DNA of 64,000 bases, from positions 1,054,001-1,118,000 of the forward strand of contig NC_012489.1 of assembly GCF_000010305.1 (NCBI RefSeq). Direction: 5' to 3'. A program made the translations under genes and the position numbers. Below, piece by piece: positions 1-64,000 of the stretch. A model generated the notes under the pieces. The model did no database searches. It was not told the origin of the DNA and was given only the letters and a program-made list of their open reading frames with translations. This DNA is from Gemmatimonas aurantiaca T-27. GTDB taxonomy: Bacteria > Gemmatimonadota > Gemmatimonadetes > Gemmatimonadales > Gemmatimonadaceae. Position 1 is the first letter of the stretch, and every line of letters starts with the position of its first letter.

Positions 1-500
1 CGTCGCTGACGAAGATCGTGATCAACTGCGGTGTCGGCGAAGCGGTGAAGCAGCCCAAGCTGCTCGACGTCGTGGTGGAAGAACTCGCACTGATCTCCGG
101 CCAGAAGCCGGTGCGCCGCAAGGCGAAGAAGTCGGTCGCGAACTTCGGTCTCCGTGAAGGTCAGGAGATCGGCGCGTCGGTGACGATGCGTGGCGCGAAG
201 ATGTGGGAGTTCCTCGATCGGTTCGTGACGGTGGCGTGCCCGCGTATCCGCGATTTCCGCGGCCTCGGCACGAAGTCGTTCGACGGTCGTGGCAACTACA
301 CGCTCGGCATCAAGGAGCAGATGATCTTCCCCGAGATCAACTACGACATGGTCGAGCAGATTCACGGCATGGACATCACGTTCGTGACGACGGCGTCCAA
401 GGATGCGCACGCGTTTGCGTTGCTGCATCAGTTGGGCATGCCGTTCCGTGGCGACGACAAGCCGGTGACGCCCAAGGTGGCGCAGCCGAGCGCGGCCTGA
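1..500 (+). CDS. rplE: 50S ribosomal protein L5 (5' end missing)
   Basis: L5 binds 5S rRNA in the central protuberance of the 50S subunit. The window opens inside the gene: the frame is read from base 3 without a start codon, so about 15-20 residues of a roughly 180-residue family are missing. Visible family hallmarks in order are [23 protein letters not shown], a VTMRG segment, [28 protein letters not shown] and GMDITFVTT. After the usual end (GMPF) there is an extra Ala/Pro-rich tail of about 17 residues. rpsN follows 22 bases downstream, the normal spc-operon order. Confidence 0.97.
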
Positions 501-522
501 CCGGACACCAGGACTTACTACG

Positions 523-828
523 ATGGCAAAGACGAGCAAGTTGGCCCGGAATGCGCAGCGCACGGAACTGGTACAGCGCTACGCCCAGAAGCGCGCTGCG
601 CTGAAGGCCACGATCAGCAGCCCGAAGAGCACGCCGGAAGAGGTGCAGGCCGCGGTGAACGCGCTGCACAAGCTGCCGCGTGATTCGTCGAAGACCCGCA
701 TCCGCAACCGCTGCAGCATTAGCGGCCGTCCGCGGGCGTATCTCCGGCACTTCGGTCTGAGCCGTATCGCACTGCGCGATATGGCCCTCAACGGCTTCAT
801 TCCGGGCGTCCGGAAGGCGAGCTGGTAA
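523..828 (+). CDS. rpsN: 30S ribosomal protein S14 (long, zinc-free type)
   Basis: S14 sits in the head of the 30S subunit. The product is 101 residues, the length of the long S14 form; the C-terminal block [20 protein letters not shown] followed by RxALRDMA and PGVRKASW is diagnostic. Only one Cys is present, so this is the C-minus form that does not bind zinc, unlike the 61-residue zinc-ribbon form. It lies between rplE and rpsH as in other spc operons. Confidence 0.97.
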
Positions 829-884
829 CCATTCACTTCCTACAGGTCCGCCGAGTGCGGAAACCATAGGAGAACTCCGAGAGC

Positions 885-1286
885 ATGAGCCTCAACGACC
901 CTATTGCCGATATGCTGACGCGGCTTCGTAATGCGTGTGCGTCCAAGCACCGCCGCGTCGACATGCCGGTATCGAACATCAAGATCGAGATCGCGCGCAT
1001 CCTGAAGGAGAACGCGTTCATTCAGGACTATCGCACCGTCGACCTCGAGGACGGCAAGACCATCCTGCGCGTGATTCTGAAGTACGCGCATGGTGGCCAG
1101 TCGGTCATCCGTCAGGCGCGCCGCGTTTCGACGCCCGGCCTGCGGAAGTACGTCGGCGTGAGCGAAATCCCGCGCGTGCGTAACGGCCTGGGCATGGCCA
1201 TCCTCAGCACGTCGAAGGGGATCATGTCGGATCGTGATGCGCGTTCCGCCAACACGGGCGGCGAATTGCTCGCCCTCGTCTGGTAA
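885..1286 (+). CDS. rpsH: 30S ribosomal protein S8
   Basis: S8 is a primary 16S rRNA binding protein of the small subunit; in many bacteria it also represses the spc operon. The 133-residue product starts MSLNDPIADMLTRLRNA and ends in the conserved STSKGIMSDRDARxxxxGGE block with a C-terminal VW. An AGGAGAAC ribosome site lies 13-20 bases before the ATG. The stop is 13 bases before rplF. Confidence 0.97.
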   Translation: MSLNDPIADMLTRLRNACASKHRRVDMPVSNIKIEIARILKENAFIQDYRTVDLEDGKTILRVILKYAHGGQSVIRQARRVSTPGLRKYVGVSEIPRVRNGLGMAILSTSKGIMSDRDARSANTGGELLALVW

Positions 1287-1299
1287 GGAGACCGCACTC

Positions 1300-1839
1300 A
1301 TGTCCCGTATTGGCAAGCGCCCGATCCCGGTTCCGGCCGGGGTGACAGTGGCGATCGACGGCAGCGCGGTCACGGTGAAGGGCCCGAAGGGAGAACTCTC
1401 CCGCGTGCTGCCCGCCGACATCGTGGTGTCGCAGGAAGGGGCCGAGCTCCTCGTGAAGCGGCCGTCGGATGAAGAGCGCCACAAGGCGCTGCATGGTCTG
1501 ACGCGTACGCTCGTGGCGAACATGGTCGAAGGTGTGACGACGGGCTTCAAGCGCGTGCTGGAAATCACGGGCGTCGGCTACAAGGCCGAGATCAAGCCCT
1601 ACGGCGCGCTGCTGTCGCTGGGCTTCTCGCACCAGATCGAGTACAAGGCGCCGCAAGGCGTGCAGATCACCGCGCCGAATCCGACCACGGTCGTGATCGA
1701 AGGCGCGAGCAAGGAGCATGTCGGTCAGGTCGCCGCGGAGATTCGCAGTCTGCGCAAGCCCGAGCCGTACAAGGGCAAGGGCGTCAAGTACCAGGGTGAA
1801 GTCGTCCGTCGCAAGGCCGGCAAGGCCGGGGGCAAGTAA
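1300..1839 (+). CDS. rplF: 50S ribosomal protein L6
   Basis: L6 is a two-domain RNA-binding protein near the sarcin-ricin loop of the large subunit. The start chosen is ATG 1300 ([15 protein letters not shown], the universal L6 opening) preceded by AAGGAGA; a longer in-frame reading from 1234 would overlap rpsH and lacks homology. The C-terminal signature with [12 protein letters not shown] is present. The product is 179 residues, normal for L6. The stop overlaps the rplR start as TAATG. Confidence 0.97.
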
Positions 1840-2195
1840 TGGCCAAGATCGCGATTCCGCGTACGAACGCGGAGCGGCGCAAGCGCCGGCACCTTCGGGT
1901 GCGCAAGGCGGTGTCGGGGACGCCAGAGCGTCCGCGTCTCGTCGTGTTCCGTTCGCTGAAGCATATCTACGCCCAGGTCGTGGACGACGTCGCGCAGCGC
2001 ACGCTGCTGACCGTTGGCGACGAAGGGATGAGCGGCACGAAGTCGGAGCGCGCGCTCGCTGTCGGCAAGGCCGCGGCGGAGAAGGCGAAGGCGGCCGGCA
2101 TCTCGAAGGTGGTCTTCGACCGCGCGGGTTACCAGTACCATGGCCGTGTGAAGGCCGTTGCCGAAGGCGCCCGAGAGGGCGGCCTGGAGTTCTGA
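1839..2195 (+). CDS. rplR: 50S ribosomal protein L18
   Basis: L18 binds 5S rRNA together with L5. The 118-residue product shows the basic N-terminus ([12 protein letters not shown]), [20 protein letters not shown], and the end [25 protein letters not shown], all family hallmarks. The ATG at 1839 shares its A with the rplF stop (TAATG), implying translational coupling. Confidence 0.97.
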
Positions 2196-2197
2196 TC

Positions 2198-3016
2198 ATG
2201 GCAGACGCACAGAATCAGGGTGGCGCACGCGCGCCGGGTGGACGCGGTGGCCCGGGTGGCGGCCGTGGGCGTGGTGGTCCGGGCGGTGGCGCCGGCCGTG
2301 GCCGTGGTCCCGGCGGACCGGGTGGCCCGGGCGCTGGCCGTGGCCGTGGCCCCGGTGGTGAAGGTGGTGGTCCGGGCGGCGGCCGTGATGGCCGTGGCCG
2401 TGGCCCCGATCGTGGTGGTCAGCAGGATCGCGAACAGAGCGATCTCGTTGAGAACGTGATTGCGATCAATCGCGTCGCCAAGGTCGTGAAGGGTGGTCGC
2501 CGGTTCTCGTTCAACGCCCTCGTGGCAGTGGGCGACGGACAGGGCAAGGTGGGCTTTGCCACCGGCAAGGCGAACGAAGTGTCGGAAGCGGTCCGCAAGG
2601 CCGTGGACGCCGCCCGTCGCAGCATGGTGTCGATCCCGCTGACCGGTTCGACGATCCCGCACGAAGTGGTGGGCAAGCACGGGGCCGGTAAGGTCTTGAT
2701 GAAGCCTGCCGCGCCTGGTGCCGGTGTGATCGCTGGTGGTGCGGTGCGCGCCGTGCTCGAGTGCGCTGGCATCCATGACATCCTGACGAAGTCCCTTGGC
2801 TCGACCAATCCGCACAACATGGTGCGGGCGGCAATCGATGGCCTGACGCATCTGATCACCGTCGAACAGGCGGCGAAGGAACGTGGGCTCGATGTTTCGC
2901 AGATCGGGTACAAGTCCCGTGCAAAGGCTCGCACGGAACTTCACGATAGCCGGAAGGCCGCTGTGGTTGGCAGCGCTCCGGAAGCAGCCGCTCCGGCGGC
3001 AGAGGTGGTGGCCTAA
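2198..3016 (+). CDS. rpsE: 30S ribosomal protein S5 with Gly/Arg-rich N-terminal extension
   Basis: S5 lies at the 30S mRNA entry channel and contributes to decoding accuracy. From about residue 81 the protein is a standard S5: [37 protein letters not shown], then [16 protein letters not shown]. Residues about 8-74 are an extension made almost entirely of Gly, Arg and Pro in GRGRGPGG-like units, absent from the ~166-residue E. coli protein; the product is 272 residues. Start ATG 2198 has GGAG upstream and lies 2 bases after rplR. Earlier in-frame starts would overlap rplR entirely. The C-terminus has a further Ala/Pro tail. It ends TAATG with rpmD. Confidence 0.95.
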
Positions 3017-3270
3017 TGCCGCGCACATTTGTTTGGCATCCGTCGAAGGGTCCCGCCAAGACGCCGAAGCTTCAGGCGCCGACGGACGGGAAGGTGAAGA
3101 TCACGCAGGTCCGCAGCGCTATCGGCCATTCGTGGCGGATGCGGGCGACGCTGGCGGCGATCGGCCTGCGTAATCATCAGGCGAGCGTGGTGCAGCAGGA
3201 TTCCGCCTCGCTGCGCGGTCAGCTCAAGAAGGTGCGTCACCTGGTTCAGGTGACGCCCGTGGAGGAGTAA
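3016..3270 (+). CDS. rpmD: 50S ribosomal protein L30
   Basis: L30 is a small 50S protein. The core from residue 27 (VKITQVRSAIGHSWRMRATL-AAIGLRN) is typical; L30 is normally about 60 residues, and the first ~25 residues here (a basic/Pro stretch) are an addition. No internal start codon removes it, and ATG 3016 overlaps the rpsE stop, so the longer form is probably real. Its last codons contain the GGAGGAG ribosome site for rplO. Confidence 0.93.
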   Translation: MPRTFVWHPSKGPAKTPKLQAPTDGKVKITQVRSAIGHSWRMRATLAAIGLRNHQASVVQQDSASLRGQLKKVRHLVQVTPVEE

Positions 3271-3274
3271 GCAC

Positions 3275-3757
3275 GTGGCGAAGAATTCAGGCGCCGAAGG
3301 CGTCGAGAAGATCGGCCTGCACAACCTGTCGCCGGCGCCCGGCTCACACCGTTCGCGTCGTCGTCTCGGTCGCGGTCCTGGCTCCGGCCTGGGCAAGACG
3401 TCCGGTAAGGGTCACAAGGGTTCCATGGCCCGTTCGGGTCATGGTGGCCCCGGTGGTGGCAAGCCGCACTTCGAAGGCGGTCAGATGCCGATCACGCGTC
3501 GGATCCCGAAGCGGGGTTTCACCAATCCGTTCCGTGAAGATGCACAGGTCGTGCGCCTTGACTCGCTGACGGCGGTGTCGGGTGATGAAGTGACGGTGGA
3601 GACGCTGGTCGCGGCGGGGCTGATTCGTGTGGGCCAGGGCCCGGCGAAGCTGCTTTCGAACGGTGAAGTGTCCCGCGCGTTCACGGTGCGCGGCGTGAAG
3701 GTCAGCGCTGGCGCCAAGGCGAAGATCGAAGCGGCCGGTGGCCGCGTCGACGGCTGA
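3275..3757 (+). CDS. rplO: 50S ribosomal protein L15
   Basis: L15 binds 23S rRNA and acts in late 50S assembly. The 160-residue product has the N-terminal LSPAPGSHRSRRRLGRGPGS and GKTSGKGHKG motif, GGPGGGKPHFEGGQMPITRR and the C-terminal A-GG-V block. It starts at GTG 3275, seven bases after a strong GGAGGAG site at 3261-3267. It is followed 17 bases later by secY. Confidence 0.97.
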   Translation: MAKNSGAEGVEKIGLHNLSPAPGSHRSRRRLGRGPGSGLGKTSGKGHKGSMARSGHGGPGGGKPHFEGGQMPITRRIPKRGFTNPFREDAQVVRLDSLTAVSGDEVTVETLVAAGLIRVGQGPAKLLSNGEVSRAFTVRGVKVSAGAKAKIEAAGGRVDG

Positions 3758-3774
3758 CGGAGATAACTCGGCGC

Positions 3775-5121
3775 ATGGCGGACCAAAACAACCCGGCGGC
3801 GCAGGCAGTCGCCAACATTTACCGGACGCCCGAGCTGTGGGCGAAGATCACCTTCACATTCATGTGTATGGTGATCTATCGCCTGGGTTCGCATATCACG
3901 GCGCCCGGCATCGACGTCCAGGCGCTGACAGACTACTTCACCCGCCAGCAGGGCGGTGGCCTTCTGGGCCTCTACGACATGTTCGTGGGTGGTGGTCTTT
4001 CCCGCGCGACCGTGTTTGCGCTCGGCATCATGCCCTACATCTCGGCGAGCATCTTCGTCCAGATCGGTGGGGCGGTGTTGCCGAACGTGGACAAGATGCA
4101 GAAGGATGAAGAAGGTCGGAAGAAACTGACCCAGTACACGCGCTACCTCACGGTGGTGCTGGCCCTGGTGCAGGCCTACGGCTTTGCGCTGTTCACCGCG
4201 TCGCTTCCGGCGGCGGTGTCGCGTCCAGGCCCGTGGTTCACGATTCAGATGATGCTCTTCCTCACCACGGGCGCGATTTTCGTGATGTGGCTGGGTGAGC
4301 AGATCACCGAGCGCGGCCTGGGCAATGGCGCGTCGCTGATCATCTTCTTCTCGATCGTCGAACGCATGTGGCCGTCGATCTTCCAGACGTTCAACTTCGT
4401 GACGACGGGCGCGATCGCGCCGCTGTCGCTCGTGGTGCTGGGTCTGGTGATGGTCGCGGTGGTGGCTGGTGTCGTCGCCATTACGGTGGCGGCGCGACGG
4501 GTGCTCATTCAGATCCCGCAGCGCACCATGGCACGTGGGCGTCAGCGTGAGGCGGCGCGGAATTTCATTCCGCTCCGTATCAACACGGCCGGCGTGATGC
4601 CGATCATCTTCGCGCAGTCCGTGATCGTGATCCCCGGTGCGCTCGCGCAGTTCAGCGGCAATCCGAAGCTTCAGGAAATCGCGGAGTACTTCAACCCACA
4701 GGGTCCGAACCCGTGGCTGTACTTCGTCCTGTCGGCGATCCTGATCATGCTGTTCACGTACTTCTACACGTCCATCATCTTCAATCCGGTCGATCTGGCC
4801 GAGAACCTGAAGAAGCAGGGCGGGTTCGTGCCGGGCATCAAGCCGGGCGCCAAGACGGCGGAGTACATCGAGCAGGTGGTGGAACGCATCACGCTTCCGG
4901 GCGCGATCTTCCTCACGTTCATCGCACTCATGCCGATCGTGATTGCCCGCATCGTGAACGTGCCGTTTGCGTTCGGTGGCACCTCGCTGCTGATCGTGGT
5001 CGGTGTGGCACTCGATACGATGGCGCAGATGCAGCAGCACCTGCTGCTTCGCAAGTACGACGGCTTCATGAAGAAGGGTCGCGTCCGTTTCCGCGGGCGT
5101 CAGGCGACTCAGGGCTTCTGA
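3775..5121 (+). CDS. secY: Preprotein translocase subunit SecY
   Basis: SecY is the channel-forming subunit of the Sec translocon in the inner membrane. The 448-residue protein has the expected ten hydrophobic helices; conserved segments include RLGSHITAPGID near the N-terminus, GIMPYISASIFVQ, the GNGASLIIF region and the cytoplasmic loop GGFVPGIKPG with the following YIEQVVERITLPGA. GGAG lies before the ATG. Position between rplO and adk is standard. Confidence 0.97.
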   Translation: MADQNNPAAQAVANIYRTPELWAKITFTFMCMVIYRLGSHITAPGIDVQALTDYFTRQQGGGLLGLYDMFVGGGLSRATVFALGIMPYISASIFVQIGGAVLPNVDKMQKDEEGRKKLTQYTRYLTVVLALVQAYGFALFTASLPAAVSRPGPWFTIQMMLFLTTGAIFVMWLGEQITERGLGNGASLIIFFSIVERMWPSIFQTFNFVTTGAIAPLSLVVLGLVMVAVVAGVVAITVAARRVLIQIPQRTMARGRQREAARNFIPLRINTAGVMPIIFAQSVIVIPGALAQFSGNPKLQEIAEYFNPQGPNPWLYFVLSAILIMLFTYFYTSIIFNPVDLAENLKKQGGFVPGIKPGAKTAEYIEQVVERITLPGAIFLTFIALMPIVIARIVNVPFAFGGTSLLIVVGVALDTMAQMQQHLLLRKYDGFMKKGRVRFRGRQATQGF

Positions 5122-5131
5122 GGGTTCTGAT

Positions 5132-5776
5132 TTGATCATCGTCCTGCTTGGACCGCCGGGCGCGGGCAAGGGGACTCAAGGCGAGCGGCTTGCCGCTCGC
5201 CTTGACGTTCCTAAGATCGCGACCGGCGATGTGCTTCGTGCCGCGGTGAAGGAAGGCACCCCGCTGGGTCTCGAAGCGAAGGCCGCAATGGATCGCGGCG
5301 ATCTGGTACCGGATGCCGTGATCATGGGCATCATGAAGGAAGCCCTCGCGGCGCCGAGCGCGGCCAAGGGCGCCATCCTCGACGGTGTGGTTCGTACCAC
5401 GCCGCAGGCGGCCGGGCTGAACGACATGCTCGTCGCGCTGGGACGCCCGCTCGATGCGGTGCTCCTGTTCGAGGTGGATGAAGACGAACTCGTGCGCCGT
5501 CTGAGCGGCCGTACCACGTGTGAAGCCTGCCAGCGGCCGTTCTTCGGTCGTCAGCCAGGCGAGACGTGCACCGAAGGTGGAGTCTCGGGGACGCTCGTCC
5601 GCCGCAAGGACGATGAGCCCGAAGCCATCCGGAAGCGGATGGAGGTCTACCGCGAGCAGACGTCGCCCGTGATCCATTGGTACGAGAAGAGCGGAGCGAA
5701 TCTCGTACGCGTCGATGCGATCGGCACGCTGGAAGAAGTGGAAGGGCGCGTGTTGTCGGCGCTCCGGATCTCCTGA
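5132..5776 (+). CDS. adk: Adenylate kinase
   Basis: Catalyses AMP + ATP = 2 ADP in the cytoplasm. The P-loop GPPGAGKGTQ is at residues 7-16, the AMP-binding TGD at 31-33, and a LID insert with Cys130, Cys133 and Cys146 at about 124-158. Length 214 matches the long-LID family. Two oddities: the near-universal DGFPRT reads DGVVRT at residues 84-89, so the conserved Phe86-Pro87 is missing though Arg88 is kept; and the fourth zinc-ligand position of the LID (149) is Gly. The start is TTG 5132, 10 bases after secY. Its stop overlaps the map start (TGATG). Confidence 0.93.
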   Translation: MIIVLLGPPGAGKGTQGERLAARLDVPKIATGDVLRAAVKEGTPLGLEAKAAMDRGDLVPDAVIMGIMKEALAAPSAAKGAILDGVVRTTPQAAGLNDMLVALGRPLDAVLLFEVDEDELVRRLSGRTTCEACQRPFFGRQPGETCTEGGVSGTLVRRKDDEPEAIRKRMEVYREQTSPVIHWYEKSGANLVRVDAIGTLEEVEGRVLSALRIS

Positions 5777-6552
5777 TGGTGCTCGGTAGCTCGGCACCAG
5801 CCACGCTGCTCAAGTCACCGCGTGAGATCGAGATCATGGCGCGTGGCGGCGTGATCCTGCATGCCACGCTGATGCACCTCAAGGACCAGGTGCGGGCCGG
5901 TATTTCCACGCTCGAGCTGGATCAGATGTGCGAGGCATTCATTCGCTCGCATGCGGGTGCCGAGCCGGCGTTCAAGGGACTCTATGGATTCCCGGGCAGC
6001 GCCTGCATCTCGATCAACGAAGAGGTCGTGCACGGCATTCCGTCGCGCAAGCGGGTGCTGCGAGACGGTGATATCGTCACGCTCGACGTGGGCGTGAAGC
6101 TCGATGGCATGTACACCGACTCGGCCATCACCGTCCCCGTGGGCGAGATCGACGAAGAGACGCAGCGGCTGCTCGATGTCACCCGCGCTTCACTCGATGC
6201 CGGCATTGCGGCCGCCGTTGCCGACAATCATGTCGGCGATATCGGAGCGGCGGTGCAGGCCGTGGTGGAAGCGGCGGGTTTTGGTGTGGTGCGTGAACTG
6301 GTCGGTCATGGTGTCGGCTTCTCGCCGCACGAAGAACTGCAGATCCCGAACTACGGCAAACCGAAGCGTGGCAAGAAGCTCAGTGTTGGCCTCACGATCG
6401 CCATTGAACCGATGGTGAATGTCGGGACGGCCAAGATTCGCACGCTGAGTGACAAGTGGACCGTGGTGACGGCGGACGGCAAACGTTCGGCGCACTTCGA
6501 ACACACCGTGGCAATCACCGAAGACGGTCCGCGCATCATCACGCTGCCCTGA
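5776..6552 (+). CDS. map: Methionine aminopeptidase, type I
   Basis: Removes the initiator Met from nascent proteins, a dinuclear metal enzyme of the pita-bread fold. Metal-ligand motifs are visible: LDVGVKLDGMYTDSA (two Asp), GHGVGFSPHE (His), IAIEPM (Glu) and FEHTVAIT (Glu). Start ATG 5776 shares its A with the adk stop, giving 258 residues; the further upstream in-frame ATG at 5677 lies inside adk. It is the last gene of the operon; a terminator follows 32 bases downstream. Confidence 0.96.
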   Translation: MVLGSSAPATLLKSPREIEIMARGGVILHATLMHLKDQVRAGISTLELDQMCEAFIRSHAGAEPAFKGLYGFPGSACISINEEVVHGIPSRKRVLRDGDIVTLDVGVKLDGMYTDSAITVPVGEIDEETQRLLDVTRASLDAGIAAAVADNHVGDIGAAVQAVVEAAGFGVVRELVGHGVGFSPHEELQIPNYGKPKRGKKLSVGLTIAIEPMVNVGTAKIRTLSDKWTVVTADGKRSAHFEHTVAITEDGPRIITLP

Positions 6553-6584
6553 TCGATTTCGGAACCGCCAGGAACGACCTGCAG

Positions 6585-6612
6585 AAACGCCCGCCTATCC
6601 GCGGGCGTTTTT
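6585..6612 (+). terminator. Intrinsic terminator of the spc operon
   Basis: A perfect 10-base stem (6585-6594 with 6601-6610, core ACGCCCGC/GCGGGCGT) with a six-base loop is followed by a T run. It closes the ribosomal-secY-adk-map operon. The loop holds the stop codon of the convergent AraC-type gene. Confidence 0.92.
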
Positions 6613-7434
6613 GATTTCCGCACCTGTGCTGGACGGCACGCCTGTCTGCGAACTGACCGGTGAGGTGCGGGAGCGGACGCCCGGTGTGGCATAGGCTCCC
6701 GGCGTGGTACCCGTGGTGCGCCGGAATGCGTGTACGAAGGCACTGGTGCCGGCAAACCCTGCAGCGATCCCTGTCCGGGTCACCGACTCGCCGTTGGCCA
6801 GCAGAATCATGGCGTGCATCAGGCGCGCCCGGAGTCGCCACGCTCCGAATGCGAGGCCGGTCTCTGCACGGAACACCCGTTCCAGCGTGCGCACACTGGC
6901 CCCAGCGTGGCGGGCAATTGTGATCGCGTCGGGTGGCTGTGCCGGATGTTCGCGCACCAGTGCCGCTGCTCGTATGGCGCGCGGATCGGTGGGCATGGGC
7001 AGATCGAATGGCGCGGGGGATACCTCGCTCAGTTCATCAACCAACACACCAAGCAGCCGGCCATCACGCGGGTCCGCAGTGGTCAGCGTGTCACGCGCCA
7101 GCACACGTCGCAGTATCTCACGAAGCAGCGGCGTGAGCGCGCGCACGGCCGGTGTCTTGGGCAGTGCTCTGGCGCGAGCGCGGGCAATGAACACCAGGCG
7201 CAACACGCCTCGGCCAATCATGCGCACATCGTGTGTGGTGGCGGGAGGCAGCCAGAGGCCACTTCTGGCGGGCACCAACCACAATGACTGCCCCACCATG
7301 ACACTGATGGCGCCCCGAGAGGCCCAGATGAGCTGACCCCAGTCGGAGTACCGCTCCCGCCACAGGTATTCGCCGTGGAATCCGATGGAGCTCGTGCGCA
7401 CCAGGTCTCGTGATCGGCGGCTATGCGACATCAT
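6595..7434 (-). CDS. AraC-family transcriptional regulator
   Basis: A 279-residue DNA-binding regulator. The N-terminal ~150 residues form a cupin-like sensor domain (HGEYLWRERYSDWGQLIWA...LPPATTHDV); the C-terminal ~100 residues contain the double helix-turn-helix of the family (ITIARHAGASVRTLERVFRA and TGIAAGFAGTSAFVHAFRRT, ending TPGAY). The start is placed at ATG 7434 (MMSHSRR); the longer reading to 7578 would overlap the divergent VOC gene. It is divergent from that gene by 94 bases and may control it. The stop lies in the loop of the map terminator. Confidence 0.88.
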   Translation of the reverse strand: MMSHSRRSRDLVRTSSIGFHGEYLWRERYSDWGQLIWASRGAISVMVGQSLWLVPARSGLWLPPATTHDVRMIGRGVLRLVFIARARARALPKTPAVRALTPLLREILRRVLARDTLTTADPRDGRLLGVLVDELSEVSPAPFDLPMPTDPRAIRAAALVREHPAQPPDAITIARHAGASVRTLERVFRAETGLAFGAWRLRARLMHAMILLANGESVTRTGIAAGFAGTSAFVHAFRRTTGTTPGAYATPGVRSRTSPVSSQTGVPSSTGAEIKNARG

Positions 7435-7470
7435 CTGGCAATTTTGCGCAAGCACGTCACACAGGGGAAG

Positions 7471-7479
7471 TGCTATTGT
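7471..7479 (+). promoter_or_regulatory. Extended -10 promoter candidate of the VOC gene
   Basis: TGCTATTGT combines a TGn extension with a TATTGT -10 box, about 50 bases before the VOC start, in the divergent spacer next to the AraC-type gene. No good -35 box is seen, which is acceptable for an extended -10. Confidence 0.4.
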
Positions 7480-7528
7480 CTGCCCGTCGCGCCTGGCCGG
7501 CGTGCATTCCCTCAACATGGAGTGATTC

Positions 7529-7945
7529 ATGAGTGTCCCCGCATCACCGTCCTCACCCGTCCGCCACTTTGCCATCAACGCTGACGATCTGGAGCGAGCA
7601 CGACGGTTTTATGGCGATGTATTTGGATGGCGATTCCATGCATGGGGACCACCGGGGTTTTTCATGATCGAGACCGGCTCAACGGCCGAGACCGCCGCGA
7701 TCTTCGGATCCTTGCAGGGGCGTCGCACGCTCGTGCCAGGGGAACGCATGACGGGATTCGAATGCACCATTTCGGTGCCGGATATTCACGCCGCGCAACA
7801 GGCCATCGAAGCGGCAGGCGGTACCATACTGATGCCGGTGGCTACGATACCGACCGTCGGTCATCTGCTTTGGTTTCGTGATCCGGAGGGCAATGTGGCC
7901 GGTGCGATGCAGCCGGACGCACGACCACTCCCTGACGAAGTGTGA
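7529..7945 (+). CDS. VOC (glyoxalase/bleomycin-resistance) family protein
   Basis: A 138-residue single-unit vicinal-oxygen-chelate protein. Seen: RHFAINADDLERARRFYGDV-FGW at the N-terminus, and near the C-terminus LLWFRDPEGNVAGAMQ, the standard opening and closing beta-alpha-beta motifs; two such modules form the metal site. Substrate cannot be told. GGAG lies 9 bases before the ATG. It is divergent from an AraC-type regulator. Confidence 0.9.
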   Translation: MSVPASPSSPVRHFAINADDLERARRFYGDVFGWRFHAWGPPGFFMIETGSTAETAAIFGSLQGRRTLVPGERMTGFECTISVPDIHAAQQAIEAAGGTILMPVATIPTVGHLLWFRDPEGNVAGAMQPDARPLPDEV

Positions 7946-7967
7946 GACGGGGCGCATCAACGCGCGC

Positions 7968-7973
7968 TAGATT
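7968..7973 (+). promoter_or_regulatory. -10 box (TAGATT) of the DinB-like gene
   Basis: TAGATT in the 54-base spacer lies 26 bases before the ATG at 8000; the same hexamer recurs before other genes in this window (17368, 24741, 41486). A GGAG ribosome site sits between it and the start, so this transcript would have a short leader. Confidence 0.45.
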
Positions 7974-7999
7974 CTCCGGCACCTCAACTGGAGTTTTTC

Positions 8000-8554
8000 A
8001 TGCGCAAGACCTTACTGCTTGCGGCCGCCGTGATGGCCGCGCCGTTGTGCACGACTGTCGCATTCGCTCAGACCGCACCGGTGGTGTCGGAACTGATCAA
8101 GGACATCGATGGTGTGGAGAAGAAGTTCGTCGCCCTCGCCAAGGCCACGCCGCCGGAAAAGCTCGCCTGGCGCCCCGGAACGGGCGTGCGGTCGTTCGGT
8201 GAGGTGCTGCTGCACGTGGCGTCGGACAACTACTTCATTCCGTCCTCGTTTGGCACGGCCATTCCCGCCAGTACGGGCATCAAGAGCGATGATTTCAAGA
8301 CGCTCACGGCCTATGAGACCCGCAAGCTGACGCGCGAACAGATCGTCTCCGAACTGGAGAAGAGCTTCGTCCACCTCAAGGCCAGCATGGCCAAGACGAC
8401 AGCCGCGCAACTCGATGCCCCCATCTCGATGTTCGGGATGAAGTCGAATGCGCAGGGGATGTGGATCTTGGCCACGACACATTTGCATGAACATCTGGGC
8501 CAGGCCATTGCCTACGCGCGCATGAACGGCATCGTGCCGCCCTGGAGCAAATGA
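8000..8554 (+). CDS. Secreted DinB-like (DinB_2) metal-binding protein
   Basis: 184 residues: a signal peptide (MRKTLLLAAAVMAAPLC...AFAQ, cleavage near residue 24) then a DinB/YfiT-type four-helix bundle. Helices beginning LIKDIDGVEKKF, the His in FGEVLLHVASDNY and the HLHEHLGQAIAYARMNGIVP segment provide the His residues that bind metal in the family. Function of secreted DinB-like proteins is unknown; some cytoplasmic relatives are thiol transferases. The GGAG site and ATG 8000 support the start. Confidence 0.85.
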   Translation: MRKTLLLAAAVMAAPLCTTVAFAQTAPVVSELIKDIDGVEKKFVALAKATPPEKLAWRPGTGVRSFGEVLLHVASDNYFIPSSFGTAIPASTGIKSDDFKTLTAYETRKLTREQIVSELEKSFVHLKASMAKTTAAQLDAPISMFGMKSNAQGMWILATTHLHEHLGQAIAYARMNGIVPPWSK

Positions 8555-8558
8555 CCGG

Positions 8559-8597
8559 ACGTGAGCAGGGCGCGGGATGAACGTGCCCTGCTCACGT
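8559..8597 (+). terminator. Hairpin between convergent genes
   Basis: A perfect 13-base stem (8559-8571 with 8585-8597) with a 13-base loop lies between the ends of the DinB-like gene and the minus-strand FTCD gene. Flanking CCGG extends it past a one-base bulge. There is no T run, so it could end transcription inefficiently from either side or protect 3' ends. Confidence 0.6.
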
Positions 8598-8606
8598 GCC
8601 GGTGCC

Positions 8607-10139
8607 TCACCCCGCGTTGATCGCGCGCTCGGCCGCCGCTTCTGCGCGCCGGGCGTGTGATGCGGCTTCGTCCACACAACGCTTGGCTTCCGCGATGAGC
8701 GCGGCCCCGCGTGCCGCGCCGCCGTCTTCGAGCGACGCAATGTTGATGCGCACATTGAGCACGGCTCCCTTGCACGCCGCTTCGGCCAACAAGGCACCGA
8801 CACACGCGTCGCTCACCGCATTGGTGTTGCCGCGTTCCGCGACATCGGCACTCAGCGCCGCTACCCGCACCGCGGCGCGCGCCGATTCGAGCGGTACTTC
8901 GGCCGCATACAACAGCGCCTCACGAATGGCCTCGTTACGCGCGGCGAGTGCCGTCTCCGGCTCCTTGGGCATCTGATAGGCACCGCGCACACGCTCGTAC
9001 GATTCGGCGTCGCGCACCACGAGTGTGTTGAGCTCGCGTCGCAGCGCCGAGGCATCGAGTGCCGCCTGCTTCATCTCTTCGTCCACGGCGGCGTACTTCT
9101 TCTTGCCCACGGTGAGACCGGAGACCATCTGCACCAGCGCCGCGCCCAGTGCGCCGGCATGGGCGGCCACACTGCCACCACCTGGTGTGGGTTCGGCAGA
9201 CGCCACACGCGACATGAAGCCGTCGACCGATTCTCCACCGCTCACGGCGTCACGCACCTTGGTTTCGAGCAACATTGCCTTGGAGAAACCGCGCAGTTGC
9301 ACGTGACGGGCGCCGGCTTCGAGGAGCACACGCTCGGGCACCAAGCCCACGATCTCGCTCCACGTGGGCGACACGCCATGGGCCGCCGCTTCCGACTTCA
9401 CGATTTCGAAGACACGATGCAGCGGGGTCTTCTCGGTATCGACGAGATTCATGGACACCTGCGCCTGCCCGTCGACTTCCATGCCGAGGCCCTTCACGTA
9501 GCGCAGACCACCCGATGAACCGCGAATGGCCTTCGCGACTTCCTTGGCCACGGGCAGGTTCTTCGTGTCGCCGAGATAGACGTTGTAGGCCACCAGGAAC
9601 GGGCGCGCGCCGATGGCGGTGGCACCGGCCGTGGCATGCAGCTCGGCCGGACCGAAGTCGGGACGGCGCGCGGGATTGGTGCGCACGTCGTCACGCAGTC
9701 CTTCGAACTCGCCGCGGCGTACATCGGCGAGGTTTTCGCGGGCCGGCGTGCTGGCGGCCCGCTCGTAGAGATACACGGGAATGCCGAGTTCTCCGGCCAC
9801 CCGCGCCCCGAGCTCGCGGGCCAGCGCCACACAGTCGTCCATGGTGGCTCCATCGAGCGGAATGAACGGCACGACATCGGTGGCACCGATGCGCGGGTGT
9901 TCACCCTGATGCTTCGTGAGATCGATGCGGTCACGCGCCACGGCCATGGCCGCGAACGCCGCCGGCACGGCCGCTTCGAGCGACGCGACGAACGTGATGA
10001 CGGTGCGGTGGTGCGACGCGTCGCTCGACACGTCGAGCACGTGAGCACCGGGCGTGTTGGCGATGGCATCACGAATGGCCGCGATGACGAGCGGGTCACG
10101 CCCTTCGGAGAAATTCGGAACGCATTCGACGAGAGACAC
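8607..10139 (-). CDS. ftcD: Formimidoyltransferase-cyclodeaminase (bifunctional)
   Basis: 510 residues joining two enzymes of histidine degradation: glutamate formimidoyltransferase (about 1-300; MSLVECVPNFSEGRD, HRTVITFVAS, HPRIGATDVVPF) moves the formimino group to tetrahydrofolate, and formimidoyl-THF cyclodeaminase (about 305-500; EPTPGGGSVAAHAGALGAAL, NTNAVSDACVGALL) releases ammonia. Length is close to the vertebrate fusion. Start is GTG 10139. It lies 58 bases downstream of the inositol-phosphatase-family gene on the same strand; no other hut gene is in the window. Confidence 0.92.
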   Translation of the reverse strand: MSLVECVPNFSEGRDPLVIAAIRDAIANTPGAHVLDVSSDASHHRTVITFVASLEAAVPAAFAAMAVARDRIDLTKHQGEHPRIGATDVVPFIPLDGATMDDCVALARELGARVAGELGIPVYLYERAASTPARENLADVRRGEFEGLRDDVRTNPARRPDFGPAELHATAGATAIGARPFLVAYNVYLGDTKNLPVAKEVAKAIRGSSGGLRYVKGLGMEVDGQAQVSMNLVDTEKTPLHRVFEIVKSEAAAHGVSPTWSEIVGLVPERVLLEAGARHVQLRGFSKAMLLETKVRDAVSGGESVDGFMSRVASAEPTPGGGSVAAHAGALGAALVQMVSGLTVGKKKYAAVDEEMKQAALDASALRRELNTLVVRDAESYERVRGAYQMPKEPETALAARNEAIREALLYAAEVPLESARAAVRVAALSADVAERGNTNAVSDACVGALLAEAACKGAVLNVRINIASLEDGGAARGAALIAEAKRCVDEAASHARRAEAAAERAINAG

Positions 10140-10197
10140 GAGCGATTGACCGGGAGAGAGGGTGAATCGGGATCTGGTGGAAACCTAGCGTCGGGAT

Positions 10198-11028
10198 TCA
10201 GCGTGGCGAACGGTCGTTGAGGATGTCGAGAAACCAGTCGTGCAGCACGCCGTTGGACGCCACCACGGTGCCACCGACGAGCCGAGCCTCATGGCCCTCG
10301 AGATCGGTGACCCGGCCGCCGGCTTCGCGAATGAGCAGGACACCCGCCGCCAGGTCCCAGGCATTGAGCCAGAGTTCCCAGAAGCCGTCGAAGCGGCCCA
10401 TGGCCACATCGGACAGATCGAGCGCCGCTGAACCGGCGCGACGCATCCCCGATACCTCCGGCATCAATCGGCGCATCATGCCGAGGTACTCCTCGGCCCG
10501 CGTGACGTCCTTGAACGGGAAACCTGTGCCAATGAGGGCGCGGGGTGGTTCCGCAATCGTGGACACGCGCATGGGCACGCCGTTGGCAAACGCACCGTCG
10601 CCCGCCGTGGCGGTGAACACCGTCCCGACGGTGGACGAGGCGCCGGAGGTGCGCGCGATATCGTGCACGACGGCTGCCTGGGGAACGCCATCGAGGGCGA
10701 TGCAGATGCTCACGCCGTAGTTCGGCGATCCGTGCAGGAAGTTCGTGGTGCCGTCGAGTGGATCGACAATGGCCACGAGCCCTGATTCGGTATCACCATC
10801 GGCGCCCAGTTCCTCGCCGACAATGCGAATGTCCGGAATCTGACTGAGCAAGACGGCGCGGATGCGTTCCTCGGCGCCGATGTCCACATGGCTCACGAAG
10901 TCGGTGGCGCTCTTCGACTGCCAGGTGATGGCGCCCCGCGTACGGGATTCCTGCGCAATGAACTCGGCGGCAACGGCCGCGGCCTGCACGGCGGCGTCAC
11001 GCCACCGAAGACGATCGGGATGGTTCAC
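10198..11028 (-). CDS. suhB: Inositol monophosphatase family protein
   Basis: 276 residues with the complete metal and substrate motif set of the Li-sensitive Mg-dependent phosphatase family: VGEE (Glu ligands), DPLDGTTNFLHG (Asp ligands), and WDLAAGVLLIREAGGRVTD near the C-terminus. Likely substrates are inositol-1-phosphate or related sugar phosphates; histidinol-phosphate phosphatases share these motifs, so substrate is open. Start GTG 11028 gives MNHPDRLRW. It is divergent from trpS with a 49-base spacer. Confidence 0.9.
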   Translation of the reverse strand: MNHPDRLRWRDAAVQAAAVAAEFIAQESRTRGAITWQSKSATDFVSHVDIGAEERIRAVLLSQIPDIRIVGEELGADGDTESGLVAIVDPLDGTTNFLHGSPNYGVSICIALDGVPQAAVVHDIARTSGASSTVGTVFTATAGDGAFANGVPMRVSTIAEPPRALIGTGFPFKDVTRAEEYLGMMRRLMPEVSGMRRAGSAALDLSDVAMGRFDGFWELWLNAWDLAAGVLLIREAGGRVTDLEGHEARLVGGTVVASNGVLHDWFLDILNDRSPR

Positions 11029-11042
11029 GGAGGTTCGGTGCG

Positions 11043-11071
11043 TTGCTGGGGAATGTGGCCGAAACTACGTT
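11043..11071 (+). promoter_or_regulatory. trpS promoter, with overlapping divergent -10
   Basis: TTGCTG (11043-11048), a 17-base spacer and TACGTT (11066-11071) form a good sigma-70-like promoter whose start would fall at or next to the trpS ATG (11078). On the other strand TAGTTT (11067 to 11062) overlaps the same bases and suits the divergent gene starting at 11028. Confidence 0.55.
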
Positions 11072-11077
11072 TGAAGG

Positions 11078-12091
11078 ATGGCACGCATCTTCAGTGGCAT
11101 CCAGCCGTCGGGCGAGTTGCACATCGGCAACTACCTTGGCGCCGTCAAGAATTGGGTTCGTCTGCAGGACACCCATCCTGGCGCGATCTATTGCGTGGTG
11201 GACTACCACGCCATCACGGGCACCTACGACACGGCAGTGTTGCGTGCCCGCCGGTGGGGCATGGCCAAGTCCCTGCTGGCGGCCGGTGTGGACCCGTCCA
11301 AGGCGGCGCTGTTCATGCAGAGTGATGTGCCCGCGCACACGGAGCTGTCGTGGCTGTTCACGACGCTGACGCCGCTGGGTGACCTGGAGCGCCAGACGCA
11401 GTTCAAGGACAAGTCGTCGAAGATGGAGAGCATCCCGGCCGGCCTGCTCATGTATCCGGTGCTGCAGGCGGCGGATATTCTGCTGTATCGGGCCGACAGC
11501 GTGCCGGTTGGTGAAGATCAGGTGCAGCATCTGGAGCTGGCCCGTGACACCGCCCGCAAGTGGAACGCGAAGTTCGACCAGCCGTACTTCCCCGAGCCCA
11601 AGCCGCTGCTGACGCCCACGCGTCGCATCATGGGCCTCGATGGGCAGGCGAAGATGTCGAAGTCGCTGGGCAACACCATCGCGCTGCACGAGACGGATGA
11701 GGAGATCTGGGCGAAGATCCGCCCGGCAGTCACCGATCCGCAGCGTGTGCGCAAGAGTGATCCGGGTCGCCCCGAAGTGTGCAACATCTTTCAGTTGCAC
11801 AAGGCGTTCTCCAGTGACGAAACGCAGACCCACGTGGCGCAGCAGTGCAGCACAGCCGGCTGGGGGTGCATGGACTGCAAGAAGGTGCTGCTCGAAGGCA
11901 TGGTGCTCGAGCTGACGCCGATCCGTCGCCGTTCTGAGGAACTCGATGCGGAGCCGGCGCGCGTGTTGGACGCGCTGGCCGACGGTGCCGCGACCGCGCG
12001 GGCCATTGCCGGCGAAACGATGCGGGAAGTCCGTGGCTACATGGGACTGGATGTCCTGGCTGGACCACCAGCCGCCGTGGCGTCGGCGTGA
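11078..12091 (+). CDS. trpS: Tryptophanyl-tRNA synthetase
   Basis: Charges tRNA-Trp. A 337-residue class I synthetase: IFSGIQPSGELHIGNYLGA carries the HIGH-type motif (HIGN), LMYPVLQAADILLY and GEDQ are typical of TrpRS, and GQAKMSKSLGN is the KMSKS loop. The ATG has only GAAGG directly adjacent and a -10 box six bases away, so translation may be leaderless. The last bases overlap the next gene (GTGA). Confidence 0.96.
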   Translation: MARIFSGIQPSGELHIGNYLGAVKNWVRLQDTHPGAIYCVVDYHAITGTYDTAVLRARRWGMAKSLLAAGVDPSKAALFMQSDVPAHTELSWLFTTLTPLGDLERQTQFKDKSSKMESIPAGLLMYPVLQAADILLYRADSVPVGEDQVQHLELARDTARKWNAKFDQPYFPEPKPLLTPTRRIMGLDGQAKMSKSLGNTIALHETDEEIWAKIRPAVTDPQRVRKSDPGRPEVCNIFQLHKAFSSDETQTHVAQQCSTAGWGCMDCKKVLLEGMVLELTPIRRRSEELDAEPARVLDALADGAATARAIAGETMREVRGYMGLDVLAGPPAAVASA

Positions 12092-13125
12092 CCATGCGCC
12101 GTCTCGTGGTGGACATGCAGAGCAGTGCGCCGCACATGCGCCTGCCCGCCTGGGCCGCGGACGAGATCACGGCGAATACGCCAGACGGCTGGGAAGTGGC
12201 GCATATCGCGACCCAGTCACGCAGTCTCGGCAATGGCACGAACGAACCGAGCGCCGAAACACTGGCCGCCATCCCGGCGGCGGAGGCGTATTTCGGCTAC
12301 GGACTGACGCCGCCATTGCTGGCCGCGGCGCCAGGGCTGCGGTGGGCGCACAGCGCATCGGCCGGTATCGGTGAGAGCATCACCCCCGAGCTGCGTGAAA
12401 GCCGGGTGGTGTTTACCAACGGGGCCGGTATCTACGCCGAGCCCATGGCCGATACCGTGCTTGGCGGCGTCCTGCATTTTGTGCGCGGACTCGACCTCGC
12501 CGTGCGTCTGCAGGCGGCGTCGATCTGGGACCGGCATCCCTTCGTGGACAACAACGGCGGTATCCGGGAGCTTTCCGAATACCGTGTGCTGGTGATCGGC
12601 GCCGGCGGCATCGGCAGCGCCGTGGCCCAGCGTCTGCAGGCCCTGGGCTGTACGTGCATCGGTGTGCGACGTCGCCCGGCGCTGGGCATACCGGCCGGAT
12701 TCACCCGGGTTGTGGGACCGGACGCACTGGAGGAGGTGCTGCCGCTCGGAGACATCACGGTGGTCGCGGCACCCCTGACCGACGGGACCCGATCCCTGCT
12801 GGATGGCGGGCGAATGGCGTTGCTCCCTGCCGGGGCAATCGTCGTGAACGTAGCACGTGGACCCCTGGTCGACGACGCGGCGTTGCTGGAGGGATTGGAA
12901 AGCGGGCGGTTGCGTGGTGCGGTGCTGGACGTGTTCAGCACAGAGCCACTGCCGGCCGACAGTCCCTGGTGGCAGCACCCGCGTGTTCTGGTCACGCCTC
13001 ACGTGTCGGGTGTATCTCCGCGGCGGACGTGGCAGCGGGGCATCGCGTTGTTCATGGACAATTGGCGGCGTTGGAGTGCGGGGGAACGCCTGCACAACGT
13101 CGTGGACCTCGACGCCGGATACTGA
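12088..13125 (+). CDS. D-2-hydroxyacid dehydrogenase family protein
   Basis: 345-residue NAD(P)-dependent oxidoreductase. The Rossmann motif GAGGIGSAVAQRL, the catalytic Arg in NVARGPLVDDAALL, the Glu in DVFSTEPLP and the His in TPHVSG are all in place, as in the GhrA/phosphoglycerate-dehydrogenase superfamily. Substrate is unknown. GTG 12088 overlaps the trpS stop (GTGA); ATG 12094 is an alternative two codons in. It probably forms a two-gene unit with trpS. Confidence 0.88.
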   Translation: MTMRRLVVDMQSSAPHMRLPAWAADEITANTPDGWEVAHIATQSRSLGNGTNEPSAETLAAIPAAEAYFGYGLTPPLLAAAPGLRWAHSASAGIGESITPELRESRVVFTNGAGIYAEPMADTVLGGVLHFVRGLDLAVRLQAASIWDRHPFVDNNGGIRELSEYRVLVIGAGGIGSAVAQRLQALGCTCIGVRRRPALGIPAGFTRVVGPDALEEVLPLGDITVVAAPLTDGTRSLLDGGRMALLPAGAIVVNVARGPLVDDAALLEGLESGRLRGAVLDVFSTEPLPADSPWWQHPRVLVTPHVSGVSPRRTWQRGIALFMDNWRRWSAGERLHNVVDLDAGY

Positions 13126-13150
13126 TCGCGCAGGCAGGCGATGAGTGATG

Positions 13151-13180
13151 GCTCGGGAGTCCATCAGTGACTCACCGAGC
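13151..13180 (+). terminator. Hairpin between the dehydrogenase and pilT genes
   Basis: GCTCGGGAGT pairs with ACTC-A-CCGAGC (one bulged A) around a nine-base loop in the 75-base spacer. There is no T run, so it may be a weak terminator or a leader hairpin of the next gene. Confidence 0.4.
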
Positions 13181-13200
13181 GGCTATTCAAGGTTCTGCCT

Positions 13201-14535
13201 GTGGCAATCGAACGGATCATCAAGGCGGCAGTCGATCGCGGGGCTTCCGATGTGCACATCAAGGCCGGCGATGTGGTACGCGCGCGGATCGATGGGCGCC
13301 TGGTCGTGCTCACCAAGCAGGCCCTGACGGCAGAACAGACGCGCGCGATTGCGCTGCACCTGATGGTGAATGACACCGATCGGGCGAACATCGACACGCT
13401 GAAGGATCACGACTGCTCCTGGGCCACTCCAGGCGTGGGTCGCTTTCGTGTGAACATCATGCGTCAGCGTTCGGCGCATTCGATCGTGATGCGTGTGATT
13501 CCGGAGCAGGTGCCCACGGTTTCGTCGCTGCACCTGCCGTCCGTCTTGACGCGTATCGCGCACACCGAGCGTGGCATGGTGCTGGTGACCGGCGTGACCG
13601 GCTCCGGCAAGTCGAGTTCCATGGCGGCGCTGGTGCACGAAATCAATGCGTCGTACGAAAAACACATTCTGACGCTGGAAAATCCGATCGAATTCATTCA
13701 CGCCGACCTGCGCAGTTCAGTGACGCAGCGTGAAGTGGGTATCGATACGGACACGTTCCGCATGGGACTGCGCGCTGCGCTGCGTCAGGACCCTGATGTG
13801 ATCCTGATCGGTGAAATGCGCGACGCCGAGACGATCGACACGGCCATGAAGGCGGCGGAGACAGGCCACTTGCTCATCTCCACGCTGCACACGCCGGATG
13901 CACAGAGCACGATCCTGCGCATCGTGGCGATGTTCCCGCCGGAAGAGCAACTGGTGGTGCGCACGCGTCTGGCCGAATCGCTGCATGCTGTGGTGTCGCA
14001 GCGTTTGTTGCCGCGGAAGAACGGGCAGGGGCGTGTCGTGGCGGCCGAGGTGATGATCGTGACGAGCACCATCCGCGATCTGATCGCTGAAGGCAACATC
14101 GCCGAGATCCGGGACTACATCGCCGATGGCGCGCAGTATGGAATGCAGACCTTTGATCAGCATCTTGCCGAGCTGGTGACGACGGACGAGATCGAATTCG
14201 AAGTGGCGAAGGCGGCGGCGACGAATCCCGCCGATTTCGAGCTGGGCTTCCGTATGGGTAAGAACGGCCAGGCGATGGCCGGCAGTGCCTTGCCGCGCAC
14301 CGGCAACCACAACGCCGTCATGCCGGCGGGCCATGGAACGATTCCTGGTGGGATTGCCGCGCAGTCCGGTGCCGGGATGGGGTTGGGGTTGGGGATGAAC
14401 CCGTTGGGAACCGGCAACACACTTCCGCCGTTGGCGACCAGTCCCGCGGGCCATGGCGTGGTCTCGAGTCCGAATCCGCTGGCTGGTGATGCGTCGGTGT
14501 TCGGGAGTGGATTCGAGAGCTTGTTCGGAAGCTGA
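13201..14535 (+). CDS. pilT: PilT-family ATPase (twitching motility / type IV pilus retraction)
   Basis: 444 residues. The N-terminal ~110 residues are the PAS-like domain (RGASDVHIKAGDV); the ATPase core has Walker A GVTGSGKSS, the Asp box (ENPIEFIH), Walker B (DPDVILIGEMRD) and the His box (ETGHLLISTLHT). The AIRNLIREG-type motif of PilT reads STIRDLIAEG, supporting PilT/PilU over PilB. The C-terminal ~90 residues are a Gly/Met/Pro-rich low-complexity tail absent from typical ~345-residue PilT. Start GTG 13201. No other pilus gene is nearby. Confidence 0.9.
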   Translation: MAIERIIKAAVDRGASDVHIKAGDVVRARIDGRLVVLTKQALTAEQTRAIALHLMVNDTDRANIDTLKDHDCSWATPGVGRFRVNIMRQRSAHSIVMRVIPEQVPTVSSLHLPSVLTRIAHTERGMVLVTGVTGSGKSSSMAALVHEINASYEKHILTLENPIEFIHADLRSSVTQREVGIDTDTFRMGLRAALRQDPDVILIGEMRDAETIDTAMKAAETGHLLISTLHTPDAQSTILRIVAMFPPEEQLVVRTRLAESLHAVVSQRLLPRKNGQGRVVAAEVMIVTSTIRDLIAEGNIAEIRDYIADGAQYGMQTFDQHLAELVTTDEIEFEVAKAAATNPADFELGFRMGKNGQAMAGSALPRTGNHNAVMPAGHGTIPGGIAAQSGAGMGLGLGMNPLGTGNTLPPLATSPAGHGVVSSPNPLAGDASVFGSGFESLFGS

Positions 14536-14561
14536 ACAACGCGAAATCCGCGATCGGCGGC

Positions 14562-14567
14562 TAGTTT
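14562..14567 (+). promoter_or_regulatory. -10 box (TAGTTT) abutting the DapA-family start
   Basis: TAGTTT ends six bases before ATG 14574 and no Shine-Dalgarno lies between, so transcription would start at or beside the start codon. No clear -35. Confidence 0.4.
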
Positions 14568-14573
14568 GTCGCC

Positions 14574-15476
14574 ATGTCTTCCCTGACCGTTGCCCATCTG
14601 GGTGGGCTCATGGTGCCCGCCGTGTCGACCTTCACCGCCAGCGGTGAAATCGACGGTTCCGCGTTTCAGCGCAATCTCGACGCACACCTGTCGTTCGGCA
14701 TGGATGGTGTGCTGGTCGGTGGATCGAGCGGCGAGTCTTCGCTGCTCGATGACGAAGACCGCCGCACGCTGTTGCGTCTGGCCCGTGAGCGTGTGCCCGC
14801 GGACAAGTGGCTACTCGCCGGCATCGGCAGTGAGAGCACCCGGCAGACAATGTCCCGGGCGCACGATGCGAAGGCGGCCGGTGCCGACGCGGTGTTGGTC
14901 ATCTCGCCGCATTACTTCCTCAAGCGCATGACGGAAGCGGCGTTGCTCACCCACTTTCGCGCCGTGGCCGATGCCAGTCCGTTGCCGGTGCTGTTGTACA
15001 ACATGCCGGCCTATGCACACCTCGTGCTGAGCCCTGCGTTCGTGCAGGAGATGGCGCAACATCCGAATGTCATCGGCATGAAGGACAGTGCCGGCAACCT
15101 GCCGGTGCTGGCGCAGTATCTCGAAGCGCAGAGCGACTCCTTCCGTGTGCTCACCGGTAGTGGGGGCACGGTGGTGCCGGCGCTCGAAGCTGGCGTGTCG
15201 GGCGCAATTCTGGCCATCGGGCTGTACGCCGGTGCTGCTGTGCGTCGCATGGTGGATCTGTACCGTGCTGGCGACCGTGAGGCGGCCGCGGCGCTGCAGC
15301 AGACCCTGGTGCCGATCGCCGCCGACATCGGTGGGGCGTTGGGCCCGGCTGGGATCAAGGCGGCCATGACACTGGTTGGTCTCGATGGCACGGTGCCGCG
15401 TGGGCCGCTACTGCCGGTGTCCGATGAAGAACGGGCCATTGTGCGTGCGCGTCTCACCACCGCGGGCCTGCTCTGA
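14574..15476 (+). CDS. Dihydrodipicolinate synthase (DapA) family lyase
   Basis: 300-residue TIM-barrel class I aldolase. Seen: GGSSGESSLL (family GTTGE region, altered), LLYNMPAY carrying the catalytic Tyr, and IGMKDSAGN with the Schiff-base Lys. Such enzymes add pyruvate to an aldehyde or reverse it; true DapA makes dihydrodipicolinate for lysine/DAP. The GTTGE-to-GSSGE change means a different aldehyde partner is possible, so only the family is claimed. A strong terminator follows. Confidence 0.82.
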   Translation: MSSLTVAHLGGLMVPAVSTFTASGEIDGSAFQRNLDAHLSFGMDGVLVGGSSGESSLLDDEDRRTLLRLARERVPADKWLLAGIGSESTRQTMSRAHDAKAAGADAVLVISPHYFLKRMTEAALLTHFRAVADASPLPVLLYNMPAYAHLVLSPAFVQEMAQHPNVIGMKDSAGNLPVLAQYLEAQSDSFRVLTGSGGTVVPALEAGVSGAILAIGLYAGAAVRRMVDLYRAGDREAAAALQQTLVPIAADIGGALGPAGIKAAMTLVGLDGTVPRGPLLPVSDEERAIVRARLTTAGLL

Positions 15477-15505
15477 TCGTCGTGAGGCAACGGTAGTGAA
15501 CGCGA

Positions 15506-15543
15506 AACGCGCGCCGGACAGTCTCCGGCGCGCGTTGTCTTTT
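15506..15543 (+). terminator. Intrinsic terminator after the DapA-family gene
   Basis: A perfect 13-base GC-rich stem (15506-15518 with 15524-15536), five-base loop and a following TCTTTT. It lies between convergent genes and could also serve the minus-strand HDOD gene. Confidence 0.88.
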
Positions 15544-15565
15544 GCGGTGCGTTGAGCGGGCGGTG

Positions 15566-16642
15566 TCAGTAGACGAACGGCACCGAGAAGCTGTGCAGAA
15601 TCGGCACCATCCGTGGGAGATCCACCGTGATGTGCGCATCGAACCAGACACGCTGCAGATCGAGCGGCACGTTCCGGCGCGCAGCGTGATCGCTCAATTC
15701 CGCGACAAACACCACCTCGGCCAACGGATTGGGTTCACCATCGCTGGTCCGGCAATGATGGGCCCCGATGGCGCGCGCCGAACGCGGTCCCATGCCCCAG
15801 GCCTGCAACGCGCTGGCGCCGAGCGGTTCATGCAGGGCATTGAGCAGGTCACGCACGAAGCCCGGGCGGAGTTGCACATCGCGGCGTTTGTTGGCACGCA
15901 ACACCGAGATGCGGTCGAAGATCACCAGCTTGCCGACGTCGTGCAGCAGCGCGATGGAGAACGCCTCGTCGGGGTCGGTGTCGAACAGTGGAGCCAGTGC
16001 GCGGGCGATGGGAGCGCTGCGCACCATGTGGTTCCACACATCCGACGCCATGCTGTTGAACTCACCGCCCGGCCGACTGAGCGCGCCGTCGACGGCGTTG
16101 GCGAAGATGATGGCGCGTGCACCACCGATCCCGATGCGATCCAGCGCCGGCTCGATACCGATCACGGGTTCTTTGCCCACCCCGAATGCCGCACTGTTGG
16201 CGGTGCGCAGCACGGCCTGCACCAGCGCAGGGTCCGAGGACAGTTTTTCCGCGAACTGCCATCGTGAGAGCGATGCATCGTCGCAGAGCGACAGGCTGGC
16301 GCGTGCCGCTGCCGGCAATTGGCGGATGATGGTGTCGGGATCGCCCGATAGCAGGTCGAGGATCGCCACCGCATCGGGTGAGGTGGCCACGTCCGGGTGC
16401 TCACGGAGGCGGGCGATCAGCAGGTCGACCGGAGTCGCCGGCGGAGCGGCTGGCGCCATGTCGTTGGCGTCGAGGAACCGCACGGGCGCACCAGATTCGG
16501 CCTGCTGCGGCGCATTGGCATCTCCCGGGGCCGATTCAGCAGAGGAACTGCGCTCCACGCTCGCCGGTGGTGTTGCACTGGGAGAGGCGACCACGAGGGG
16601 CGGCTCCTGCTTCAGGAGGCGACTCAGCCAGCCGAGAGCCAT
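15566..16642 (-). CDS. HDOD domain protein
   Basis: 358 residues. An N-terminal Pro/Ala/Ser-rich linker (about 15-75) leads into an HDOD domain: LIRQLPAAARA-like start, LSSDPALVQAVLRTANSAAFG, IGIGGARAIIFANAV and the degenerate HD signature SIALLHDVGKLVIFDR. HDOD proteins are signalling scaffolds related to HD hydrolases, often lacking hydrolase activity; here His-Asp of LLHDVGK is retained. Partner unknown; it shares a neighbourhood with pilT. GAGG lies eight bases before the ATG. Confidence 0.87.
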   Translation of the reverse strand: MALGWLSRLLKQEPPLVVASPSATPPASVERSSSAESAPGDANAPQQAESGAPVRFLDANDMAPAAPPATPVDLLIARLREHPDVATSPDAVAILDLLSGDPDTIIRQLPAAARASLSLCDDASLSRWQFAEKLSSDPALVQAVLRTANSAAFGVGKEPVIGIEPALDRIGIGGARAIIFANAVDGALSRPGGEFNSMASDVWNHMVRSAPIARALAPLFDTDPDEAFSIALLHDVGKLVIFDRISVLRANKRRDVQLRPGFVRDLLNALHEPLGASALQAWGMGPRSARAIGAHHCRTSDGEPNPLAEVVFVAELSDHAARRNVPLDLQRVWFDAHITVDLPRMVPILHSFSVPFVY

Positions 16643-16794
16643 TGTGATCCTCGTCGATCAGTGAAATGGGAGAGACCTGCAATCGCAGGCAAGACGCGAG
16701 AGGTGTGTCATTCGTCACGATGGCCGAAGGGCTCCGGACCTGTGGTGAGAAGGGAGGCACGAAACCGTGGGCGGTCCGGTGCGTACCATTGCAC

Positions 16795-17313
16795 ATGATC
16801 GCGATGACGCTGCTTTTCCTGACGTTGTTGCTGGGGCTCGCGCTGGTGCCGCTGGGGCTGCCCGGACTGTGGGTCATGCTCGGGGCCACGCTGGTGTACT
16901 GGATTGTCGTGCCGGCGGGCAGCATTGGTGGCATCACCTTCGGCGTGTTGGCGGCGCTGGTGGTGGTGGCCGAAGTCCTCGAATTCACGATTTCGGGGCG
17001 CTACGCCCGCAAATACGGCGGTTCCCGGCGTGCCGGCTGGGGTGCCATCGTGGGCGGCATCGTGGGGGCGGTGATTGGTGTGCCGCTGCCCATCATTGGC
17101 TCCATGGTGGGGGCCTTTGCGGGGGCGTTTGCCGGCGCGCTGGTCGCGGAGCTGACGGTGGCGCGTGAAACCCGGGGCGAGCCGATCCGGGTCGCCACGG
17201 GGGCTTTGATCGGCCGCGTGGTGGCGGCGGCCACCAAGGTGGCCTTCGGCATGGCCATGGTGGTCTGGGTGATGGGGGCAGTGCTGGTGGGCCGTCTTTC
17301 CGGCAACGGATAA
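16795..17313 (+). CDS. DUF456 family membrane protein
   Basis: 172 residues, nearly all hydrophobic: an N-terminal pair of helices (LTLLLGLALVPLGLPGLWVM), a third helix, the basic RYARKYGGSRRAGWGAI loop, a glycine-zipper-like GAIVGGIVGAVIGVPLPIIG stretch, another Gly/Ala-rich helix and a last C-terminal helix. These are the hallmarks of DUF456. Role unknown. Start ATG 16795 is preferred over 16666, which adds a non-homologous Cys/Arg-rich leader; TACCAT lies five bases before it, another possible leaderless start. Confidence 0.8.
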   Translation: MIAMTLLFLTLLLGLALVPLGLPGLWVMLGATLVYWIVVPAGSIGGITFGVLAALVVVAEVLEFTISGRYARKYGGSRRAGWGAIVGGIVGAVIGVPLPIIGSMVGAFAGAFAGALVAELTVARETRGEPIRVATGALIGRVVAAATKVAFGMAMVVWVMGAVLVGRLSGNG

Positions 17314-17345
17314 CCTGCCCGAGGGCACGGAAGCGCCGTCGCCGA

Positions 17346-17373
17346 TTGCTTCAGCGGCCCCACTGGCTAGATT
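17346..17373 (+). promoter_or_regulatory. Promoter candidate upstream of purA
   Basis: TTGCTT (17346-17351), a 16-base spacer and TAGATT (17368-17373). Transcription would begin about 17380, at the very base of the terminator-like hairpin at 17379-17412. Confidence 0.45.
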
Positions 17374-17378
17374 CCTTC

Positions 17379-17412
17379 AACGCCCCGCGGACTGTCCGCG
17401 GGGCGTTTTTTT
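17379..17412 (+). terminator. Intrinsic terminator just before purA
   Basis: A perfect 13-base stem (17379-17391 with 17395-17407), three-base loop and a run of seven T. It can end transcription from the DUF456 gene, but it also lies 34 bases before the purA ATG, downstream of the candidate purA promoter. Confidence 0.88.
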
Positions 17413-17446
17413 GTGTGCGGCCGTCAGGCTGCCGGAGACTGAACGC

Positions 17447-18742
17447 ATGTTCGATTCGACAACGCGCACCGTCGTGGTGGTGGGAGCGCAGTGGGGCGAT
17501 GAAGGGAAGGGCAAGCTGGTGGACGTGCTGGCCGAGCGCGCCGATTGGGTGGTGCGCTACCAGGGCGGTGCCAATGCCGGGCATACGGTCCATATCGGGG
17601 ACAAGTCCTTCATCCTCCATCAGATCCCGAGCGGCATTCTGCACCCCGGGGTGCGTTGTGCGATCGGCAACGGCGTGGTGATGGATCCGGAAACCCTGTT
17701 CACGGAAATCGACGAACTGATCGCCGATGGGGTGGACGTGGAAGGCCGCCTGTACGTGAGCGAGCGGGCGCACCTGGTCATGCCCTACCACAAGCTGGTG
17801 GACAAGGCCAGCGCGGCCAGCAAGGCCATTGGCACGACCGGCCGCGGCATTGGCCCGGCCTATGAAGACAAGGTGGCGCGTCGCGGCGTGCGCGTGCTGG
17901 ACCTGCGCAACACCGAACGGCTGCGTGAGCTGGTGACTGCGGGCGTGGAGCGCGCCAACGCGCAGCTCGAGCGGTCGGGCTCGGACGTGCGCGCCTCGGT
18001 GGACGAAACCCTGGCCACCCTCGGCGCACTCGCGCCCCGTCTGCTCGGCCTGGCCGACGACGTGGGGCTGTGTGTGCACCGTGCCATCAAGACCGGCGCC
18101 GCCATCCTGCTGGAAGGCGCGCAGGGCTCGCTGCTCGATATCGATCATGGCACGTACCCGTTTGTCACGTCGAGCAACACCACGGTGGGCGGCGCAGCCA
18201 CGGGCGTGGGCATTTCCCCCATGGCACTCAACGCCGCGTTGGGTGTGGTGAAGGCCTACACGACGCGGGTGGGCAATGGCCCGCTGCCCACCGAACTCGA
18301 AGAGCCGTTGCAGAGCCATGTCCGGCAGTTGGGTCACGAGTTTGGCGCCACGACCGGACGTCCGCGTCGGTGTGGCTGGTTCGACGGGGTGGTCGTGCGC
18401 TATGCCGCGCGCGTGAACGGTCTGACCGGTCTCGCCATCACCAAGCTCGACGTGCTCGATACGCTCGACGAGCTCGCCGTGTGCACCGGCTACAAGATCG
18501 GTGGTGAGGTCTACACCGAATTCCCCGCCGATCTGTCGCTGCTGGAGAAGGCGGAGCCCGTGTACGAGTGGTTCCCGGGGTGGAAGCAGTCCACCCAGGA
18601 TGCCCGTTCGTTGTCCGACCTGCCCCCGGCGGCGCGCGCCTATCTCGACCGGCTCGAAGCACTGTGCGAAACGCCGATCGCGTTTGTCAGCGTGGGCACG
18701 CGTCGCGATCAGATCATCGGCGTGCACGCCGCTGTGGCCTGA
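17447..18742 (+). CDS. purA: Adenylosuccinate synthetase
   Basis: Makes adenylosuccinate from IMP, aspartate and GTP in AMP synthesis. 431 residues with the N-terminal GTP/IMP site VVGAQWGDEGKGK, then NAGHTV, GTTGRGIGPAYEDK, EGAQGSLLDIDHGTYPFVTS and TTGRPRRCGWFD, all diagnostic. ATG 17447 gives the normal N-terminus; an earlier in-frame TTG (17411) lies in the terminator. A YpdA-like reductase follows 37 bases later. Confidence 0.97.
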   Translation: MFDSTTRTVVVVGAQWGDEGKGKLVDVLAERADWVVRYQGGANAGHTVHIGDKSFILHQIPSGILHPGVRCAIGNGVVMDPETLFTEIDELIADGVDVEGRLYVSERAHLVMPYHKLVDKASAASKAIGTTGRGIGPAYEDKVARRGVRVLDLRNTERLRELVTAGVERANAQLERSGSDVRASVDETLATLGALAPRLLGLADDVGLCVHRAIKTGAAILLEGAQGSLLDIDHGTYPFVTSSNTTVGGAATGVGISPMALNAALGVVKAYTTRVGNGPLPTELEEPLQSHVRQLGHEFGATTGRPRRCGWFDGVVVRYAARVNGLTGLAITKLDVLDTLDELAVCTGYKIGGEVYTEFPADLSLLEKAEPVYEWFPGWKQSTQDARSLSDLPPAARAYLDRLEALCETPIAFVSVGTRRDQIIGVHAAVA

Positions 18743-18779
18743 GCGCATTGCACGGGGTGGTGTCGAACCGGAGGGATCG

Positions 18780-19835
18780 ATGAGCCGGGTGGAAACGGTG
18801 ACGGGCACGCAGACGCCTGCCTTGCCGGACGTGGTGGATGTGGTGGTGGTCGGCGCTGGTCCGTGCGGACTGGCGGCGGCCATCGCGGCCCGCCGTGCCG
18901 GCATGTCGGCCGTGGTGTTCGATCGCGGCTGCATTGTGAACGGTCTGTCGAGCTACCCGACCTACATGACGTTCTTCTCCACCGCCGAGCGGTTGTCGAT
19001 CGGTGGAGTACCGTTCATCGTGGCGACGGAAAAACCGACCCGCCGCGACGCGCTGGCGTACTACCGCGGCGTGGCGGATCTGTACGACATCGATGTGCGT
19101 CAGTTCGAAACGGTGGAAGCCCTGCGGGCGGTGCGCGTGGATCCCAAGCCCGGTCAGGCCGAGCCCAAGCGCGGGGCCCGCTGGTTGGTGCGTTCACAGA
19201 CACGTGGGGGGGGAGTCCACGAGACTGCAGCCCATGCGGTGGTGATCGCCACGGGCTACTTCGGTCGCCCGAACCGACTTGGTGTGCCCGGTGAATCGCT
19301 GCCGCATGTGCGGCACGGCTATGTGGAGGGCCATTCGGCGTGGCGCGAGCCGGTCGTGGTGGTGGGCGGCGCGAATTCGGCGGTGGACGCGGCGCTCGAC
19401 ATGTACCGGGCCGGCGCCAAGGTCACCATTGTGCACAACGGGGAAGCGCTCGGGGCCAACGTGAAGCCCTGGGTGCGTCCTGATATCGAGGCGCGCATCC
19501 GGGAAGGCGCGATCGCGGCGCGTTTCCAGACGCGGGTGGTCGCCATCGAAACCGACACCGTGGTGGTGGAAGGGCCGGAGGGCACGTCACGGATTCCGGC
19601 CACGCAGGTGTACACCATGACCGGCTTCCTGCCCGAGATCGGGTTGCTGGAGCAGATCGGTGTGCCCATCGAGGGGGAGACGGGGATTCCCCGCCACGAC
19701 CCATTGACGATGGCGACGCCCGCGGCGGGTATCTACCTTGCGGGAGTGATCGCTTCGGGCAACGAAGCGAATCGCATTTTCATCGAGAACGGGCGCGATC
19801 ACGGCGACGCGATCGTAGCCCACGTGCTGCGCTGA
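18780..19835 (+). CDS. ypdA: YpdA-family bacillithiol-disulfide-reductase-like flavoprotein
   Basis: 351-residue FAD/NAD(P)H oxidoreductase. The FAD motif GAGPCGLAAAIAARRAG at about residues 23-39 carries the YpdA-type Cys in GPCG; VFDRGCIVNGLSSYPTYMTF-F, IATGYFGRPN, a second nucleotide motif VVVGGANSAVDAALDMYRAG and the end GVIASGNEANRIFIENGR follow the YpdA pattern. YpdA reduces bacillithiol disulfide in Firmicutes. Start ATG 18780 has GGAGGGATC before it. Cofactor use in this organism is inferred only. Confidence 0.85.
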   Translation: MSRVETVTGTQTPALPDVVDVVVVGAGPCGLAAAIAARRAGMSAVVFDRGCIVNGLSSYPTYMTFFSTAERLSIGGVPFIVATEKPTRRDALAYYRGVADLYDIDVRQFETVEALRAVRVDPKPGQAEPKRGARWLVRSQTRGGGVHETAAHAVVIATGYFGRPNRLGVPGESLPHVRHGYVEGHSAWREPVVVVGGANSAVDAALDMYRAGAKVTIVHNGEALGANVKPWVRPDIEARIREGAIAARFQTRVVAIETDTVVVEGPEGTSRIPATQVYTMTGFLPEIGLLEQIGVPIEGETGIPRHDPLTMATPAAGIYLAGVIASGNEANRIFIENGRDHGDAIVAHVLR

Positions 19836-19910
19836 CATCTCGTCGTGCGCACATGAAGACCGTGGTGCCTCGACGCCCACGTCCACTTCGTACCCCAGAC
19901 CGTTTCGCCA

Positions 19911-21251
19911 ATGTCCGGCTACCCTGATGTGATGGACAAGCTCGTGTCGCTGTGCAAGCGACGTGGCTTCATCTTCCAGTCGTCCGAGATCTACGGCGGT
20001 ACGGGGTCGGTGTGGGACTACGGTCCGCTCGGCGTGGAGCTCAAGAAGAACATCAAGGACTTCTGGTGGAACGCGATGGTGCGTTCACGCGATGACATCG
20101 AAGGCCTCGATGCCGCGATCCTGATGCACCCGCGCACCTGGGAAGCGTCGGGCCACGTGGCCGGCTTCACCGATCCGCTGGTGGACTGCAAGCAGTGCAA
20201 GGCGCGCTTCCGGGCCGACAAGATGGACCCGAAGAAGCTCGAGGCGAACGTGTGCCCGAATTGCGGCAACAAGGGCACGCTCACCGAACCGCGTCTGTTC
20301 AACCTGATGTTCAAGACACACATGGGCGCGCTCGAAGAGAGCTCGAGCATCGTGTATCTGCGCCCGGAAACGGCGCAGGGCATCTTCGTGAACTTCCTGA
20401 ACGTGCAGCAGTCGATGCGTCAGAAGGTGCCGTTTGGCATCGCGCAGATCGGCAAGGCGTTCCGCAACGAAATCACGCCGGGCAACTTCATTTTCCGCAC
20501 GCGTGAGTTCGAGCAGATGGAGATGCAGTTTTTCGTCGAGCCGGGCACGGACATGGAGTGGTTCGAGCAGTGGAAGGCCAAGCGCATGCAGTGGCACTTC
20601 GATCTCGGACTTTCGCCGGACCGCCTCAAGTTCCATCAGCACGATGCGGGCGAACTCGCGCACTATGCACGCGCCGCGTTCGATGTGACGTTCGATTTTG
20701 GTGGCACGCTGGGTGACCAGGAAATCGAAGGCATCCACAACCGAGGTGACTTCGATCTGTCGCAGCACCAGCAGTATTCGGGCAAGAAGCTCGAGTACTT
20801 CGATCAGCCCAATAACAAGCGGTACGTGCCGTACGTCATCGAAACATCGGTGGGTGCCGACCGTGTGACGTTGGCCACGCTGGTGAATGCGTATCGCGAA
20901 GAAACGGTGGAAGGCGAAAGCGAAGGTCGTGTGGTGCTGGGGCTCAAGCACAGCATCGCCCCGATCAAGGCGGCCATCTTCCCGCTCACCAAGAAAGACG
21001 GTCAGCCGGAAATGGCCAATCGTATCGTGGACGACCTGCGCAGCGCGTTTGCGGTGGACTACGACGAGACTGGTTCCATCGGCAAGCGGTATCGCCGGCA
21101 GGACGAAGTGGGCACACCGTTCTGCGTGACGGTGGACGGACAGAGCACGGGTGACCAGACGGTCACGGTGCGTGACCGTGATACCCTGGCGCAGGATCGG
21201 GTGGACGTGTCGCAGCTCAAGGGCTACCTGGCAGCCAAGCTGGTCGGCTGA
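19911..21251 (+). CDS. glyS: Glycyl-tRNA synthetase (alpha-2 type)
   Basis: 446-residue class II synthetase charging tRNA-Gly. Seen: [34 protein letters not shown], motif 2 [20 protein letters not shown], and the C-terminal anticodon domain. A four-Cys insert (CKQCKARF and CPNCGNKG, about residues 95-125) may bind zinc. It is the eukaryote-like homodimer form rather than glyQ/glyS. No clear Shine-Dalgarno precedes ATG 19911; nothing else was recognised in the 75-base spacer. Confidence 0.95.
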
Positions 21252-21271
21252 GCCATTGAGCGTGCCGTTGA

Positions 21272-21287
21272 GCGTGCCATGGCACGC
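21272..21287. repeat. 16-base perfect palindrome
   Basis: GCGTGCCATGGCACGC lies just after glyS; two copies of TTGAGCGTGCC precede or overlap it. It could be part of a hairpin at the glyS 3' end or a protein site. No function assigned. Confidence 0.5.
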
Positions 21288-21351
21288 CGACGGGTGCTGA
21301 TCGCGGTGCCATCCGTACCGGAAGAATCACCGACGCAGGGATGAGTTGCGA

Positions 21352-21401
21352 GAGGGGCGGAGAGTCGACAACGTAGGCACGTTGTTCACTCCCCGCCCCT
21401 C
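21352..21401 (+). terminator. Terminator-like hairpin immediately before the BNR-repeat gene
   Basis: GAGGGGCGG (21352-21360) pairs with CCGCCCCTC (21393-21401); inside, ACAACGT and ACGTTGT pair around AGGC. ACCGTTTTCC follows, ending 13 bases before ATG 21414. It may end glyS transcripts or act as an attenuator in the leader of the next gene. Confidence 0.6.
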
Positions 21402-21413
21402 ACCGTTTTCCTC

Positions 21414-24400
21414 ATGGTTGCTTCGCGAACACTCGCGTGGCTGGCCGTGCCTTTGGCATTCCCTCTGGTACTGCCCGCTGCCGCCCTTCTCCAGCCGCCG
21501 GCCAAGCCCGCGGCTCAACCGCCTGCACGAGCAACATCGCCTGCCGTGGCTCCGCGTCCGGCCCTTGCACCGGTCACGCTCGACTCGGCCTTTCTCTCCC
21601 AGTATCGCTGGCGCAACATCGGCCCTGACCGCGGTGGGCGTTCCATCGCGGCCAGTGGTGTGAAGGGACGCAAGAACGAGGCGTACTTCGGCGCAACGGG
21701 CGGCGGCCTCTGGAAGACCATCGACGCTGGCGAGAACTGGTTCCCCGTCACCGATGGTCACATCACGAGCGCATCCGTGGGGGCGGTGGCGGTGAGCGAG
21801 TCGCATCCGGATGTCGTGTACATCGGCATGGGTGAGAGCGCCATTCGCGGCAACATCATGCCGGGTGATGGCATCTACAAGAGCAGCGACGCCGGCAAGA
21901 CATGGAAACACCTTGGCTTCCGCACGGTGGATGCGATCTCGAAGATTCGCGTGCATCCCACCAACCCCGACATCGTTTTTGCGGCGGTGCTTGGCAAGTA
22001 CAGTGTGCCCAGTGAAGAGCGCGGCGTGTACAAGAGCACCGATGGTGGTACGACCTGGAAGCGCGTGCTGTTCAAGGATGCGAAGAGCGGTGCGGTGGAC
22101 ATCGTCCTCGATCGTGCCAATCCTCGCGTGTTGTACGCGACACTCTGGGAAGCCTATCGCAAGGAATATCAGATGTCGTCGGGCGGCCCGGGTTCTGGTC
22201 TCTACAAGAGCACCGATGGCGGTGATACCTGGACGGAGATCACGCGCGCCAGCGGGTTGCCATCGGGTCTGGTCGGACGCATCGGTGTGGCTGTCACGGC
22301 GGCCAATCCCAATCGTGTGTACGCGCTGATCGAGAACGAGAATGGCGGGCTGTTCAAGAGCGACGACGCGGGTGCCACGTGGACGCTGATGAACAGTGAC
22401 CGTAACATCCGTCAGCGGGCGTTCTACTACACGCACCTGTACGCCGATCACAAGAACGCCGATCGGGTGTACATCCAGAACGTGTCGTTCTTCCGTTCGG
22501 ACGATGCCGGCAAGACCATCACGAGCATTGGACAGGGTAGCCATGCCGACTGGCATGATCTGTGGGTGGATCCGGATGATGCGGAGCACCTCGTGGCCGG
22601 CAATGACGGCGGCGGTACGGTGACGTTCAATGGCGGCAAGGCCTACACCGCGCAGGACTTCCCCACGGAGCAGTGGTATCACGTCATCACCACCAAGCAC
22701 GTGCCGTTTCATGTCTGCGGATCGCAGCAGGACAACAGCACGTTGTGCACGCCGATGAACTGGAACATGGGGCGGCAGAATGCCGAGCCGGGCCAGGAGG
22801 CACAGGGTGGCGTGGCCGTGTCGTATCAGGTGGGCGGTGGTGAGCCGGGCTACATCGCGCCCGACCCGCTCGACCTGGATGTGTTCTACGCCGGCACCAA
22901 CAACGGCGGATACGTGGACAAGTTCAACAAGCGCACCGGCCTCTCGCGCGAAGTGAATCCGTATCCGTGGTTTTACTCCGGCGAGCCCTCGAAGGAAATC
23001 CGCGAGCGCTGGCAGTGGACGTTCCCCATTCTGTTCTCTCAGGTCGATCCCAAGCTGCTCTTTGTGTCGTCGCAGCGCCTGTGGGCCACACGCGATGGGG
23101 GACGCACGTGGATGAACCTGAGCGGGGATCTCACGCGGCACGCGCCGGAAACGCAGGAGAAGTCGGGCGGCCCGATCACCGGTGACATGAATGGTCCCGA
23201 AGTGTACGGGACGATCTTCTCGGTGGGTCCGAGCAAGAAGGACGTGAACACGATCTTCACCGGCTCCGATGATGGTCTGGTGTTTGTCACCCGCAACTTC
23301 GGCAAGACGTGGACGAACATCACGCCGAAGGACATGCCGGACTTCGGGCGCGTCTCGCAGCTCGATGCGTCCTCGCATGATGCGGGCACCGTGTACATGT
23401 CGGTGCGTCGTCCGCTGCTCAACGATCGGGCGCCGTACATCTTCAAGACCACGGACTACGGTCGTACATGGACCAAGATCGTGAATGGCCTGGGCGCGGA
23501 GGACTACGTGCACGCCGTGCGCGAAGATCCCACCCGTCGCGGCCTGCTGTATGCCGCCACGCAACACGGCGTGTACATCTCGTACGACGACGGCGCGCAG
23601 TGGCAGCGTCTCAATCTCAACCTGCCGGATGTCCCGGTCGCGGATCTCATCGTGGAGCGCGACGAACTGGTGATTGGCACGCATGGCCGCGGCTTCTGGG
23701 TGCTGGACAACATCACCCCGCTGCGTCAGGCCACGCCGACCGTGCTGGCGGCGTCGTCGCACCTGTATGCGCCGGTGACGGGTCTGCGGTCGTCGCCTGG
23801 CGTGACGCTGAACTGGCGCTTTGCCACCAAGCCCAAGCGGGCGATGCTGGCCATTCTCGATTCCACGGGCACGGTGGTGCGTGAATACACCGGAGACACC
23901 GCTACGGCGACGGCAGGTGCAGCGGGCGGACGTCGTCGTGGCACGACGGCCACCTTCCCCATCACGGCGGGGTTGTCGCGGTTCACGTTCGATCTGCGTT
24001 CCACGGGACTGGAGAGCTTCCCGGGCATGATCCTGTGGGGGGCCGGCACGGCCGGTCCGGCACTGCCGCCCGGTCGCTACAGCGTGCGTCTGACAGCGGA
24101 TGGCCAGGAGCTCAAGGCGCCGCTCACCATTCGGCGCAGTCCCCTGGTGGCCGATGTGACCGACGCCGACCTGCGGGCGCAGTATGCTTTCGGCAAGAAG
24201 GTGCGCGACAAGACCAACGAAGCGCAGCGCGCGGTGATCGAGATCCGCCGGGTGAAGGACCAGCTCACCGACCGTCTCAAGCGTGCCACCGACGATGCCG
24301 CGCTCAAGAGCAAGGGCGAGGTCCTGCGCACAAACGCGTCGGGGGTCGAAGAGAACGTGTATCAGGTGAAGAACCAGAGTGGGCAAGACCCGCTCAACTT

Positions 24401-24647
24401 CCCGATCAAGGTCAACAACCGCCTCGCGAATCTGTTGGCCATGGCCGAACGGGGGGATGGCACACCGGGCACCTACATGCCGGAGATCCTCGATATCCTG
24501 ACCAAGGAGCTGGCGGGATATCAGCGCACGCTCGAACAGGTGTGGAAGACCGACCTGACGGCCGTCAACACCGAGCTGACGCGGCTCAAGCTGCCTCTGC
24601 TCGATCCCAAGTGCACCGTCGTGACCGGCTGCGGCGCGACGCCGTAA
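21414..24647 (+). CDS. Secreted BNR/VPS10-like repeat protein (sialidase-type beta-propeller)
   Basis: 1077 residues. An N-terminal signal peptide (LAWLAVPLAFPLVLPAAALL) is followed by an Ala/Pro linker and then repeated BNR Asp-box blades: GGLWKTIDAGENW, GIYKSSDAGKTWK, GVYKSTDGGTTWKR, GLYKSTDGGDTWTE, GLFKSDDAGATW, LFVSSQRLWATRDGGRTW, YIFKTTDYGRTW and GVYISYDDGAQW, enough for two propellers. The C-terminal ~330 residues form a beta-sandwich-like part (PGRYSVRLTADGQ) and a coiled-coil-like tail ending near a Cys pair. This architecture is often labelled glycosyl hydrolase or sortilin-like; no catalytic residues can be assigned, so enzyme activity is unproven. No Shine-Dalgarno is seen before the ATG. 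Confidence 0.85.
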   Translation: MVASRTLAWLAVPLAFPLVLPAAALLQPPAKPAAQPPARATSPAVAPRPALAPVTLDSAFLSQYRWRNIGPDRGGRSIAASGVKGRKNEAYFGATGGGLWKTIDAGENWFPVTDGHITSASVGAVAVSESHPDVVYIGMGESAIRGNIMPGDGIYKSSDAGKTWKHLGFRTVDAISKIRVHPTNPDIVFAAVLGKYSVPSEERGVYKSTDGGTTWKRVLFKDAKSGAVDIVLDRANPRVLYATLWEAYRKEYQMSSGGPGSGLYKSTDGGDTWTEITRASGLPSGLVGRIGVAVTAANPNRVYALIENENGGLFKSDDAGATWTLMNSDRNIRQRAFYYTHLYADHKNADRVYIQNVSFFRSDDAGKTITSIGQGSHADWHDLWVDPDDAEHLVAGNDGGGTVTFNGGKAYTAQDFPTEQWYHVITTKHVPFHVCGSQQDNSTLCTPMNWNMGRQNAEPGQEAQGGVAVSYQVGGGEPGYIAPDPLDLDVFYAGTNNGGYVDKFNKRTGLSREVNPYPWFYSGEPSKEIRERWQWTFPILFSQVDPKLLFVSSQRLWATRDGGRTWMNLSGDLTRHAPETQEKSGGPITGDMNGPEVYGTIFSVGPSKKDVNTIFTGSDDGLVFVTRNFGKTWTNITPKDMPDFGRVSQLDASSHDAGTVYMSVRRPLLNDRAPYIFKTTDYGRTWTKIVNGLGAEDYVHAVREDPTRRGLLYAATQHGVYISYDDGAQWQRLNLNLPDVPVADLIVERDELVIGTHGRGFWVLDNITPLRQATPTVLAASSHLYAPVTGLRSSPGVTLNWRFATKPKRAMLAILDSTGTVVREYTGDTATATAGAAGGRRRGTTATFPITAGLSRFTFDLRSTGLESFPGMILWGAGTAGPALPPGRYSVRLTADGQELKAPLTIRRSPLVADVTDADLRAQYAFGKKVRDKTNEAQRAVIEIRRVKDQLTDRLKRATDDAALKSKGEVLRTNASGVEENVYQVKNQSGQDPLNFPIKVNNRLANLLAMAERGDGTPGTYMPEILDILTKELAGYQRTLEQVWKTDLTAVNTELTRLKLPLLDPKCTVVTGCGATP

Positions 24648-24672
24648 CCTGCGCGACGGCGTAGCAGGACAA

Positions 24673-24711
24673 AGCCCCCGATGGTCCCGATACCGTGGAT
24701 CGTCGGGGGCT
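24673..24711 (+). terminator. Terminator-like hairpin after the BNR-repeat gene
   Basis: AGCCCCCGA (24673-24681) pairs with TCGGGGGCT (24703-24711) around a 21-base loop that can itself form a small GGT/ACC hairpin; CTTGTCTCT follows. The T run is weak. Confidence 0.65.
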
Positions 24712-24740
24712 CTTGTCTCTCCTGTCATGCGTTCGTGATC

Positions 24741-24746
24741 TAGATT
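24741..24746 (+). promoter_or_regulatory. -10 box (TAGATT) abutting the SDR start
   Basis: TAGATT ends six bases before ATG 24753 with no Shine-Dalgarno between; the predicted transcript would begin at the start codon. The best upstream TTG box (TTGTCT at 24713) is too far for a normal spacer. Confidence 0.45.
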
Positions 24747-24752
24747 CCGGGC

Positions 24753-25460
24753 ATGACTGCTTCTACACGTCCTGTCGCTCTGATCACCGGCGCCTCCCGG
24801 GGCATCGGCCGCGCCATCGCATTGCGTTTGGCGCCTACGCACGACCTGATCCTCGTGGCGCGCGATCTCGAACGCCTGCAGCGCCTCACCGAAGAATGTG
24901 CCGTGATCGGCGAGCGGGTGCGGAGCATCGCGCTCGACGTCACGGATTTTGCCGCGGTCGCCGATGCGCTGCGTGATGTGCAAGTGGATGTGCTCATCAA
25001 CAATGCCGGCGTGGCCCACCTCAAGCCGTTCCTCGAAACCACCCCAGAGGAGTGGCATCATCAGGTGGATGTGAACGTGCACGCGCTCTATCACGTGACA
25101 CGGGCGCTGTTGCCGGGCATGATGTCACGTGGCGTGGGCCATGTGTGCATCATCGGCAGCACGGCAGGGCGCAACACGTTCGTGGGTGGCACGTGTTATG
25201 TGGGCACCAAACACTTCGTGATGGGCTTCGCGGAATCGCTGATGCTGGAAGTGCGCGATGCCGGTGTGGGCGTCTCTGTCATCACGCCGGGATCGGTTGC
25301 TACCGACCTGTTTCCCGAGGGCACCAATACCACCTGGATGCTCGAGCCGGAGAATGTGGCCGACGCGGTGTACTTCGCCGTGACCACGCCGCAGCACATG
25401 CTGGTGCACCGTCTCGAGGTGCGTCCGTTGTCGCCGAAGCGCCCGCGTCCGGGTGCCTGA
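24753..25460 (+). CDS. Short-chain dehydrogenase/reductase
   Basis: 235-residue classical SDR. TGASRGIGRAIALRL is the cofactor motif; ARD at the end of strand 2 suggests NADP preference; LDVTD, NNAGVAH, and the catalytic Ser (IIGSTAG) and Tyr-Lys (YVGTK) are present, with PGSVATD after the active site. Substrate unknown. It is followed by the GAF protein 33 bases on. Confidence 0.9.
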   Translation: MTASTRPVALITGASRGIGRAIALRLAPTHDLILVARDLERLQRLTEECAVIGERVRSIALDVTDFAAVADALRDVQVDVLINNAGVAHLKPFLETTPEEWHHQVDVNVHALYHVTRALLPGMMSRGVGHVCIIGSTAGRNTFVGGTCYVGTKHFVMGFAESLMLEVRDAGVGVSVITPGSVATDLFPEGTNTTWMLEPENVADAVYFAVTTPQHMLVHRLEVRPLSPKRPRPGA

Positions 25461-25493
25461 TATCGCTTCTCCTTCCCCTGCGGCGACTTGCTG

Positions 25494-26819
25494 ATGGATG
25501 GACGTGACCTGCTCGCTGTGCGCGAGATTGCCCATGCGTTTCTCGTGGCCGAACACCCGACCGATGTGCAGCAGTTCGCGCTGTCGCGTGTCACCCCGCT
25601 GCTCGGCGCCTCGTTTTCGTTGGTGATGCAGTTGGGCGCCGACGGGGAATTGCTGCGCCCCGTGGCCCAGCATGAGTGGCCGGCGGCGCATCGCTCGTGG
25701 ATCGGTGCGTTGCGCGTGCGTGTGGGCGATGGCCCGTCTGGCCTGGCCGTGGCCGAACGGCGGCTGGTGGAGGTGGAAGATCTGTTTGCCGATCCCACCC
25801 TGACCGGGTGGCACGAGGTGGCGAAGGAGCTGGGATTCCGGTCCATCATTGCCGCACCGTTGGAAGCGCCTGAGGGGCCGATCGGCGCGGTGGCATTCTA
25901 CTTCACGGATGCGACCAGCCTGCGCGATGAACAGCGCTCATTGGTCCGTCTCGTCGCCGACCAGATGGCGGCCGCCACCGACAAGGCGCGGCGACTCGAT
26001 GCGCTGCGCCGAGCCAATGCGGCACTGGCCGATGCCAACGCCGAACTCGAGACGCGCGCTGCTGCGTGGCGCGAAGCGGAAGACGATCGGCGCGCCGTGG
26101 AAACGCTGGTGCTGGATGCCATGTTGGCGTTGACCGCGCCCGTCGCACCCCTCGCTGGTGGAGACGGCACAGGGCGTGATCCGATCAGCGGCGATGCCGC
26201 GATGCGGTTGACCGCCGTGCGTTCGCTGGCCCGCGTGGCCCGCGAGTATGCGGCGGTGACCATGACCGCCGCGCCCGGTGGCGCACTGGAGTTGCTGCGT
26301 GATGGCGAAGAGGTGGATGTGCGGGCGCTGGTGCAGGCGGCGGTGACATCGTGGCGCCGCGTGGCGCCGTCGATTCCGGTGCAGATTCTGGAACCGCCCA
26401 CGCTGCTTCCCACCCTGCGCACCCAGACGTTGTTGCTGCAGCGCGCGCTGGAGCTGCTGGTGGGGTTGGGCATCCTGGGAGCCGCCACCGAGCGGGGATT
26501 GGTACGGGTGGCGATCGGGCAGGGACAGGACTCTCTGTCCCTCACGGTGGGGTGGGACGGGCGTCCCATTCTCCCCACTGATGACCAACCCCCTGCGACG
26601 TCCTCACGTATACTTCGCATACGCGAGGAGGCGCTGTCACTCGAAGCGCACGATCCGTACCTTGCCGTGCGCCAGTCGGTGACCGCCGCCGACCTCCCGA
26701 TGGCGCAGGCGTTGGTGGCGCGCCTGGGTGGTGACCTCCGTCTCGACGACGGGCGCGACCATGCCGACGGTGCGCAGTCGATCACGGTGGTATTTCCCGT
26801 GTTCTCCGGCCACGCGTGA
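25494..26819 (+). CDS. GAF domain protein with degenerate histidine-kinase-like C-terminus
   Basis: 441 residues, no membrane segment. Residues about 5-160 are a GAF sensor domain (LSRVTPLLGASFSLVM, GDGPSGLAVAERRLVEVEDL, FRSIIAAPL, AVAFYF). A coiled coil (about 165-205, Ala/Glu/Arg rich) leads to a segment placed like a kinase HisKA/HATPase pair. The HATPase-like end (VRVAIGQGQDSLSLTVGWDG, MAQALVARLGGDLRLDD, ITVVFPV) keeps the fold pattern but lacks the N-box Asn, the DxGxG and the phospho-acceptor His. Probably a sensor without kinase activity. Start ATG 25494; TTG 25488 is an alternative. Confidence 0.7.
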   Translation: MDGRDLLAVREIAHAFLVAEHPTDVQQFALSRVTPLLGASFSLVMQLGADGELLRPVAQHEWPAAHRSWIGALRVRVGDGPSGLAVAERRLVEVEDLFADPTLTGWHEVAKELGFRSIIAAPLEAPEGPIGAVAFYFTDATSLRDEQRSLVRLVADQMAAATDKARRLDALRRANAALADANAELETRAAAWREAEDDRRAVETLVLDAMLALTAPVAPLAGGDGTGRDPISGDAAMRLTAVRSLARVAREYAAVTMTAAPGGALELLRDGEEVDVRALVQAAVTSWRRVAPSIPVQILEPPTLLPTLRTQTLLLQRALELLVGLGILGAATERGLVRVAIGQGQDSLSLTVGWDGRPILPTDDQPPATSSRILRIREEALSLEAHDPYLAVRQSVTAADLPMAQALVARLGGDLRLDDGRDHADGAQSITVVFPVFSGHA

Positions 26820-26894
26820 CTTCGGTTGCGCCGGTGGTTGTGGCGCACCGGTCTTCCCGTCACACGTACTTCACGAAACCGCGGACCTGACGTC

Positions 26895-27230
26895 ATGCAT
26901 CAGCAATCGTCTCGCCAGTTGCAGGAGCAATTCACTTCACTCAGCGTCGCTGATGTCCTTGCGGCCGCCGTGCGTTTTTTCGCGCAGCGCGGGGGCATCT
27001 ACACGGCGTTCGTGGAAAAGCAGGGCCCGTCGCATGTGGTCTTGCGTGGGCAGGGTGGTGAGGAAATCGCCATCGCGGCGCGCGTGACCGACGCCGGCAC
27101 CGCAGTCAGCGGGTCGAGTTATCTCTTCGATCAGCAGATCGCGCGGTTCCTCGATTCCTTGCCGCCGGCACCACCGGTCGTGCCGTCGTCGGTTGAACCG
27201 GCGGCCCTGCTCGCGGAGAGCACGTCGTGA
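26895..27230 (+). CDS. Small protein of unknown function, first gene of the MoxR cluster
   Basis: 111 residues; not recognised. The N-terminal part is amphipathic helix (QQSSRQLQEQFTSLSVADVL), the middle predicts short beta strands (GGIYTAFVEKQGPSHVVLRG, EEIAIAARVTDAGTAVSG), and the end is a Pro/Ala-rich tail. No signal peptide or Cys. Start ATG 26895 is chosen; the reading from 26826 adds a basic leader without a ribosome site. Its stop overlaps the next gene as GTGA, so the two are probably co-translated. It may be a partner of the ubiquitin-like product. Confidence 0.6.
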   Translation: MHQQSSRQLQEQFTSLSVADVLAAAVRFFAQRGGIYTAFVEKQGPSHVVLRGQGGEEIAIAARVTDAGTAVSGSSYLFDQQIARFLDSLPPAPPVVPSSVEPAALLAESTS

Positions 27231-27553
27231 GCGGCTTTCCGAACACATTGCGCGTGCGTCCCGGCATTCTTTCGGTGACGCCCAACGGAGCGCCGGCCGT
27301 GTGGACCTTGCGTGTGCAGGCCGCCGATGCCTGGGATGCCGTACGGGTGGAGTGCACGCCGGACACCACGGTGCGTGCCATGAAGCAGGCGGCCATGGCG
27401 GACCTGCTGCCGGACATCGAACATCACGAGCAGTATCTCGTGAAGCTGCGGGGCGCCGAGATCTTCAACGAAGCACTCACCCTGCAGCAGGCCGGTGCGT
27501 TGAACGCCTCGACGCTCTTTCTCACGTCGCGGCGGCGGCGCCCGGTGCGGTGA
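27227..27553 (+). CDS. Ubiquitin-fold-like (YukD/EsaB-type beta-grasp) small protein
   Basis: 108 residues, no membrane segment. Residues about 24-100 follow the beta-grasp order: a strand pair (VWTLRVQAADAW, AVRVECTPDTTV), one helix (RAMKQAAMADLLPDI), a strand (EQYLVKLRG), a turn (EIFNEALTLQQAGAL) and the final strand (STLFLT), very close to the spacing of ubiquitin and YukD. The C-terminus is a basic RRRRPVR tail; no Gly-Gly end, so conjugation is unlikely. The assignment is by eye. GTG 27227 overlaps the previous stop and its own stop overlaps the moxR start (GTGA), so it belongs to the MoxR operon. Confidence 0.6.
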   Translation: MSGFPNTLRVRPGILSVTPNGAPAVWTLRVQAADAWDAVRVECTPDTTVRAMKQAAMADLLPDIEHHEQYLVKLRGAEIFNEALTLQQAGALNASTLFLTSRRRRPVR

Positions 27554-28563
27554 GTGGCGGTGGCGACGTGAACACGGACGTACACGCATTGGTTGCATCG
27601 GTGCAGCGACTGCGCGCCGAAATCGGCAAGCGAGTGGTGGGACAGGATGCGGTGGTCGATGAGATCCTGATGGCGCTGGTCGCCGGTGGACACGCCTTGC
27701 TGGTGGGTGTGCCCGGTCTGGCCAAGACGCTCATGATCAAGTCGCTGGCCGATGCGATGGCGCTCGAATTCCGTCGTATCCAATTCACGCCGGATCTGGT
27801 GCCGAGCGACATCACTGGCACCGAGATCCTCGAAGAAAGTGGTGGTGGCAGTCGGGCTTTCCGCTTTGTGCGGGGGCCGGTGTTCGCCAACATCGTGCTG
27901 GCCGATGAGATCAATCGCGCGCCGCCACGCACGCAGGCCGCGTTGCTCGAAGCCATGCAGGAGCACAGCGTGACGGCCGCAGGGCAGACGATGCGTTTGC
28001 CGGAGCCGTTCTTCGTGTTGGCCACGCAGAATCCCATCGAGCAGGAAGGCACCTATCCGTTGCCTGAAGCCCAGCTCGATCGATTCCTCTTCGATATCCG
28101 TGTGGGGTATCCCACCGAAGCCGAAGAGGTCTCCATCCTGCGGGCGACCACGGGCGCCCGTGGTGCACCCATCACGCCCGTCTTTACGGCAGACGAAGCC
28201 CTCGCACTGCAACGCGCCGTGCGCGCGATGCCGTGCAGCGAATTGTTGCTGCAGTATGCGGCGCGTCTCGTACGTGCCACGCGTCCACAGGAAACGAATG
28301 TGCCGGCGATCGTCTCACGGTATGTGCGGTGGGGCGCTGGTCCGCGCGCTGGTCAGGCGCTGATTCTGGGCGCCAAGGCAGCCGCCTTGTTGGCGGGGCG
28401 GGCGGCGGTGTCACCGGCGGATATCCGTCGTGTCGCCATGCCCGTGTTGCGGCATCGTATCCTGCCAAATTTTGCGGCGGAAGCCGATGGTGTGTCGGCT
28501 GAGCCGATCATCGAGGCGCTGTTGTCGCATGTGGCGGCGCCCACGAGTGCTGCGGCACTGTAA
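27550..28563 (+). CDS. moxR: MoxR-type AAA+ ATPase
   Basis: 337-residue MoxR-family chaperone ATPase. Seen: Walker A GVPGLAKT, VPSDITGTEILEE, Walker B NIVLADEINRAPP, the pre-sensor QAALLEAMQEHSVT, and sensor 1 with LATQNPIEQEGTYPLPEAQL. MoxR ATPases assist assembly or metal loading of partner proteins, usually with von Willebrand A (DUF58/Bat) proteins, exactly the genes that follow. GTG 27550 (coupled as GTGA) is preferred; GTG 27568 is an alternative. Confidence 0.94.
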   Translation: MSGGGDVNTDVHALVASVQRLRAEIGKRVVGQDAVVDEILMALVAGGHALLVGVPGLAKTLMIKSLADAMALEFRRIQFTPDLVPSDITGTEILEESGGGSRAFRFVRGPVFANIVLADEINRAPPRTQAALLEAMQEHSVTAAGQTMRLPEPFFVLATQNPIEQEGTYPLPEAQLDRFLFDIRVGYPTEAEEVSILRATTGARGAPITPVFTADEALALQRAVRAMPCSELLLQYAARLVRATRPQETNVPAIVSRYVRWGAGPRAGQALILGAKAAALLAGRAAVSPADIRRVAMPVLRHRILPNFAAEADGVSAEPIIEALLSHVAAPTSAAAL

Positions 28564-28591
28564 GCGCAGACTCGGTCAGTAGGCCACGGCG

Positions 28592-29494
28592 ATGTCGCAC
28601 GGCCCAGAGAACCCCGCAGTGGGATATGGCGCGTTACTCGACGCGGTCCGTGGGCTTCGGTGGCCCGCGCGCCGCGCCGTGGGCGCTGCGCCTCCGGGGG
28701 CCCATCGGTCGTCGCAGCGTGGTACGGCCGGCGAGTTCACGGAGTATCGCCTGTACCGACAGGGCGATGATCCGCGCGCGCTCGATTGGAAGCTGCTGGG
28801 GCGCAGTGATCGGGCATTCATCAAGCTCAGCGACGATCGGGCTCTGCTCACGACGTGGGTGGTGGTGGACGGCAGTGCCAGCATGGCATTCCCCGAGAAG
28901 TCATCGGGCTCACGCAGCAAATTCCGTATGGCCTGTGATGTCGCCATCGGATTGGCGGCCGTCGTGCATGCGTCGAGTGACCCGATTGGTGTGATCGTCA
29001 CCCACGCAGACGGTGTGTCGCGCATGCCTCCGCGCACACGACGCGGCGCGGTGCCAGAGATTGCCCGCGTACTCGACGGCGTCTCGTGTGGTGGTACGGA
29101 CGCCCTCACACCCACCGTGGCGTCGCTGTCATCCAACGCCCGCATCGTTTGCCTCACCGATTGCCTCGGCGATCAGGACGCCTTGCTGCGCGCGGCGGCA
29201 GCGCTCACGGCCGCGGGGGCGCAGTTCGAGTGTGTGCACGTGGTGGCCGCCGAGGAACTTTTGCTGCCGTCAGGCGCTCATCTCGTGCGCGATCCGGAGT
29301 CTGCCGAAGCGCGCGCGGAAGGCGTGGTGCTGCCGGCCCGCGAACGCACCGCGTACACGCAGGCCTTCGGCGCCTTCCGCGATGCCACGCGCCAGCGCTG
29401 GCGCGCGATCGGGGCTGGTTACACGGAAGTGCACACGAACCAGGAACCCGCCCGTGCTGTGCGCGCGGTGGTGGTGGGCGCCGGATCGTGCTGA
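28592..29494 (+). CDS. DUF58 (von Willebrand A-like) protein
   Basis: 300 residues. The DUF58 signature YRLYRQGDDPRALDWKLLGR is at about 51-70, followed by the vWA-like MIDAS start VVDGSASM (D-x-S-x-S reads DGSAS). DUF58 proteins are the usual MoxR partners. No transmembrane segment is obvious. The end overlaps the next start by seven bases. Confidence 0.9.
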   Translation: MSHGPENPAVGYGALLDAVRGLRWPARRAVGAAPPGAHRSSQRGTAGEFTEYRLYRQGDDPRALDWKLLGRSDRAFIKLSDDRALLTTWVVVDGSASMAFPEKSSGSRSKFRMACDVAIGLAAVVHASSDPIGVIVTHADGVSRMPPRTRRGAVPEIARVLDGVSCGGTDALTPTVASLSSNARIVCLTDCLGDQDALLRAAAALTAAGAQFECVHVVAAEELLLPSGAHLVRDPESAEARAEGVVLPARERTAYTQAFGAFRDATRQRWRAIGAGYTEVHTNQEPARAVRAVVVGAGSC

Positions 29495-30777
29495 GCTTCG
29501 GGGTGCCCTGGGTGATGGGAGTGGCCGTCGCGGCAGCGTTGGTGATTGCCGCGTTGCATTTGCTGTCGGTGCGACAGCCGCCAACGCTGTGGTTGCCAAC
29601 GGCGCGTTTTGTGGAAGCCGGCGATGCACGTGCGGTGGCGCGCAGACCGCGTCCGAACGATCTGCTGTTGCTGGCCCTGCGTATTGCTGCGCTGCTGCTC
29701 GCTGGCGCCGCGCTGGCCGGCGCACGATGCCACGCCGGTGGTCCGGGTGGTGTGCACCTCGTGGTGGCCGACTCCACCTTTCGCGCCGACTCGGCCGTCT
29801 GGTGGCCAGCGATCGCCGCGGGGACGCGCAATGCGCCTGGTGATCGATCTTCTGAAGTGGCAACAGACGACGTGATGCAGGTGGTCTGGAGTGCTGGAGT
29901 GCGCACCGACCCCGGCGCCGCACTGGTGACGGCGCAGCGCGAGGCCTCCCGTATCGCCGCGTCCGACGCGGCGGTGGAGCGCATTGCGTTGACCGTCGTG
30001 CTGCCAGCCCAGGTACGCTCGACACGTGGATGGCAGGCGTGGCGCGCGGCCTGGCCTGGTGACGTGCGTGTGATCCCGCATGAGCACCCAAGCGCGCGCG
30101 ACGCGGCGCTTGCGGACAGCTCGGCTGGCCGAATGAGGTTCGCGGTAGCGGTGCGTTCGTCGCTGGAAGATGATCCGGTGACTGCGGCGTTTGCCGATGT
30201 GCGCACGGCGCGTCCGGTGGTCATCGAGCGTGATTCGCTGCCCGAGACGATGGTGTCGCAAGGGGACACCATCGTTGTGCATTGGCCACGAGTGGGTGCG
30301 CCGCGTGGTTGGCACCCACGCACACCTGCCGACAGCGCAGGCGGTGTGGCCGCGATGGAGGTGGCGTTGATCGCACCCTTTGTGCGCGCGTATCGCCACG
30401 AAGCCGATAGCACCCAGCGAGAGCATCCGCTGGTGTGGTGGACCGATGGTGAGGTGGCGGCTGTCGAGCGCACGACCGATGGTCGCTGCACCCGCGCCGT
30501 GTATCTGCCCGTTACAGCAGGCAGCGACCAACTGCAAGGCGCCGCGGCGGCCGGTCTGCGCACCGCGCTCACGGCACCCTGCGGCACCACATTGGTATCG
30601 ACCGAAGGATTGGGTGACAGCAGCATGGCACGACCTGCCGCGGCGGACCAGTTCCGTCGCGCCGGCAGTGTGTCGACGCGCAGCGAACCGTGGTGGCTCA
30701 CACCACTGTTGTTGGTGGCTGCACTCAGTCTGCTGGTGGTCGAGCAGGTGATGCGCCGCCGCGAGGTATCCGCGTGA
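29488..30777 (+). CDS. BatA-type membrane protein (aerotolerance-regulator N-terminal domain)
   Basis: 429 residues. The N-terminal segment (VLSFGVPWVMGVAVAAALVI, ALHLLSVRQPPTLWLPTARF-V) is the BatA N-terminal domain with one helix; a second hydrophobic helix is at LLLLALRIAALLLAGAAL and a third at the C-terminus (WWLTPLLLVAALSLLVVEQV). The middle is a large extracytoplasmic region. GTG 29488 lies inside the end of the DUF58 gene; the stop overlaps the next start (GTGA). Confidence 0.8.
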   Translation: MLSFGVPWVMGVAVAAALVIAALHLLSVRQPPTLWLPTARFVEAGDARAVARRPRPNDLLLLALRIAALLLAGAALAGARCHAGGPGGVHLVVADSTFRADSAVWWPAIAAGTRNAPGDRSSEVATDDVMQVVWSAGVRTDPGAALVTAQREASRIAASDAAVERIALTVVLPAQVRSTRGWQAWRAAWPGDVRVIPHEHPSARDAALADSSAGRMRFAVAVRSSLEDDPVTAAFADVRTARPVVIERDSLPETMVSQGDTIVVHWPRVGAPRGWHPRTPADSAGGVAAMEVALIAPFVRAYRHEADSTQREHPLVWWTDGEVAAVERTTDGRCTRAVYLPVTAGSDQLQGAAAAGLRTALTAPCGTTLVSTEGLGDSSMARPAAADQFRRAGSVSTRSEPWWLTPLLLVAALSLLVVEQVMRRREVSA

Positions 30778-32939
30778 ATCGCACCACGCCCATGCACGAT
30801 GGCACGCCTGCGGCCAAGGATGTCGACGATCTGGTGGCACAGGTCGACGGGGTCCGTCATGCGTTGACGCGCGCGCAGCATGGTCGGGCACTGCTGCTTG
30901 CCCTCGGTGTCGCGCTCGGCGTCGCGATTGTCATGCGGACGGTGACCATCGCGCTCGGCGCGTCCGCGTCTTCAGTTGTGCTGACCGGTGTGGCGCTGCT
31001 GATCGGTGCGGCGGCGTGGTGGTGGTTGCGTCCGCGTCGTTCCCCCACGCGTGCCATCGCCGCGCTGTGGATCGAAGAGCGTCAGTCCATGTCACCATCG
31101 TTCGCTCTGGTGACGTTGGTCGAACACGCCAACACTCCCGCGATCCGGCAGGAGACCACACCGCTGTTGCAGGCTTCGCAGCAGATTCTGCGTGGCGTGC
31201 ACGTTGGTGACGGTCTGCAAACTGTGCGGTGGCGCGCCTGGCGCGGACCGTTCGCCTTCGTGGCGGCGGGCTTGGCCGTCCTCGCATTCTCGAACGTGTC
31301 GCACCGCATCGTGCCCGAGCGCGTGCGTCGCGCGATGCCGGCCGCCACCGGTGTGCCGGCGGGCAGTGATGTGCCGCTCGGTGCCTGGCAGGTGCGCGTC
31401 ACACCACCCGCGTATGTGGGTGGCCGCGTGCAAACGTCCGGGGACGTGGCATCCATTGCCGCATTGGCTGGCAGCACAGTGGAGATTGTCGGTGACGGTG
31501 CGGCTCCGGAGGTGTTTTCAGGGCGCCCAGAGTCGACGGTGACCGTGCCGGTCGCAACACAGGTGCGAGACGGCGATTGGTCCGCGCGCACCGTGGCCGA
31601 CAGCGCCCCCAGCACGATGCACGTCGCGCGGGGAGGGCGAAGCCGTCTGTTGGTGATTGAAGGGCGTGCCGACACCATTCCGGCGGTCACGCTGGACGCA
31701 CCAGCCCGCGACAGTGTGTTTCGTGAAGCCCGCGGCACGTTGACGCTGGCCGCGTCAGCACGTGACGACATCGGTCTCACGCGCGCGGCGTTCGAGCTCA
31801 TTGTGAGTTCTGGGGAAGGCGAACGTTTCACCGTACGCACGGTGGCGATCGGCACCACGACCTGGCCCAATACGGCACGGCAGCGACAGGCCACGGTGCG
31901 GGCCACACTCGATATCGCCGCGCTCAAGCTGGTGCCAGGTGACATCGTGCACCTGCGGGCGATCGCGCGCGATGGACATCCTTCGCCAACACGGGACGTG
32001 GGCAGCAGTGAGACCCGTGTGTTCCGCATCGCCAAACCCAGCGAATACGATTCGGTGGCGGTGGAGCCTGCACCGCCGCCGGAAGTGGACAAGTCGTTGC
32101 TGAGTCAGCGCATGCTGTTGATGCTCACCGAAAAGCTCGATCGTCAGCGTCCCCGTCTGGCCCGGGCCGACGTGGTCCGTGAATCGCAGAAACTGGCGCG
32201 CGACCAGGCACGTCTGCGGTTGGCCGTCGGGGATGTGATCTTCCAGCGTCTGTCGGGTGAGTCGTCGGCGGAACATGCGCATTCAGCCGACGATGGTCAT
32301 GACCACGGCATCGACCAGCAGGGTGGAAAGCTCAGCATGAACAGTGCGAGCACCAACGGCATGTTGGAGGAAGGCAACGACTCGCCGGTGGTGGCCATCA
32401 ACAAGCCGCTACTCGAAGCCTACAATGCGATGTGGGACGCCGGCCGAGCCCTCGAGCAGGGAGATCCGCACGGTGCGATTCCGCCGATGCGTCTGGCGCT
32501 CGAAGCGATCGAACGGTCGCGCGCAGCTTCGCGCGTGTATCTGAGGGGACGTCCGCCGCAGGTGGTCATCGACATCGCCAAAGTTCGCCTGGTGGGCAAA
32601 GACACCGGCATGGTGGCCCAGCGGTCCCTGCGTTCGGCTTTGCCACGCCGCGATGTCGAGCGTGATGTGCGACTGGTGTCGATCGCGCAGTTGCTGGCGA
32701 CCCGCGGCGCGGATGCTGGCACACTGGCCATCACGCGCAGTGCGGCCCGGGATTCGCTGGCGCTGTTGCGTGTGGAGACGCTGAGCGATGCCCCCGCATT
32801 TGCCGCCGCGCTGGGTCGTGTGCTCGAAGCGCTCGAGCGGGGTGACGATCTCACCCCGCTGCTAGTGGATGCGCGACGCACACTGGGCAACGTGGAGCGA
32901 GCGCCAGTCGGACGCTGGTCGCGGGTCCTGCCGCCATGA
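30774..32939 (+). CDS. Large DUF4175-like membrane protein of the MoxR cluster
   Basis: 721 residues. Two N-terminal hydrophobic helices (LLLALGVALGVAIVMRTVTI, ASSVVLTGVALLIGAAAWWW) and a third (FAFVAAGLAVLAF) precede a long Ig-like/beta-rich region with VTPPAYVGG (about 210-400) and a helical C-terminus with QRMLLMLTEKLDRQRPRLA, a His-rich AEHAHSADDGHDHG patch and two ArgAla-rich helices. Comparable proteins called DUF4175 sit in MoxR clusters of other phyla; the match here is by layout only. GTG 30774 overlaps the previous gene. Confidence 0.62.
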   Translation: MNRTTPMHDGTPAAKDVDDLVAQVDGVRHALTRAQHGRALLLALGVALGVAIVMRTVTIALGASASSVVLTGVALLIGAAAWWWLRPRRSPTRAIAALWIEERQSMSPSFALVTLVEHANTPAIRQETTPLLQASQQILRGVHVGDGLQTVRWRAWRGPFAFVAAGLAVLAFSNVSHRIVPERVRRAMPAATGVPAGSDVPLGAWQVRVTPPAYVGGRVQTSGDVASIAALAGSTVEIVGDGAAPEVFSGRPESTVTVPVATQVRDGDWSARTVADSAPSTMHVARGGRSRLLVIEGRADTIPAVTLDAPARDSVFREARGTLTLAASARDDIGLTRAAFELIVSSGEGERFTVRTVAIGTTTWPNTARQRQATVRATLDIAALKLVPGDIVHLRAIARDGHPSPTRDVGSSETRVFRIAKPSEYDSVAVEPAPPPEVDKSLLSQRMLLMLTEKLDRQRPRLARADVVRESQKLARDQARLRLAVGDVIFQRLSGESSAEHAHSADDGHDHGIDQQGGKLSMNSASTNGMLEEGNDSPVVAINKPLLEAYNAMWDAGRALEQGDPHGAIPPMRLALEAIERSRAASRVYLRGRPPQVVIDIAKVRLVGKDTGMVAQRSLRSALPRRDVERDVRLVSIAQLLATRGADAGTLAITRSAARDSLALLRVETLSDAPAFAAALGRVLEALERGDDLTPLLVDARRTLGNVERAPVGRWSRVLPP

Positions 32940-33586
32940 GCAGATTTGGCGAGACCGCGATGCCACACGCGTCCACGGAGCCGTTTATCTTCGCGACGGC
33001 GCAATACGAAAGTGGTGACTGGGATTCGGCACCCCTGGTGCCTGCCAACGTCATTGATTCGATCGCGCGCTACACATCCCTGCCGGTGCGCCCGCAGGGT
33101 GTGATCGTCCCTCTGGCTTCCGAAGCTGCGTTTCAGTACCCGCTGCTGTACCTCACCGGTCATTTGCCGGTGCGTTTCACGACGCGGGAAGCCGATGTGC
33201 TCACGCGGTATCTGGCCCGTGGCGGCATGCTGTTCGTGGATGACCACAACCACGATGTCGATGGGGCGTTCCACAAGACGGTGCGCGAGGAGATTCGCCG
33301 TGTGGCGGGCCCGCTGGTACAACTGCCCAACACCCACGAGCTCTATCGCTGCTTTTTCAAGTTCGACGATGGTCCTCCCACCACGTCGCACGAGATGAAT
33401 GGGTGGGGCGACAACCTGGTGCATGAGCATCTCGAAGCCGTACTGCGTGATGGTCGCATCAGCGTGCTGTATTCGAACAAGGACTACAGCTCGGAATGGA
33501 GCTTCCATCCCGACAACAAACGTTTCCTGTCGATCGACAATACGAAGTTCGGCGTGAACCTGGTGGTGTATGCGCTCACGCGCTGA
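32936..33586 (+). CDS. DUF4159 domain protein
   Basis: 216 residues, soluble. FIFATAQYESGDWDSA near the start, RYLARGGMLFVDDH in the middle and SHEMNGWGDNLVHEH near the end fit DUF4159, a flavodoxin/GATase-like fold usually found beside MoxR, DUF58 and BatA genes. No enzyme activity is known. ATG 32936 overlaps the previous stop (ATGA); its end overlaps the next gene by 17 bases. Confidence 0.85.
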   Translation: MSRFGETAMPHASTEPFIFATAQYESGDWDSAPLVPANVIDSIARYTSLPVRPQGVIVPLASEAAFQYPLLYLTGHLPVRFTTREADVLTRYLARGGMLFVDDHNHDVDGAFHKTVREEIRRVAGPLVQLPNTHELYRCFFKFDDGPPTTSHEMNGWGDNLVHEHLEAVLRDGRISVLYSNKDYSSEWSFHPDNKRFLSIDNTKFGVNLVVYALTR

Positions 33587-35024
33587 TACGGTCGCGTCCG
33601 GCCGCCTGCTGTTCGAGCGCTGCTGTCGCGCGATCGCGTTCATGGCGTTGGGCGCCGGTGTGGTCGCGGCGTTCATGGCGCATCGCGTCGACGATCGTCG
33701 TGGTGCATCTCGGCTGGTGGCGCTGGGCACCGTTGGTGCGACCGATACGGCAGGTGAGCAAGGGGATGGTCCGACGGTCGCGCAGCGTGAGCTGGCTGTG
33801 CTGCAGCGGATGGTACAGGATCCTCGCACGGCGCACGACACCCTCTTGATGTCGCTCGACAAGCTGCCCACCTCGGCCACCCGCGCGGCACTGGGTGCCA
33901 TGCAGTCTGCCGGACAGCCCATGACGTGGGTGGATCACACGCGTGCGTTGGGTCTGGCGCTCTCCATCACTCGCGACGCCACACCGCGCGCCACGTTCGA
34001 TGTACGCGTGAGTCGGCCTGCCGCGAGTGTACTCACGTTGCGTGATGCCGGCGGACTGCTCGATTCCATTGGCGCGGCGTCCACCACCGACTCACTGACC
34101 ACCGCCACGCCCCACGTTCCAACCGTCGACGGTTGGCGCATTGTTTCACTGACGGCGCCGGTGCGGGCGCGGGTGGGAGCATCAGTAGCCGTGCAGCAGG
34201 CGGTGGATTCCGCCTCGCCCAAGCGTGTGCTGGTGATGGCGCAGCCGGGATGGGAGAGCAAATTCACTATCGCAGCGCTCGAAGAATTGGGGTGGCTGGT
34301 GGATGGTGCACTGCGCATTTCCCCCACCGGTGTGTCCACCGTTGGCGCACCACAGCGCCTCGATACCGCGCGATACGCGGCGGTGGTGGTGCTCGACAGC
34401 ATGGCCGTCGACGCGGCCCTTGTGCGCCGCTTCGTGATGCAAGGCGGAGGGTTGCTGTTGTCGGGCGATGCATTGCGTGTGCCGTCATTGGCCGCACTGC
34501 GGCCCGTCCGCGCGACGGAGATACGCAATGCCACGCCCGGCGCGCTGCTCACGTCGTCTCCGCGTCAGGGACTCGATGCCTGGGAGCTTGCGGTGGCCGC
34601 CGATGCGGAGCCTGTGTTGCGCGACGCGGGCTCTCATGGCCACGACGAAGTGGTGGTGGTGGCCCGACGCCTGGGTGCGGGACGGGTGGTGGCGTCGGCG
34701 TATCGGCAGAGCTGGCGCTGGCGCATGGAAGGCACCGATGACGGCATCACCGATCATCGCCGGTGGTGGGGGCGTCTGGTCGCACTCACGGTACCCGAGG
34801 GGGTGCGGGTGGCTCCCGCCGTGGGAGCCTGGCCGGGTGACGTGGCGCCCTACGCGGACCTCGTCGCCCTGGCTGGTGCACCGCTCGACTCGTTGCCGGC
34901 GATGAACCGGGCGAATGGCGGCTCACGTGGTTTCGGGGGGCAGGTGCCGGCGATACTCTTTGTGCTGGCCGCCCTGACGTTGCTCGCCGAGTGGGCGTCG
35001 CGGCGACTTCGTGGACTGCGCTAG
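33570..35024 (+). CDS. Glutamine-amidotransferase-like membrane protein of the MoxR cluster
   Basis: 484 residues with one helix near the N-terminus (AIAFMALGAGVVAAFMA) and one at the C-terminus (PAILFVLAALTLLAEWA). Between them VLVMAQPGWESKFTIAALEE and RYAAVVVLDSMAVDAALVRR with FVMQGGGLLLSGDAL resemble the class I glutamine amidotransferase-like fold seen in membrane proteins of MoxR clusters; no catalytic Cys is visible in the expected nucleophile position. Last gene of the run. Confidence 0.65.
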   Translation: MRSRADTVASGRLLFERCCRAIAFMALGAGVVAAFMAHRVDDRRGASRLVALGTVGATDTAGEQGDGPTVAQRELAVLQRMVQDPRTAHDTLLMSLDKLPTSATRAALGAMQSAGQPMTWVDHTRALGLALSITRDATPRATFDVRVSRPAASVLTLRDAGGLLDSIGAASTTDSLTTATPHVPTVDGWRIVSLTAPVRARVGASVAVQQAVDSASPKRVLVMAQPGWESKFTIAALEELGWLVDGALRISPTGVSTVGAPQRLDTARYAAVVVLDSMAVDAALVRRFVMQGGGLLLSGDALRVPSLAALRPVRATEIRNATPGALLTSSPRQGLDAWELAVAADAEPVLRDAGSHGHDEVVVVARRLGAGRVVASAYRQSWRWRMEGTDDGITDHRRWWGRLVALTVPEGVRVAPAVGAWPGDVAPYADLVALAGAPLDSLPAMNRANGGSRGFGGQVPAILFVLAALTLLAEWASRRLRGLR

Positions 35025-35048
35025 GATCTCCCCCGCCGCTGGGCATCG

Positions 35049-36008
35049 ATGACCGAAACTGCGGGACCCGCCTCCGGATCTGCCACCGTCGCACTTCTTT
35101 CGCATTCCGACTGCGGTCGTCATGACACGGGGTGGGAGCATCCCGAACATGTCGGTCGCTTGCGGGCGATTCCGCGCGCCCTGCGGGAACGTCAGGCGTT
35201 GTTCGAACGTCTGCTGCACCTCGAAGGTCGGCACGCCACCGTGGACGAACTCGCGTTGGCACACGACCGGGGGTACATCGCGCGGGTGCATGATCTGGTG
35301 CAGTCGGGTGGTGGACGTCTCGACCCCGACACGGTGGTCAGCGAGGGCTCATGGGATGCCGCCACGGCAGGCGCTGGTTGCTTGCTCGATGGCGTCGACA
35401 TGGCATTCGACGGTCGCGCGGTGCGCAGCTTCAGTGCCGTGCGTCCCCCGGGGCATCATGCCCTGCGCGACCGGGCGATGGGGTTCTGTCTGTTCGGCAA
35501 CGTGGCCATTGCCGCGCACTACGCGCTGGCGCATCACGCGTGTGAGCGGGTGCTGATCATCGACTGGGATGTGCATCACGGCAACGGCACGCAGGCGCTG
35601 GTCGAAGACGAGCCGCGCATCCACTTCGTGTCCATGCATCAGTGGCCGTGGTACCCTGGCACTGGCGCGGCGGACGATCGGGGGCCGCATGACACCGTGT
35701 GGAATGTGCCTATGCCGCCGTCACTCGAGCCGGCGCGCTATCGGGAGGCGTTGTTGCAGGCGATCGATCGGGCCACTGAAGGCTTCACCCCGGATCTCGT
35801 GATCCTCAGTGCCGGCTTCGACTGTCTCGAGGGGGACCCACTCGGCGCGTTCACACTCACGCTTGATGATGTCCATCTGCTGACACGAGCTCTCGTGGAG
35901 CGCGCAGAGGGGTGGTGCGGCGGACGGCTGGTGAGTGCGCTGGAGGGAGGATACGCCCCGGATCCGGTGGCGCAGGCCGTGATGGTCCATGTGGAGGCAC
36001 TGCTGTGA
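35049..36008 (+). CDS. Histone-deacetylase-superfamily (amidohydrolase) protein
   Basis: 319-residue zinc-dependent deacetylase (class II HDAC / acetoin-utilisation / acetylpolyamine type). All motifs are in place: HPEHVGRLRAI at the N-terminus, RPPGHHALRDRAMGFCLFGN (catalytic His pair), IIDWDVHHGNGTQ (zinc Asp and His), SMHQWPWYPGTGA, and SAGFDCLEGDPLG (second zinc Asp), EGGY near the end. Substrate may be acetylated polyamine or protein lysine. The final bases overlap corA (GTGA). Confidence 0.94.
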   Translation: MTETAGPASGSATVALLSHSDCGRHDTGWEHPEHVGRLRAIPRALRERQALFERLLHLEGRHATVDELALAHDRGYIARVHDLVQSGGGRLDPDTVVSEGSWDAATAGAGCLLDGVDMAFDGRAVRSFSAVRPPGHHALRDRAMGFCLFGNVAIAAHYALAHHACERVLIIDWDVHHGNGTQALVEDEPRIHFVSMHQWPWYPGTGAADDRGPHDTVWNVPMPPSLEPARYREALLQAIDRATEGFTPDLVILSAGFDCLEGDPLGAFTLTLDDVHLLTRALVERAEGWCGGRLVSALEGGYAPDPVAQAVMVHVEALL

Positions 36009-37024
36009 CCCGTATCGTCCCCACGTCTGATCCGCATCGACCGGATCCGCTGCCGCGCACCGTGTACCGCGCACGGGGCGGTGGCGAGGTCATCGACTGT
36101 CATCCGCGCGAGGTCTCGCAGTTGCTGGCCGAAGGCGGCCCGCTGTGGGTGGACATCGATTCCACGGTGCGATCGCAACACGCGTTGCTCGAAAAGGTAT
36201 TCCACTTCCATCCACTGGCGGTGGAGGACACGCTCAATCCGAATTCCCGCGTCAAGATCGAGGAGTACGAAGGCTTCCTGTTCATCATCATCCGCGGCGT
36301 ATCACTCGCTTCGGGCACGGATGACCCGTACGACCTCGAGACCAAGGATCTGTACTGCTTTCTCGGCTCCAACTACCTCGTGACGGTGCATGCGGGGCCG
36401 ATGGAATCGGTCGATCGCATCTCGGACGTCATCCGACGCTCCCCGGACCTGCTCAACCGCGGCGTGGAGCGCGTGTTACACGCCATCCTCGACGATACCG
36501 TGGATGCGTACTTCCCGATCCTCGAGCAGATCGATGCATTCATCGATGGCCTCGAAGAACGGGTGTTCGTGGAGTTCGACGATACCGCACTGCGCGACCT
36601 GTTCCAGGTGAAGCGGCTGGTGTTGTCGCTGCGGCGCTATCTGCAGCCGTCCCGTGAAGTCATGAACGTGTTGACCAACCGGCCCAGCACGCTGATCACA
36701 CCGGAAGTGCAGATCTATTTCCGGGATATCTACGATCATGTGCTGCGCATCAACGACGCGCTGGACACCTATCGCGAATTGTTGAGCAGTACGATGGACT
36801 CGTACCTCACGCAGGTCTCCAACCGTCTGGGGACCACGACCAAGGCCCTGTCTCTGGTGGCCACGATGTCGCTGCCATTTGTGGTGGTGAGTGGTATGTG
36901 GGGGATGAATTTTTCGCATATTCCGCTGTCGGCATGGCCGCACGGTTTCTGGCTGTTGCTGGTCGTACAACTCGGATTGGGTCTGCTGCTACTTTGTTAT
37001 CTGCGGTGGCGGCGGTGGCTGTGA
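36005..37024 (+). CDS. corA: CorA-family divalent metal transporter
   Basis: 339-residue inner-membrane transporter of Mg or Co. The N-terminal ~270 residues form the cytoplasmic funnel (LWVDIDSTV, HPLAVEDTLN, RVKIEEYEGFLFIIIRGV); the C-terminus has two helices joined by the hallmark GMWGMNF loop (GMN). The end is the basic RWRRWL. GTG 36005 overlaps the HDAC stop (GTGA). Confidence 0.93.
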   Translation: MTRIVPTSDPHRPDPLPRTVYRARGGGEVIDCHPREVSQLLAEGGPLWVDIDSTVRSQHALLEKVFHFHPLAVEDTLNPNSRVKIEEYEGFLFIIIRGVSLASGTDDPYDLETKDLYCFLGSNYLVTVHAGPMESVDRISDVIRRSPDLLNRGVERVLHAILDDTVDAYFPILEQIDAFIDGLEERVFVEFDDTALRDLFQVKRLVLSLRRYLQPSREVMNVLTNRPSTLITPEVQIYFRDIYDHVLRINDALDTYRELLSSTMDSYLTQVSNRLGTTTKALSLVATMSLPFVVVSGMWGMNFSHIPLSAWPHGFWLLLVVQLGLGLLLLCYLRWRRWL

Positions 37025-37032
37025 TGGTGTTT

Positions 37033-37052
37033 CCGGCCGCTGCCGGCTTTTC
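37033..37052 (+). terminator. Terminator-like hairpin after corA
   Basis: CCGGC pairs with GCCGG around CGCT, followed by CTTTTCTCC, 18 bases before the kinase ATG. The stem is short. Confidence 0.5.
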
Positions 37053-37069
37053 TCCTCTACCGGTGCGCG

Positions 37070-38068
37070 ATGTTCTGCCCTGACTGCGGGACCTGGAATC
37101 GAGCGGCGGCGGCCAAATGCACGCGCTGTGGTTCGCCGTTGCCAGAAGTCTCGGCGCCGCCCATCGACATTCCCGATGAGGAACTGCGCGAGCTGCGCCA
37201 CGCCACCGGAAACCGATACACGGTGGTGAAGCGCCTCGGCAGCGGCGGTATGGCGCATGTCTATCTCGCACGCCATGCCGTGCTCGGGCGTCCGCTGGTG
37301 ATCAAAGTGCTGCACCGCACCTTGGCCCAGGAGGCGGAAATGCGTGAGCGCTTCCGACGGGAAGCCGAAGCCGCCGCGCGGCTGGTGCATCCGTACATCT
37401 GCGCCATCGCCGACATGGGCACCTCGGGCGACATCGAGTACCTGGCCATGCCGTACTACGCCGGTGGGTCACTGGCCGACCTGCTGTCGCGTCGCAAAAC
37501 GGTCAGCGCTTCAACGGCCGCGTCCATTGCGGTGCAGGTGGCCAGTGGGCTCGACTATGCGCATCGCCATGGGGTGGTGCACCGCGACATCAAGCCCGAC
37601 AATATCCTCTTCGACGAAGATGGCAATGTCGCGCTCACCGATTTTGGTATCGCCACTGCCCGATTCCATGGTCGTCTGACAGCGAGTGGCCGCGCGATGG
37701 GTACGCCACACTACATGTCGCCTGAACAGGCCATGGGGCGTCTGGTGGACGGTCGCAGTGATTTATACGCGGTCGGGCTCCTGCTGTACGAGATGCTGCT
37801 TGGCCATCCGCCGTTCGATGGGGAAGACTCCTACGCGGTGGGGTACAAACACGTGCACGAAACACCCCTCGCACCGGATCAGGTGGACACCCGCGTGCCG
37901 GCAGCACTCAGTGCGATCGTGATGAAGTGCCTCAACAAGCAGGCCGCCGAACGATACGATCGTGGGTTCGAGCTCGCCGACGCGCTGGTGCAGTTTCTCT
38001 CCGCCGGCGGGGGCCTGGACTACCGGAACGCGCGCATCGCACGCGCCACCGGTCTGACACCGCTCTGA
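37070..38068 (+). CDS. Soluble Ser/Thr protein kinase with N-terminal zinc ribbon
   Basis: 332 residues. Cys3, Cys6, Cys17 and Cys20 (CPDC...CTRC) form a zinc ribbon. A complete Hanks-type kinase domain runs from about residue 49: glycine loop GSGGMAHVY, Lys79 in VIKVL, HRDIKPDNILFD, DFG, GTPHYMSPEQ and SDLYAVGLLLYE. There is no transmembrane segment or extracellular PASTA domain, so it is cytoplasmic. A PP2C phosphatase is encoded at 55201-56403 but not adjacent. Confidence 0.93.
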   Translation: MFCPDCGTWNRAAAAKCTRCGSPLPEVSAPPIDIPDEELRELRHATGNRYTVVKRLGSGGMAHVYLARHAVLGRPLVIKVLHRTLAQEAEMRERFRREAEAAARLVHPYICAIADMGTSGDIEYLAMPYYAGGSLADLLSRRKTVSASTAASIAVQVASGLDYAHRHGVVHRDIKPDNILFDEDGNVALTDFGIATARFHGRLTASGRAMGTPHYMSPEQAMGRLVDGRSDLYAVGLLLYEMLLGHPPFDGEDSYAVGYKHVHETPLAPDQVDTRVPAALSAIVMKCLNKQAAERYDRGFELADALVQFLSAGGGLDYRNARIARATGLTPL

Positions 38069-38110
38069 TCTTCGTACGTCCTCTTTCGCCCACTCCGACT
38101 CGCGCCGCTC

Positions 38111-39142
38111 ATGCAGTTGCTCGCTGAAATCGTCACGGTTCACACGAAACACCCGTTCATCATCGCCCGCGGTGGACAGAGCGAGTATCAGGTGGTGTGG
38201 GTGCGCCTGATCGATGCGGATGGGGCGGAAGGGTGGGGCGAGGCATCGCCCAGCAAGTACTACGGAGAAACCGCCGACACCGTGATGGTGGCGCTGCAGC
38301 GATTTGCGCCGGTACTGGCTGGTGCGGATGCGTGGTCCATCGAGGCCATCGAGCGCGAGCTGGAGAAGGCTATGCGGTGGAACGCCGCCGCCCGCTGCGC
38401 CGTGAGCGCGGCGTTGCACGATCTGGCGGCGCGCCGTCTTGGCGTACCGTTGTGGAAGATGTGGGGACTCGATCGCCAGGCCACGCCGATTTCGAGTTTC
38501 ACCATTGGCATTGCCCCCGATGCGGCCACGTTGCGCGCACGGGTACGTGAAGCCGCGCACTACCCGCTGCTCAAGATCAAGCTCGGTTCATCGTGGGATC
38601 GTGAGGTGCTGCGCATCGTGCGCGAGGAAGCACCCAAGGCTCAGTTGCGCGTGGACGCCAACGCCGCGTGGACGGCCAAGCAGGCGCTCGGCATGCTGGA
38701 CGTGCTGAACGAAGTGGGCGTGGACATGCTGGAGCAGCCACTGCCACCCCAGGAATTGGCCGGACTGCGCTTCGTGCGCGAGCGGTCGAACATTCCGGTG
38801 GTGGCCGATGAATCCTGCCTGGTGGCCAGCGACATCCCGAAGCTCGAGGGTATTGTCGACGGCGTGAACATCAAGCTGGCCAAGTGTGGCTCCCTGCGCG
38901 AAGCGCTGCGCATGATTGCCGTGGCACGTGCGCATGGGATGCGCGTCATGTGCGGTTGCATGATCGAAACCACGCTCGGCATCGCGGCCGCGGCACACTT
39001 CTCGCCACTGCTCGACGACGCAGACCTCGACGGCGCGGCGTTGCTGTCCGACGATCCGTTCGATGGTCCCGGCATCCCCGACGGACGTGTGGTGCTCGGC
39101 GATGCGCCGGGGCTCGGTGTCACCCGACGTGCCGGGAACTGA
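38111..39142 (+). CDS. Dipeptide (L-Ala-D/L-Glu) epimerase, enolase superfamily
   Basis: 343 residues. Acid-base Lys in LLKIKLGSSWD, metal ligands in LRVDANAAW, EQPLPPQE and VVADES, second Lys in VNIKLAKCGSLREAL, and GCMIETTLGIAAAAH-F near the C-terminus with DLDG-type end: the L-Ala-D/L-Glu epimerase pattern. It would recycle murein tripeptide-derived L-Ala-D-Glu to L-Ala-L-Glu, matching the murQ-anmK-nagZ genes downstream. Other dipeptide substrates are possible. ATG 38111; priA overlaps its last 14 bases. Confidence 0.88.
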   Translation: MQLLAEIVTVHTKHPFIIARGGQSEYQVVWVRLIDADGAEGWGEASPSKYYGETADTVMVALQRFAPVLAGADAWSIEAIERELEKAMRWNAAARCAVSAALHDLAARRLGVPLWKMWGLDRQATPISSFTIGIAPDAATLRARVREAAHYPLLKIKLGSSWDREVLRIVREEAPKAQLRVDANAAWTAKQALGMLDVLNEVGVDMLEQPLPPQELAGLRFVRERSNIPVVADESCLVASDIPKLEGIVDGVNIKLAKCGSLREALRMIAVARAHGMRVMCGCMIETTLGIAAAAHFSPLLDDADLDGAALLSDDPFDGPGIPDGRVVLGDAPGLGVTRRAGN

Positions 39143-41432
39143 TTCCGATACTCCGCGCTGCATAGAAGTTGCACTCGCGGTTCCGCTCTTTCGCACCTTC
39201 ACCTACACGGTGCCCGCGGGCATCGCGTGGCCGGTGGCGGTGGGAAGTCGGGTGCTCGTGCCATTCCGCAATCGGGCCGAGATTGGCATCTGTCTGGGGC
39301 CCGGCACTGCACCGGAAGGCGTACGTCTCAAGCCCATTGTGTCGGTGGTGGACAGCGAACCCTCGCTGCCAGGACCGCTGATCGATACGGCGCAGTGGAT
39401 TGCCGATTGGTACGCGGCGCCCATCGGACTCACGCTGCGTGGCATGTTGCCCACGTTGCTGCTGCAGACAAAAACGCCCACACCGAGGGCAAAAACCCAA
39501 CGCGTGGTGCGTGTGGTGCAGGAGCTGCCCTCGCTGTTGCAGCGTGAACAGACCTTTGCGCGGGCCAGGCAGCAGCGCGTGGTGTATGACTTGCTCGAAG
39601 CGCAGGGCGGCGTAGCGCCTGTCGATGCGCTACTCGTGCAAGCCAACTGCACGGCCGGCGTGATCGTGGCCATGGTCAAACGTGGCATCGTGGAAGTGAA
39701 GCAGGAGGTGGTGGAACGCGATCCGTTTGCCAATCGGGCCGGTGTGGCACCACCACCGGAACCGAGTGCGTCGCAGCGCGCGGCGATTGCTGCGATTCTG
39801 GCCGGTGATCCCGGTCAGGTGTTTCTGCTGCACGGCATCACGGGCAGCGGCAAGACGCTGGTGTATATCGAGGTCCTCCGTGCCGTGCTGCAGCAGCCGG
39901 GTCGTACGGCCATCGTGCTCGTGCCCGAGATCGCCCTCACCTCACAAACGGTCGATCGCTTCCGGGGAGCATTCGGCGACAGTGTAGCCGTGCTGCATTC
40001 GGCACTCAGTGATGGCGAACGACTCGACGCGTGGCAATCACTGCGCCGCGGTGAACGTCGCATCGCCGTGGGCGCACGCTCGGCGCTGTTCGCTCCGCTC
40101 GAGCGTGTGGGCGTGGTGATCGTCGACGAAGAACACGAAGGCAGCTACAAGCAGGCCGAAACGCCCCGCTATCATGCACGCGAGGCCGCCATTGTGCGTG
40201 CGCGTGCCGAGGGGGCACTGGTGGTACTCGGCAGTGCCACGCCGAGTCTCGAGAGTTGGGAGCGTGCCAATCGAGGACAGGCCACGCGGCTCACGCTTCC
40301 TGATCGGGCTGGTGGGGCATCATTGCCGCCGGTGCAACTCGTGGACATGCGCGCTGTGACGAAGATCGAGCGAGCCGGCCGTGCGCCACACGCGCCCTAC
40401 GATCCGATGCTCGGTGTGCTGAGTCCCGCGCTGCTGAAGGCCATCGAGTCACGCATGGTGCGCGGAGAACAAACGCTGTTGCTGCTCAACCGGCGCGGAT
40501 ATGCGGCCTATCTGCAATGCCATGCGTGCGGTGATGTGCAGGTGTGCCCGCATTGCAGCATTTCGCTCACCTATCACCGCGTTCCGGAAGCACTGATCTG
40601 TCACTACTGCCAGTATCAGGCCGTCGTGCCCACGCACTGCGCACATTGTGGCACCGAATCCATCAGGCGTCGGGGCATGGGCACGCAGCAGGTGGAACGG
40701 CTGGTCGCTGAGCGGTTCCCCGAGGCCCGCATCGCGCGCATGGATGTGGACACCACCAGCGGCAAGTGGGCGCACACGCAGATCCTCGATCGGGTCGGGC
40801 GCGGTGAAGTGGATATCCTGCTCGGCACGCAGATGATCGCGAAAGGACTCGACTTCCCGAACGTCACGTTGGTCGGTGTGGTCGATGCCGATACCGGGCT
40901 CAATCTGCCGGATTTTCGCGCATCCGAACGCACGTTTCAGCTCCTGAGTCAGGTGGCCGGGCGCGCGGGACGCGGTCCCAAGGGCGGCGAGGTGATCGTG
41001 CAGACCCGCATGCCCGACGCACACGCGGTGCGCCACGCACTCACGCACGACTACCTCGGCTTTGTGCAGGAAGAGCTCGAGGCGAGACAGGTACCTGCGT
41101 ATCCACCGTTTGTCGGGATCGCGAATGTGGTGGTGAGTGGTACTCACCAGCACCTGGTGGCCGAGGCGGCGATTGCGGCGGCGGTATGGGTACGCGCGCT
41201 GTTGGAGCGCCACGCCATTGCGGGGGTGTCCATTGTTGGGCCGGCACCATGTCCCATCGATCGCATCAAGGACCGCTGGCGCTGGCATTTCCTCGTGAAG
41301 ACGGCGCAGCCGCGATTGCTCACGCGTCTGGCGCGCTATGTCGCCGAACGGGCGCCCGTGGGTACCGATGCCGCGCATCGCACGGCGGATGTGCGTCTCG
41401 TGGTCGATCGCGATCCGGTGTCGCTGCTGTAG
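39129..41432 (+). CDS. priA: Primosomal protein N' (replication restart helicase)
   Basis: 767 residues. An N-terminal DNA-binding domain (VALAVPLFRTFTYTVP) precedes the helicase: Walker A GITGSGKTLVY, VLVPEIALT, DEEHEGSYKQ, GSATPSLES, and a zinc module with eight Cys (CHACGDVQVCPHC and CHYCQY..THCAHCG), GTQMIAKGLDFPNVTLVGVV-DAD and QVAGRAGRG. Start GTG 39129 lies inside the epimerase end; the reading from 39063 is not supported. Confidence 0.95.
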   Translation: MPGTDSDTPRCIEVALAVPLFRTFTYTVPAGIAWPVAVGSRVLVPFRNRAEIGICLGPGTAPEGVRLKPIVSVVDSEPSLPGPLIDTAQWIADWYAAPIGLTLRGMLPTLLLQTKTPTPRAKTQRVVRVVQELPSLLQREQTFARARQQRVVYDLLEAQGGVAPVDALLVQANCTAGVIVAMVKRGIVEVKQEVVERDPFANRAGVAPPPEPSASQRAAIAAILAGDPGQVFLLHGITGSGKTLVYIEVLRAVLQQPGRTAIVLVPEIALTSQTVDRFRGAFGDSVAVLHSALSDGERLDAWQSLRRGERRIAVGARSALFAPLERVGVVIVDEEHEGSYKQAETPRYHAREAAIVRARAEGALVVLGSATPSLESWERANRGQATRLTLPDRAGGASLPPVQLVDMRAVTKIERAGRAPHAPYDPMLGVLSPALLKAIESRMVRGEQTLLLLNRRGYAAYLQCHACGDVQVCPHCSISLTYHRVPEALICHYCQYQAVVPTHCAHCGTESIRRRGMGTQQVERLVAERFPEARIARMDVDTTSGKWAHTQILDRVGRGEVDILLGTQMIAKGLDFPNVTLVGVVDADTGLNLPDFRASERTFQLLSQVAGRAGRGPKGGEVIVQTRMPDAHAVRHALTHDYLGFVQEELEARQVPAYPPFVGIANVVVSGTHQHLVAEAAIAAAVWVRALLERHAIAGVSIVGPAPCPIDRIKDRWRWHFLVKTAQPRLLTRLARYVAERAPVGTDAAHRTADVRLVVDRDPVSLL

Positions 41433-41485
41433 GTCCGTGTAGGCCTCCGGCCGACCCGCCGTGGTTGGTGCCGATGGGTCGTGTG

Positions 41486-41491
41486 TAGATT
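41486..41491 (+). promoter_or_regulatory. -10 box (TAGATT) abutting the aminotransferase start
   Basis: TAGATT ends five bases before ATG 41497. TTGGTG (41465-41470) is a possible -35 at a short 15-base spacing. No Shine-Dalgarno is present. Confidence 0.45.
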
Positions 41492-41496
41492 GCAGC

Positions 41497-42648
41497 ATGA
41501 CTCACACGCTCTCCAAAATTCCGCCTTACGTCTTCTACGAACTCGACGCCCGCCGTGCCAGGCACCGTGCGGCGGGGAAGACGCTGATCGATGTCGGTAT
41601 CGGTAGTCCTGATGGACCGATCCCGTCGGTGGTGGTGGAGACGATGCAGCGTGTGGCCGCCGATCGGGCCCTGAGCGGATATCCGTACTTTCAGGCACAC
41701 CCCACCTTTACGGCCGCCGTGACCGGCTACATGCAGTCACGATTCCAGGTGGCATTGGATCCGGCGCGTGAGGTGTTGGCGCTGGCCGGTTCGAAGGAAG
41801 GCATCGCCGAGTTGGTGCTCTCGCACGCCGAACCGGGTGACGTGGTGCTGGTGCCCGAGGTGTACTACCCGGTGTATGCGCGCTCCACGCTGTTGGCTGG
41901 AGCCGAACCCGTGTTCGTGCCTTTCCTCGCCGATGGCCGTCTCGATCTGGACGCCATCACACCGGATCAGGCACGCCGCGCGCGGGTGATGATCATCAAC
42001 TACCCGGGCAACCCCACCACCACATCGGTCACGCTCGACGAATTGGCGCGGTATGTGGCGTTTGCCGAACAACACGACATTCTGCTGCTGTCCGACCTGG
42101 CCTACAGCGAGTTGTCGTTCGATGGCTATGTGGTGCCCAGCGTGTTGCAGGTGCCGGGCGCATCGCGGGTGGCGGTCGAGACCCACACCTGCAGCAAGAG
42201 CTTCAACATGGCCGGTGTGCGTATTGCGTTTGTGGCGGGCAAGCAGGAGGCCATTGCCCGTCTCGATGCCTATCGCTCCAACATCGGGTACGGCGTATCG
42301 ACGCTGTCGCAGTTGGCTGGAGCCACGGCGTTTGCGCATGCCGCTGAGTTGGTGCCTCCCATCGTGACAGAATATCGCGCGCGTCGGGATCGACTGGTGG
42401 CGGCCATGCGCGCTGGCGGCTGGGATGTGGCATCACCCGCCGCCACGATGTACCTGTGGCTCGATGTGCCCGCCGGATTCGACGACTGGGGCTGGGTGGA
42501 CGCCCTGATGGCCGGTCCTGGTGTGGTGGTGACACCAGGCATCGCGTTTGGTGACGCGGGGCGTGGGAAATTCCGCGTATCGTTGGTGCAAAACGGGGAT
42601 ACACTGGCCGCTGCGGCGGCCGGCATCACGTCCACCGTGCCCGCCTGA
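41497..42648 (+). CDS. Class I/II aminotransferase (LL-diaminopimelate-aminotransferase-like)
   Basis: 383-residue PLP enzyme. Seen: LIDVGIGSPDGP, GYPYFQAHP, GSKEGIAELVLSHAEPGDVV-LVPEVYYPVY, the PLP-site motif NYPGNPTT, SDLAYSELSFDG, and the Schiff-base Lys in HTCSKSFNMAGVRIAF. Layout and GSKEGI suggest the LL-DAP aminotransferase or a close relative; exact substrate is not settled. A DapA-family gene at 14574 is the only other lysine/DAP-like gene seen. A bidirectional terminator follows. Confidence 0.85.
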   Translation: MTHTLSKIPPYVFYELDARRARHRAAGKTLIDVGIGSPDGPIPSVVVETMQRVAADRALSGYPYFQAHPTFTAAVTGYMQSRFQVALDPAREVLALAGSKEGIAELVLSHAEPGDVVLVPEVYYPVYARSTLLAGAEPVFVPFLADGRLDLDAITPDQARRARVMIINYPGNPTTTSVTLDELARYVAFAEQHDILLLSDLAYSELSFDGYVVPSVLQVPGASRVAVETHTCSKSFNMAGVRIAFVAGKQEAIARLDAYRSNIGYGVSTLSQLAGATAFAHAAELVPPIVTEYRARRDRLVAAMRAGGWDVASPAATMYLWLDVPAGFDDWGWVDALMAGPGVVVTPGIAFGDAGRGKFRVSLVQNGDTLAAAAAGITSTVPA

Positions 42649-42678
42649 TCCTTGTCGGCCGCATCGTGGGGATACGAC

Positions 42679-42708
42679 AAAGGGGCTCACCGTGTGAGCC
42701 CCTTTTCG
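42679..42708. terminator. Bidirectional terminator
   Basis: AAAGGGGCTCAC pairs with GTGAGCCCCTTT (12 bases) around a three-base loop; T runs occur on both strands. It separates the convergent aminotransferase and YceI genes. Confidence 0.92.
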
Positions 42709-42730
42709 TTCGTTGCGCGATGATCAGCGA

Positions 42731-43321
42731 TTATTTCGCGGGCGCCGGGGTGGGCTCCTTGAGCGCGATATCCCACTGCACCTGCACCTCGTTCTCGATC
42801 GGATTCACGGCGCTGTCGTACGTCACGCCGAAGTCCTTGCGCAGCAGGGTGAACTGGCCGCGGAATCGTCCTGCGCCTTTCTCGTAAAACACCACTGTCG
42901 CCGGCACCGTGATGCGCTTGGTCACGCCACGCACGGTGAGATCACCCACCACGTCCACCTTGTTGGCCGCGGTCGATGTCACGCTGACCGACTTGAACGT
43001 GATGGTCGGGTACTTGGCCACATCGAAGAAGTCGGGGCTGCGCAGGTGATTGTCGCGCATTTCCACCCGGGTGTTGATGCTCGCGGCTTCGATGGTGATG
43101 GATACCGATGACGCGGCCGCGTTGGCGGCGTCGATCTTCACGTCGGCGTCCCACTTGCCGAAGTAGCCATGCGCGCTGAGCATGCGGGAGTCGGCCACGA
43201 AGTTGATCTCACTGTGGGCCTTGTCGATGACATGCGGCTTGGCCTCGGGCAGCGGGCGGGCCGCGACGAGCATCGGGAGCGCCAACACAGCGGCGGCGCG
43301 GGCAAACGGAGCAGAGAACAC
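42731..43321 (-). CDS. YceI-family periplasmic protein
   Basis: 196 residues with a signal peptide (MFSAPFARAAAVLALPMLVA). The mature part is the YceI lipocalin-like barrel that binds isoprenoid-like lipids: VIDKAHSEINFVADSRMLSA-HGYFG at the start, then DNHLRSPDFFDVAKYPTITF-KS, GDLTVRGVTKRITVP and FGVTYDS. Start GTG 43321 with GAGGAA upstream. Divergent from the acidic protein. Confidence 0.92.
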   Translation of the reverse strand: MFSAPFARAAAVLALPMLVAARPLPEAKPHVIDKAHSEINFVADSRMLSAHGYFGKWDADVKIDAANAAASSVSITIEAASINTRVEMRDNHLRSPDFFDVAKYPTITFKSVSVTSTAANKVDVVGDLTVRGVTKRITVPATVVFYEKGAGRFRGQFTLLRKDFGVTYDSAVNPIENEVQVQWDIALKEPTPAPAK

Positions 43322-43356
43322 GGATTCCTCGGGATTGGTAGAAGTCCAAACGGTAA

Positions 43357-43385
43357 TTGTTTGGGCAGTAGTATAGAACTAAGAT
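43357..43385 (+). promoter_or_regulatory. Promoter in the AT-rich divergent spacer
   Basis: TTGTTT, a 17-base spacer and TAAGAT form a good promoter on the plus strand for the acidic-protein gene; transcription would start about 43392. On the other strand TATACT-like bases (from 43375) could serve the YceI gene. This 71-base spacer is far more AT-rich than its surroundings. Confidence 0.55.
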
Positions 43386-43551
43386 AAACTAGTTGCTGTG
43401 CAACGCAAGTGGCTGCTCACGTGGTGGTTGGTTCGGGGCACAGCGGGCTTCAGCGCCCTGCTATCTTCCAGATTCTTGCCGTGCCCGCTGGATGGGCCCG
43501 GCGACTGGTCTGTTGGCCAGTCTTTCGCCGATAAACGCTCCGCCCGCATCC

Positions 43552-44502
43552 GTGTCCGACGACGTTCTGCATACCGATTCTCAGCCAGTGGCGGCCAGTC
43601 TCCCCGATCGCGCCGACGCGCCCGTTTCGGAGGTCACTGAGCGTTTCTTGCGGGCGGTCATCGCGGAAATCCCCGTGGAGCGCATCGAGGAACTGCACCT
43701 GTTCTCTCCGCTTCGGCAGGGCACGCTCGAGACCGGGATTGCGGTGATCGCGCTGCGTGCCTCGGCGCCGGTCGCTCAGGCCGATGGGGAAGACGACGTC
43801 AATGCGGCGCCGGAGCTGCCGTTTGCCGACGCCGACGCCGTGGAGGCGATCGAAGACACGCTGACCGAGTTCGTTGCCGATGACATCATCGTGGTCGATG
43901 CCATCGTGGAGTCGGTGATCGATGATGTTGCGGGCGATGACGCCGCGGACGAAAGCCTCGCCGGTGAGGTGACCGTCGATGCCGACGCCACGGGTGAACC
44001 GGCGGTGGCCGAAGACGTGATCGCGGACAACCTCGTGATCGAAGAGGCCGTTGTCGAAGTCATCGAGGAAGAGAGCCCTTACGCCGACGAACCGATCGTC
44101 GGCGTGGATCCCGCCACGGTCGCTGATGATGTCGTTGACGACGTCGATGCTGATGTCGTCGCCGCCGACGCGAGCGCGAACGAGGTCCATCTCCCCGATG
44201 CCACCGGCACCCCGGAAGACGAAGACGGAAGCGAGGCTGAAGCGGCAATCGTGCTGGCGGTGGAAGTCGCACCGCGCCCACCGCGTCACACCGTCTACAC
44301 GGCACGTTATCGCTACATCATCAAGGGGCCCGAGCGCGGCAAGTGGGAATCGAGCGTGAAGGCCGAAGCAGACGCGCCGCTCATCACCGTGGAGACGGTG
44401 GTGCGTGGGGTGCAGCGACGCGCAGGTGAAGAATCGGAGATCGTGCGATACTCGGGAGCTCAGATCGCACGTGCACTCCGTATCACGCTACCGGTGGCGT
44501 AG
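43552..44502 (+). CDS. Highly acidic low-complexity protein, unknown function
   Basis: Not recognised. Counted from GTG 43552 it has 316 residues: about 1-75 have a mixed composition (VTERFLRAVIAEIPVERIEE-LHLFSPLRQG), then roughly residues 80-230 are Asp/Glu/Ala/Val-rich with repeated DDV/ADA/VIE units, and the C-terminal ~75 residues are basic and beta-like (HTVYTARYRYIIKGPERGKW, ending ARALRITLPV). A longer reading starts at TTG 43393, where the promoter points; its first 53 codons are Cys/Trp/Arg-rich and look non-coding. No signal peptide. Five bases later the Fur-family gene begins, so they may be one unit. Confidence 0.65.
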   Translation: MSDDVLHTDSQPVAASLPDRADAPVSEVTERFLRAVIAEIPVERIEELHLFSPLRQGTLETGIAVIALRASAPVAQADGEDDVNAAPELPFADADAVEAIEDTLTEFVADDIIVVDAIVESVIDDVAGDDAADESLAGEVTVDADATGEPAVAEDVIADNLVIEEAVVEVIEEESPYADEPIVGVDPATVADDVVDDVDADVVAADASANEVHLPDATGTPEDEDGSEAEAAIVLAVEVAPRPPRHTVYTARYRYIIKGPERGKWESSVKAEADAPLITVETVVRGVQRRAGEESEIVRYSGAQIARALRITLPVA

Positions 44503-44507
44503 CTCGC

Positions 44508-44996
44508 ATGGCCGGACACGGTGACGCAGCGCATGCCCAGGCGGATGCGGCGGCCATTGCGGCCGACCGCAGTGCGTTTCGTGCGTTCCTGCGCGACCAC
44601 AATCTGCCGGCCACGTCGCAACGTCTGGCCATTGCCGATGTGGTGCTTGGCACCGATCGCCACCTGTCGGCGGAAGAGATCGCCGCTGAGCTGAAAATGA
44701 CGGGTGCCACGGCCGGTACGGCCACGGTGTATCGCACGCTCGAAGTGCTGGTGCGCAGTGGCCTCGTGGTGGAGCGCGATTTTGGTGAGGGCTTCAAGCG
44801 TTATGAAGCCTCACGCGGCGTGCCCAATCACGAGCACCTCATCTGCACCATGTGCGGCAAGGTCACCGAGTTTCGCGATGAACGACTCGAGCGCATGACC
44901 ACCCTGCTCGCAGAGGCGCACGACTTCTCGCGTCAGCGCCATCGGTTGGTGATTTACGGGCTCTGTGGAAGCTGTCGACGGGGCAATAGCCGGTAA
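44508..44996 (+). CDS. Fur-family metal-responsive repressor
   Basis: 162 residues: winged helix (ATSQRLAIADVVLGTDRHLS, TATVYRTLEVLVRSGLVVER) and dimer/metal domain with NHEHLICTMCGKVTEF and the C-terminal CGSC, the structural zinc site. Fur, PerR and Zur cannot be separated by sight. It starts ATG 44508, five bases after the acidic protein. Confidence 0.9.
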   Translation: MAGHGDAAHAQADAAAIAADRSAFRAFLRDHNLPATSQRLAIADVVLGTDRHLSAEEIAAELKMTGATAGTATVYRTLEVLVRSGLVVERDFGEGFKRYEASRGVPNHEHLICTMCGKVTEFRDERLERMTTLLAEAHDFSRQRHRLVIYGLCGSCRRGNSR

Positions 44997-45057
44997 CGGC
45001 TGCCCCTGTCTTTGCGCGTCCCCCACAGACTCCTTTTTCATTTCATCGATACGACTC

Positions 45058-45783
45058 GTGGCTCCAGAATCACTGACCGTTCTCGTGGCATTCACGGCAG
45101 GCCTGCTCAGCTTTTTGAGTCCCTGCGTACTCCCGCTCGTGCCGAGCTATGTCACCTTCATCACCGGCATGGGGCTGGACGATGTGTCGCGTGCGCGCCG
45201 TACGGCGTTGGTGCATGCGCTGCTGTTTGTGCTCGGTTTCTCTTTCATCTTCGTGGCGCTCGGTGCTGGCGCGAGTGTCTTTGGCCAGCTCCTGCGTGAG
45301 TATCGCGTCTGGATTGCGCGCATCGGCGGGGTGCTGATGGTGCTGATGGGCCTCTGGATGCTCGATGTGCTGCGCATCGGGGCTTTGCAGCAGGAGCGCC
45401 GTTTCCACCTCAGCGACAAGCCGCTGGGTTACCTCGGCACGGTGCTGGTGGGCATCGCGTTTGGTGCGGGATGGACGCCCTGCCTGGGCCCGACCCTCGG
45501 CGCGATCCTGCTGCTGGCGGCCAATGAAAGTGAGCTTGGCAAGGGCATCACACTGCTCTCGTTCTATTCAGCCGGACTGGCCGTGCCGTTCCTGGTGAGT
45601 GCACTCGCGTTGGAGAAGTTCCTGAGCTTCTTCCAGAGCTTCCGCCACAACATCGGCAAGGTGAACCGCATTGCCGGTATTCTGCTGATCGTGGTGGGTG
45701 TGCTGATGTTCACCGGCTTGTTCGAGCGTCTCGCGGCCGTGTTGCAGCCGCTCACGCCGGCCTTCCTGGTCGAACGACTCTAG
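45058..45783 (+). CDS. ccdA: CcdA-family thiol-disulfide transporter
   Basis: 241-residue inner-membrane protein with six hydrophobic helices. It passes electrons from thioredoxin across the membrane for cytochrome c maturation or other periplasmic thiols. The two Cys motifs LSPCVLPLVPSY (helix 1) and GWTPCLGPTLGAILLLA (helix 4) are conserved. GTG 45058 gives VAPESLTVLVAFTAGLLSF; the reading from 44965 overlaps fur. Confidence 0.92.
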   Translation: MAPESLTVLVAFTAGLLSFLSPCVLPLVPSYVTFITGMGLDDVSRARRTALVHALLFVLGFSFIFVALGAGASVFGQLLREYRVWIARIGGVLMVLMGLWMLDVLRIGALQQERRFHLSDKPLGYLGTVLVGIAFGAGWTPCLGPTLGAILLLAANESELGKGITLLSFYSAGLAVPFLVSALALEKFLSFFQSFRHNIGKVNRIAGILLIVVGVLMFTGLFERLAAVLQPLTPAFLVERL

Positions 45784-45806
45784 GCGTTCATGCAGCGTGT
45801 GGCGCG

Positions 45807-47627
45807 CTACGCCGCCTCGATGGCATCCAGCAGTTGCTGGCGCTGCCAGAGATCGGCGTAGCGTCCGCCGAGTTCCAGCAGTGTTTCGTGTGTGCCCTGT
45901 TCCACGATTTCCCCTTCGTGCAGCACCACGATATGATCGGCCTCACGTACCGCGCTCACACGATGTGACGTGATGATGGCCGTGCGTCCGCGCAATGCGC
46001 CACGCAGTCCATGCAGAATGGCGGCTTCGGTGTGCGTGTCCACGGCCGAGAGCGCGTCGTCGAGCAACACGATGCCGGGGTGACGGGCCAATGCGCGCGC
46101 CAGAGCGGTACGCTGCTTTTGTCCGCCAGACAGATTGATGCCACGCTCGCCCAGGCGGGTGTCATAACCTTCCGGCAACCCCTCGATGGTCTCGCGTAGC
46201 TGCGCAATCTCCGATGCCGCGTCGAGCTGTTCTCGGGAGGCGTCGGGTCTGCCATAGGCGATGTTCTCGCCCACGGTTTCGCTGAACAGCAGGGCCTCCT
46301 GCGGCACGTAGCCGATAACCGATCGCAGAGTGGCCAGCGGCAGGTCGCGCACGTCGACACCGTCTATCAATACCTGTCCGCGCTGCGCGTCGAAGAGACG
46401 GGGCAGCAGGTCCATCAGCGCACTCTTGCCGGAACCGGTGGCGCCCACCACGGCCAGTGTGCCGCCGGCCGGGATGGACACGTTGATGTTGCGCAGCACC
46501 CACCGTGGTGTCGACTCGTGTCCGGTGGCCGTGGGGTAGTGAAACCACACCTCCCGAAACTCGATGGCATGCCCGCGACCAACCGTCAGCGATGCCGATA
46601 CGTTGCTGGCTTCGCGCACCGATTCCGGTGTGGCATCGAGCAGTTCGAGCACACGGGTCATGGAGGCGGCGCCGCGCTGAAAGAGATTCGTGGTCCAGCC
46701 CAGCGCGATGAGCGGCCAGGTGAGCATAGCGAGATAAATGCCAAAGGCCACGAAGCCACCCACCGTGATGCGGCCGTCGATGAGCAACTGCCCACCAACG
46801 CCGATGGTGACCGCACCACCCAGCCCCGCGAGCAGGCCAAAGCCCGGGTTCATCAGGCCATTGAGTTTGGCGAGTCGCACGTTGGCCGTGAGATAGCCGT
46901 CGCCCAGTGTGCCGAAGCGGGCGATTTCCGACGCTTCCTGACGATAGGCCCGCACCACCCGCACGCCCGACAGATTCTCCTGGGCACGGGTACTGAGGTG
47001 ACTGAACAGCGATTGCACGGCCTCGAAGCGATCGTGCACGCGTTTGCCCAGGCGCAGCATGAGCAGCGGGAGGCCCAGCATGGGCAGCAGGGCAGCGCCG
47101 GTGAGCAGGGGGCTGATGCGCAGCATCATGACCAGGGCAAAGAGCCCACCGGCCACGGTGTTGGCGAAGTACATGACCGCTGGCCCGGCGGCCATACGCA
47201 CGGCGCTCAGGTCATTGGTGAGCCGAGCCATGAGGTCGCCCGTTCGCCAGCGGGCAAACCAGGCCGGGTCGAGCGTGGTGAGGTGTGCGTAGATGTCGCG
47301 CCGGAGGTCGGTTTCGATGCGCCGGCTGAGGCCGTTCAGCAGCAGGCGCATGACGAAGCGGAGTGAACCGCTGAAGACGGCTGTGAGCAACATCACCAAT
47401 CCGAGGGTGATCACCTCGGATAGGTGATTTCCGTCACGGATGGCATCGATCCCGCGCTGCAAGAATGATGGGACCAGCGTGGCGAGCGCGGCCGCAACAA
47501 CGACCGCCCCCAGCCCGACCGCAACCTGTAGGCGGTACGGGTGGTAATAGGGGAGGAGCCTCCACAACGTGTTTCGCACCGTGGGACGCGCTGGCATCCT
47601 GACCGGAGTGCGATTAATTCCGGTCAT
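45807..47627 (-). CDS. ABC transporter, fused membrane and ATPase domains
   Basis: 606 residues. Six-helix exporter membrane domain (about 20-320), then ATPase: Walker A GATGSGKSALMDLLPR, Q-loop YVPQEALLFS, signature LSGGQKQRTALARALA, Walker B IVLLDDALSAVD with Asp in place of the catalytic Glu, and HRVSA. The Asp matches one half of MdlA/YheI-type heterodimers, but no partner gene is adjacent. Start ATG 47627 with GGAAAGGA; the frame continues up to 47840 only through the neighbouring lipoprotein gene. Confidence 0.9.
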   Translation of the reverse strand: MTGINRTPVRMPARPTVRNTLWRLLPYYHPYRLQVAVGLGAVVVAAALATLVPSFLQRGIDAIRDGNHLSEVITLGLVMLLTAVFSGSLRFVMRLLLNGLSRRIETDLRRDIYAHLTTLDPAWFARWRTGDLMARLTNDLSAVRMAAGPAVMYFANTVAGGLFALVMMLRISPLLTGAALLPMLGLPLLMLRLGKRVHDRFEAVQSLFSHLSTRAQENLSGVRVVRAYRQEASEIARFGTLGDGYLTANVRLAKLNGLMNPGFGLLAGLGGAVTIGVGGQLLIDGRITVGGFVAFGIYLAMLTWPLIALGWTTNLFQRGAASMTRVLELLDATPESVREASNVSASLTVGRGHAIEFREVWFHYPTATGHESTPRWVLRNINVSIPAGGTLAVVGATGSGKSALMDLLPRLFDAQRGQVLIDGVDVRDLPLATLRSVIGYVPQEALLFSETVGENIAYGRPDASREQLDAASEIAQLRETIEGLPEGYDTRLGERGINLSGGQKQRTALARALARHPGIVLLDDALSAVDTHTEAAILHGLRGALRGRTAIITSHRVSAVREADHIVVLHEGEIVEQGTHETLLELGGRYADLWQRQQLLDAIEAA

Positions 47628-47660
47628 CGAGTACGGTCCTTTCCACTGGGAGTTCTCACC

Positions 47661-48554
47661 ATGGGTCAATATATGCGTTCCTTCAACCGCCGATCTGCAC
47701 CGGTGGCCGTTCTGTCCACGCTGGCGCTGGTGTCCCTGGCTGCCTGCGGAGGCGCCAAGGACGATACCGCCGCACTGAGCAGCGATACGGCCTTGGGCCG
47801 CGACCTGGCCTTGGCGCAGCGCGACAGCGTGCAGCCGCAATTGCAGGACGTCCCGGCCCCGGTGCCGGCCGCGCCGGCGCCTGCGGCCACCACGCCCCGT
47901 CCGACGACGCCGCGGCCCACCACGCCGCGTCCGACGCCAACGCGTCCGAATCCGTCCACCCCGGCTCCGACCACGCCGGCCCCGACGCCGGCACCGGCCG
48001 CGCCGGCTGAGCCGGTCTCCGGAACGGTGGCGGCGGGTACGGCGCTGCGTTTTGTGGCCAACAACAAGGTGTGCAGCAACACGGTCGCGGTTGGCGACAA
48101 GTTCACGGCGGCGCTCACCGAGCCGGTGTCCGCGTCGAACGGTGTGAGCATCCCCGAGGGCGCGACGGCCACGTTCGAAGTGACAGAAGCGAAGACGGCC
48201 AAGAACTCAAACGACCAGACGTATCTGCGTGTGCGCGTCGTGAGTGTGCAGTACGGTGGTCGTACGTACCCGATCGAAGCCTCGGTACAGACGGCCACGA
48301 CGGAGCGCGTGCGTAGCGCGTCGAAGGGCACGGATGCCAAGAAGGTCGCGGGTGGTGCCATCCTCGGCGCCATCGCGGGTCAGGTGCTGGGCAAGAACAC
48401 CAAGGGCACCGTGATCGGTGCAGCGGCAGGTGCGGCGGCGGGTACCGCTGCGGCAGCCGCCACGGCGGACTTCGACACCTGCATCAACAGCGGCGGCGCG
48501 ATCAGCGCGACGCTCGATGCCCCGGTGACGGTGCGTCCGGCTCCGGCGCCGTAA
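47661..48554 (+). CDS. Lipoprotein with Pro/Thr repeat and glycine-zipper domain
   Basis: 297 residues. Signal peptide with lipobox ALVSLAAC (Cys29) marks an outer- or inner-membrane lipoprotein. Then a Pro/Ala/Thr linker with TTPRP repeated three times in tandem (about 83-100) and more PTP units, a beta-rich domain (SGTVAAGTALRFVANNKVCS...VQYGGRTYPIEASVQT), and a C-terminal glycine zipper (KKVAGGAILGAIAGQVLGKN, VIGAAAGAAAGTAAAAAT). The spacer to the divergent ABC gene is only 33 bases, so its promoter likely lies in that gene. Function unknown. ATG 47673 is an alternative start. Confidence 0.82.
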   Translation: MGQYMRSFNRRSAPVAVLSTLALVSLAACGGAKDDTAALSSDTALGRDLALAQRDSVQPQLQDVPAPVPAAPAPAATTPRPTTPRPTTPRPTPTRPNPSTPAPTTPAPTPAPAAPAEPVSGTVAAGTALRFVANNKVCSNTVAVGDKFTAALTEPVSASNGVSIPEGATATFEVTEAKTAKNSNDQTYLRVRVVSVQYGGRTYPIEASVQTATTERVRSASKGTDAKKVAGGAILGAIAGQVLGKNTKGTVIGAAAGAAAGTAAAAATADFDTCINSGGAISATLDAPVTVRPAPAP

Positions 48555-48576
48555 TCGAAGCGGTTGTCTGTGCAGC

Positions 48577-48613
48577 GGGGCGCTTGTCGATCATTCGACA
48601 GGCGCCCCGTTTT
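48577..48613 (+). terminator. Intrinsic terminator of the lipoprotein gene
   Basis: A 14-base stem (48577-48590 with 48595-48608, one G-T pair) with a TCAT loop and GTTTTG after it. Confidence 0.85.
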
Positions 48614-48646
48614 GCGTGTATGGGCGTGGACGGAGAGTGTTGGTGG

Positions 48647-48798
48647 GCGCCCCGTTGGGGCGCGATACCTGCAGGATGAACCGCTCAAATAAAAGCAGGC
48701 TTGCTCCAGTGATCGCGACAAGACTATCGCATATCACGGGTGCAATCCTGCTTTTTATTGTGCGGTTCATCCTGCAGGTATCGCCGCCATCAGGCGGC
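48647..48798. repeat. Large compound palindrome between convergent genes
   Basis: Three nested or adjacent inverted repeats. In the centre (48662-48784) 123 bases form one long imperfect hairpin: the outer arms 48662-48699 and 48747-48784 match over about 38 bases with few differences, the inner parts keep pairing (TTGC, GTGAT, GCGA) down to an eight-base loop. A perfect GCGCCCC-GTT-GGGGCGC hairpin (48647-48663) abuts the left and GCCGCC-ATCA-GGCGGC (48783-48798) the right. The central part is AT-richer than the genome. It resembles a MITE or REP-like element; no second copy is in the window and no target duplication was recognised. Confidence 0.8.
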
Positions 48799-48825
48799 CC
48801 GTCTCACTCGCCAACCATACCCAAG

Positions 48826-50607
48826 TCAGTAACCGCGCGCGCCACCCGTGCGACGCGGCTCGGGCATGCCTTCCCAGCCGCCCTTCACGCGCATGATGGC
48901 ATTCACGTTCACGAGGCTGCGCAGTTCCCGCATGCCGTAGCCCATCGCGCGCAACGAGTCGAGCACCTCGGGACGCACACCACCGGTTTCGAAGGTGAGT
49001 GAATCGGGCAGCCCCTGATGATGCACACGCGGCGCACGCATGGCGTCGGCCAGGTTCATGTGATTGTCGATGACATTGAGGATCACCTGACTGGTGCCGG
49101 TGATGATGGTCGGGCCACCTGCCGCGCCGAGCACGAGCAGCACCTTCTTGGACGGATCGAGTACGATGGTGGGCGACATCGCGCTCAGCATGCGCTTGCC
49201 GGGCTGGATGGCGTTCTGCTCACCCTGCACGAGACCAAACATGTTGGGCTTGCCGGGCTGCGCTGCAAAATCGTCCATCTCGTCGTTGAGCATGAAGCCC
49301 GCGCCACGCACCCACACCCCCGAGCCCCACGAGTTGTTCAGCGTGGTGGTTGTGGCAACGGCATTGCCCGACTTATCCACCACCGAATAGTGCGTGGTGT
49401 GCTCCGGTTCACGCTGTGGCTGCAGCAGTTGTGGCTCGAGATCCTTTGTGCGCGCAGCCGCCGCACCGATGGTGGTCTTGAGCTTCTTCGCGTAGTCCTT
49501 GCTGGTGAGTTCGGCGATGGGGACCTGCACAAACGACGGATCGCCGAGCTTCGCATTGCGATCGATGAAAGCCCGCTGGTACGCACTGCCCAGCAGATGG
49601 AAGTACTCGGTGCTGCCATACGGCGGAAGCGTGGCGTACTGCTCCAGCACATTGAGGGCTTCAGCCACCACGATGCCACCCGACGATGACGGCGGCATGC
49701 CGATCAATGTGAAGTTGCGGTAGCTGGTGTTGAGCGGATCACGCCACACCGCCTCGTACTTCGACAGATCTTCCTTCGTGATGATGCCACCGTTGCGTTG
49801 CATCTCGCCCACGAGCGAATCGGCCACCCAGCCGCGATAGAACCCCGCCGCACCCGAGTCGGCGATGATCTGCAGTGTGCGCGCGAGATCAGGCTGCACG
49901 AGGCGCGAACCGGCGATGAGCGGCTGGCCGCCCGGGAAGTACGGCGTCTCCTGCTTCGAATACTTGGTGACCGATTCCTGCGCGCGTCCGATGGACACCG
50001 CCAGTCCGGAGTCGACCACAAACCCCTCGCGGGCGAGGCGGATGGCCGGCTCCATGACCTTGGCCAGCGGCATGGTGCCGTACTTGGCCAACAGTGTGGT
50101 CAATCCCGATACGGCGCCCGGTACACCCGACGCGAGATGTCCGTATACACTCTTGTCGGTGAGGTTGCCCTGCGCGTCGAGATACATGTCACGCGACGCC
50201 GCCAACGGGGCGATCTCGCGATAGTCGATCGCCGCCGTGCGACCATCGGCCATGTGAATGACCGTGTATCCACCGCCGCCGATATTGCCCGCTTCCGGCC
50301 ACGTCACGGTGAGGGCAAACCCCAATGCCACCGCGGCGTCGACGGCATTGCCACCCGCCTTGAGAATCTCCACCGCCGCGTCACTCGCCGCCGGGCTGTT
50401 GCTCACCGCCATCGCCTGCGGCGCTTTCTCCGCGCTGGCACCAGCCGGCAGACGCCAACCTTCAGGGAACGATCCCGTCACGCGCTCGGGAATGGCAGGA
50501 CCGTCGTTTGCCTGGTCTGCGCCCGTCGAGCAGGCGGCCAACGCCAGCGCCATCGCGACCACGCCGGTCGATCGACGTGAATGCACCGCAACGAGTGAAG
50601 CGATCAT
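48826..50607 (-). CDS. ggt: Gamma-glutamyltransferase (lipoprotein)
   Basis: 593 residues from ATG 50607. Lipobox ALALAAC puts it in the periplasm or outer membrane. The Ntn-hydrolase precursor has GGNAVDAAVALGFALTVTWP, NIGGGGYTVI, and the self-cleavage Thr in EHTTHYSVVDKSGNAV followed by TTTTLNNSWGSGV; the small subunit ends with GGW-EG. It cleaves gamma-glutamyl bonds such as those of glutathione. A longer TTG start at 50658 would remove the signal peptide position. Confidence 0.93.
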   Translation of the reverse strand: MIASLVAVHSRRSTGVVAMALALAACSTGADQANDGPAIPERVTGSFPEGWRLPAGASAEKAPQAMAVSNSPAASDAAVEILKAGGNAVDAAVALGFALTVTWPEAGNIGGGGYTVIHMADGRTAAIDYREIAPLAASRDMYLDAQGNLTDKSVYGHLASGVPGAVSGLTTLLAKYGTMPLAKVMEPAIRLAREGFVVDSGLAVSIGRAQESVTKYSKQETPYFPGGQPLIAGSRLVQPDLARTLQIIADSGAAGFYRGWVADSLVGEMQRNGGIITKEDLSKYEAVWRDPLNTSYRNFTLIGMPPSSSGGIVVAEALNVLEQYATLPPYGSTEYFHLLGSAYQRAFIDRNAKLGDPSFVQVPIAELTSKDYAKKLKTTIGAAAARTKDLEPQLLQPQREPEHTTHYSVVDKSGNAVATTTTLNNSWGSGVWVRGAGFMLNDEMDDFAAQPGKPNMFGLVQGEQNAIQPGKRMLSAMSPTIVLDPSKKVLLVLGAAGGPTIITGTSQVILNVIDNHMNLADAMRAPRVHHQGLPDSLTFETGGVRPEVLDSLRAMGYGMRELRSLVNVNAIMRVKGGWEGMPEPRRTGGARGY

Positions 50608-50661
50608 CGGGGAGGGAGAGGAAGGAAGGAGTGGTGCAGACAGCGTGATGGTGTGCAATAC

Positions 50662-51405
50662 CTAGAGTGCAAATCGCAGTGATGCTCGTGTGGTGCGTAC
50701 GCGCCACGTGCGTCCCGTGCCTTCGGGCAGATCGGTCTTGGCATGCCATCCCATACCGAAGTCCTGCACGATGGTGATGGCAAATCCGGGCGACAACGTG
50801 TAGCCAAAGCCACCGCCCAGCGTGCCACTCAGATCGGTCTGCATGCGCTTGGTGCCGATAGCGTCACCGGTTTCTTTCACGCGCAGATTCCGAAAAGCCG
50901 TCACACCACCCTGCGCTTCGAAAAACGTGTGAAAGCCCGGGCCACCACCACTGCGAAACTGAGCCATCGCCGTATAGAGCTCGGTCTCCGCGGCACAGCC
51001 CGTCGGACAACCAGGCGGATCAATACTCGGGCTGATGGGCGGGCCGATGAGCACACCGGGTGTGAGTGGCGTGACCTGTACATCGACGCGGCCATACGAC
51101 GCCGCCAATCCGATGGTGGTGAACTCGTCCGTGGCCTTCTCGATCGTGCCACGCATCTGCCAGAGTGGGTCGCTGCCGAACTTCCAGCGTGATTGGGTGG
51201 CGCCATCGGCGATCTCGTTGAGCACCATGGCGGCGGCACCACCGGAGAACCACCATGGGGTGCTCTGACGCTGTGTGGGCCGTCCCCGGATCTGCGCGTC
51301 CAGCGGCGAGGCGCCGGCCAGCCATGCCAGCGCGAGGGCCGCGCTCACGCACCGGTGGACGGCGATGTGCCTGTGCTTCCGTGCGTCGCGCTGTGCTCCG
51401 CGCAT
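50662..51405 (-). CDS. Putative outer-membrane beta-barrel protein
   Basis: 247 residues. Signal peptide (VSAALALAWLAGASPLDAQ), then alternating short beta strands and a terminal strand TTRASLRFAL typical of barrel proteins. One Cys pair (CPTGC) lies in a loop. No family recognised. ATG 51405 has a GGAGG site nine bases before it; the reading to 51456 is less likely. It lies just upstream of ggt on the same strand. Confidence 0.65.
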   Translation of the reverse strand: MRGAQRDARKHRHIAVHRCVSAALALAWLAGASPLDAQIRGRPTQRQSTPWWFSGGAAAMVLNEIADGATQSRWKFGSDPLWQMRGTIEKATDEFTTIGLAASYGRVDVQVTPLTPGVLIGPPISPSIDPPGCPTGCAAETELYTAMAQFRSGGGPGFHTFFEAQGGVTAFRNLRVKETGDAIGTKRMQTDLSGTLGGGFGYTLSPGFAITIVQDFGMGWHAKTDLPEGTGRTWRVRTTRASLRFAL

Positions 51406-51500
51406 TCCGGGTTGCCTCCGAGACAAGCTGAGTCCTAGTATTCGATCAGCAGGCAACTTACCGCTCGTGTTCCGCAGGGGACACCCACGGATTCGCTCGT

Positions 51501-52487
51501 GTGCGGACTGTCCCCAATCTGGCCATCGTGAACTCCCCCACGCTCGATTCCCGCGTCACGGAACGGCGCAATCCCCGTACGGTCGACATCGACCTGGCGT
51601 CCCCGCTGGAGATCGTCGATCAGATCAACGCCGAAGATCGTCTGGTCGCCGACGCCGTGGCGTCGCAGCGCGAACCCATCGCCGAGACGATTGCACTCAT
51701 CGAGAGTGCGTTTCGCGCAGGGCGGCGGTTGCTGTACATCGGCGCGGGAACATCGGGACGCCTGGGGGTGCTCGACGCGAGTGAGTGTCCGCCCACCTTT
51801 GGCACCGATACCGGTATGGTCATCGGTATCATTGCCGGTGGTGATCGTGCGCTGCGCACACCGATCGAAGGGGCGGAAGACGATCCCGACGCCGGCGCGG
51901 CCGAAATGGACGCACGTGATGTGTCGCAGGGCGACGTGGTCGTGGGCATCGCCGCATCGGGCACCACGCCGTACGTGCGCGGCGCATTGACACGTGCGCG
52001 CGCGCTGGGCGCCCGCACGGCACTCATTGCCTGCACCGAACCGCCAGCCGCCATGCGCGCGGTGGCAGACGTGTGCATCCTGCCCATCGTCGGGCCGGAA
52101 GTGCTCACCGGTTCCACGCGCCTCAAGGCCGGTACCGCCACGAAGCTGGTGTGCAACCTGCTCACCACCGGTGCGATGATTCGCATCGGCAAGAGCTACG
52201 GCAACCTGATGGTCGATCTGCGTGCCACCAATGTGAAGCTGCAGGACCGCGCCGAACGCATCGTCATGGAAGTGACGGGCATTGCACGCGATGACGCGCG
52301 GGCACTGCTCACCGCCGCTGATGGTCGCGTCAAGCGCGCCCTCGTCATGCAGGCGCTGGGCGTGGACGCGGCCACGGCCGACGCACGGCTCGCGGCAGAA
52401 GGGGGTGTGATCCGTCGTGTGGTGCCCAATGCGCCGCCGCCGGTGACATCGGCCGTGACATCGTCAGCGGCCGAGCGCGCATCGTGA
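51501..52487 (+). CDS. murQ: N-acetylmuramic acid 6-phosphate etherase
   Basis: 328 residues. MurQ cleaves the lactyl ether of MurNAc-6-P to give GlcNAc-6-P and lactate. The SIS domain motifs YIGAGTSGRLGVLDASECPP-TF (with catalytic Glu), IAGGDRALR, GIAASGTTPYVRGAL and GSTRLKAGTATK are typical. Start GTG 51501, alternative GTG 51528. It overlaps anmK (GTGA). Confidence 0.96.
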   Translation: MRTVPNLAIVNSPTLDSRVTERRNPRTVDIDLASPLEIVDQINAEDRLVADAVASQREPIAETIALIESAFRAGRRLLYIGAGTSGRLGVLDASECPPTFGTDTGMVIGIIAGGDRALRTPIEGAEDDPDAGAAEMDARDVSQGDVVVGIAASGTTPYVRGALTRARALGARTALIACTEPPAAMRAVADVCILPIVGPEVLTGSTRLKAGTATKLVCNLLTTGAMIRIGKSYGNLMVDLRATNVKLQDRAERIVMEVTGIARDDARALLTAADGRVKRALVMQALGVDAATADARLAAEGGVIRRVVPNAPPPVTSAVTSSAAERAS

Positions 52488-53674
52488 CACAGCCCGCGCC
52501 GGACAACGGCGCGATTCTCGTCGGATTGATGTCGGGGACATCACTCGACGGGATCAGTGCCGCCGTGGTGCGCTTCAGCGAACCGGATGGTCGTGTGCGT
52601 GCCGACGTGTTGCACAGTACCCAGCATGTGTACGACACATCGGCCCGCGAGCGGTTGCAGCGCGCCATGCATGACGGCAGTGCCCGCGAGTATTGTCGCC
52701 TGTCGGCCGATCTGGGTGACTGGCTGGGCGATGCGGCGCTGGCGGCCATGCGTGGTGCCGGCGTGACAGCGCATGATGTGCGCGCCGTGGCATCACACGG
52801 TCAGACACTGTGGCATGAACCCGGTCACAGCACCTGGCAGATTGGTGATGCCTCCCGCATTGCCGAGCGCACGGGCTGTGCGGTGATCAGTGATTTCCGG
52901 GTGCGTGACATGGCGGTGGGCGGGCAGGGCGCCCCGTTGGTGCCGATCGCCGATCGCATGTTGTTTGCGCACCCCACCGCGTGGCGTGCGCTGCAGAATA
53001 TCGGCGGGATCGGCAATGTGACGCTGGTGCCACCGGGTGGCGGTGATGACCGCGACATCGTGCACGGCTTCGACACCGGCCCCGGGGTGGTGATCATCGA
53101 CGGAGTCACGCAGCGCTTGTTTGGCCTGCCGTTCGACCGGGATGCCGCCATTGCCGGGTCGGGGCGCATTCTCGAGCAGATCGTGCTCGAATTGCTCGAG
53201 CTGCCCTATCTGCGCGAAGCCCCACCCAAGAGCACGGGCCGCGAGCTGTTCACCCCCGCCTTCATCGACGCCTTCATTGCCCGTTGCACCGCGGCGGGTG
53301 GGGCACCGGCCGATATCGTGGCCACCGCCTGTGCGTTCACGGCGGCCAGCATCGGCGACCAGTACATGCGTTTCCTCACCGAAGCCCCCGCCGACGTGGT
53401 GCTTTCCGGGGGCGGCGCGCGCAACCCCTTCCTCGTGCGGTGCATCGAGGGGGCGTTCATGTGGCACGGCGAGCGTTCCGGGCGTCCCGTACCCGCCGTG
53501 CGCCTGTTCGACGACCTCTTTTTCGATGCCGAAGCCAAAGAGGCCGTGGCGTTCGCGTTGCTTGGTTATCTTCATCTCACTGGTCGGGCGGGCAACGTGC
53601 CCAGCGCGACCGGGGCGCGCGCGCCGCGTGTGCTTGGTGCGCTTACCCCCGTAGCCTCGAGTTTGACGTCATGA
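52484..53674 (+). CDS. anmK: Anhydro-N-acetylmuramic acid kinase
   Basis: 396 residues. Phosphorylates and opens anhydroMurNAc to MurNAc-6-P, the substrate of MurQ. ASKHA-fold motifs GLMSGTSLDGISAAVV, ASHGQTLWHEP, NIGGIGNVTLVP, GFDTGPGVVIID and VVLSGGGARNPFL are seen. Overlaps murQ and nagZ by four bases each (GTGA, ATGA). Confidence 0.96.
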   Translation: MTQPAPDNGAILVGLMSGTSLDGISAAVVRFSEPDGRVRADVLHSTQHVYDTSARERLQRAMHDGSAREYCRLSADLGDWLGDAALAAMRGAGVTAHDVRAVASHGQTLWHEPGHSTWQIGDASRIAERTGCAVISDFRVRDMAVGGQGAPLVPIADRMLFAHPTAWRALQNIGGIGNVTLVPPGGGDDRDIVHGFDTGPGVVIIDGVTQRLFGLPFDRDAAIAGSGRILEQIVLELLELPYLREAPPKSTGRELFTPAFIDAFIARCTAAGGAPADIVATACAFTAASIGDQYMRFLTEAPADVVLSGGGARNPFLVRCIEGAFMWHGERSGRPVPAVRLFDDLFFDAEAKEAVAFALLGYLHLTGRAGNVPSATGARAPRVLGALTPVASSLTS

Positions 53675-55152
53675 GCGAACAGTCGCGTCGCGACCTCGCA
53701 CAGCTTTTGCTGCCGGTCATCCGCTGGACCCCCGAGCGTGGTTTTGTCGAAGCCCGCCCTCTCATCGATCAGGCGCTGGCGCTCGGTGTGGGTGGATTCC
53801 AGCTCGTCGGCGGTGAGCAGGACAGCGTGCGCGCGCTGGCGAAGGAACTCCAGCTCAAGTCGCGCCACCCGCTGCTCATCGCGGCCGAACTGGAACGGGG
53901 AGCCGGACAGCAGTTCGCGAGTGCCACCGGACTGCCACCCCTCGCGGCCATCACCGCCCTCGGCGATATCGAATCGCTGCGCCGCGCGGCACGTCTCACC
54001 GCGCGTGAAGCCCGCACGATGGGCGTGAACTGGAATCTCGGCCCGGTGTGCGATCTCGACATGCTCAGCGAGAATCCGCTCATCGGCGCGCGTGCGCTGG
54101 GCAACGATGCCCGCAAAGTCGGGCAGTTGGTTGCCGCATGGATCGAAGCCTGCCAGGCGGAAGGCGTGTTGGCGTGCGCCAAACATTTCCCCGGCATCGC
54201 GCGGGTCACCACCGATCCGCATCGCGAGTTGCCCACGGTGGACACGCCGGCCGATCAGCTCAAGGAACTCGATCTGCATCCGTTCCGCGCCGCTATTGCT
54301 GGTGGTGTGGCCAGCATGATGACGGCGCATGTGTCGTATCCCGCGCTCGATTCGAGCCGAGAGCCGGCCACGCTGTCGCGCGAGATGTTGCAGTGGTTGC
54401 TCCGTCAGCAGCTCAAGTTCGACAACCTGCTGGTGTCGGATGCGCTCACCTTGCCCGCGGTCACTACCACTCGCACGGCGGCAGAAGCGGCGGTGCTCGC
54501 GTTGCGCGCCGGGTGTGATGTGTTGCTCGATCCGGGCGAACTCGAAGCCGCGCTTGGTGCGCTCGAGACCGCGCTCGACGATGGCACGCTCGATCCCGAG
54601 CGTGTGCGTCAGTCGGTGCGTCGCCGTCTCAAGTGGGCGCAGTGGGCGTCACCGCCGAATGACTGGCGTCGCCCGAGTGGTGCCGACACGGCGTGGGGCG
54701 CGTTGCTGGCCGACAAGGTGCTGCGTTTTGAACACGACCCCGTGCCGCCGATGGGTGCAGTCACGGAGATGGCCGTGGTGGATGACGATGACGATGTGCT
54801 GGGCCGTCGCGCCGATCGCACCGGCATCGTGGATGCGATGCGACTGGCCGGTAACGATGCCCGCATCGTCAGTGCGCCAACACCTGCCAGTGGTGGGCCG
54901 TTCGTGATCGCGCTGTTTGCCGACTATCTGCCCGGCAAGGGACGGCACACGCTGCGTCCCGATACGATCGCCGCCGTGAACACCCTGATCGAACAGGCGG
55001 AAGCGTTGCAGCGATCGGTGGTGCTGGTGGGGCTGGGCGATCCACGTTGGGTCACGCAACTTGGCATGACACACCCGACCATTCTGGCGTGGAGCGGCGA
55101 TCGGGTGATGCAGCAGGCCGCGGGTCGGGGATTGTTGAGGACCAAGCGGTAA
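53671..55152 (+). CDS. nagZ: GH3 beta-N-acetylglucosaminidase (NagZ-like), long form
   Basis: 493 residues with no signal peptide, so cytoplasmic. The GH3 TIM barrel (about 1-330) has GFQLVGGEQDS, NWNLGPVCDLDMLSENPLIG-AR, the NagZ motif at 171-190 (KHFPG...DPHRELPTV) and the nucleophile Asp in LLVSDALTLPAV. The family GHG after KHFPG reads GIA, an oddity. A C-terminal domain (about 340-493) makes it longer than E. coli NagZ (341), closer to two-domain relatives. It would free GlcNAc from GlcNAc-anhydroMurNAc-peptides, feeding anmK and murQ. Confidence 0.86.
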   Translation: MSEQSRRDLAQLLLPVIRWTPERGFVEARPLIDQALALGVGGFQLVGGEQDSVRALAKELQLKSRHPLLIAAELERGAGQQFASATGLPPLAAITALGDIESLRRAARLTAREARTMGVNWNLGPVCDLDMLSENPLIGARALGNDARKVGQLVAAWIEACQAEGVLACAKHFPGIARVTTDPHRELPTVDTPADQLKELDLHPFRAAIAGGVASMMTAHVSYPALDSSREPATLSREMLQWLLRQQLKFDNLLVSDALTLPAVTTTRTAAEAAVLALRAGCDVLLDPGELEAALGALETALDDGTLDPERVRQSVRRRLKWAQWASPPNDWRRPSGADTAWGALLADKVLRFEHDPVPPMGAVTEMAVVDDDDDVLGRRADRTGIVDAMRLAGNDARIVSAPTPASGGPFVIALFADYLPGKGRHTLRPDTIAAVNTLIEQAEALQRSVVLVGLGDPRWVTQLGMTHPTILAWSGDRVMQQAAGRGLLRTKR

Positions 55153-55200
55153 CGGGCCGGGGGCCTGCTATCGCCTGGGTAGCGCCCTATCGGAAACGCC

Positions 55201-56403
55201 TTATCGGAACAACTGCCACGCGGTCCAGGCCACCGCGCCCACGGCAACCAGCGCCAGCAAGGCATACACCGGCTGCACCGCGCGCTTGCGCTCTTCGATG
55301 TGTTGCGGGCTGATGCCACCAACCAGACCACCGGGAATCGCCACGGGCTGTGGTTCTGTGGTCATCGGCGGGGCGTCGGTGGCGGGGAGTGTCTGCACCG
55401 GCGTACCGAAGCGCGGCGTTGGATCACTGCGGATGGACGGGATGGCCGCCGCTGGTGTGATCGCGATCTCGCGGGTGTGATCGTTCAGCGTGCCGGCCAG
55501 CGGATAAGCGTTGTAGCCGAAGCGGTCGCCGGCTGTGATGTCACTGAGGCCTTCACCATCGAAGCGCGCGACGATCACGGTGATGTTGTCTGGTCCGCCG
55601 CGCTGATTGGCGCGGTCCACCAGCGTCTTGCAGATCACGCGCGGATCGGGCTCTTCATGAGCGGCGGCGGCGATTTCTTCGGCCCGCACCAGCCCTGACA
55701 GGCCATCGCTGCACAACACGAGCACATCACCGCGGCGGAGCTGCTGATACGTGACATCCACCGTCACCTGCGCTTCGGGGCCCAGCGCCTGCAGGATGAT
55801 GTTGCGCCGGTCGCTCACCTCGGCTTCTTCCGGCGTCAGTTCACCGGCTTCCACCAGACGCTGCATCAGTGACTGGTCCTTCGTGAGCTGCCGAGCCTGC
55901 GCATCGCGCACCAGGTACGCGCGGCTGTCTCCCACCTGCACCATGTAGACGTGGTCGCCCAGCAATCCGGCCACCGTGACCGTGGTGCCCATGCCACGAT
56001 GTTCCGGGTTCTCGCGGGCATGCTGGTGAATGCGACCATTGGCCCCCACCGTGGCATCGCGCAACGACTCGGTGAAGTGCTCGATGGACGGCGACGCGGT
56101 GGTCCACAGCGCACGCAGCGTCTCGAGCACCGCGGAGCCAGCCATGCTGCTGGCCAGTTCTCCCGAGGCCGCCCCCCCCATACCGTCCGCGACCAGGAAC
56201 AGCAGTCCGTGCGGATCGGTCGTGATCTCGTGATAGCCGATGGAAAAATCGAGCGGCGCACCAGCCTCGAGGTCGGCGACGAGAAAGGTGTCCTCGTTGT
56301 GTTCCCGCGCGCGTCCCACATCGGAGAGCGCAAAGACACGGGCAATCACGCGACCGTGATCGGGTGATTGCAGGGAGTCGGAATTCGAGGCGGGAACGGT
56401 CAC
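55201..56403 (-). CDS. PP2C-family protein phosphatase with C-terminal membrane anchor
   Basis: 400 residues. PP2C metal motifs: RAREHNEDTFLVAD, LLFLVADGMGGAASGELAS, GMGTTVTVAGLLGDHVYMVQ-VGDSRAYL, LTKDQSL, CSDGLSGLV and GGPDNITVIVARF. After a Pro/Thr linker one helix (VYALLALVAVGAVAWTAWQL) ends the protein, so the catalytic domain faces the cytoplasm. It probably opposes a Hanks-type kinase such as that at 37070. Start GTG 56403. Confidence 0.93.
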   Translation of the reverse strand: MTVPASNSDSLQSPDHGRVIARVFALSDVGRAREHNEDTFLVADLEAGAPLDFSIGYHEITTDPHGLLFLVADGMGGAASGELASSMAGSAVLETLRALWTTASPSIEHFTESLRDATVGANGRIHQHARENPEHRGMGTTVTVAGLLGDHVYMVQVGDSRAYLVRDAQARQLTKDQSLMQRLVEAGELTPEEAEVSDRRNIILQALGPEAQVTVDVTYQQLRRGDVLVLCSDGLSGLVRAEEIAAAAHEEPDPRVICKTLVDRANQRGGPDNITVIVARFDGEGLSDITAGDRFGYNAYPLAGTLNDHTREIAITPAAAIPSIRSDPTPRFGTPVQTLPATDAPPMTTEPQPVAIPGGLVGGISPQHIEERKRAVQPVYALLALVAVGAVAWTAWQLFR

Positions 56404-56433
56404 AGCATCATAGATCGGGCCGGCACGAGCGTC

Positions 56434-56493
56434 GGGGAGTGAATTCCCCTACGTACGGGAACGCCGGAGGTTGCACCGGCGTCGCCTCCGGCG
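56434..56493 (+). promoter_or_regulatory. Structured leader of the amidase gene
   Basis: Two consecutive hairpins: GGGGA/TCCCC (about 56434-56449), then CGCCGGAGG (56462-56470) with CCTCCGGCG (56485-56493). Part of the second stem can instead pair CGCCGG with CCGGCG (56476-56481). The alternative pairings resemble an attenuator or riboswitch expression platform. No known class recognised. Confidence 0.4.
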
Positions 56494-56559
56494 GAAGGGT
56501 TTTATCGAGAGGACGTTCCGAATGTGGCCTGCGTTTCGACATCGGCACAGATTCGGGGG

Positions 56560-58503
56560 ATGCGGAATCGTGCACCTTCCCGAATGTCCCCGGCGTTCGC
56601 CCTGGCCGGCGTGTGGCTGGCCGCCTGCAGCACACCTCCGGCGCCAGCCGCACCGCCGCCTGCGCCCGCCTCCATGGCACGTACGGCGCCCCCGGTGGTG
56701 GCCGGGCTGCCAGCCGTGCCGGCAGTGCGCGGCGCACGGGTCGCCATCAGCGTGCGCTATCCCGCCGACAATCAGGTACTGACGAGTCGAGATTCCAATT
56801 TCGTACTTGGAAGTGTGGGATCGGGTGACGCCTCGCTGACGGTGAATGGTGCATCGGTACCGGTCGCGCCCAATGGGGCCTTCCTCGCCTGGCTGCCCAT
56901 GCCCACGGCTGCGGCCCCGCGGTATGAACTGCTGGCCGTGCGTGGTGCCGATACGGTGCGGCAGACACTGCGTGTGCGCCTACCCGTGCGCACGGCCCTG
57001 CCGGCCACCGGTCGTCTGCGTGTGGACAGCGCATCCCTCACCCCGGGGCGTGGATGGTGGATGCGGGGTGACGATCTCACCCGCGTCAGCATCCGTGCCC
57101 CACGCAACGCACGCGTGACACTGCTGGGGCGTGACAGCGTGGTGCGCACCCTCGTGATCGGCACCGGCGCTGCGGCCGGCGATCCCACCACATCCGCCAA
57201 CCAGACCGCCGACTCATCGACCGACGCCTCGGCGATCTTTGCCACCGATCTGGCGGCGGCGCTGCTTGGCGATAGCGCGCGCCCGGCCCGCGTCATGGTG
57301 ACGCGGGGAAGCGGCCGTGAGCGCGACAGTGTGTCACTTGCTGTGCCATTTGTTCGTGTGCTGCCCGTCACATCGCGCCTGCTCGCGCAACTGCGCAATA
57401 CCGGCACCGTGGGCAGTGACACCGACCGGGTGGTGAATGCCCGGACCATCGTGGGCGGCACCTACAAGTGGTTGCTGCTGCCCGGCACGGTGCTGGAAGT
57501 GACCGGTCGGCAGCAGGGCTTCACGCGGCTGCGTCTCGATGGGCAGCTCGATGTGTGGGTGGAGTCGTCCGATCTCACCCTGTTGCCGGATGGCACCGCG
57601 TTGCCGCGTCGTGTGACCGGTGGCCTGCGAGTGACACCCGCTGCCGAATGGGCCGACCTGTCCATCGCTACCGGGGAGCGGCCGGCCCACCTCGTGGAAG
57701 CCGAAGGACATACCATCACGCTCACGTTGTACGGCGTGCAGGCCAATCCGGAAATCTCGCCGATCTTTGGCAACGACACGCTCATTCGTCGCATTGCCTG
57801 GGATCAGGTGGCGAACGATCGGGTGCGGGTCACGCTCACGCTGTCACAGCCGGCCTATGGTTGGCTGTCGCTGTGGGACAATGATCGACGGGCCTTTGTG
57901 CTGCGGGTGCGTCGCGTGCCGAAGATCGATCGCACCAATCCGCTGCGTGGCATCACCATCGCCGTGGACCCGGGGCATCCGCCCGTGGGGGCCACGGGTC
58001 CGACGGGTCTTTACGAAGGGGATGCCGTGTTTCCGGTGGGCATGAAGCTGGTGGAGATGCTCAAGGCCCGCGGTGCCAATGCCTTCAGTACGCGCAACAG
58101 TCTTGCCGCGGTGGGACTCACCGATCGTGGTGTGATTGCGCGACGGGCCAACGCCCATCTGTTCATCTCCATTCATCTCAACGCGCTGCCTGATGGCGTG
58201 AATCCGTTCACGGCCAACGGCACCAGCACACTGTTCTTTCACAATGCGAGCGAACCGCTGGCCCGTTTCACGCAGGATGAACTCATGCGACGCTTCGGCC
58301 TGCGTGATCTGGGGGTGCACTACCAGAACCTCGCCGTGGCGCGTCCGAGTTGGTATCCGAGCGCATTGGCTGAGGGACTGTTTCTGATGTTGCCCGAGCA
58401 GGAAGCAGCCATGCGTGACGAAGGCTTCCAGCGCAAATACGCGGAAGCGCTGCTGGTGGGTGTGGAGCGCTATCTCGCGTGGTTGGGCGAGGGCGGTCGG
58501 TGA
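56560..58503 (+). CDS. N-acetylmuramoyl-L-alanine amidase (Amidase_3) lipoprotein
   Basis: 647 residues. Signal with lipobox GVWLAAC, then an Ala/Pro linker, a beta-rich region (about 60-450, possibly SH3-like near WLLLPGTVLEVTGRQQGFTR) and the catalytic domain from about 464: IAVDPGHPPVGATGPTG (His473 at zinc), LYEGDAVFPVG (Glu), LFISIHLNALPDGVNP and a terminal LAEGLFLMLPEQEAAM Glu. It cuts the MurNAc-L-Ala bond in the periplasm. ATG 56560 is chosen for the signal peptide; GTG 56524 and ATG 56584 are alternatives. It overlaps the next gene (GTGA). Confidence 0.88.
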   Translation: MRNRAPSRMSPAFALAGVWLAACSTPPAPAAPPPAPASMARTAPPVVAGLPAVPAVRGARVAISVRYPADNQVLTSRDSNFVLGSVGSGDASLTVNGASVPVAPNGAFLAWLPMPTAAAPRYELLAVRGADTVRQTLRVRLPVRTALPATGRLRVDSASLTPGRGWWMRGDDLTRVSIRAPRNARVTLLGRDSVVRTLVIGTGAAAGDPTTSANQTADSSTDASAIFATDLAAALLGDSARPARVMVTRGSGRERDSVSLAVPFVRVLPVTSRLLAQLRNTGTVGSDTDRVVNARTIVGGTYKWLLLPGTVLEVTGRQQGFTRLRLDGQLDVWVESSDLTLLPDGTALPRRVTGGLRVTPAAEWADLSIATGERPAHLVEAEGHTITLTLYGVQANPEISPIFGNDTLIRRIAWDQVANDRVRVTLTLSQPAYGWLSLWDNDRRAFVLRVRRVPKIDRTNPLRGITIAVDPGHPPVGATGPTGLYEGDAVFPVGMKLVEMLKARGANAFSTRNSLAAVGLTDRGVIARRANAHLFISIHLNALPDGVNPFTANGTSTLFFHNASEPLARFTQDELMRRFGLRDLGVHYQNLAVARPSWYPSALAEGLFLMLPEQEAAMRDEGFQRKYAEALLVGVERYLAWLGEGGR

Positions 58504-61478
58504 CCGTACGATCGCTGCGGCTCGCGTGGTGGTGCGTGGTGGCCTTGTGGTGCACCATGACCTGGTCGGTACGGGTCGAGGCGCAGAGTGACCCGCGCGG
58601 CCCGGTGCGCACCATCGTCACGCCACATCTGCGGGTGCACTACCAGGCGGCGCTCGATTCACTGGCTCGACAGACGGCCGTGATTGCGGAGCGCGCATAT
58701 GCGCAACTGGCGCTGGAGTTGACACCACCGTCGGGGCGGATCGATCTGCTGCTCACCGACAACATGGACAACAGCAATGGCTTCGCGCAGGTGTTCCCCA
58801 CCAATCGGGTGACCATTTTTGCGGTGCCACCGGTGGGCATGCGTGAGTTGCGCTTTCACGATGCCTGGTTGCCGATGGTCATCTCCCATGAACTCGCGCA
58901 CATCTTTCACATTGATCGCGCTCGTGGACTGTGGCGCGCCGGCCGCTGGGTGTTCGGACGCAATCCGCTGTTGTTTCCCAATGCCTTCCTGCCCAGTTGG
59001 GTGAAGGAAGGGCTGGCCGTGCACTACGAAAGTGCGCTCACCGGCAGTGGGCGCCTCGAAGCCACCGAGTTCCCCGGTTATGTGCGTGCGGCCGTCATGG
59101 ACAGCGCCTGGGTGCCACCATCGCGCTGGAGCATGGCCACCACGCGATTCCCGCGTGGGCAGGGCGCGTATGCGTATGGCAGTCTGCTCATGCAGCACGG
59201 GGTGGCGCAGCCATCTGGCAGCATGCGCGCGTTTGTCGACGCCACGTCTTCGTATCCCATTCCCTATCTGCTTTCGCGCGCGTCACGCATCGGCTTTGGC
59301 AAGTCGTTCGACGAGATGTACCGCGACATCCGCGATTCGGTGGCCCGTTCGGCGCCCTCTCGCGCCGGGGATTCGGCATGGACCGAGGTCAGTACCGAAG
59401 GTTGGCATGCCTCATCGCCACGGTGGCTCACCACCGATTCGCTGGTGTGGAGTGCCAACACCGGCTACGAAGTATCGGGGCTGTACATGGCCCCCGCTCG
59501 TCGTGGTGCGCAGCCCGAGCGCATGGCCTGGCGCAATTCGCTCGATGTGAATGTGCCGCAGGGTGGGGATGTGGTCTTCGCGCAAAGTGATCGCCGGGAT
59601 CCGTACACCATCCGCAGTGATCTCTATCGCCGCGATCGCGCCACCGGTGAAGAAGTGCGTCTCACGGATGGCGCGCGCCTGTTCATGCCGGATGTTCGCC
59701 GAGACGGTGCGGTGATCGCTGTGCAGGTGGGCGCCAATGCCAGTCAACTGGTGCGGGTATCGCGCGAGGGTGAGGTCACACCATTCACGGCAGAGAATCA
59801 TGGCGAGCGCTGGGCCGAGCCTCGCTGGTCGCCCGATGGTGCGTTCATCGCCGCGATTCAACTGCTCACCAACGGCGAACAGCGCGTGGTGGTGCTCGAC
59901 TCCACCGGGGCGCTGCGTGTGGCGGTGGCCGGCATGCGGGCCGTGTTCGAAAGCCCATCGTTCACACCAGACGGTCGGCGATTGGTGTGGAGCAGCGATC
60001 GCAGCGGGCGTATGCAGATCGAAACGGCGCCACTGCGCACCGATGTCATCGACACACTGGCCTGGCGCGACGAACGGGCTCACGTCACACAAGCGAGTCA
60101 GGTGAGCACGGCCGTGTACGAGCCCAGTGTATCGCCCGATGGTCGTCAGGTGGCCGCGTTGCTGTTCCGCGCCGACGGCAATCACGTGGCCATTGCGGCG
60201 CTCGATACCACGGGACCGATGGCCCGTTCGCAGTGGTATCCTCGCCGCAACACCGTCGCGATTCCGTCCGTGAGCGATTCGGCGCAGTTGGTATCGGCAC
60301 CATCGTCGGCGTATCGCGCCTGGCGTCAGCTTGTGCCGCGCTATTGGCTGCCGCAGGTGGGCGAAGGGCGTGATGGTCGCATGACGGTTGGTGCCAGCAC
60401 CAGTGGTGTGGACATCCTGGGTCGGCATGCGTGGAGTGCGTCGGCGCTGGTGCAGCCCGGCTACCGCGAAACCGATGGTCATCTGTCGTATCGATTTGCC
60501 GGACTCGGTGTGCCGCTGTTCGAAGCCAGCCTCTCGCAGGAGTGGGACGGTTCTTTTCGCAATGTGTCGTCCACCGGTGCCACGCTGGGATTTGTGGCCC
60601 GTCGTCGCCGGTTTGCATCGGTGGCCAGCACCTGGACCGTTCCCCGTGTGCGGCGCACGATGAACACCACGCTGGGCGTGCGATACGAAATGCGTCAGTT
60701 CTTTGCCGATGTGGATTCGGCGTTGGGACCGGCCAACTCGTCGCTGCGTGGGGGGACGCGTTATCCGTCGGTGTTTCTGAATGGCAGCCTGTCCACGGCT
60801 CGTATGGCCGGGCGTGGGGTGTCTCTCGAAGAAGGTTTTGCGTTGGCGCACAACACGACGTACCGGTGGCGCGAGGATGCACCGGGTGCCACGGGATCGT
60901 GGCGTACGGTGATCAATGCGCGTGGCTATGTACCACTGCCGCTGCCGGGATTCTCACGTCATGCGTTGGCCATACGCACCACGGCCGGCATCGCCGATAT
61001 CAAGAGCGGATCCGACTTTGGCGTGGGCGGGGTGAGTGGCGTGAATGCGGAGCTGATGCCTGGAGTGATCATCGGTGATCCGTCGCGTTCATTCCCGGTG
61101 CGTGGTGTGGCGCCGGATGTGCAACGAGGGATTCGTGCGTTGGGCAGCAGCGTGGAATATCGCGCGCCGCTGGTGATGTTCAGCCGCGTGCCCAGTCCGT
61201 TCACGGTGTATACCGATCGGGCGTCGATCGTGCTGTTCAGCGATGCGGGACGGGCGTGGTGTCCATCATCGCTGGCCGCCACCGGCACGATTGTGTGCAA
61301 TCGGGTTGGGGAGCGTGATGGATGGATCGCGTCCGCAGGTGCGGAGCTCGTGCTGGATATTGCGGTGCAATACGACACGCCGTATCGCGTGCGGATTGGG
61401 GGAGCGGCGCCGTATGTCGCGCCGGCGGGTGTACGGCGGGGAGGGGCGTTTTATGTGTCGCTTGGGGGGTATTTCTGA
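58500..61478 (+). CDS. Fusion: gluzincin-like peptidase, TolB-like propeller, Omp85-like barrel
   Basis: 992 residues. A signal peptide (LAWWCVVALWCTMTWSVRVE-AQ) is followed by a peptidase-like domain with HELAH at 130-134 and WVKEGLAVHYE with Glu170 as the third zinc ligand, the M1/gluzincin arrangement. Residues about 270-600 show WD40/TolB-like blades (EPRWSPDGAFIAAIQL, ESPSFTPDGRRLVWSSDRSG, YEPSVSPDGRQVAALLF). From about 640 a barrel-like region ends with DPSRSFPVRGVAPDVQRGIR, ALGSSVEYRAPL, VLFSDAGRAW and a final Phe (YVSLGGYF), the Omp85/BamA-style VRG and last strand. GTG 58500 overlaps the amidase. Confidence 0.75.
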   Translation: MTVRSLRLAWWCVVALWCTMTWSVRVEAQSDPRGPVRTIVTPHLRVHYQAALDSLARQTAVIAERAYAQLALELTPPSGRIDLLLTDNMDNSNGFAQVFPTNRVTIFAVPPVGMRELRFHDAWLPMVISHELAHIFHIDRARGLWRAGRWVFGRNPLLFPNAFLPSWVKEGLAVHYESALTGSGRLEATEFPGYVRAAVMDSAWVPPSRWSMATTRFPRGQGAYAYGSLLMQHGVAQPSGSMRAFVDATSSYPIPYLLSRASRIGFGKSFDEMYRDIRDSVARSAPSRAGDSAWTEVSTEGWHASSPRWLTTDSLVWSANTGYEVSGLYMAPARRGAQPERMAWRNSLDVNVPQGGDVVFAQSDRRDPYTIRSDLYRRDRATGEEVRLTDGARLFMPDVRRDGAVIAVQVGANASQLVRVSREGEVTPFTAENHGERWAEPRWSPDGAFIAAIQLLTNGEQRVVVLDSTGALRVAVAGMRAVFESPSFTPDGRRLVWSSDRSGRMQIETAPLRTDVIDTLAWRDERAHVTQASQVSTAVYEPSVSPDGRQVAALLFRADGNHVAIAALDTTGPMARSQWYPRRNTVAIPSVSDSAQLVSAPSSAYRAWRQLVPRYWLPQVGEGRDGRMTVGASTSGVDILGRHAWSASALVQPGYRETDGHLSYRFAGLGVPLFEASLSQEWDGSFRNVSSTGATLGFVARRRRFASVASTWTVPRVRRTMNTTLGVRYEMRQFFADVDSALGPANSSLRGGTRYPSVFLNGSLSTARMAGRGVSLEEGFALAHNTTYRWREDAPGATGSWRTVINARGYVPLPLPGFSRHALAIRTTAGIADIKSGSDFGVGGVSGVNAELMPGVIIGDPSRSFPVRGVAPDVQRGIRALGSSVEYRAPLVMFSRVPSPFTVYTDRASIVLFSDAGRAWCPSSLAATGTIVCNRVGERDGWIASAGAELVLDIAVQYDTPYRVRIGGAAPYVAPAGVRRGGAFYVSLGGYF

Positions 61479-61504
61479 GCGGTGGTTGTGGGTAGGAGGT
61501 TTCG

Positions 61505-61532
61505 GGTGGTAGGTCGTAGGTGATAGGTGGTG
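61505..61532. repeat. GGTGRTA-type short repeats, left of the gamma-CA gene
   Basis: GGTGGTAGGT (61505-61514) and GGTGATAGGTGGTG (61519-61532) in a degenerate heptanucleotide pattern. Both words recur right of the next gene in reverse order (62088-62118). Confidence 0.6.
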
Positions 61533-61570
61533 GGGAACGACACGGCACTTCGAAGGCACGGGGAAGACAG

Positions 61571-62065
61571 ATGGCGAAGGCGTTTATTCATGACACGGCG
61601 GTTGTGCTCGGCGAGGTGGTGCTTTGCGAGGACACCAGTGTTTGGCCGACGGCGGTTATTCGGGGGGATGTTGAGCGGATCACCATTGGCGCACGCAGCA
61701 ACGTGCAGGATGGCGCGGTGATTCATGCGGATCCTGGAAAGCCGACCATTGTTGGCGAGGACTGTGTGATCGGGCATCGCGCGGTGGTGCATGGCACGGT
61801 GCTCGAAGACGGTGTGCTGGTGGGCATGGGCGCGGTGCTGCTCAACGGCGTGCGCGTGGGCACGGGGAGCATCATTGCGGCCGGCGCGGTGCTCACGGAG
61901 GGCACACAGGTTCCGGCGGGCTCGCTGGTGGTGGGCATCCCAGGGCGGGTGGTGCGGGCGCTTGATGCGGAACAGCGGGGGAAGATTCTCGAGAACGCGG
62001 CGCGATATGTGGAATTGGCGCAGCGGCATCGGGGTGGAGCGGTTCGTCGGGTGAGATCCGACTAG
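61571..62065 (+). CDS. Gamma-carbonic-anhydrase-family (hexapeptide repeat) protein
   Basis: 164 residues. A left-handed beta-helix of hexapeptide repeats (VLCEDTSVWPTAVIRGDVER-ITIGARSNVQDGAVIHADPG, VGEDCVIGHRAVVHGTVLED) with the three zinc His at VIHAD, IGHRA and VVHG. Relatives (YrdA/CaiE type) bind zinc; carbonic anhydrase activity is not certain. ATG 61571 is the natural N-terminus; the reading from 61520 adds a non-homologous leader. Confidence 0.9.
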   Translation: MAKAFIHDTAVVLGEVVLCEDTSVWPTAVIRGDVERITIGARSNVQDGAVIHADPGKPTIVGEDCVIGHRAVVHGTVLEDGVLVGMGAVLLNGVRVGTGSIIAAGAVLTEGTQVPAGSLVVGIPGRVVRALDAEQRGKILENAARYVELAQRHRGGAVRRVRSD

Positions 62066-62087
62066 GGTGGCTGGTTTTAGGGGTGCG

Positions 62088-62118
62088 GGTGATAGGTGGT
62101 GTGTTTCAGGTGGTAGGT
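62088..62118. repeat. GGTGRTA-type short repeats, right of the gamma-CA gene
   Basis: GGTGATAGGTGGTG (62088-62101) and GGTGGTAGGT (62109-62118); exact copies of two words at 61505-61532. Confidence 0.6.
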
Positions 62119-62131
62119 GGGCGCGGGCAAT

Positions 62132-62177
62132 TGTGAGAGGAGGCAAATGCGGGTTTGCTGTGTGAGAGCAGGCAAAT
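62132..62177. repeat. Tandem 17-base direct repeat
   Basis: TGTGAGAGGAGGCAAAT at 62132-62148 and TGTGAGAGCAGGCAAAT at 62161-62177: 16 of 17 identical, 29 bases apart. A candidate tandem operator. A small GCAAA/TTTGC hairpin spans the interval. Confidence 0.65.
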
Positions 62178-62318
62178 TGTGGAGCGAGCTCGTGCAATCG
62201 CGCACAAGCAGACCTTTTGACCTCTGTCGAGTTGGTGCGGCGTTGGTGACCGTCCACGAGCCGGACACTCACGCGTAAGGGGCTGTGGTTCAATGACTTG
62301 GGTGGTTACATTTGTTGT

Positions 62319-62342
62319 GTCACCGTGCATGCACTTGGTGAC
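62319..62342. promoter_or_regulatory. Inverted repeat with central palindrome
   Basis: GTCACC (62319-62324) pairs with GGTGAC (62337-62342); between them GTGCATGCAC is itself a perfect palindrome. It lies about 30 bases before the TACTAT -10 box, where an operator could act. Confidence 0.4.
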
Positions 62343-62372
62343 CATATCACAGAACCGTGTGGTTGGGCTCGC

Positions 62373-62378
62373 TACTAT
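62373..62378 (+). promoter_or_regulatory. -10 box (TACTAT) candidate of the RNR gene
   Basis: TACTAT is the best -10-like word in the spacer; no convincing -35 at 17 bases. It would give a long leader of about 219 bases. Confidence 0.35.
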
Positions 62379-62603
62379 CACACAAAGCTGCGCACGGTGG
62401 ACAACTCCACTGCCTTCGCAGGTACGTGATGTGGCAAATGCAAGTGAGCGCCAGGTAAGGCGTTAGCTCGCGACTTGCGCGGCCTCACGAACGGAGGCAC
62501 CATACGCCCCCGCTCGGCCCTTAAGCCAGCTTCCGGGGACGCACCTGGAACGCCGCCGGCGGACCGCACCGACACACGCCAACACAGCAGGAGCCCCGTC
62601 CGC

Positions 62604-64000
62604 ATGCCCTTCTCCGCGACGCCCCCGGAAGGTCTGGTCACGTTGTCCGCGAATGCGCGCACCGTTCTGGAAAAGCGCTACCTCGTCAAGGACAAGTCCG
62701 GGAAGCCGGTCGAGAAGCCTGAGGACATGTTCTGGCGTGTGGCCACGACCGTGGCCGAGGCCGACCGCCGGTATGGCGCCTCGGACGGCGCCGTGCAGGC
62801 GATTGCGGAGGAATTCTACTTCCTCATGACGCAGCGCCGGTTCGAGCCGAACTCGCCCACGCTCATGAACGCCGGCCGCCCGCTGGGGCAGTTGTCGGCC
62901 TGTTTTGTGTTGCCGGTCGACGACGCGCTCAGCAACGGCCAGAGCGGCATCTATGACACGCTGCGCAGCATGGCGCTCATCCATCAGAGCGGCGGCGGCA
63001 CGGGCTTTTCGTTCTCGCGCCTGCGTTCGCGCGGCAGCATGGTGCGCTCGACCACTGGCGTGGCGTCGGGCCCGGTGTCGTTCATGCAGCTCTACGATGC
63101 CAGCACGGATGCGGTGAAGCAGGGCGGCACGCGTCGCGGCGCGAACATGGGCATCCTGCGCGTCGATCACCCCGACGTGATGGAATTCATCGCGTGCAAG
63201 GAAGACCTCACCAAGATCACCAACTTCAACATCTCGGTGGGCATCACCACGAAGTTCATGGACGCCGTGAAGGCCGACGCGAACTACGATCTGGTGGACC
63301 CGGTGTCGAAGAAGGTGACGGGCGAGCTGCGCGCGCGTGAAGTGTGGGACAAGATGATCCTGGGCGCGTGGCGCACGGGTGAGCCGGGTGTGTTCTTCAT
63401 CGACGAGGCCAACCGTTACAACCCGGTGCCGCACCTCGGCGATTACGAAGCCACCAATCCGTGCGGTGAGCAGCCGCTGCTCGCGTACGACGTGTGCAAC
63501 CTCGGCTCGGTGAACGTCGGCCACTACGTCAGCAATGGCGTGGTCGACTGGGAAGCGATGCGCCGCGATATCGCGCTCAGCACGCACTTCCTCGACAACA
63601 TCATCGACGTCAACAAGTACCCGCTCCCCGAGATCGACGCGCTGTCCAAGCGTATCCGTCGTATCGGCCTGGGCGTGATGGGCTTTGCCGACATGCTCGT
63701 GCGTCTCGGCATCCCGTACGACAGCGCCGAAGGCGTGGAGATGGGCCGCAAGGTCATGGAGTTCCTCGACGTCGAGGGCAAGAAGGAAAGCGAGCGCCTG
63801 GCGCGTGAGCGTGGCGCGTTCCCCGAGTGGGCGCAGTCCATCTGGGGCCCGGACGAAACGTGTGCGCGTGATGCCAACGGCCAGCGCATCCGCCCCATGC
63901 AGCTCCTCCGCAATTGCAACGTCACCACGGTGGCGCCCACGGGCACCATCTCCATCATCGCCGGCTGCTCGTCGGGTCTCGAGCCGCTGTTCGCCGTGGC
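62604..64000 (+). CDS. nrdJ: B12-dependent (class II) ribonucleoside reductase, 3' end missing
   Basis: Reduces ribonucleotides to deoxyribonucleotides with adenosylcobalamin. 465 codons are visible and the frame runs off the window. Seen: FWRVATTVAEADRRYG, RRFEPNSPTLMNAGRPLGQL-SACFVLPV (first redox Cys), SGGGTGFSFSRLR, GGTRRGANMGIL, and the active site NPCGEQPLLAYDVCNLGSVN with Asn, Cys and Glu, then APTGTISIIAGCSSG. This layout is that of NrdJ. ATG 62604 follows an AGGAG site. Confidence 0.93.
   Translation, partial: MPFSATPPEGLVTLSANARTVLEKRYLVKDKSGKPVEKPEDMFWRVATTVAEADRRYGASDGAVQAIAEEFYFLMTQRRFEPNSPTLMNAGRPLGQLSACFVLPVDDALSNGQSGIYDTLRSMALIHQSGGGTGFSFSRLRSRGSMVRSTTGVASGPVSFMQLYDASTDAVKQGGTRRGANMGILRVDHPDVMEFIACKEDLTKITNFNISVGITTKFMDAVKADANYDLVDPVSKKVTGELRAREVWDKMILGAWRTGEPGVFFIDEANRYNPVPHLGDYEATNPCGEQPLLAYDVCNLGSVNVGHYVSNGVVDWEAMRRDIALSTHFLDNIIDVNKYPLPEIDALSKRIRRIGLGVMGFADMLVRLGIPYDSAEGVEMGRKVMEFLDVEGKKESERLARERGAFPEWAQSIWGPDETCARDANGQRIRPMQLLRNCNVTTVAPTGTISIIAGCSSGLEPLFAV

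Follow-up and report, generated by a model that had tools for sequence, protein, structure and literature searches.

The locus examined here raises the question of what a single polypeptide that combines a peptidase, a propeller and an outer-membrane barrel might do directly downstream of a murein amidase. The window, i.e. the whole stretch of 64,000 nucleotides analysed from Gemmatimonas aurantiaca T-27 (NC_012489.1, positions 1,054,001 to 1,118,000), holds the reading frame in question at 58500-61478 on the + strand, with a GTG start, a TGA stop and 992 residues. Of 184 stop-to-stop frames of at least 150 residues in the window, five contain HExxH, and this frame alone also has a downstream W..EG. 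A chance frame or frameshift artefact is ruled out, as the homologues are full length. The initial annotation had placed peptidase, propeller and Omp85-like barrel in one polypeptide, and this is borne out by structural matches and by an AlphaFold2 model of the full protein, built from an alignment of 71 sequences (mean pLDDT 90.2, pTM 0.90). As modelled, the single chain consists of a signal peptide, a zinc-peptidase fold, a TolB-type propeller and a BamA-type barrel, with the following features.

58500..58583, + strand: Sec signal peptide (hydrophobic N-terminus), predicted cleavage between VEA and QSD after residue 28
58584..59360, + strand: zinc peptidase domain (gluzincin, clan MA), residues 29-287 (AlphaFold2 model and structural matches)
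58887..58901, + strand: HELAH zinc motif, residues 130-134
58998..59012, + strand: WVKEG, residues 167-171, with Glu170 as third zinc ligand
59169..59171, + strand: Tyr224, candidate transition-state tyrosine
59361..60218, + strand: TolB-like beta-propeller, residues 288-573 (PD40 and TolB HMMs, structural match)
60324..61475, + strand: Omp85/BamA-type 16-strand barrel, residues 609-992 (AlphaFold2 strands, BamA match)
61098..61106, + strand: VRG motif, residues 867-869, in the long loop between strands 11 and 12
61149..61172, + strand: SVEYRAPL, residues 884-891, in strand 12
61242..61250, + strand: DAG, residues 915-917, at the end of strand 13 (alignment, AlphaFold2 strands)
61473..61475, + strand: terminal Phe992, as is typical of outer-membrane barrels

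Residues 1-28 have low pLDDT in the model, and an AxAQ consensus is common to the relatives.

The identity of the N-terminal module follows from fold and conservation rather than from family profiles. Folded alone, residues 29-292 yield a model (pLDDT 88.7, pTM 0.88) that matches gluzincin structures (Foldseek E 6e-5), with Z 15.7 to M30 lugdulysin (7bb8) and Z 13-15 to M1 aminopeptidases and LTA4H. HELAH and the glutamate of WVKEGLA, both noted in the initial annotation, are present as described, so that HExxH and a downstream Glu lie within a gluzincin fold, separated from His130 to Glu170 by 40 residues in 55 of 71 relatives. Since two of the three profile search patterns behind this wider, profile-found set contained HExxH / W..EG motifs, conservation was judged first on 29 orthologues from a whole-protein similarity search free of motif bias. 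His130, Glu131, His134, Glu170 and Tyr224 are kept without exception in these (29/29) and equally in the wider set (71/71), the outcome of a conservation check that the initial annotation had proposed; the candidate role of Tyr224 is taken from M1 and M30 enzymes. Mean identity among the relatives is 45% in the peptidase, compared to 35% in the propeller and 36% in the barrel, and 17 of the 34 invariant residues fall in the peptidase. Conservation is highest in the peptidase, which speaks against its being a dead domain.

Pfam alone misses the peptidase and gives only a hint of the barrel. In the Pfam scan, this protein has no match to Peptidase_MA_2 (PF13485), and a profile of the peptidase domain finds no solved relative by sequence. 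The commonest weak Pfam matches among the relatives are zinc-peptidase families of clan MA type, with weak Peptidase_MA_2 matches in 22/70 (E up to 0.5, best 6.4e-6). The earlier label "Peptidase_M1-like" holds for the fold, which is near M1 and M30 structures, but not beyond it, as the GxMEN exopeptidase motif of Peptidase M1 is absent from the protein. Membership of the M1 aminopeptidases was therefore dropped, and endopeptidase action appears likelier than M1-type aminopeptidase action.

The central module was likewise correctly recognized as TolB-like blades: the region matches PD40 (Pfam E 8.8e-13) and the TolB HMM (E 4.9e-12), and its model superimposes on E. coli TolB (1crz) with Z 25.6 and 2.5 Å over 234 residues. 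TolB shares this propeller fold but occurs free in the periplasm and has an N-terminal domain of its own, unlike the fused propeller described here.

Structure prediction, proposed earlier as a check of the C-terminus, gives a barrel that matches BamA structures. Its 16 strands, counted back from the C-terminus of the AlphaFold2 model, span residues 617-988, and the comparison to D. radiodurans BamA (8xnb) yields Z 21.6 over 317 residues at 4.5 Å. All the sequence marks listed in the initial annotation are found, i.e. the VRG-type motif (R868 and G869 invariant in 71/71), SVEYRAPL (E886 and P890 invariant), DAG and the terminal Phe, which ends 70 of 71 relatives, the other being a gap at this position. 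The location of VRG between strands 11 and 12 corresponds to loop 6 of BamA, so that the protein has both the 16-strand barrel and the loop 6 motif of the Omp85 superfamily. Profile searches support this in part: PD40 is matched, and homologue L097 exceeds the Pfam Omp85 cut-off (36.2 bits), but the protein itself scores 15 bits, below the cut-off of 24. No POTRA domains were detected in the Pfam scan, and according to models and structural matches the residues preceding the barrel comprise peptidase and propeller only. The claim of an Omp85-type barrel that carries these two modules instead of POTRA domains hence stands, and BamA/TamA membership was dropped. Two cysteines, at residues 921 and 933 (window 61260-61298), lie in the loop that joins strands 13 and 14 and is predicted to face outwards; of the 71 relatives, 41 keep the first and 37 the second, and the pair could form a surface disulfide.

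The same genome encodes a separate full-length TolB-like protein, as well as other Omp85 loci that match the Omp85 family far better. The protein studied here therefore probably replaces neither.

Which process the protein may serve is suggested by the surrounding genes.

51501..52487, + strand: MurQ, N-acetylmuramic acid 6-phosphate etherase (TIGR00274 over cut-off)
52484..53674, + strand: AnmK, anhydro-N-acetylmuramic acid kinase (NF007148 over cut-off, PF03702)
53671..55152, + strand: NagZ-like glycoside hydrolase family 3 (PF00933 E 1.3e-61; NF003740 below cut-off)
56524..58503, + strand: Amidase_3 N-acetylmuramoyl-L-alanine amidase with lipobox LAAC, upstream partner (Pfam E 1.1e-25); real start probably 56584
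61568..62065, + strand: hexapeptide-repeat, gamma-carbonic-anhydrase-like gene, downstream (profile matches)

An antisense PP2C gene lies between the NagZ-like gene and the amidase, and a B12-dependent ribonucleotide reductase follows the carbonic-anhydrase-like gene. The amidase stop overlaps the start of the peptidase–barrel gene in GTGA, confirming the coupling to a murein amidase read initially; many relatives have an overlap of this NTGA type, and among the 65 relatives whose upstream sequence is long enough, 45 have the amidase as the immediately preceding gene. A simple pattern finds a lipobox-like Cys in 32/49 amidase homologues. At least one of amidase, MurQ, AnmK or NagZ occurs within 8 kb in 41/48 relatives, a raw count without a random-locus control, drawn from related genomes that are not independent. 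Such neighbours favour a function where wall and membrane meet.

An obligate partnership with the amidase was dropped, as each gene is found without the other. Homologues that combine the three modules are present in the majority of Gemmatimonadaceae: counted from tables of whole-protein similarity, strong matches (E below 1e-60) occur in about 64 of 99 genomes. Roughly one third of the sampled members lack the gene, mostly with the amidase retained. Full reading of two such lineages shows the carbonic-anhydrase-like gene or the reductase immediately after the amidase. At the Gemmatimonadaceae loci L125 and L130 (also L127 and L128 by position), this amounts to the clean gain or loss of one gene, and the gene seems to be acquired or lost whole. 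Conversely, genus g23 (G023, G070, G087) has the peptidase–barrel gene without a close amidase, and more remote relatives do not have the amidase next to it. Hence, the two need not form a tight functional pair.

The gene is widespread in Gemmatimonadota: in the sample of this phylum, most of family f5 has it, and f7 and f10 give weak matches only. A profile scan of genome contigs located relatives where a single-sequence scan had given none; full-length three-module proteins are scattered in genomes filed as Acidobacteria and Latescibacterota, and two contigs with relatives are labelled Gammaproteobacteria and may be misbinned. Plasmids gave no match. The G. aurantiaca genome also holds a paralogue at L042:4315-7449 on the minus strand (about G000:C1:1431314-1434448), with HEMVH, WFMEG, PD40 repeats and an Omp85 C-terminus. 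Within the barrel its frame is interrupted by a tandem repeat of two perfect 79-bp copies (L042:4469-4627), with the barrel continuing near G000:C1:1430920-1431531; this is either a real disruption or an assembly error.

Based on domain folds, barrel topology, residue conservation and gene context, which are all supported by calculation, we propose with moderate confidence that the protein is an outer-membrane-anchored, periplasm-facing zinc endopeptidase that would cut proteins or peptides at the wall–membrane interface alongside the amidase. The chain would be secreted by Sec, and the C-terminal Omp85-type barrel would fold into the outer membrane, with the TolB-like propeller underneath holding the gluzincin domain between outer membrane and peptidoglycan. 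The periplasmic orientation is that of Omp85 N-terminal domains in solved members. His130, His134 and Glu170 are the predicted zinc ligands and Glu131 the predicted base, and Tyr224 probably stabilises the transition state. Working alongside the co-expressed lipoprotein amidase, the peptidase would probably cleave proteins or peptides exposed where wall turnover meets the outer membrane. The safest statement is that of a putative outer-membrane-anchored zinc peptidase facing the periplasm.

The main rival is quality control as by BepA, with barrel and propeller engaging unfolded outer-membrane proteins and the peptidase removing stalled ones. In E. coli, the periplasmic Zn-peptidase BepA works on LptD at BAM (PMC8423444), propeller-Omp85 fusions are likened to BamA plus BamB in PMC4104836, and the barrel here matches BamA. 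We nevertheless consider this role unlikely, as POTRA domains are lacking, the neighbours are wall-recycling enzymes and not bam or lpt genes, and the gene is patchily present. The lack of POTRA domains, together with the stronger Omp85 matches elsewhere in the genome, also weakens the insertase part of the suggestion in the initial annotation that the protein may process or insert surface proteins during wall growth, here read as an Omp85-type insertase or translocase with an accessory or client-trimming peptidase; the Omp85 fold with its invariant VRG would suit such a function, but the best conserved part is the peptidase, leaving it a small chance.

It is very improbable that, in a PlpD-like arrangement, the barrel instead helps the peptidase to be positioned or released extracellularly. 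PlpD has an enzyme domain ahead of an Omp85 barrel (PMC4104836), but the linking propeller is well folded in a high-confidence prediction and thus hard to thread through a pore, and there is no evidence of cleavage. If the protein only anchored the amidase passively in the outer membrane or served as its scaffold, the peptidase being no more than a binding domain, this would be consistent with translational coupling to a lipoprotein amidase. Such a role can hardly be reconciled with the invariance of all catalytic-type residues, or with the occurrence of either gene without the other, and we regard it as the least credible reading.

A periplasm-facing zinc endopeptidase on an outer-membrane barrel is of interest since there is little functional data on non-POTRA Omp85 proteins. 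With its enzyme module conserved, the catalytic residues intact and wall-recycling genes recurring nearby, the protein offers this class a concrete activity that can be tested, and a hint of how upkeep of outer membrane and wall may be connected in a diderm phylum other than Proteobacteria. More tentatively, the protein could represent an Omp85 subfamily not yet recognised, its active gluzincin, TolB propeller and BamA-type barrel forming a one-chain protease that couples outer-membrane and peptidoglycan maintenance, a possibility that we rate below even.

Compared to known systems, the peptidase shares with M30 lugdulysin (7bb8), M1 aminopeptidases and LTA4H the catalytic fold, HExxH with a downstream Glu, and the candidate Tyr (Z 13-16), but it has its third ligand 40 residues after the first His, lacks GxMEN and is fused to propeller and barrel. 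The barrel resembles those of BamA and Sam50 (8xnb, 9mge) in its 16 strands, VRG in loop 6 and C-terminal Phe (Z ~20-22), but differs in having only ~15% identity and no POTRA domains. BepA, in contrast, is a separate protein of another peptidase family, M48, and has a TPR domain. Like our proposed enzyme, it is a periplasmic zinc peptidase at Omp85 machinery (PMC8423444).

The closest precedent is the WD40-Omp85 subfamily, described in 2014 by Heinz and Lithgow (PMC4104836), in which a TolB-like propeller precedes an Omp85 barrel without POTRA, as is the case here, where the propeller directly precedes the barrel. The protein may already be a listed member, and this published class limits its novelty. 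The initial view that the three modules are normally separate hence holds only in part. The text of PMC4104836 is silent on a peptidase domain ahead of the propeller and on Gemmatimonadetes, which is no proof of novelty. A search of the open-access literature found no paper on the peptidase-propeller-Omp85 architecture. PF00149 is a metallophosphatase family. The Omp85 group containing it, termed 'metalloproteases' in PMC4104836, should not be confused with the gluzincin peptidase of this protein. Beyond the WD40-Omp85 class, the present analysis adds the peptidase module, together with how well it is conserved and which genes surround it.
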